A stretch of DNA of 25,270 nt from Myxococcota bacterium (lineage in GTDB: Bacteria > Myxococcota_C > UBA6777): the NCBI GenBank assembly GCA_023150835.1, contig JAKLKB010000103.1:1-25270 (forward strand). The letters are read 5' to 3'. A program made the position numbers and the translations under genes. Shown piece by piece: positions 1 to 25,270 of this stretch (position 1 is the first letter of the stretch; each line of letters opens with the position of its first letter). Below the pieces are notes generated by a model, which saw nothing but the letters and a program-made list of their open reading frames with translations, did no database searches and was not told where the DNA came from.

Positions 1-260
1 TCTTCGAAGGGGAGGGGGGGAGGGGTGTGTTGTTTTGTGGGGAAGGGTTTGGTGGAGAGGGCGTCGGTTTGGATTTTTTTGATGATCTCGTCGGAGTAGA
101 GGGCTTGATGTGCTTCGCGGAGGGCTTCGTCGAGTTGGGGGTCATGCTCAGCGAGGCGAAGGATGATAGAGACTTGGTCAAAGTCGCTGTGGTCGAGGGC
201 ATCGAGATAAGCGAGGAGCAGCGCATCGTAATCTTTGGAATGGAGGAGATAACTGTGCAT
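1..260 (-). CDS. Downstream partner of the ECF sigma factor, N-terminal part only
   Basis: The first 86 codons are in the window and the gene runs off the left edge. The start is an ATG 11 bases after the sigma-factor stop, with a GAGG ribosome site that overlaps that stop, so the two genes are almost certainly co-transcribed. The visible protein is acidic and helical (starts MHSYLLHSKDYDALLLAYLD, then LDALDHSDFDQVSIILRLAE) and has no membrane segment yet. From memory, a short acidic segment of the type LDALDxGDxDxVxxIL often opens genes placed directly after this ECF sigma type in Chloroflexi and relatives. A regulatory (anti-sigma-like) role is therefore plausible, but that is inferred from position. 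The C-terminal part that would decide it is outside the window. Confidence 0.6.
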   Translation of the reverse strand, partial: MHSYLLHSKDYDALLLAYLDALDHSDFDQVSIILRLAEHDPQLDEALREAHQALYSDEIIKKIQTDALSTKPFPTKQHTPPPLPFE

Positions 261-271
261 GGTGTGTCGCC

Positions 272-940
272 TCACGAAGCGATGTGTTCGCGCAATCGTT
301 TAAGGGCGCGGAAGATGCGGACGCGGATGGCTCCCGGGGAGGATTGTAGACGTTGTGCGATCTCTTTGGCCGAGTAATGCTGGATGATGGAGAGATGCAA
401 GATCTCTTGGTCTTGGGGTGGGAGTTTGGCGAGGAGGTGGAGGTAGGCTTCTTGATCGTGGAGGAGTTCATCAAAGCGGATGCTGGGTTCGAGCAGGGTG
501 TTGGGGAGGATATCGGAGAAGGCGTCGTGTGTGGGGTGGGCATCGGGAGGGGAGGCGAGGTCAAAGAGCAGGGGTTCGCGTCGGGCTTGTTTGGCGCGTT
601 TGTGTTTTTCTTGGAGGATGAGGTTGGCGGCGATGCCAAGGAGCCAAGCCATCGGGCGGCGATTGTGATCAAAGCGTTCGGCGCTGTGGAGGGCGTGTTC
701 GGTGACGGCATGGAGGAGGTCTTGTGCTTCGTCTCGGATCTGCGGGCCTTGTGCGAGCCCAGCGCGGTAGACGTAGAGGCACAAGGTTTGGAGGATCTCG
801 TCGAGGTGGTCTTGGACAAAGCGCGACAGCAAGGTTCTTTTTTCGGAGGCATTGAGAGACGCAGAAGGCCGCGAAGAAGGGCGTGTCTCTTCTTCTGTGC
901 GATGGCTTTTCAAGGTGCTGTCCTCGTGCGTTGTCCACAT
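272..940 (-). CDS. ECF-type sigma-70 family RNA polymerase sigma factor
   Basis: A 222-residue sigma factor that would direct RNA polymerase to a specific promoter set. Region 2 spans about residues 38-118, with the helical segment around PMAWLLGIAANLILQEKHKR. Region 4 spans about 165-220 and has a helix-turn-helix (LPPQDQEILHLSIIQHYSAK, then EIAQRLQSSPGAIRVRIFRA). There is no region 1.1 or 3, which fits the ECF group. The open frame extends upstream to 1408, but that part is low-complexity and overlaps the YfhO gene. I chose the ATG at 940 because the protein becomes sigma-like there and a weak AAGG site precedes it. The next gene starts 11 bases downstream and is probably its regulator. The target promoters cannot be read from this window. 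Confidence 0.85.
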   Translation of the reverse strand: MWTTHEDSTLKSHRTEEETRPSSRPSASLNASEKRTLLSRFVQDHLDEILQTLCLYVYRAGLAQGPQIRDEAQDLLHAVTEHALHSAERFDHNRRPMAWLLGIAANLILQEKHKRAKQARREPLLFDLASPPDAHPTHDAFSDILPNTLLEPSIRFDELLHDQEAYLHLLAKLPPQDQEILHLSIIQHYSAKEIAQRLQSSPGAIRVRIFRALKRLREHIAS

Positions 941-1247
941 CTTGCGTTCGCCTTGGGTGTGTTCTGCTCGGTGGTTTTTTACCCTGCGGAGGGTGTGTGC
1001 AGAACGGTGTGATCCGAGCAGGATCTTCGCGGATGCAAGGCAGATCGTTACGCGGCAAAAAAGAAAGAAGAACTTTCGGCAGATCACCGAAGCAAAGGCT
1101 GCGAACGTGGCGTAGCATGGAAAGATCTTGTCGCCTCGCAAGATCCAAGAATGGATGGGTTTAGAAAAAGCAGCATCGCGGCTATTGCGAGAGCCTTGGA
1201 CTCCAAGTGCCGCGACTTGATTCAAGGTGTGGGGTATTTTGTGGAGT
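941..1247. other. Non-coding gap between the YfhO gene and the sigma-factor gene
   Basis: This 307-base stretch must hold the promoter of the sigma-factor operon. I see two short palindromes: one around 972-985 with 5-bp arms (ACCCT/AGGGT), and one around 1197-1209 (CTTGG/CCAAG). Neither is followed by a T run on the minus strand, so I do not call a terminator. I could not find a convincing sigma-70 or ECF promoter by eye. Confidence 0.4.
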
Positions 1248-3629
1248 TTAGGGAGCGCGTAGAGGAGAGGGAGAGCGCAGCGGAAGGCGGCGGTCAAGCA
1301 GCAGGGTGAGAAGAAACAGCAAGGCGGCAAAAGAAGTGAGGGCTGCGCCGAGGAAGAAAGAGCGCGGATGATAGGTGAGTTGGAGGGTGTGTTGGCCTTT
1401 GGGGACACGGACGCCCATGAGCATAAAGTTCGTACGGAACAGGGGGATCGGTTTTCCGTTGAGAGTGGCGCGCCAGTCTTTGTAGAAGAGTTCGTTGATC
1501 AAGACGATACCATCGTTGGGAGCGTCGATTGTGGCGCGGATCTGATTGAAGCTTGCGCGGTGGACGACGGCAGGGACGCCGCGTGATGGGGGTTTTTTTT
1601 GGGGGGGGGTTGGGGGAGCGAGTGACAAAGAGCGCGGGGTATGGTGAAGCGTCAGCGGAGGCCAAGGCAAAACAGAAAGGCCGGCAACATAGGGGAGATC
1701 GTCTGCTTCAACGATCACAACTCGCCAAGGATCGAGCTTTTGCATGGCGGGGATCACATCGCTTTTGCGATCGACTTGGACGACGTGCGGAACCCACAAG
1801 ATGCGTGGGATCGGGTCGGTGAGTCGGTAGCTTTGGATGTATCCTTGTCGGCCTTCGTTTTGCCAACGCGAGGAGAAGCGTTGGTGCTTTCCAAGGCACC
1901 ACTGGTAATGGTCGTTTCCGGGGAGGCAAGCAAGGTAGCGATAGACGTTAAAGAAACGGAGGATATCGGGATCTTGGCGGATAATCGGTAAGAGTTCGTA
2001 GTAGCGGCGAGAGAGCAAGGGGTGATCGTAATTCATGGCGTCACGAACGAGATAAATATTCGAGGCATTGCGGGAGCCATCTTCGATATCGTTCATCGTG
2101 CGGTAGGCTCCGAGGGGGCCGCGTGGTTGTGCGCGCAGGATCGGGGAAATCCAGCCTACAAAACGGCTGTGGGGGCTGGTGTCATACATGGGATGATAAG
2201 CGTAGAGATCGAAGGCAAACACAAACAGGAAAAGGCCGTACCACCAAAGGCTGCGAGGTTCGATGCGCAAGGCGAAGAGAAATGTCGCGCCCAGCACAAA
2301 GACCGCTGTGATGTGCAAGATCGGGCGAAGGGCGTGATAATTCATCTCGTAGAGTTCACCGATCCAGACGATGCCCCAAAGCGTGGGAAGAAGCAGCAAA
2401 AGCGCAAAAGCAAGGCCGCGCAAGAAGCGTCTGCTGTGTTGTGCGGTGGCGCGGGCGAGCAACCCATCCAAACCGATCGCCACCAAGATCGGCAAGGCTA
2501 CCGCCAACAGAAAGTGATAGCGGATCGATCGACGAAATGTTGCAGCCCCCGGAAAACCGAGATAAACCAGATCGATGGCAAAGGCGTGCGGACCCATCGA
2601 AAGCAAGATCCCGAGGATCCCCGAGAACACGCAAAAGATCACCAAAGAGCGCAAACGACGAGACAAAAGCATCGCTGCTCCGGCCAACACCAGTGTCAGG
2701 AGTCCGTGATAGTAAAGTGGTTCGTAGCCGGGAAGCAAAAAGCCCAAGACATGGAAGTAATGAACCCATGTATCCGCCATAAAATGATAGCCCACCCCCA
2801 CCCGCCGCGTGGTATGAAGGATATCCATGAAAGGCAGCACGACCACCGCAGCTAGAGCACCCGCAACGGCGATACTAAACGGAAGCCACCGTAGCAAGGG
2901 TAAGATCACTTCTTTCCATCCGTGTATCCGCCCTTCTTGAACGATGCGAAAGACAAAGTACGCAGTCAACCAAAACACGAGGTAAAACACCCCGGGCGGT
3001 CCTCCCGCAAGGACGGACATCCCGCACACAAACCCCAACGCTGCAGCGCGTCGCCATGTCGGGCGAGCCATCAACCATTCAAGCGCCAACATCGCCCAAG
3101 GCAGCCACGCAAAGGATTGCATAAACTTGAGGTAATAGGCGCGGTTGACAAACCCGTTGGACATCGCAACCAAGCCACCCAAAAGCGCGGCGCGATGAGA
3201 AAGCCCGATCTGCCGCAGATAACAGTGCATCCCAAGCCCAAACAAACCGACAGGAGCCAGCGTCACCCATTCAAAGACATAAAACGCGCTGACCCGATCC
3301 AGTAAAGCGCCCGCCACAAGGTAGATCCAAGACAGCGGATAATAGACGCCGTTTTGCGGATCTGAAACGATCGGAAAGCCAAAGTTCATAAAGGGGTTGT
3401 AGATCGCCCAATCTCCGCCACGAAGGGCTTCGACATGGACGTGCATATCGGGCCAATACTCGTGATAGACGTCGCCGTTCATAAAAAGCTGATGGGGTGA
3501 CTTGACCGTCCAAAAGCGCCAGAACTTGGCGATAGGTGCGAGAAAAAGATAAAAAAGCACCCATCCGATCCAAGCCCACCCACGCGATCGTTGGGGAGGG
3601 ATCGACGAATTCTCATGTTCGTGTAACAA
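1248..3629 (-). CDS. YfhO-family multi-pass membrane protein
   Basis: About 793 residues with roughly a dozen hydrophobic helices, the first near residues 19-38. The start of the soluble loop after it (NGDVYHEYWPDMHVHVEALR, then YNPFMNFGFPIVSD) and the C-terminal extracytoplasmic domain (NELFYKDWRATLNGKPIPLF, near 712-731) are typical of YfhO-like proteins, a GT-C-fold membrane family. Gram-positive members help glycosylate cell-wall polymers; here the substrate is unknown. The start is uncertain. The frame opens at TTG 3641 with no ribosome site. TTG at 3629 has GGAG six bases upstream, so I prefer it. No ATG occurs within the first 50 codons. A MITE-like element begins about 10 bases upstream of that ribosome site. 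Homopolymer runs near residue 675 could cause frameshifts. Confidence 0.85.
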   Translation of the reverse strand: MLHEHENSSIPPQRSRGWAWIGWVLFYLFLAPIAKFWRFWTVKSPHQLFMNGDVYHEYWPDMHVHVEALRGGDWAIYNPFMNFGFPIVSDPQNGVYYPLSWIYLVAGALLDRVSAFYVFEWVTLAPVGLFGLGMHCYLRQIGLSHRAALLGGLVAMSNGFVNRAYYLKFMQSFAWLPWAMLALEWLMARPTWRRAAALGFVCGMSVLAGGPPGVFYLVFWLTAYFVFRIVQEGRIHGWKEVILPLLRWLPFSIAVAGALAAVVVLPFMDILHTTRRVGVGYHFMADTWVHYFHVLGFLLPGYEPLYYHGLLTLVLAGAAMLLSRRLRSLVIFCVFSGILGILLSMGPHAFAIDLVYLGFPGAATFRRSIRYHFLLAVALPILVAIGLDGLLARATAQHSRRFLRGLAFALLLLLPTLWGIVWIGELYEMNYHALRPILHITAVFVLGATFLFALRIEPRSLWWYGLFLFVFAFDLYAYHPMYDTSPHSRFVGWISPILRAQPRGPLGAYRTMNDIEDGSRNASNIYLVRDAMNYDHPLLSRRYYELLPIIRQDPDILRFFNVYRYLACLPGNDHYQWCLGKHQRFSSRWQNEGRQGYIQSYRLTDPIPRILWVPHVVQVDRKSDVIPAMQKLDPWRVVIVEADDLPYVAGLSVLPWPPLTLHHTPRSLSLAPPTPPQKKPPSRGVPAVVHRASFNQIRATIDAPNDGIVLINELFYKDWRATLNGKPIPLFRTNFMLMGVRVPKGQHTLQLTYHPRSFFLGAALTSFAALLFLLTLLLDRRLPLRSPSPLRAP
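1588..1616. repeat. Clustered homopolymer runs inside the YfhO gene (G5 T8 G9 TT G5)
   Basis: On the coding (minus) strand this reads C5, AA, C9, A8, C5 and encodes part of a PPTPPQKKPP linker just before the C-terminal extracytoplasmic domain. Runs of nine and eight in a row are prone to slipped-strand change. A one-base slip would remove roughly the last 115 residues. Whether this is phase variation or chance is unknown. Confidence 0.75.
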
Positions 3630-3647
3630 GGCATTCTCCAAATAAGA

Positions 3648-3817
3648 GAGGACTTACGCAGTTGCCCAAAAAAACCCCGTGTTCGCGGTATTTCAAGCGA
3701 GAGGGTCGTCTGTGTGAAAAACAGTAATCGTTTCGCCCCTTTCGGGGTCAAGGGGCGACAGTCTAGGGTGGGGTGTGGGGTGAAACCCCACCACATCAGC
3801 CCAAGTGCGTAAGTCCT
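3648..3817 (+). mobile_element. MITE-like element with terminal inverted repeats and target duplication
   Basis: A ~170-bp non-coding element. AGGACTTACGCA at 3649-3660 is exactly matched in reverse by TGCGTAAGTCCT at 3806-3817. With three mismatches the match extends to 19 bp. The hexamer ATAAGA flanks it on both sides (3642-3647 and 3818-3823), as a target duplication would. Inside are CCGTGTTCGCGGT at 3677, CGGGGTCAAGGGGC at 3743, and a strong hairpin GTGGGG/CCCCAC at 3775-3791. There is no transposase, so it would be moved by one encoded elsewhere. A diverged relative is at the right end of the window with the same internal spacing. The IS family cannot be assigned by eye. Confidence 0.7.
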
Positions 3818-3953
3818 ATAAGACAAGGATATCTTTGCACGCCAGCAGGTGGATCTTGCGCGTGATGTACGGTATACCTTTGCGGTCTGCGGGCGTCTGC
3901 ATCCTACGAACAGAAGCCCCGTGTCGTCAAGCAAATCCAAAAGGAGCGTTGTT

Positions 3954-6900
3954 TTGCGAAAGGTTCTGTCTTTGATGGCGGGTGTATGTGGTTTGTGTTG
4001 GGCGCGGCTTGGCTGGATCGGACGAGGGTGCTGGCGTGCGATCCAGCCCATCGGATGCGCGTGTCTGCTTTGGGTGTGCCTACGCTGTAGCGGGGGAGGA
4101 CGAGAGTGGGCGATCAAGACCATTGGATGGGCGTGTTGGTTGTGGGTGAGTTGGGCTTTTTCGGCGCACGCGCAAAACCCGCTGGATCTTGTGACGGGCG
4201 GAAAAAGTAGCGAGAGCAAGTCGTTACGGCTGCTTTCTCCGAGCGAGATCGAGATCGAAACTTTGCAGAGTCGACAAAAAGAAGTGCAGCAATACTACGC
4301 GGATCTGCAAAAACAACAAAACGCACACTTGGAAGTGATCACGCGAGAGATGCGAGAACTGCGCGAAGATGCCGAACAAAATCGCCGCGCACACACCCAA
4401 GCCGTCGCACGCGCAGATATCGAAGAGGGTGTGTTGCGCGCACAGATCATGCGGCTGTACGAAGAAGAGCGCGTCTTGTTGCGCAGCATGGAGTCTGCTT
4501 ACTCTTCGCGATCACAGAGTTTGTTGAACTTGCGTGATATCCTTCAGTCTCATCTCACGACAAGAAAAAAGCTAAAAACATGGCTCAAACGGCGATTTGG
4601 TCCAGAAGACGTCAAAAAGTTGCAACAACTTCTGATCCGTTTGGCTTTGCGGCACAACCAAAGCATAGAAGCCCACAAACAAAGCAGCCGCCAATTGGCC
4701 CAATTCAATCGCCTGATCGAAGAAGGGCAGATCGCTCTCCACCAAGCGCGCCAAGCGCTGTTGGCTGCGCCTTCGGAAGTTGGCGACGTAAGGTCTCCTT
4801 CCACACAGCCGGTCACCTCGCGCCCCACGATACCTTCGCTGTTGCTCTCTCCAAGCAAGTCCTCGGACCCACTCGTGGAGCGCCAACGTCGGACTTTTCT
4901 TGGAAGCCTCGAAGCGCAGCACAAACGTGTTCAATTTGATGTGGCGCGTTTGCGTGTTCGCCTACAACAGATCCGCCAAGAAGATGAGCGCTACAACCAA
5001 GAGTTTTATTCGTATCGTATGCAGCTTTACGCTTTTTTGTCGAAACGGGCCGAGCGGCATCTTGGCCGCATCGCAGATCGGGCTGAAGGTGGCTTGTGGT
5101 TTCGCAAAAAGCTGCGCTTTCATCGCGATATCTGGAGAGGCATTGAAAAGCACAACCAGCGCATCGAAAAACAAAGTCCGATCGTCTGGGCTGCTTTTCA
5201 CAAAGAACTTGTGCGCAGTTATACAGGGGCGCGTTTGGGCCTCGGGATCGGGTTGGAGATCTTGCTTGGGCTTGGCTTGATCTTCTTGGTTTTCTCGACG
5301 TTTTGGCTGCGTGTGCAGATCCGCAAGATATTGAAGCCGCTGGTGGTGCGTATTGAGAAGTCCACGAATACCCGCCGTTTGTGGCAAACACTCTGGCTTG
5401 GTCTCAAGATCCTGTATGACCATCTGCCCCTGTTGGTGGGATACGCCGCGTTGTGGCTGTTGATCGGTATGTTGAATGCCCCCGAACCTTGGGAGAATGT
5501 ACTGGTGGGTCTGGCTTTGTTGTGGGTGTTTTTGCGCACAACGCTCACGCTGATCGATCTGTTGTTTCACAAAGATCCGACAGAGCGCCTTGTCACGGAA
5601 CTTGACGAAGCCACCAACGCCAGTTTTCGACGCACGCTAAAAGTCGTGAGCGTCTTGCTGTTTGGGTTTTGGGCAGCAAAAGACATCTTGTATGGGCTGA
5701 ATTATCCGCCCGATGCGTTGGCTTATGTCGACGTCGTGTTGGCGGCGTTTGTGGTGTTGTGCCTTCAACTGATCTTGTGGAACAAAGATGCGATCCTATC
5801 GATCATTCCGAGGGATACGAAGTTTGGCCGGTTTGTTTTGCTTTGGACGTATCGGCTGTATCGCTATTTGTCGGCGTTGGTGTTTGTTTTATTTGGGGTG
5901 TATGTGTGGGGATATCGAGCCTTTTCGGTATTTGTTGCACAGGGCCTGTTGTATTCGGTGTTGGTGTTGGTGTTGATCTACGGTGCGTATGACGTGCTGT
6001 GGCAGGTGGTGTTGTGGATCTTTGGCTTTTCACGGGGCGAGCAAGCGGTGATCCAATTGGAGCGGCGTACCGCACGCAATGTCATCCGCTTTTTGCAGGT
6101 GTTTGTGACGGGCTTGTTGTCTGGATCGGCGCTGTTGTTTTTGCTCGAAGTGTGGGGGATATCGGGGGCATGGGAGGCGTTAGTGCAAGTGGTGACGTAT
6201 CCGCTGGTGCGCGTCCAAGATACACATATCACACCGATCTCTTTAGGAAAGTTTGCGATCGCGGTGGTGGTCTCTGTTTGGTTGTCCAATGTCGTCAAGC
6301 GGCGGTTTTCGGATGTGTTGTATCCGCTGCTCAATCTGGCACCGAGCAGTCAGTATGCCGCCAATACCTTGGTCGGCTACACGATTATCATCGTGGGAGC
6401 TTTGGGAGGATTGCAATGGATGGGGGTTGGACTGGGCGGATTAGCGGTCTTTGCGGGAGTGATCGGGATCGGCGTGGGCTTTGGATTGCAAAACATCGCG
6501 AACAACTTCATCTCGGGTCTGTTGATCATTTTCGGTCGCCCGATCGCTGTCAACGATGTGATCGAAGTGGGCGGTCTGATGGGCGAAGTCAAAGAGATCA
6601 GCACGCGCTCTGTGACGATCGAGACGTTGGATGGCCGCTGGGTGCTGATCCCCAACTCCGAGATATTGACGAGCAAGGTGATCAATTGGACCTTGGGGCC
6701 TCCGTATGTGTGGGTCAACGTCGATGTCGGGGTGGCTTATGGCAGCGAGACGCGACTTGTGCAACGGCTGTTGTTAGAAGTTGCACAAGCCCATCCCAAC
6801 GTCGTCAAAACACCCGCTCCAAGCGTGCGTTTTCGTGACTTTGGGGCGAGTTCTTTGGACTTTGCGCTGTGGGTGGCTGTGGCGGATCCGCTTGCGCGCA

Positions 6901-7253
6901 ACTCGATCTTGAGCGAGCTTCGCTACGCGATCGACGAGGCATTTCGCCGCAGCGAGATCGTGATCGCTTTCCCCCAACAAGATATCCATCTGCGCCCCGA
7001 ACTGGAGGACGCGCTGGTCGATGCGTTCAAAACACAGGCTCATGCGCCTTCTCCGCGTTCAATCTCTCCTCTCCCCAATGTCTCACTTCAACCGACCCGC
7101 GAGATCCGCACTTTTGCGTCTCTTGAAGACTCCCCTTCGCGCCACCCCGAGAAAGCGCCTCCACCCCACGACCTCTCCCAAGGTCTTCTTGAAGATTCCC
7201 CTGCTCGCCCTTTTGAGCCTCACCCAACGTCAGAAAAAAAGCACTCTGATTAA
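3954..7253 (+). CDS. Large MscS/MscK-type mechanosensitive channel
   Basis: A protein of about 1099 residues with the layout of MscK/MscM-type channels, which open under membrane tension and release solutes during osmotic downshock. The order is: hydrophobic N-terminus with a likely signal peptidase site (FSAHA before QNP, near residue 73); a long coiled-coil periplasmic region (about 90-400); many membrane helices (about 410-860); and the MscS pore and beta domain, with GIGVGFGLQNIANNFISGLL near 840-855 and GRPIAVNDVIEV after it. The last ~80 residues are Pro/Ser-rich. The start is TTG at 3954, seven bases after AAGGAG; the GTG at 3849 has no such site, and ATG 3975 is an alternative. The N-terminal hydrophobic stretch contains an imperfect internal duplication. 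The stop overlaps the stop of the convergent gene by four bases. Confidence 0.88.
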   Translation: MRKVLSLMAGVCGLCWARLGWIGRGCWRAIQPIGCACLLWVCLRCSGGGREWAIKTIGWACWLWVSWAFSAHAQNPLDLVTGGKSSESKSLRLLSPSEIEIETLQSRQKEVQQYYADLQKQQNAHLEVITREMRELREDAEQNRRAHTQAVARADIEEGVLRAQIMRLYEEERVLLRSMESAYSSRSQSLLNLRDILQSHLTTRKKLKTWLKRRFGPEDVKKLQQLLIRLALRHNQSIEAHKQSSRQLAQFNRLIEEGQIALHQARQALLAAPSEVGDVRSPSTQPVTSRPTIPSLLLSPSKSSDPLVERQRRTFLGSLEAQHKRVQFDVARLRVRLQQIRQEDERYNQEFYSYRMQLYAFLSKRAERHLGRIADRAEGGLWFRKKLRFHRDIWRGIEKHNQRIEKQSPIVWAAFHKELVRSYTGARLGLGIGLEILLGLGLIFLVFSTFWLRVQIRKILKPLVVRIEKSTNTRRLWQTLWLGLKILYDHLPLLVGYAALWLLIGMLNAPEPWENVLVGLALLWVFLRTTLTLIDLLFHKDPTERLVTELDEATNASFRRTLKVVSVLLFGFWAAKDILYGLNYPPDALAYVDVVLAAFVVLCLQLILWNKDAILSIIPRDTKFGRFVLLWTYRLYRYLSALVFVLFGVYVWGYRAFSVFVAQGLLYSVLVLVLIYGAYDVLWQVVLWIFGFSRGEQAVIQLERRTARNVIRFLQVFVTGLLSGSALLFLLEVWGISGAWEALVQVVTYPLVRVQDTHITPISLGKFAIAVVVSVWLSNVVKRRFSDVLYPLLNLAPSSQYAANTLVGYTIIIVGALGGLQWMGVGLGGLAVFAGVIGIGVGFGLQNIANNFISGLLIIFGRPIAVNDVIEVGGLMGEVKEISTRSVTIETLDGRWVLIPNSEILTSKVINWTLGPPYVWVNVDVGVAYGSETRLVQRLLLEVAQAHPNVVKTPAPSVRFRDFGASSLDFALWVAVADPLARNSILSELRYAIDEAFRRSEIVIAFPQQDIHLRPELEDALVDAFKTQAHAPSPRSISPLPNVSLQPTREIRTFASLEDSPSRHPEKAPPPHDLSQGLLEDSPARPFEPHPTSEKKHSD
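4021..4150 (+). repeat. Imperfect ~55-60 bp duplication in the signal region of the channel gene
   Basis: The segment beginning at 4021 (GACGAGGGTG) recurs in altered form at about 4099 (GACGAGAGTG). In protein, RAIQPIGCACLLWVC is echoed by WAIKTIGWACWLWVS. The second copy lacks about six bases, keeping the frame. This gives the protein two successive hydrophobic segments before the predicted signal cleavage site. Confidence 0.6.
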
Positions 7254-8419
7254 GCGGCGAGGGCATATTCTTTCCACAAGGTGTCGATTTGATCGAGATC
7301 TCGGAGAAAGCGTTGGATGGTAGAAAATAAGGCATCGCGATCTTGGTGGAGGGCGGTGAGGATATCTTTTTGAGGGGCGTCTTGTTCTTGGGGAAAGTGC
7401 AGCAAACTGGAGAGCAGTTGGCGGAGTCGTTGGGCGATCTTTTGATCGGCTTGCAGCCGATCGCGCATAAAGGACGGAAGCAGGCGGGTATCGTGAACTT
7501 GGAGCAGGTGGCTCCAGCCTGTGATCATGCGGTGGATCTGGGTTTCCCAATCGAGCAAGCGCAGGCCAGACAACTTGTAAAACCGTTGAGCAAGGCGTTG
7601 ACGGCGCAAAAAGCCGAAGCGTTCGATGTGATTTTGGATGGCGCGAAAATGCAGAAGCAAACCGCGCAACGCGCCGAGTATGCGGTGGATATGCGCATGA
7701 AGGCGTTGCATCTTCTGTGTTTCTTTCGCGGAGGAAGAGGCATCGGCTTGCGCGGAGAGGGGGAGCGTAGAGGAGCGTGCGTTGATCTTTTCGATGGCGA
7801 CGTGGATATCGATCCCAGAGGGCAGGGAGAGAAAACAGACGTTGTGTTGTTCGAGGGTGAGCGCCCACTGTTCGGCCAAGAGGCGCGACCATCGCTCGAC
7901 CAACGTCGGCCAAGGCTCTTGGGATTGCTGGGCGGTGGCCTGTTCGGGCCACAGCAAAAACACATGGCGGATGGCTTCTTCTTGGCGGGTCGGGAGAGCG
8001 GGGGATGGAGGCTCCCACGACCGCAAGAGGGAAACGAGCTGCGCGAAGGCTGCAAAGAGTTCGCTCCATGCTGCGCTCGATTGCGTCCGTAGATCCGAGT
8101 CTTGCGCACAAGGGATCTCCCAAAAAAGCAGAGCCGCTGTTGTGGACGAGGGCGTTTTGACCGAATCGTCGGGCGTTTCGGCTTTCTGACATTGATGTTG
8201 AGGGGCCACCCATCCAAGCTGTGCGCGCTCCGCGTCTGTGAGATGCGACACAAAATTCGACAAGCCCGAAGGAGAAAAGCCCGACGATTCGAGGCGCGTC
8301 TCATCCAATTGTCCCGCCCATCCATCTGAAAGCAATCGATGCAACAGCCGCTGTGACCATGCGCTTTGCAGGGCCCCGCACCAGACAAAAGATTGCGAAG
8401 AGGGTGGTTGTGATATCAT
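7250..8419 (-). CDS. Uncharacterised helical protein downstream of the DsbA-repeat lipoprotein
   Basis: A 389-residue protein I do not recognise. It has no signal peptide and no membrane segment. It is rich in Leu, Gln, Arg and Trp. Residues from about 225 onward look like long amphipathic helices (for example LHAHIHRILGALRGLLLHFR and LRDLDQIDTLWKEYALAA at the end). The N-terminal half is less regular, with short Ser/Pro-rich stretches. The ATG at 8419 lies 33 bases after the lipoprotein stop on the same strand, so the two genes are probably one transcript; its ribosome site is weak. Its stop overlaps the channel gene's stop. The predicted location is cytoplasmic while its partner is exported, so a direct complex is not obvious. 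The reading frame is credible because it is long and extends the operon; function is unknown. Confidence 0.65.
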   Translation of the reverse strand: MISQPPSSQSFVWCGALQSAWSQRLLHRLLSDGWAGQLDETRLESSGFSPSGLSNFVSHLTDAERAQLGWVAPQHQCQKAETPDDSVKTPSSTTAALLFWEIPCAQDSDLRTQSSAAWSELFAAFAQLVSLLRSWEPPSPALPTRQEEAIRHVFLLWPEQATAQQSQEPWPTLVERWSRLLAEQWALTLEQHNVCFLSLPSGIDIHVAIEKINARSSTLPLSAQADASSSAKETQKMQRLHAHIHRILGALRGLLLHFRAIQNHIERFGFLRRQRLAQRFYKLSGLRLLDWETQIHRMITGWSHLLQVHDTRLLPSFMRDRLQADQKIAQRLRQLLSSLLHFPQEQDAPQKDILTALHQDRDALFSTIQRFLRDLDQIDTLWKEYALAA

Positions 8420-8452
8420 CGCAGTATCCGAGGTTTGTGGTTGACAAGAGAT

Positions 8453-11400
8453 TTAACGGCGTGAAGGCGGAGCGCAAGTGCCTGTGTTGTTGGTCCCGGG
8501 GGCGCAGTTTTCTTGCTTGGGAGCAGAGCGTGTCGGCGGAGGCGTCGTTGGTGCGGGGGCTTTCAACAAGTCCAGCGAAGGAACCAGTGAGCCGCTGGAG
8601 GGGGGAGCCTTGGTGGGGTCGTTGGTTTTGGCGGGTGTTGGCGCTTTCAACGCTGCTTCGATGGCCGCTTTGAGATCTTCGTAGGTGGGGGACTTGATGC
8701 GTGTGTTGTTGACAAAGAACGTGGGCGTTCCGCTGACGCCAAAGCGTTCGCCGATCTCCATGTCTTTGTCGACGGCTTCTTTGTAAACGCCCGCATCAAG
8801 GGATTGTTGGAGGTGCAAGACATTCATTCCGATCTCTTGAGCGTAGCGTTCGAGATCGGCGCGTTGGAGCTTGCTGTAGTTGGCGAAAAGTTTGTCGTGG
8901 TATTGCCAAAACTTCCCTTGTTCTTGGGCGACCATCGCTGCTTGCGAGGCAAGGTGGGCGTTTTTGTGGAAGCTCAGCGGATAGTGCTTAAACACAAAGC
9001 GCACACGATCTTTGTATTCTGTGGCGAGTTTTTGGAGTGTGAGCGCGGCTTTGGAACAGAAAGGACATTCAAAGTCGGAAAACTCGACCACCGTCACGCG
9101 GGCTTTTTCGGCTCCTTTCCATGCGGAGCCTTGGGTCGGGATGTTTGAAAAGTCAGGCAGTTCCGAGGCTTTGACGCCTTTGGCGAGCAGGATGTCGTTG
9201 AGCTTTTTGGCGATATCGCCAAAGCTCGCCCCTTGGGATGCCTCGTTGTTGACGTAGAACGAAGGGGTTCCACCCACACCAAAACGTCCGCCAAGGCTCA
9301 TATCTGCATCGACTTCTTCTTTGTAAAGGCCCGAATCAAGGGCTTTTCTGAATCTGTCCATGTCGAGGCCGATCTCTTGGGCATAGCGATCCAGATCGGT
9401 GCGCAAGAGATTGCGTTGGTTGGCAAAGAGTTTGTCGTGGTATTCCCAGAACTTGCCTTGGGCGTGAGCAGCGACGGAAGCTTGTGAGGCGAGGTGGGCG
9501 TTTTTGTGGAAGCTCAACGGGTAGTGTTTGAACACAAAGCGCACATAACGGCCATAGGTTTTTTCAAGTTGTTTGAGTGTATTGGCAGCCCGTGAGCAGT
9601 AAGGACACTCGAAGTCAGAGAACTCGACGACGGTTGCGAGGGGCTGTTTTGCGCCTTTCCAAGCGGAGTTTCGCAGCGGGATCTCGGTGGCCGAAGGAAG
9701 CTCGCTTGGGGGAACGCCTTTTTTCGAGAGGATATCGTTGAGGGTTTGGGAAAGCGCCTTGTAATCGACCCCTGTGGCTTTTTTGCCTTCGACAAAGAAG
9801 CTTGGTGTGCCGCTCACCCCGATGCGTGTGCCTTCTGCCATCTCAAGATCGACACGCCCTTTGTAGATCCCCGAATCAAGGGATTTTTTGAACTTGTCCA
9901 TATCGAGGCCGACCTCTTGGGCGTAACGTTCGAGATCAGCGCGCAAGAGATTGCGTTGGTTGGCAAAGAGTTTGTCGTGGTATTCCCAGAACTTGCCTTG
10001 TTCTTGGGCGGCGATAGAAGCCTGTGAGGCAAGGTGGGCATTTTTGTGGAAGCTCAGCGGATAGTGCTTGAAGACAAAGCGCACGTATTTTTTGTAATCC
10101 GCAGCCAAGGCGGAAAGAGTGTTTGCAGCCCGTGAACAATAAGGACACTCGAAGTCAGAGAACTCGACGACGGTTGCAAGAGGGGTTTCTGCGCCCTTCC
10201 AAGCGGAGTTTCCGAGGGTGATCTCTTCGCCGGGTTCTTCGGGGAGATCGGTTTTTTTGATGCCTTTTTGCAAAAGGATCGGATCGATGGCCTCTTTGAA
10301 AGCAGAAAAAGACAAGCCGCTGCTCAGTTTTTGACCGTTGATAAAGAAGGTGGGGGTTCCACGCACACCGATTTTGTTGCCTTGGCGGATATCTTCGTCC
10401 ACAAAGTTGCCAAGAGATACGGAGTCAAGGGCTTGGGTGAAGCTGTCCATATCCAGTTCGAGCGAGCGAGCATACGCAAGCAAAGACGGGCGTGTCAGGT
10501 TCTTTTGGCCGGCAAACAACAGATCGTGGTAGGCCCAAAACTTCCCTTGTTGGTGGGCGGCCATCGAGGCGGTCGCTGCGCCTTTGGCGGCAAAGTGAAA
10601 GCCGAGCGGATAATGCTTAAACACAACGCGTACTTTGTCTCCATAAGCACGTGCGACTTTTTTTACAGCCTGTGCGCCTTGGACGCAGTAGGGGCATTCA
10701 AAGTCGGAGAACTCAACGATCGTCACAGGAGCATCATCAGGCCCGAGGGTAGGGGCTTCTCCTACAGCGATCACTTGGGGCTTGTCGTCTTCGGCGTCGC
10801 GGGGGCGGGGTGGGGGAGCAGCTTCGCGCTGTTTGCCTTTTTCGATGATGGCGTTGTAGAGGGCATCTCCGCGTTGACCTTTGGCGATCTGAGGCTTGAG
10901 ACGTTCGAGTTCGTCATCGATCAGCCCTTTGACATCTTTGTCCGTGAGGGCGCTCGCGAGGCGTCCGTTGACGAAGGCGGTGGGGGTGCCTTGGACGCCC
11001 ACTTGTGCGCCGAGTTTCATGTCTTCGTCTACTTCGGATGCGTGGGTTTTTTTGTCGAGGGCTTCTTTGAACCGCGCCATATCAAGGCCGATCTCTCGGG
11101 CATAACGATCAAGGTGGCTGCGTTGGAGCTTGCGTTGGTTGGCGAACAGCTTGTCGTGGTATTGCCAAAACTTTCCTTGGCGCATCGCTTCGATCGAGGC
11201 TTGCGAGGCGAGATGCGCGTTTTTGTGAAAGCTGAGCGGAAAGTGCTTGAAAGCGTAGCGAACTTTTCCTTGGTATTGTTGGGCCAGCGTTTCAAGGGTT
11301 TTGGCTCCACGAGAGCAAAAAGGACATTCAAAGTCGGAGAACTCGACGATCGTGACGATCGCGTTTTTGTCGCCTTTTTGTGGAGAAGTTCCGAGGGGAA

Positions 11401-11572
11401 CTTTCCATATCTCGGGGTCTTTTGTGGCAAGATTGAACTTTTTTTCTTTGTATACATCTTGTAAAGAGCCGTAGGATGGGTTGCTTGCGCTTTTGGGCCC
11501 CCCCTCAATGTTGTAGGGATCCTTGCAACCCACAAGGAAAAGCGCCACAAACAAAAACCAACGAAGTTGCAT
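8453..11572 (-). CDS. Lipoprotein with five tandem DsbA-like thioredoxin domains
   Basis: A 1039-residue exported thiol-disulfide protein. The N-terminus MQLRWFLFVALFLVGC is a lipoprotein signal with lipidated Cys16, so it should be anchored facing the periplasm. Five DsbA/thioredoxin_4-type domains follow. Their CxxC pairs are at C83/C86 (CPFC), C293/C296 (CPYC), C476/C479 (CPYC), C656/C659 (CPYC) and C836/C839 (CPFC). Each has the FKHYPLSFHKNAHLASQA-type helix (diverged in domain 2), a GKFWxYHDxLFA segment and a cis-Pro GTP loop (near 196, 406, 589, 769, 949). Spacing is 210, then 183, 180 and 180 residues. A Pro/Thr-rich tail ends in two more cysteines (C1023, C1033). The start is ATG 11572, eight bases after GGAGG; the upstream frame to 11674 is spurious. 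Domains 3 and 4 are nearly identical over stretches of DNA, which suggests recent duplication or gene conversion. Confidence 0.92.
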   Translation of the reverse strand: MQLRWFLFVALFLVGCKDPYNIEGGPKSASNPSYGSLQDVYKEKKFNLATKDPEIWKVPLGTSPQKGDKNAIVTIVEFSDFECPFCSRGAKTLETLAQQYQGKVRYAFKHFPLSFHKNAHLASQASIEAMRQGKFWQYHDKLFANQRKLQRSHLDRYAREIGLDMARFKEALDKKTHASEVDEDMKLGAQVGVQGTPTAFVNGRLASALTDKDVKGLIDDELERLKPQIAKGQRGDALYNAIIEKGKQREAAPPPRPRDAEDDKPQVIAVGEAPTLGPDDAPVTIVEFSDFECPYCVQGAQAVKKVARAYGDKVRVVFKHYPLGFHFAAKGAATASMAAHQQGKFWAYHDLLFAGQKNLTRPSLLAYARSLELDMDSFTQALDSVSLGNFVDEDIRQGNKIGVRGTPTFFINGQKLSSGLSFSAFKEAIDPILLQKGIKKTDLPEEPGEEITLGNSAWKGAETPLATVVEFSDFECPYCSRAANTLSALAADYKKYVRFVFKHYPLSFHKNAHLASQASIAAQEQGKFWEYHDKLFANQRNLLRADLERYAQEVGLDMDKFKKSLDSGIYKGRVDLEMAEGTRIGVSGTPSFFVEGKKATGVDYKALSQTLNDILSKKGVPPSELPSATEIPLRNSAWKGAKQPLATVVEFSDFECPYCSRAANTLKQLEKTYGRYVRFVFKHYPLSFHKNAHLASQASVAAHAQGKFWEYHDKLFANQRNLLRTDLDRYAQEIGLDMDRFRKALDSGLYKEEVDADMSLGGRFGVGGTPSFYVNNEASQGASFGDIAKKLNDILLAKGVKASELPDFSNIPTQGSAWKGAEKARVTVVEFSDFECPFCSKAALTLQKLATEYKDRVRFVFKHYPLSFHKNAHLASQAAMVAQEQGKFWQYHDKLFANYSKLQRADLERYAQEIGMNVLHLQQSLDAGVYKEAVDKDMEIGERFGVSGTPTFFVNNTRIKSPTYEDLKAAIEAALKAPTPAKTNDPTKAPPSSGSLVPSLDLLKAPAPTTPPPTRSAPKQENCAPGTNNTGTCAPPSRR

Positions 11573-11806
11573 CAACAAAACCTCCATACCGCTTGGATAG
11601 AACAGGATGCGGGCGCACACGCCGCGTAGAGCAGAACAGACGGCAAATACGGGATGCGCGATCCTCGCGCCCAACGGCTGGCAAGATGCACGGATTTTCC
11701 CATCACGTCAAGCCATTCCACAGGTGCCACAACGCTGCGCTATCTCTCTTTTTCCCTTGTTTTTGCACGTTCTCTCTTTTTCCCTTGTTTTACAGGAGAA
11801 TCGACC
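11573..11806. promoter_or_regulatory. Divergent promoter region between the lipoprotein and the SbcD-like gene
   Basis: This 234-base region separates two divergent genes and should carry promoters for both. On the minus strand TTGACG (complement of 11706-11711) could be a -35 box, with CATCTT 17 bases on as a poor -10. A 21-base direct repeat (TCTCTCTTTTTCCCTTGTTT plus T) occurs at 11743-11763 and 11771-11791, ending just before the AGGAG site of the SbcD-like gene. Promoter calls are weak. Confidence 0.35.
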
Positions 11807-13225
11807 TTGTCGAGCCAGACCGTACGCTTCCTTCACCTTGCCGACGTCCATCTCGGCTATCGTCAGTACAACTCAACCCAACGCGAACATGATTTCTTCC
11901 GCTCTTTTGAAGATGCCATCCGTCGTTATGCGCTTCCTCTCGGTCCCAAAGATCCCCCCCAAGTCGACTTTGTTGTGATCGCAGGCGATCTCTTTGATAG
12001 CCGACAGCTCGAACCTGTCACGCTTTCGCGTGCGACGATCGCTCTTTCATGGCTGCGTGAACACCAGATCCCTGTGTTTGCCATCGAAGGAAACCACGAT
12101 GCCCGTAAACGCGATCAAAGCCCCTGTTGGTACGACTTTTTGTGTGAACAAGACCTGATGATCTTTCTTCGTGATTCCTACGAGCAAGACGCCATCCGCT
12201 TGCGTCCTTGGGATCCTCGGACCAAACAAGGCGGATACTTCGATGTGGGCGAACATCTGCGCGTGATCGGCTCCCATTGGTACGGAGCTTCTTCTTACAA
12301 GGTGATCCCTGCTTTTGCCAAAGCCATCGCTGCTTTGCCCCCCAAGCCATTCAATCTCTTGATGTTTCACGGGGGCCTCTCCGACTACGTTAACGATCTT
12401 TCTGGAGGCGTTGACTACGAGGTGATGCTCAAGCTTCGTCCTCACGTCCGATACCTTGCGCTTGGGCATATCCACAAACAATACAGCGAAGAAAATTGGC
12501 TGTTTAACCCCGGTAGTCTCGAAGTCAGCAAATCCCGAGAATACGAGGAGATTCACGGAGCTTACGTTGCAGAAGTGACGTTCCCTGAAGCGGCTTTGCG
12601 TGTCACCCACCGCACCGATTACCTCAAACGCCCCTTTGTTCGGCTGTTGATCCCTTGTGAACCCCACCCTACCCCGGAAGCTCTCAAAGCGGCGATCCTC
12701 CAAACCGTCGAAGTCGAGGGGGTCGCCAAGATCCAACAGGAAAAGCAGGCGTGGCCAAGCGATGCGGAATTCCCCCTCCCTTTTGTCCACCTCTATCTCT
12801 CTGGAAAGCTCACATTCCCTTATTCAAGCCTTTCTATTCAAGAACTCGAAAAGCAGATCGTTGAAACGTACGGCTTTGAACACGTCCGCTTTACCAACGA
12901 CACCCAGCCCGTCGACTACCAGCCCCAAGAAGAATATCCCCGCGATGAGAACGGACACATCGACCGTATCGCCCTCGAACAGCGCATCTTTCGCGATCTG
13001 ATCGAAAAAGATACCCGATACGCCGAACAATCCGCCTCTCTCGCACGCTTTGCCGCTGATCTCAAAGACACTCTCTTGCGCGATTCTCTCGAACAAGAAC
13101 ACGAACAAGCCGCGCTGCTCCAAAAACTACAGTCCCTTTTGGAACCTCTCCAAGCCCCTTCTCTCGAAGTCGCTCAAGCCCCTTCTCTCGAAGTCGCTCA
13201 AGCCCCTTCTCCTCACGAAAATTGA
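11807..13225 (+). CDS. sbcD: SbcD/Mre11-like DNA repair exonuclease (calcineurin-like phosphoesterase)
   Basis: A 472-residue metallophosphoesterase with all the metal-binding motifs of Mre11/SbcD. These are LHLADVHLG (D13, H15), AGDLFDS (D61), GNHD (N96, H97), MFHGG (H188) and LGHIH (H221, H223). This family cuts DNA ends and hairpins together with the SMC-like ATPase SbcC/Rad50, using Mn2+. No SbcC-like gene lies beside it in this window. The start is TTG at 11807, eight bases after AGGAG. The open frame extends back to 11654, but the upstream residues are low-complexity and the phosphoesterase begins right after the TTG. The C-terminus carries a helical region and an in-frame 24-bp repeat (QAPSLEVA). 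It could also be a stand-alone YhaO-type nuclease. Confidence 0.85.
   Translation: MSSQTVRFLHLADVHLGYRQYNSTQREHDFFRSFEDAIRRYALPLGPKDPPQVDFVVIAGDLFDSRQLEPVTLSRATIALSWLREHQIPVFAIEGNHDARKRDQSPCWYDFLCEQDLMIFLRDSYEQDAIRLRPWDPRTKQGGYFDVGEHLRVIGSHWYGASSYKVIPAFAKAIAALPPKPFNLLMFHGGLSDYVNDLSGGVDYEVMLKLRPHVRYLALGHIHKQYSEENWLFNPGSLEVSKSREYEEIHGAYVAEVTFPEAALRVTHRTDYLKRPFVRLLIPCEPHPTPEALKAAILQTVEVEGVAKIQQEKQAWPSDAEFPLPFVHLYLSGKLTFPYSSLSIQELEKQIVETYGFEHVRFTNDTQPVDYQPQEEYPRDENGHIDRIALEQRIFRDLIEKDTRYAEQSASLARFAADLKDTLLRDSLEQEHEQAALLQKLQSLLEPLQAPSLEVAQAPSLEVAQAPSPHEN
13151..13210 (+). repeat. 24-bp tandem repeat at the 3' end of the SbcD-like gene
   Basis: The unit beginning CAAGCCCCTTCTCTCGAAGT occurs twice exactly (13151-13174 and 13175-13198), followed by a half copy to 13210. 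It encodes QAPSLEVA repeats at the protein C-terminus and is a multiple of three, so copy changes keep the frame. Confidence 0.9.
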
Positions 13226-13325
13226 CACCTCTCCACGCTTTCTCACCACAAAACAAGAAAAATCGCTTGCTTTCTTTCCTCCTCGTGTGTTTCAAGTGGG
13301 CAACGCCGCATCGGCGATATCGTTG

Positions 13326-13354
13326 TTGCCAAAGTACTGACCTTGTGCTAGACC
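13326..13354 (+). promoter_or_regulatory. Possible promoter of spoVG
   Basis: TTGCCA at 13326-13331 is followed after 17 bases by TAGACC at 13349-13354, with a TGC extended -10 element directly before it. The -10 match is poor (three of six). It would give a leader of roughly 120 bases. The rest of the 13226-13482 gap shows nothing else I can name. Confidence 0.3.
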
Positions 13355-13482
13355 TTGCCTTTTGCCATACAACAAACCGCCTAGCGTACACCCTGAGACT
13401 GTTCTTCTTTTGGCACCCGGGCAGCGGGATGCGTTTTCTACCGTGGTAGGCTGCTCTGGCGGAGCATAGAAAGGAACGCGAT

Positions 13483-13788
13483 ATGGAGATCACCGAAGTC
13501 AAAATCTTCCCCGTCCAAGAAGACAAACTCAAAGCCTACGTCACCATCACACTCAACGATTGCTTTATCGTCCGCGATCTCAAGATCATCCAAGGCAAAC
13601 ACGGGATGTTTGTTGCCATGCCCAGCAAAAAAACCAAAGACGGGCAGTTCAAAGATATCGCTCATCCCCTCAACAGCAACACCCGCCAACAGATGGAGCA
13701 GATGATCCTTGATGTCTATGAACGCGAGATGAACGCACAAAAATCACGCGAAGAATCAAAAACTTCTCAACTTGGTGTTGACAACTGA
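13483..13788 (+). CDS. spoVG: SpoVG-family nucleic-acid-binding regulator
   Basis: A 101-residue protein, close to the usual SpoVG length. The start MEITEVKIFPVQEDKLKAYV and the central FIVRDLKIIQGKHGMFVAMP are diagnostic of the family. PSKKTKDGQFKDIAHPLNS follows, then a C-terminal helix. SpoVG proteins bind DNA and RNA site-specifically and act as global regulators; in Bacillus it affects septation and sporulation, but homologues occur widely in non-sporulating bacteria, including deltaproteobacteria. AAAGGA precedes the ATG by seven bases. The gene stands alone on plus. Its last codons contain the -35 box of the following tRNA promoter. Confidence 0.95.
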   Translation: MEITEVKIFPVQEDKLKAYVTITLNDCFIVRDLKIIQGKHGMFVAMPSKKTKDGQFKDIAHPLNSNTRQQMEQMILDVYEREMNAQKSREESKTSQLGVDN

Positions 13789-13806
13789 CAAGCTCGTGGG
13801 TATATA
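13778..13806 (+). promoter_or_regulatory. Sigma-70 promoter of the tRNA-Gln gene
   Basis: A consensus TTGACA (13778-13783) and TATATA (13801-13806) are separated by exactly 17 bases. The tRNA begins about 40 bases further on. The -35 box lies in the last codons of spoVG. The -10 box sits in the middle of a 12-base palindrome, GGGTATATACCC (13798-13809). Confidence 0.85.
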
Positions 13807-13846
13807 CCCACACCGTGCTCGCAATGAGAGAATCGTTCCTGCACGT

Positions 13847-13918
13847 TGGGGCGTCGGCAAGTGGTAAGCCATCGGGTTTTGGGTCCGACATCCCTAGGTT
13901 CGAATCCTAGCGCCCCAG
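13847..13918 (+). tRNA. tRNA-Gln (anticodon TTG)
   Basis: A complete cloverleaf of 72 bases. The acceptor stem is TGGGGCG (13847-13853) with CGCCCCA (13911-13917), plus discriminator G. The D stem is GGC/GCC. The anticodon stem is TCGGG/TCCGA with loop TTTTGGG, which puts TTG at 13879-13881. The T arm is CTAGG-TTCGAAT-CCTAG. The overall sequence resembles bacterial tRNA-Gln. CCA is not encoded and must be added. It has its own promoter upstream and a terminator downstream, so it is a monocistronic tRNA. Confidence 0.95.
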
Positions 13919-13936
13919 TCAACGAGTCCCCCCCCC

Positions 13937-13973
13937 AAAAAAACCTGTCAAATCCCTTGACAGGTTTTTTTTT
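13937..13973 (+). terminator. Rho-independent terminator after tRNA-Gln
   Basis: CCTGTCAA (13944-13951), loop ATCCC and TTGACAGG (13957-13964) form a perfect 8-bp stem followed by nine T. Seven A before the stem extend the pairing and could let it also work in the reverse direction. A run of nine C directly precedes the A run. Confidence 0.93.
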
Positions 13974-14072
13974 GTCTTCTGTCGTCCTTTTTCTCTTCTA
14001 CCCATCCTTCAAGACACCCACACCCCCAAACTCCCACACCCAGAAAAAATTGCGTATCTGGCGAAAATCTAC

Positions 14073-14101
14073 TTGCAATCTCACAAAAGATTCACTATCC
14101 T
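14073..14101 (+). promoter_or_regulatory. Sigma-70 promoter of the rplY operon
   Basis: TTGCAA (14073-14078) and TATCCT (14096-14101) are separated by 17 bases. Transcription would begin near 14108 and leave a leader of about 175 bases before the L25 start. Confidence 0.6.
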
Positions 14102-14107
14102 CTCGCC

Positions 14108-14281
14108 CCTCTTGGAGTGCTTTTTCTGGCAAGCCCATGATCCGCCAGAGTTTCATCACATCAAACCCACCTGTGTGGGTCTTGCGCCCTCTCTTGGCGT
14201 GTGTTCAATGAACGCTCACTCAGAGGACAACCCCACAGGCAAAGTACGTTGCGTATCTCGTCGTAAGGAGACCATCGAGTC
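14108..14281 (+). promoter_or_regulatory. Structured 5' leader of rplY
   Basis: Two clear hairpins lie in the leader. TCTGGC (14125-14130) pairs with GCCAGA (14144-14149). ACCCAC (14165-14170) pairs with GTGGGT (14175-14180) around a CTGT loop. The CCTGTG at 14170-14175 could instead pair with CACAGG at 14234-14239, nearer the ribosome site AAGGAG (14265-14270). This could be an autoregulatory leader, but that is only inference from the pairing. Confidence 0.4.
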
Positions 14282-14839
14282 ATGGAACAAGTGATCTTGT
14301 CCGCTATCCCCCGCACCGAAACTGGCAAAAGCGCAGCACGCAGCTTGCGCAAAAAAGGGCAGATCCCCGCCCTTGCTTACGCGGGTGGTGCGGCCCCTCT
14401 TCATTTTTCGGTTGACCCTGTCGAGCTGCTCAAACAGCTCCGCAACAAGGGCAAAAACACTCTGCTTACGTTGCAAAGCGACAATGCAGCCCTTCACAAC
14501 AAAACCTTGATGTTGCGCGAACTGCAGCGGAATGCTTTGAACCGATCTCCCATCCACGTCGACTTTGCCATCGTCGATCCACAAAAACCCGTCCAAGCCA
14601 CCATCAAATTGAGCTACACAGGCAAGGCCGCAGGTGTGGCGCTTGGTGGAGTCACTACGATCCATCACACTGCCTTGCGCGTGAGCTGCATCCCCGCGTT
14701 GATCCCCACAGATCGGACCTTGGATGTGTCTGACCTTGGTCTTGGCCAACGCATCACCGTAGCATCACTCGGCCTTGCCGAGGGCATCGCTCCCGTCGGT
14801 GGCAACGATCTGGTTCTTGTTTCGGTAAGCGAAGGCTAA
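14282..14839 (+). CDS. rplY: Ribosomal protein bL25, long CTC/TL5 form
   Basis: 185 residues, the two-domain form of L25 (called CTC in Bacillus and TL5 in Thermus), which binds 5S rRNA in the large subunit. The N-terminal 5S-binding domain (about 1-92) includes TGKSAARSLRKKGQIPALAY and HVDFAIVD near its end. The C-terminal beta domain (about 95-185) includes TGKAAGVALGG and LDVSDLGLGQRITVA. The ATG has AAGGAG 11 bases upstream, a slightly long spacing. pth follows after 14 bases, a common pairing in bacteria, so the two are probably co-transcribed from the promoter near 14073. Confidence 0.96.
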   Translation: MEQVILSAIPRTETGKSAARSLRKKGQIPALAYAGGAAPLHFSVDPVELLKQLRNKGKNTLLTLQSDNAALHNKTLMLRELQRNALNRSPIHVDFAIVDPQKPVQATIKLSYTGKAAGVALGGVTTIHHTALRVSCIPALIPTDRTLDVSDLGLGQRITVASLGLAEGIAPVGGNDLVLVSVSEG

Positions 14840-14853
14840 TTAAGAAGAAAAAG

Positions 14854-15450
14854 ATGCGGGTCATCATCGGTTTAGGGAATCCCGGCGCACGCTATGCAAA
14901 CGATCGCCACAACATCGGCTTCCAATTGGTCGATGTGTTGGCGCAACGATGGTATGCACCCCCCGCCAAAGCGCGTTTTCAAGCTCTGATCTCACAAACA
15001 GAGCTTGACAATCAGTCCGTTTTGCTCGTACAACCCCAAACCTACATGAACCTGAGCGGTCAGGCTGTTGCTGCGATCTCTTCTTTCTATCAAGTCCCCA
15101 CCGAGCATCTCTTGGTGATCCATGACGAATTGGACCTACCGTTCGCTCAACTTCGCCTCAAACAAGGCGGTGGTGACGGCGGACATCGCGGACTCCGTTC
15201 GCTCAACACAGAACTCGGAACGAATCAATACGCCCGACTCCGTTTTGGCATCGGACGACCCGAAGATCCAGCAGACGCTATCGCAGACTTTGTCCTTCAT
15301 CCCTTTTCGGAAACTCAACAAACCATGATCCCCAATCTTCTCGATACTTGCGCGGAGATCGTGGAGTGTTGGTGCCGCGAAGGAACGCTCAAAGCGATGA
15401 ACTTGTGGAACCAAAAAAAGCCGCCCCTGCCCACAATACCGTCTCTTTGA
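14854..15450 (+). CDS. pth: Peptidyl-tRNA hydrolase
   Basis: 198 residues, the usual length. The enzyme frees tRNA from peptidyl-tRNA that drops off the ribosome. Visible key residues are GLGNPG (N9), the catalytic His in NDRHNIGF (H19), TYMNLSG (N66) and IHDELDLP (D91). The fourth conserved position, Asn in the E. coli GGHNG motif, is Arg112 here (GGHRG). I recall that this variant also occurs in other deltaproteobacterial Pth, so the enzyme is probably active. The ATG has only an AAGAAG-type purine stretch as ribosome site. It is 14 bases after rplY and likely co-transcribed. A 181-base gap to the next gene holds a perfect small hairpin (ATGGAT-GCG-ATCCAT, 15504-15518) without a T run. Confidence 0.95.
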   Translation: MRVIIGLGNPGARYANDRHNIGFQLVDVLAQRWYAPPAKARFQALISQTELDNQSVLLVQPQTYMNLSGQAVAAISSFYQVPTEHLLVIHDELDLPFAQLRLKQGGGDGGHRGLRSLNTELGTNQYARLRFGIGRPEDPADAIADFVLHPFSETQQTMIPNLLDTCAEIVECWCREGTLKAMNLWNQKKPPLPTIPSL

Positions 15451-15631
15451 GATCAGCCCCTCCCATCTCACCGTCGATCCGTTGCGCATCAGCCTCTCTG
15501 GGGATGGATGCGATCCATTGCTCGCCTTGATTTGGAAAAGCCCTTGAATCGGGTGTTTTGGGCTCGGACAGAAGTGAAGCTGTTAACACGTTATGGGGCA
15601 AAGCAAACGCAACGAAATTGAGGAGTGTTCT

Positions 15632-18118
15632 ATGTTTTGGTTTCTCATCTTGGCGTGTATCGTTCTCGGATTCGCCGGCCTCTACTTTGCGTGGGGGCGC
15701 ACCCAATGGATTCAAAAGCAAGACGCAGGCAACGACCGTATGAAGGAGATCGCACAGCACATCTCCAGCGGCGCGATCGCCTTCCTTCGCCGTGAAGGCC
15801 AAGTCTTGATGCTTTTTGTTTTGGTGGTCTTCTTGATCCTGTTTTGGGCCAACTATGGCGGTGGAAACACCAGCGGTTGGGTCGCCGTCTCTTTCTTGGT
15901 CGGTGCAGCCTTGTCCTTTGGCTCAGGATTCGCCGGGATGACCGTTGCCACCAAAGCCAACGTCCGCACCACCGCAGCCGCTCGTGAAAGCCTCAACAAA
16001 GCCCTCGAAGTCGCTTTTTCGGGTGGTTCCGTGATGGGGATGACGGTGGCAGGGTTGGGCCTCGTCGGAATCAGCGTTCTGATGGGATTTTTTGCATTGA
16101 ACTTTGATTATCAAAGCGCCAACGGGATGCAGTTGCTGCTTTCGGTGGTTTCGGGCTTTTCGCTGGGTGCTTCTTCGATCGCGTTGTTTGCTCGTGTCGG
16201 TGGTGGGATCTACACCAAAGCCGCTGACGTTGGTGCAGACCTTGTCGGTAAAGTTGAAGCAGGCATCCCCGAAGACGATCCCCGTAACCCCGCTGTGATC
16301 GCCGATAACGTTGGTGACAACGTCGGTGACGTCGCAGGGATGGGCGCTGACCTGTTTGAATCCTATGTCGGCGCGATCATCGGTGCGATGGTTCTCGCTG
16401 CGGCCATTACCATCCCCGGCAACAAAAGCGACCGCGTCGTCTTGTACCCTGTCCTTTTGCCCCTCGCCATCGCAGCCGTCGGTATTTTGATGTCGATCGG
16501 TGGAACCCGCTTTGTCAAAACCACCGAAGACGGAAACCCCCAATGGGCCTTGACTCTTGGAACGCTTGTGGCCGCCGTCAGTACGGGTGTTGGAACCGCT
16601 GTTTTGTGTTGGTTCTTGCCTGCAAAAATGACCCTGATGGGCGTTGATTTCACCCGATGGGGCGTGTTTTTCGCTGTCGTCGCTGGCCTTGTCGCAGGAG
16701 CTGCCATCGGCTTCCTCTCCGAACTCTACACTTCCTTCGATCACAAACCCGTGAAGAAGATCGCCAAACAGTCCGAAACAGGCCCCGCCACCAACATCAT
16801 CTCCGGCCTCTCGGTGGGTATGCAGTCGACCGCTGCACCTGTGATCGTGATCGTGATCGCCATCGTCGTTTCTTACCAATCTGCCGGCCTCTACGGTATC
16901 GCTATCGCTGCTCTCGGGATGCTTTCTACCACAGGCATCCAACTTGCCGTCGATGCGTACGGACCCATCGCTGATAACGCCGGTGGGATCGCTGAAATGG
17001 CTGCACTCCCCCACGAAGTTCGGGAGCGTACCGATAAGTTGGACGCTGTTGGAAATACCACCGCAGCCATCGGAAAAGGCTTTGCCATCGGTTCGGCTGC
17101 TTTGACTGCCCTTGCGCTGTTTGCGGCATTCCGCTCGGTAGTCGAACAATCTACCGGCGTACCTTTGAAACTTGATATCTCGGATACTGCTGTCATGGCA
17201 GGTCTCTTTCTCGGTGGGATGTTGCCCTTCCTCTTCTCCTCCCTTGCGATGGATGCTGTCGGCGAAGCTGCACAATCCATGATCGAAGAAGTCCGCCGCC
17301 AGTTCCGCGAGATCCCCGGCCTCAAAGAAGGTAAGCCCGGTGTGGTTGGTGAATACGCCAAATGCGTCGATATCTCCACACAAGCCTCGATTCGCAAGAT
17401 GGTTCTTCCCGGTCTTCTCGCCGTGATCGCGCCTGTCGTCGTCGGACTTTGGAGCTTGGCTGCCCTTGGTGGCCTTCTTGCGGGCGTCACCGTCTCGGGC
17501 GTCTTGATGGCGCTCTTTATGTCCAACGCTGGTGGCGCTTGGGACAACGCGAAAAAGTATATCGAGAAAGGCGCGCATGGTGGAAAAGGCTCCGATGCCC
17601 ATAAAGCCGCAGTCACGGGAGATACCGTCGGTGACCCCTTCAAAGATACCGCTGGACCCGCCCTCAACATCTTGATCAAGTTGATCAGCGTGATCGCCCT
17701 TGTTGCGGCCCCCGCCCTCGCGAAACTCCATGTTGACGCAAACCCCAAAACACCCGCTCCTGCGAAACGCGCAGAAGTGAAACCCACAACCCCCGCAAAG
17801 GCCGCACAACCCACCCTGCGCACTTCTGTCCCCGCACCTGTTCGCCCTGTGGTGGCTCCCGCGCCTGTGCGTCCCGTGGTTGCTCCCGCTCCCGCGCCTG
17901 TGCGTCCCGTGGTTGCTCCCGCTCCCGCGCCTGTGCGTCCCGTGGTTGCTCCCGCTCCCGCGCCTGTGCGTCCCGTGGTTGCTCCCGCTCCCGCGCCTGT
18001 TCGCCCTGTCGTCGCTCCTACACCTGCGCCTGTTCGCCCTGTCGTCGCTCCCACACCCGCCCCTGTGCGCCCTGTGGCTGCGCCCTCTAGCCAACCCGCC
18101 ATCCCGCCCAAGAAATAA
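15632..18118 (+). CDS. hppA: Membrane-bound ion-pumping pyrophosphatase, K+-dependent type, with repetitive tail
   Basis: 828 residues. The first ~700 are a normal membrane pyrophosphatase, which couples PPi hydrolysis to pumping H+ or Na+ out of the cytoplasm. The substrate-binding signatures are present: [19 protein letters not shown], then [20 protein letters not shown] near 224-243. [10 protein letters not shown] starts at G474; Ala478 and Gly481 there mark the K+-dependent class, whereas the K+-independent class has Lys and Thr. Whether it pumps H+ or Na+ cannot be told by eye. The start is ATG 15632, six bases after AGGAG; the frame opens earlier at 15593 without support. The last ~125 residues are a Pro/Ala/Val-rich tail with [11 protein letters not shown] repeats, which is not part of the family. 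Confidence 0.95.
17840..18090 (+). repeat. 33-bp tandem repeat encoding [11 protein letters not shown], 3' end of hppA
   Basis: Eight VRPV units occur in a row. The first has nine residues, the next four read [11 protein letters not shown], two read [11 protein letters not shown], and the last reads VRPVAAPSS. Several copies are identical in DNA. The 33-base unit keeps the frame when the copy number changes. Confidence 0.93.
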
Positions 18119-18317
18119 GCCTCTTGGATTGTTGTGCGGCTTTTCCTCGTCCCGTCGAGCGTTGCTTGGCGGGATATTTGTTTGACTTCTGCTCTGCTCT
18201 CCTGTTCGACCCGTCCATCGGGATGGATGAGCATGAAAAACTGCGCACGTTATCGTGCCCCTCACTCCTTGCCCGCACTTGCCCACGCGGGCCGTCTAAG
18301 TCCAAAAGGAGGCTCTC

Positions 18318-18854
18318 TTGGAAACCCCGAAGTACCGTAAATACGAAACAATCTACATGTTGCGTCCCAACGTCACCGAAGATGTGATCAAAAAAACCAA
18401 TGAACGCATCTTTGATATCATCAACAACAAAGGAAAGCTCCTTGTTGTCGATAACTGGGGCCTCCGCAAGACGGCTTATCCCGTCCAAAAACAACACAAA
18501 GCCTATTTCTTTCATTTGACCTATGCGGGCTCTCCCGGTTTGGTCGCTGACGTCGAACTCCAATGCCGCATCGCTGAAGACGTGATGAAGCACCACAGCG
18601 TCAAGATCGCAGACACCGTCCCTGCCGAAGAACTCGAAAAAGAAGTTGAATTCAAAGCGACCTCGCGCTCGGATGACGGCGGACAAGGTCGTGGACGGCG
18701 CGGTGATCGTGGCGATCGCGGCGGCGATCGCGGTGGCGATCGCGGTGGTGATCGCGGTGGTGATCGCGGTGGTGATCGTGGTGATCGCGGTGGTGATCGT
18801 GGTGATCGCGGTGGTCGCGGCGGTCGTCGTCGCGATGAGGACATGGACGAATAA
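18318..18854 (+). CDS. rpsF: Ribosomal protein bS6 with Gly-Asp-Arg repeat tail
   Basis: 178 residues. The first ~110 are a normal S6 of the small subunit platform (YRKYETIYMLRPNVTEDVIK; LVVDNWGLRKTAYPVQKQHK; YFFHLTYAG). S6 pairs with S18 on 16S rRNA. From about residue 118 the protein becomes a tail of GDR/GGDR repeats (ten GDR in all) ending RRRDEDMDE. S6 often has a short acidic tail, but this long Arg-Gly-Asp tail is unusual. The start is TTG at 18318, five bases after AGGAGG. rplI follows without the rpsR gene that usually lies between them. The 198-base gap upstream contains a short palindrome (TCCAT/ATGGA near 18213-18226) but no clear promoter. Confidence 0.94.
   Translation: METPKYRKYETIYMLRPNVTEDVIKKTNERIFDIINNKGKLLVVDNWGLRKTAYPVQKQHKAYFFHLTYAGSPGLVADVELQCRIAEDVMKHHSVKIADTVPAEELEKEVEFKATSRSDDGGQGRGRRGDRGDRGGDRGGDRGGDRGGDRGGDRGDRGGDRGDRGGRGGRRRDEDMDE
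18700..18829 (+). repeat. Tandem GGTGATCGC-type repeat encoding the S6 tail
   Basis: Units of 9 and 12 bases (GGTGATCGC, GGTGATCGCGGT and variants) follow each other and encode GDR and GGDR. Many contain the palindrome CGATCG or GATC. All unit lengths are multiples of three. Confidence 0.88.
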
Positions 18855-18925
18855 TAACCTACTATCGCGCTTTTTTGCGAAGGGATCCCCTTCCAGCGCG
18901 GTGGCTTGATTCGGAGGAGACTCCT

Positions 18926-19375
18926 GTGAAAGTTATCTTGAAAGAAGAACTGAGTGGTTTCGGCAAAGCCGGCCAGATCATCAAAGTGGCCCCCGGCTAT
19001 GCCCGAAACTATCTCTTTCCCCGCGATATCGCTGCGCTTGCGACAGAAAACAACTTGCGCCGCCTCGAACATGAGCGCCGCTTGATCGCGCAGCGCCAAG
19101 AAAAAGCCCGTCGTGAGGCCAGCTCCCTCGCCGACAAACTCAAAGATCACTCGATCACGCTTTATCGCCAAGTCGGTGATGAACAAGAAGAGCGCATCTT
19201 TGGCTCCGTCACCACACGCGATATCGCCGAAGCCCTCCGACAAAACGGCTTTAAGATCAGCCGCCGTCAAATCCGCTTCGACGAAAACGTCCGTACCCTC
19301 GGAACTTACGAGTGTAGCATCAAGCTGCACAGCGACGTGACGGTCCCCCTCAAAGTCTGGGTTGTCAAAGAGTAG
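18926..19375 (+). CDS. rplI: Ribosomal protein bL9
   Basis: 149 residues, the standard length. The N-terminal rRNA-binding domain has the family signature (GFGKAGQIIKVAPGYARNYL, then FPRDIA). A long connecting helix (about 45-75) is followed by the C-terminal domain ending VTVPLKVWVVKE. The start is GTG at 18926, seven bases after GGAGGA; the frame's earlier ATG at 18875 would add 17 non-conserved residues. The ribosome site is part of a small hairpin, GGAG-GAGA-CTCC (18913-18924), with a GNRA-type loop. The gene lies 71 bases after rpsF and is likely co-transcribed with it. Confidence 0.95.
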   Translation: MKVILKEELSGFGKAGQIIKVAPGYARNYLFPRDIAALATENNLRRLEHERRLIAQRQEKARREASSLADKLKDHSITLYRQVGDEQEERIFGSVTTRDIAEALRQNGFKISRRQIRFDENVRTLGTYECSIKLHSDVTVPLKVWVVKE

Positions 19376-19603
19376 TCCCCCTTTCTCTTTTCTACCCTTC
19401 CCCGCGATCCTCCTTGGATCTTCTCGACTTTCTTTTCTCACCTTCCCCTCGACCTTCTCTCGGTCCCCATCTCTCGAAGCGTGGCATTTTCTCTCCGTCT
19501 GGCCTGAATTTGCCGACTTTGTTGTTGGCTGCGCCTTGCCTTCTTTCTTGGGGGCGCAGATCATCGAACGCCCTTTCTGTGTTCTTTTGTTGAGGAGCCT
19601 CCC
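19376..19603 (+). other. Pyrimidine-rich leader before dnaB
   Basis: This 228-base gap is very rich in C and T on the coding strand over its first ~120 bases (many CTTCTC and TTTTCT clusters). I see no terminator and no convincing promoter. The ribosome site AGGAG at 19593-19597 is six bases before the dnaB ATG. Confidence 0.4.
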
Positions 19604-21475
19604 ATGCAACGACGCGGCAATGCCACCGATCCCCGCGACAAAGAAGCCTCTCTTGCCGAACTTCAGCGCCGAGTCCCTCCCCAAAATATCGAGGCCGAAC
19701 GCGCTGTTCTCGGCTCCATCATGTTGTTTAGCGAACTTCTTCACAGCATCCTTGGTGTTCTCAAAGCCAAAGACTTTTATCTCGAACGCCATCAGTGGAT
19801 CTTTGAAGCCATCCTCGAACAAGAATCCGAGAACCTTCCCCTCGATATCATCTCTGTCGCCAACCGTCTCAAGAGCAACGGGCACCTCGAAAAGCTCGGT
19901 GGGATCGCTTATCTTGGCGAACTCGTCGATATGATCCCCTCCGCCGCACACATCGAACACTACGCCAAGATCATCCACGACAAGTCCATCCTTCGTCAGA
20001 TTATCACTGTCTGCACCGAGATCGCCAGCGAAGCCTACGAAGAACTCGAACAAGTCGACCTCTTTCTCGATAGCGCCGAAAAACGCTTCTTCGAGATCCG
20101 TCAAGAAGGCCAAAACAAAGATATCGCCCCCGTCAGCGAGATCGTGAAAAATGCCTTTGCCACCATCGAAAAACTCTACGGGCGAAAAGAACTCGTCACG
20201 GGTGTCCCCACCGGCTTCGAAGAATTCGACAAGCTAACCTCTGGTCTCCAACCCACCGACTTGATCATCCTCGCTGGACGCCCTGCGATGGGCAAAACCA
20301 GCCTCGCCATGAACATGGTCGCCAACGCCTCCATCCACCACAAAGTTCCCGTTGTTGTCTTCTCTCTTGAAATGAGCAAAGAACAACTCGTCATGCGGAT
20401 GCTTTGTTCCGAAGGCCGTGTTGACGCTTCTCGCCTTCGCACCGGCAATATGAAAGACACGGATATCCCCCGACTTATGCAGGCCGCCACCGAACTCGCT
20501 CGATCCAAGATCTTTATCGACGACAGCGCAAACTCTAGCCTCCTTGAGATGCGCTCCAAATGCCGACGCCTCAAAATGGAACACGGACTCGGCATGATCA
20601 TGATCGATTATCTTCAGCTTATGAAAGGTGGCGATCAAGGCGGTGACTCCCGTGAACGCGAGATATCCGACATCTCTCGCGGACTCAAAGCCCTCGCCAA
20701 AGAACTCCACGTCCCCGTCATCGCTCTCTCTCAGCTCAATCGCTCTCTTGAACGGCGGCCCGACAAACGCCCCATGCCTTCGGACCTTCGCGAATGCGTT
20801 GCTGGAGACACTCACGTCGCCCTCGCAGATGGCCGCCAAGTCCCGATCCGGGATCTCGTTGGGCAATCCCCTCTCGTTCTTGCGATCTCCAAAGAAGGGA
20901 AAGTCGTGGAGGCACAAAGCGATGTGGTTTGGTGTGTTGGAAAACGCCCCCTTTTTGAAATCGAACTCGCTTCTGGGCGCACCATCCAAGCAACCGCCGA
21001 GCACCGTTTTCTTTCCGCAAAAGGATGGGTGTGTACGCACCAACTTCATCCCGAAGATCGCATCGGCATCGTTCGGCAACTTCCCTCCCCTCCAACGCGC
21101 CGAATCCTTAAAGAACACGCAGAGATTCTTGACAACCAAGAGATCCGTGACCCAGCGCAAAGTGATATCTTTTGGGATAAGGTTGTTCGCGTCTTGGCTT
21201 TACCAGAAGAGCAAGACGTTTTCGATCTGAGCGTACCGTCTGCGTCTTCATGGATCGGAAACGATATTTTCTTACATAACTCTGGAGCTCTTGAGCAGGA
21301 CGCCGACATGATCGTCTTTGTTTATCGCGACGAAGTCTATAATCCTGAAACCGAAGATCGCGGTATCGCCGAGATCATCATCGGTAAACAACGCAACGGA
21401 CCCACCGGAACCGCCCGCGTTCGCTTCTTCCACGAATACACCAAGTTCGAGAACCTCTTCCCCGATCAACCTTGA
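19604..21475 (+). CDS. dnaB: Replicative DNA helicase DnaB, interrupted by an intein
   Basis: 623 residues as translated, about 461 after splicing. DnaB is the hexameric 5'-3' helicase that opens the replication fork. The N-terminal domain (about 24-125; PPQNIEAERAVLGSIM) binds primase. The RecA-like domain begins near 195. It has Walker A GRPAMGKT (K231), FSLEMS after it, Walker B MIMIDYLQL, and ALSQLNRSLERRPDKRPMPS. The frame then enters an intein at Cys398 and returns at Ser560 with SGALEQDADMIVFVYRDEVY, the conserved DnaB end. The start ATG has AGGAG six bases upstream. The helicase is functional only if the intein splices. Confidence 0.96.
   Translation: MQRRGNATDPRDKEASLAELQRRVPPQNIEAERAVLGSIMLFSELLHSILGVLKAKDFYLERHQWIFEAILEQESENLPLDIISVANRLKSNGHLEKLGGIAYLGELVDMIPSAAHIEHYAKIIHDKSILRQIITVCTEIASEAYEELEQVDLFLDSAEKRFFEIRQEGQNKDIAPVSEIVKNAFATIEKLYGRKELVTGVPTGFEEFDKLTSGLQPTDLIILAGRPAMGKTSLAMNMVANASIHHKVPVVVFSLEMSKEQLVMRMLCSEGRVDASRLRTGNMKDTDIPRLMQAATELARSKIFIDDSANSSLLEMRSKCRRLKMEHGLGMIMIDYLQLMKGGDQGGDSREREISDISRGLKALAKELHVPVIALSQLNRSLERRPDKRPMPSDLRECVAGDTHVALADGRQVPIRDLVGQSPLVLAISKEGKVVEAQSDVVWCVGKRPLFEIELASGRTIQATAEHRFLSAKGWVCTHQLHPEDRIGIVRQLPSPPTRRILKEHAEILDNQEIRDPAQSDIFWDKVVRVLALPEEQDVFDLSVPSASSWIGNDIFLHNSGALEQDADMIVFVYRDEVYNPETEDRGIAEIIIGKQRNGPTGTARVRFFHEYTKFENLFPDQP
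20795..21280 (+). other. Mini-intein in DnaB (Hint domain, no homing endonuclease)
   Basis: 162 residues, C398 to N559. Block A is CVAGDTHVALADG with Cys1. Block B is GRTIQATAEHRF with the Thr and His of TxxH. Block F is DVFDLSVPSASSWIGNDIFL. Block G is LHN followed by Ser+1. All splicing residues are present (Cys1, block B His, penultimate His, last Asn, Ser+1). About 70 residues separate blocks B and F, too short for a LAGLIDADG endonuclease. As I recall it, the sequence resembles the Synechocystis DnaB intein, including the QSDIFWDKVV stretch against QSDIYWDSIV. Insertion is at DLRE^SG. Codons near the end (TTA) look less like the host's. Confidence 0.94.
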
Positions 21476-21515
21476 TCCCACCCATCTTCTTGCCCGAACA
21501 ACACAACACCCACAA

Positions 21516-22541
21516 TCAGCGGGTGGGGAATTGGAGGTCAAGTTGGCGGCGATGCTGTTGGAATGCAGCGCGTTGCTCTTCAGGAAGGGCGCGGGTGTAG
21601 GTTTCATGGAAGCGGAAAGGGTCGATGACTTTGCGGCCATCCATGATCTGATAATGAAGGTGCGGAGCGGTGGAACGTCCCGTGTTTCCGACATAACCGA
21701 TCACCGCGTTGGCGGGAAGAACGCGCCCGACTTTGACGCCGTCAGCGATCTTTTGAAGATGGAGGAACATGATGCGCAAGTTGGGCTTGTGTAGGGGCGC
21801 GACTTCGAGGCAGTTTCCATTGAAGCGGAAGTTCCAAGTGGTACGGACGACTCGCGATCGGAAGGGCAGGTATAACTTTGTACCGACGGGGGCTTTGAAG
21901 TCTACGCCTTTGTGTTTGGGACGCATCTTGAGGATCGAGGTCACTTGCTCATATTCGCGCAAAGGTGCGTTGCGGAGCTTTTGTTCGATCTCGTTGCCTT
22001 CGGCGTCGTAATAGGCGGCAAAGCGGCGACCGGGTTCTTGGTAGCGATAAAAGGCATAACTGCGGTTGTGTTTGGTGCTGTTGTAGCGCATCGCGATGAT
22101 CTCATACAACGATTGCGTATCGACGGGGCGATAGATCACTTCGATCTTATCGCCTCGACGGATCTCATTGCGCAGATTGACGCGCCAGATCAACAAGCGA
22201 GCCGCCAACGCACTCAAGAACGTTGCTTCTTTGGTCTCCATCCCGCCTTTTTTGAAACTCAGCGAAATTGGCCCCACCATCGTGGTTTGAAAGGTCTTGA
22301 GTCCACCCGAGGCCGTTGTCTGGCTTGGTGTATCTTGGGCGTTTGGTTGGACGCGAGCCGCTTGCGTAGGAGCCGCAACAGAGGCGCGTTGGAGATGCAA
22401 GGTGTTTTGTTGGGCTTTGGGACGCGTGTTACGCGGCCAAAAAACAAGGGCCACCAGAGCCATAAATATAGCACCACCCGCCATGATCACCATCGGGTTC
22501 AGGGTTGCGCGACGCATCATAGAACGATTCTTCCGAATCAT
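21516..22541 (-). CDS. Membrane-anchored M23 (LytM-type) peptidase
   Basis: 341 residues. One N-terminal membrane segment (about 16-35; MVIMAGGAIFMALVALVFW) is followed by a Gln/Pro-rich linker, an OapA/LysM-like middle region with GDKIEVIYRPV, and a C-terminal LytM domain. The zinc ligands are visible: H210 and D214 (HKGVDF) and H296 (PHLHYQI), with the catalytic His probably in FLHLQ (H261) or H294. Such enzymes cut peptidoglycan cross-links and act in growth or division. The start is ATG 22541, six bases after AAGGAG; the long frame upstream is spurious. It converges with dnaB across about 40 bases. The 188-base gap to the HemL stop upstream shows no terminator that I can support. Confidence 0.9.
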   Translation of the reverse strand: MIRKNRSMMRRATLNPMVIMAGGAIFMALVALVFWPRNTRPKAQQNTLHLQRASVAAPTQAARVQPNAQDTPSQTTASGGLKTFQTTMVGPISLSFKKGGMETKEATFLSALAARLLIWRVNLRNEIRRGDKIEVIYRPVDTQSLYEIIAMRYNSTKHNRSYAFYRYQEPGRRFAAYYDAEGNEIEQKLRNAPLREYEQVTSILKMRPKHKGVDFKAPVGTKLYLPFRSRVVRTTWNFRFNGNCLEVAPLHKPNLRIMFLHLQKIADGVKVGRVLPANAVIGYVGNTGRSTAPHLHYQIMDGRKVIDPFRFHETYTRALPEEQRAAFQQHRRQLDLQFPTR

Positions 22542-22729
22542 CGGACTCTCCTTCAACAGAAAGGGGGAACGGATGGGACGTTGGGTGTGTCGTGAAACCT
22601 TCACCGCGAGGACTCCCCCAAAGCTATGGGGCTGTTCCACCCGATCACAACGTATGCTTCGCACTCTACCCCACCCCCTAACCCTCCCGCAAAAAATCAC
22701 CAAATCACAAGAAGAAGACGGGCGGTAGG

Positions 22730-24892
22730 TTAAGCGGAGAAGGCGATGGCAAGGGCTTCTTGGTGGGCTTGGAGAGTGTGTTGAATGTCGTCGTGGGTGT
22801 GGGACGCGGAGACGAAGAAGGCTTCGAACTGGGCGGCGGGAAGGTAGACACCGCGTTCGAGCATCGCGTGGAAGTAGCGTGCAAAGGCGGCGGTATCGCA
22901 ATGACGGGCTTCGGTGTAGTTGCGAACGGGGGTTTGGCAGAAGAATAGGCAGAGCATCGAGCCGTAGCGCGTAAGGTAGAGATCGCGTCCAACGGCGGAA
23001 AGTCCCGCACGAAGGCCGTCTTCGAGTTGCTTGCAGGTCTCTTCGAGGCGGGCATACAGGGCGGGGGTGAGGTGTTCGAGGGTGGCGAGTCCCGCAGCGG
23101 TGGCAAGGGGATTTCCAGAGAGCGTGCCGGCTTGGTATACGGGGCCGACGGGGGCGACTTGTTGCATCAGATCAGCGCGCCCACCATAAGCGCCGACAGG
23201 AAGGCCGCCACCGATGATCTTGCCGAGCGTGATCAGGTCAGGTTTGATGCCGAAAAGCTCCGTCACACCGCCTGCAGCGACGCGAAATCCTGTCATCACT
23301 TCGTCGAAGATCAGCAACGCACCATGACGCGAGGTGATCTCGCGCAGACCTTCGAGGAATCCGGGTTCGGGTCGGATCAGTCCCATATTTCCCGGGATAG
23401 GTTCGATGATGATCGCGGCGATGGAGTCGGGATATTCGGAAAAGAGGCGCTCGATGCCTGTGAGGTCGTTGTATTCGGCGAGCAGGGTATCCGCAGCGGT
23501 TCCTGCGGTGACACCCGGGCTATTGGGGACGCCAAAGGTGGTGGCACCCGAACCCGCCGCGATCAAGAACGAGTCGCCGTGTCCGTGATAACAACCCGAG
23601 AACTTGATCAGACGGTCGCGTTTCGTCGCGGCACGAGCAAGGCGGATCGCACTCATGGTGGCTTCGGTTCCCGAACTGACGAGGCGCACCATCTCCATGC
23701 TCGGAAAGAAGTCGCGGATCTTTTCAGCCATCAAGACTTCGCGGACGGTGGGCGCGCCGTAGCTTGTTCCGTCGGCAGCAGCGGCTTGGATGGCAGCAAC
23801 GACTTCGGGATGGGCGTGACCAAGGATCATCGGCCCCCACGATCCGACATAATCGATGTATCGGTTTCCGTCTTCGTCCCAAAGATAGGCACCTTGGGCG
23901 CGTCGGATCATCGGAGGGGTTCCACCCACCGCTCGAAAAGCCCGAACTGGCGAGTTGACGCCTCCCGGCATGATGTGGCGTGCGCGTTCTATCCACGCTT
24001 GGCTTTGTTTGAATGATATCGGCATGAATGAGACTCCTTCTTTATTTTCGTCGATAGGACTTATGCGATTGGGTTTGTGTTCTTTGTGGAGCGCATCGCG
24101 CACAGCTTCGCCATAGGCGCGCATGGAAGGCTGTGGAGAAACCACCCAAGGCGAGAGCCCCCGTTGTTCGAGGGCCGCCGCTGTTGTGGGGCCGATGGCC
24201 GCAAAACGCAGGTCTTTGGGGAGGTCGTGTGGCTCAAGTTCCAGATCCGTCAACAGCGCATCAAGTTGCGACGGGCTGTTGAGCGCCACCCTAACGATCT
24301 CGCCGCACAAAAGCAACGAGCGCAGCGTGGGCGGCAAGGCCACAGGGACGATGGTGTAGACGGCAAGGCGTATGACGGTGGCTCCTAGCGCAGAAAGGCC
24401 GAACGGAAGGGTGTCTCGGGCTTCGCTAGAACCTGCGAACAAGTAGCGTTTGTTGTGTTGAGGGCCTTGTTGGGCGATCGCGGCGAGCAGGCCGTTGGCG
24501 TCTTGGGTCGCAGGGATCAAGGCAGGAGAAAGGCCCAAAGCCGCACAAGCACGAGCCGTTTCTTGACCTACGCAGTACAAACGCTCGGACAATAGGCGCT
24601 TGGCGGTGGCCTCTTCGTAAAGCCCCGTCGCTTCGCAGCTTTGCAACAAGGGCTTGAGAAAAGAGCGAACACTTTCGGCGCTGGTGATCAAATAACCATC
24701 GTACTGTTCGAGAGCTTGTGCGTAGGTGCGCCACTCGGAAGAAGACAGCAGCGGATGGATATCCAACACAGGGGCCGCAACAACGGAGATCTCGGCTTGT
24801 TCGAGAACAGCGCAAAACTCTTCGCATCGTTTGCGTTCGCGTGTGATCAAAACAGTCGGGAAACGAGCAGAAGAACGCGGGTTGTGTTGCAT
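22730..24892 (-). CDS. hemL: HemD-HemL fusion: uroporphyrinogen-III synthase joined to glutamate-1-semialdehyde aminomutase
   Basis: A 720-residue continuous frame with two heme-pathway enzymes. Residues 1-270 resemble HemD, which closes the tetrapyrrole ring: VLITRERKRCEEF at the start, LITSAESVRSFL, AVYTIVP, and AAIGPTTAAALEQRGLSPWV near 231-250. Residues 290-720 are HemL, the PLP enzyme that makes 5-aminolevulinate from glutamate-1-semialdehyde: SSGTEATMSAIRLAR, YHGHGDS, DEVMTGFR, and the PLP lysine K558 in TLGKIIGGG. HemL is full length by itself (431 residues). An AAGGAG lies eight bases before the ATG at 24025, so HemL may also be made separately. The fusion start at 24892 has only a distant GAGG. 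Confidence 0.9.
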   Translation of the reverse strand: MQHNPRSSARFPTVLITRERKRCEEFCAVLEQAEISVVAAPVLDIHPLLSSSEWRTYAQALEQYDGYLITSAESVRSFLKPLLQSCEATGLYEEATAKRLLSERLYCVGQETARACAALGLSPALIPATQDANGLLAAIAQQGPQHNKRYLFAGSSEARDTLPFGLSALGATVIRLAVYTIVPVALPPTLRSLLLCGEIVRVALNSPSQLDALLTDLELEPHDLPKDLRFAAIGPTTAAALEQRGLSPWVVSPQPSMRAYGEAVRDALHKEHKPNRISPIDENKEGVSFMPISFKQSQAWIERARHIMPGGVNSPVRAFRAVGGTPPMIRRAQGAYLWDEDGNRYIDYVGSWGPMILGHAHPEVVAAIQAAAADGTSYGAPTVREVLMAEKIRDFFPSMEMVRLVSSGTEATMSAIRLARAATKRDRLIKFSGCYHGHGDSFLIAAGSGATTFGVPNSPGVTAGTAADTLLAEYNDLTGIERLFSEYPDSIAAIIIEPIPGNMGLIRPEPGFLEGLREITSRHGALLIFDEVMTGFRVAAGGVTELFGIKPDLITLGKIIGGGLPVGAYGGRADLMQQVAPVGPVYQAGTLSGNPLATAAGLATLEHLTPALYARLEETCKQLEDGLRAGLSAVGRDLYLTRYGSMLCLFFCQTPVRNYTEARHCDTAAFARYFHAMLERGVYLPAAQFEAFFVSASHTHDDIQHTLQAHQEALAIAFSA
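24023..24039 (-). promoter_or_regulatory. Internal ribosome site and start codon for HemL
   Basis: On the minus strand AAGGAG (complement of 24034-24039) is followed after eight bases by ATG (24025-24023). This is exactly where a normal HemL begins (MPISFKQSQAWIERA). No stop codon separates it from the HemD part, so translation could both read through and start anew. Confidence 0.7.
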
Positions 24893-24920
24893 CGGTGGGT
24901 CGTTGCCTCATTGTGTTCAG

Positions 24921-25010
24921 ATGATTCCGATGATTCCGATGATTCCGATGATTCCGATGGCTCTGATGGCTCTGATGATTCCGATGGTTCCGATGATTCC
25001 GATGGTTCGC
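24921..25010 (+). repeat. 9-bp tandem repeat (ATGATTCCG), ten units
   Basis: Ten 9-base units follow each other: six read ATGATTCCG and four are variants (ATGGCTCTG twice, ATGGTTCCG, ATGGTTCGC). The array ends about 28 bases upstream of the HemD start codon, so it probably lies in the promoter or leader of that gene. There are no spacers, so it is not a CRISPR array. Confidence 0.95.
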
Positions 25011-25021
25011 AAATGTAGTGC

Positions 25022-25184
25022 CACGTCGTTTCCAAAGAAGCCGTGTTCGCGGTTATCCAAGCGGCGCAGACGTTGGTGTGAACACTACTGATCTTCCCGC
25101 CGATACGGGGTCAAGGGGCCATCGGTCCCTTGCGGGGCGTGGGGCAGCGCCCCATACGCGCCTTGTTAAGGTGGAAACCTCGTA
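25022..25184 (+). mobile_element. Diverged second copy of the MITE-like element
   Basis: CCGTGTTCGCGGT (25041), CGGGGTCAAGGGGC (25106) and a hairpin TGGGGC/GCCCCA (25140-25154) match the element at 3648-3817 in order. The spacing is nearly identical: 65 against 66 bases to the second motif and 99 against 99 to the hairpin. The ends form their own imperfect inverted repeat (ACGTCGTTTCCA against ACGAGGTTTCCA), different in sequence from the other copy. I see no target duplication. It encodes nothing. Confidence 0.55.
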
Positions 25185-25270
25185 GAGTCGGTCTTGATCG
25201 CCTTTTTTTTTCTCCCCCCCTCAATCCCCCCGGCCAACGGGGGGAAGTTGGAACGGGCAGCGTCTGCATT
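25185..25270. other. Right edge, non-coding
   Basis: This stretch contains a T9 run (25203-25211), a C7 run (25214-25220) and a hairpin CCCCCC/GGGGGG (25226-25231 with 25239-25244). The T run lies before the hairpin on plus, so this is not a normal terminator in either direction. No gene is visible. Confidence 0.4.

Follow-up and report, generated by a model that had tools for sequence, protein, structure and literature searches.

Fusions among the enzymes of early tetrapyrrole synthesis are a known kind of event. A survey of gene fusions in SEED described CobA-HemD and HemC-HemD proteins (PMC4921024), and an archaeal survey found that the early HemABLCD enzymes commonly undergo fusion and fission, one example being a HemA-HemB fusion present in a single Sulfolobus assembly (PMC11237513). 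The locus described here resembles CobA-HemD and HemC-HemD in that HemD stands in frame with another enzyme of the tetrapyrrole pathway. However, those two fusions join enzymes of consecutive steps, surveyed as neighbours with a common intermediate, whereas the partner of HemD in our locus is HemL, which acts several steps earlier; moreover, in contrast to CobA-HemD and HemC-HemD, the HemD-HemL arrangement was found in one genome only. What is new, then, is the particular HemD-HemL pair, and a literature search covering few subscription journals returned no report of a fusion between these two enzymes.

HemD and HemL occupy a single stop-free frame

The window, by which we mean the whole stretch of 25,270 nucleotides that was analysed, was described in an earlier note as carrying HemD fused to HemL in one frame without a stop. 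We found this to hold, with both the Pfam and the NCBIfam domains intact, once the strand is supplied that the description had left out: the frame lies on the minus strand (Table 1), where its 2163 nt contain neither an internal stop nor an ambiguous base, and a plus-strand reading of the same interval meets several stops. The HemD part matched the HEM4 profile with 136.9 bits (cut-off 27.5) over positions 4-228 of 231, which makes it a full-length domain, and it aligned to PDB 1jr2 at E 6.6e-10, a match that is weaker than the structure match of HemL but clear. For the HemL part, the TIGR00713 hemL model scored 596.9 bits against an equivalog cut-off of 527.3 across fusion residues 299-714 (profile 4-420 of 423), the Pfam aminotransferase class III domain was located at residues 327-686 in the part named hemL by NCBIfam, and solved glutamate-1-semialdehyde aminomutases were matched over their full length (2gsa, E 9.4e-155). 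The TLGKIIGGG motif has kept its lysine, which we take to be the PLP-binding residue; this lysine is residue 558 of the fusion and aligns with index 272 of chain 2gsa_A.

The source genome, which is 93% complete, gave a single PF02602 match, namely that in the fused frame, and so contains no second HemD; likewise, the fused frame holds the sole TIGR00713 match over the cut-off, the other class III aminotransferases of this genome being distant. Neither domain is truncated, and the genome has no other full member of either family, so that the HemD-HemL match cannot be attributed to chance.

Table 1. Positions of the fused hemD-hemL frame, its parts and the Met8-HemL frames used for comparison (window coordinates unless a locus is named)
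Feature	Position	Strand	Description
hemD-hemL single open reading frame	22730..24892	minus	720 sense codons plus TAA; ATG at 24892, TAA at 22732-22730
HemD (uroporphyrinogen-III synthase) domain	24116..24814	minus	fusion residues 27-259; Pfam PF02602 (HEM4)
Codon 282	24047..24049	minus	GAA in the window, TAA (hemD stop) in G001; from the codon alignment
Shine-Dalgarno sequence AAGGAG of hemL	24034..24039	minus	coding nt 854-859, within the fused frame; identical in G001
hemL ATG (codon 290)	24023..24025	minus	the hemL start in unfused G001
HemL (glutamate-1-semialdehyde 2,1-aminomutase), 431 aa	22733..24025	minus	TIGR00713 over cut-off; PDB 2gsa
Met8-HemL frame	L026:3359-5302		
Met8-HemL frame	L132:5830-7758	minus	
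Met8-HemL frame	L133:4745-6688		

The start of hemL within the fused frame

The same note had pointed to a strong Shine-Dalgarno sequence and an ATG exactly at the HemL boundary, from which a free HemL of 431 residues would begin, and both features were confirmed on the sequence, AAGGAG being followed after 8 nt by the ATG of codon 290. We scanned the whole 2163-nt coding strand for Shine-Dalgarno-like hexamers and pentamers with an ATG at usable spacing and obtained this one site only; that it falls at the HemL boundary is therefore not a matter of chance. What had to be abandoned is the notion that this second start is built into a fusion gene, since it is instead the original ribosome-binding site and start of hemL, shared with the unfused sister genome G001.

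One base separates the fused frame from its unfused sister

The comparison within the phylum comprised five genomes of one family, these being the genome of the window (G000), a congeneric one (G001) and a further three (G002, G003 and G004). For the greater part of its length the window is collinear with G001, the majority of blocks having about 91-93% DNA identity, and the two hemD-hemL regions align codon for codon over 720 codons with no indel and with 94% amino acid identity. In this alignment one T-to-G change, at position 24049, converts TAA to GAA and accounts for the fusion; the linker that flanks codon 282 is otherwise the same in G001, and so are the codons after it, AAT AAA GAA GGA GTC TCA TTC ATG, which include the ribosome-binding site and start of hemL. 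As to the suspicion that a stop might be hidden between residues 270 and 290, the window as sequenced has a sense codon at 282 and no stop in that interval, and in the sister a stop is found at that very codon.

The remaining genomes are unfused as well: in G004 hemD is closed by a TGA, after which hemL has a separate start in that frame, and in G003 and G002 hemD and hemL are adjacent on the same strand with stops between them. All four pairs are like the window in gene order, in orientation and in having the own start of hemL just after hemD, and all four are unlike it in that a stop codon ends hemD. Because this stop is present in all four, it is ancestral by parsimony, and because hemD and hemL share a reading frame and 24 nt, counting the stop, lie between the last hemD codon and the hemL ATG, a single base sufficed to join them. 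Adjacent in-frame genes with an aligned stop in the nearest relative, the pattern expected of fusion by stop loss, are what the TAA of G001 provides; conservation of the fusion across species was not seen, the arrangement being absent from G001 and from every other genome of the phylum examined. As judged from these alignments, the fusion is a derived state, consisting of one base in one assembly, and is not a conserved arrangement.

Between the window and G001, dN/dS was 0.22 for HemD and 0.06 for HemL, values that span the whole split from G001 and do not isolate the period after the fusion, and which place both parts under purifying selection between the species; the differences in the two regions fall mostly at third codon positions. 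As separate observations on this region, the hemL gene of G002 (L107, G002:C428) lacks about 26 residues, corresponding to fusion residues about 373-398, owing to a deletion or to a fault of the assembly; and just upstream of hemD in the window a tandem 9-mer, gattccgat, extends over about 24918-25010 and ends about 25 nt before the hemD ATG, the first bases of this repeat stretch being different in G001.

Substitution or sequence error

We conclude, at a probability of about 0.83, that an ancestral in-frame hemD-hemL pair was merged by a single T-to-G loss of the hemD stop, that the fusion and free HemL are both made, and that the merger is near-neutral. The alternative that survives best is a base-call or assembly error, whereby the organism truly has TAA at codon 282 and makes two ordinary, separate proteins. 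The whole difference from the sister amounts to one base, GAA is carried by one assembly only, this assembly is fragmented into 239 contigs, and the stop of the sister sits just where a hidden one had been feared, all of which would suit an error. However, we are dealing with a lone substitution, which does not lie in a long homopolymer, and a local control speaks for a clean contig: in the region shared with G001 the other stop codons compared, that of hemL included, were at the same position in 14 of 14 cases, and the proteins of the window that align to G001 showed no in-frame stop there apart from hemD-hemL. Since the contig looks clean in both respects, we regard an error as improbable and the T-to-G substitution as very probably real, a verdict reached by judgement rather than by computation. 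GAA might conceivably also be a minority strain variant within the 239-contig assembly.

HemL fusions in other genomes

The fusion had been supposed not to be common, and the searches that we carried out agree with this. Using the fusion as a query against 386 bacterial genomes spread across the domain, we found 178 in which a match of HemL type had an E value of at most 1e-130, divergent HemL genes below this threshold falling outside the result; among the best approximately 150 matches listed, none but the window had HemD and HemL joined without a stop, and no HemD-HemL frame was present at 80 further HemL loci taken from genomes of the GTDB collection. Some genomes have long frames, of up to 792 aa, upstream of HemL (for example G176, G141, G336, L065 and L076); these were considered as further fusions and rejected, as no HemD was detected in them by BLASTP. 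Those in the G-numbered genomes look like spurious open frames. A Pfam scan of six stretches upstream of HemL in the collection loci gave nothing in five and a Met8-like match in one (L026).

An uninterrupted frame joining Met8 (precorrin-2 dehydrogenase-like) to HemL turned out to be common to three related Thermoanaerobacter-like genomes, G386, G387 and G390, the first of which (G386, locus L026) bears the record title Thermoanaerobacter sp. A7A. In the two relatives of L026 the frame is 91-94% identical, the range across the three species being 91-100%, and at the HemL boundary of L026 we read an SD-like AGAGG together with a GTG. Met8-HemL is thus like the window in that HemL follows another tetrapyrrole gene as the C-terminal partner and an SD-like site and a start, here GTG, are kept; it is unlike the window in having a different partner, in being common to three species and in the absence of a spacer that close relatives possess. 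In other relatives of L026 met8 and hemL are separate, several having some 740-790 nt between them, and since this spacer is missing from the joined frame, Met8-HemL may have arisen by deletion rather than by a point change. Going by the frames themselves, the addition of an N-terminal partner to HemL has an independent parallel in Met8-HemL.

Predicted products and significance of the merger

Under stop loss, ribosomes initiating at hemD would read through into hemL and yield a predicted HemD-HemL protein of 720 aa, and those initiating at the retained Shine-Dalgarno-ATG site would yield the ordinary HemL of 431 aa, just as they would in the unfused relatives. From the arrangement of the frame it is plausible that the fusion and free HemL are both made, and most likely free HemL is still produced from its own start and HemD bears a HemL tail. 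HemD would now exist only in this tailed form, so that its activity would come from the fusion alone, and both forms would supply HemL activity; the two folds would function independently, joined by a linker of about 25-30 residues. HemL is a homodimeric enzyme and HemD a monomeric one, so the fusion could form a dimer that bears two HemD modules. The stop-loss change was most likely neutral or nearly so, and the simplest reading is probably a tolerated, near-neutral merger which creates no new kind of enzyme. By comparison, we consider it unlikely that the locus is a young, real fusion whose one message gives the predicted bifunctional 720-aa protein and the free 431-aa HemL and thereby couples the amounts of early and later tetrapyrrole enzymes.

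Far less credible is a selected bifunctional enzyme, in which HemD and HemL are kept joined so that the first steps of the pathway are matched to the formation of uroporphyrinogen III and the dual output is deliberate. Such an enzyme would be in keeping with the intact domains and internal start and with the other early tetrapyrrole fusions on record, CobA-HemD and HemC-HemD (PMC4921024), HemA-HemB (PMC11237513) and the Met8-HemL frames above; but the internal start is ancestral and no addition, the arrangement is missing from the sister G001 and the other relatives, and the intermediates handled by HemL and HemD are not consecutive. The product of HemL is 5-aminolevulinate, and ring closure by HemD follows three steps on, after HemB and HemC have acted, so that one would not expect channelling from one fused partner to the other. 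That the fusion is harmful or inert, HemD function being partly lost in the lineage and free HemL sustaining the first steps, can hardly be entertained, for although HemD is less constrained than HemL by dN/dS, HemD families evolve fast in general, the HemD domain far exceeds its profile cut-off with no indel against G001, and the genome has no second HemD.

If the stop loss is real, the locus offers a clean natural gene fusion by one point mutation, with the unfused sister as its before state and with the old internal start kept. The lesson that we draw from it is that a frame of this sort calls for comparison with a sister genome before it is declared to encode a bifunctional enzyme; our knowledge of tetrapyrrole synthesis is left unchanged by the HemD-HemL fusion.

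Other features of the window

Elsewhere in the window, a DnaB helicase encoded at 19604-21475 (plus strand) contains a mini-intein of about 150 aa (CVAGDT...FLHN before S). At the identical site its counterpart in G001 (L106, C346:18288-20942) holds this intein in a form longer by about 261 aa, and the extra sequence resembles a LAGLIDADG endonuclease; the two inteins make up a natural pair of mini and full-length forms in sister species. At 8453-11674 (minus strand) the window encodes a protein of 1073 aa, which is 96% identical in G001 and, from its repeated FSDFECP[FY]C motifs, apparently holds about five tandem DsbA/thioredoxin-like domains. Finally, the frame at 15593-18118 (plus strand) reads as a putative membrane H+-pyrophosphatase whose C-terminal tail is unusual in repeating the unit APVRPVVAP, and its G001 counterpart has 96% identity.
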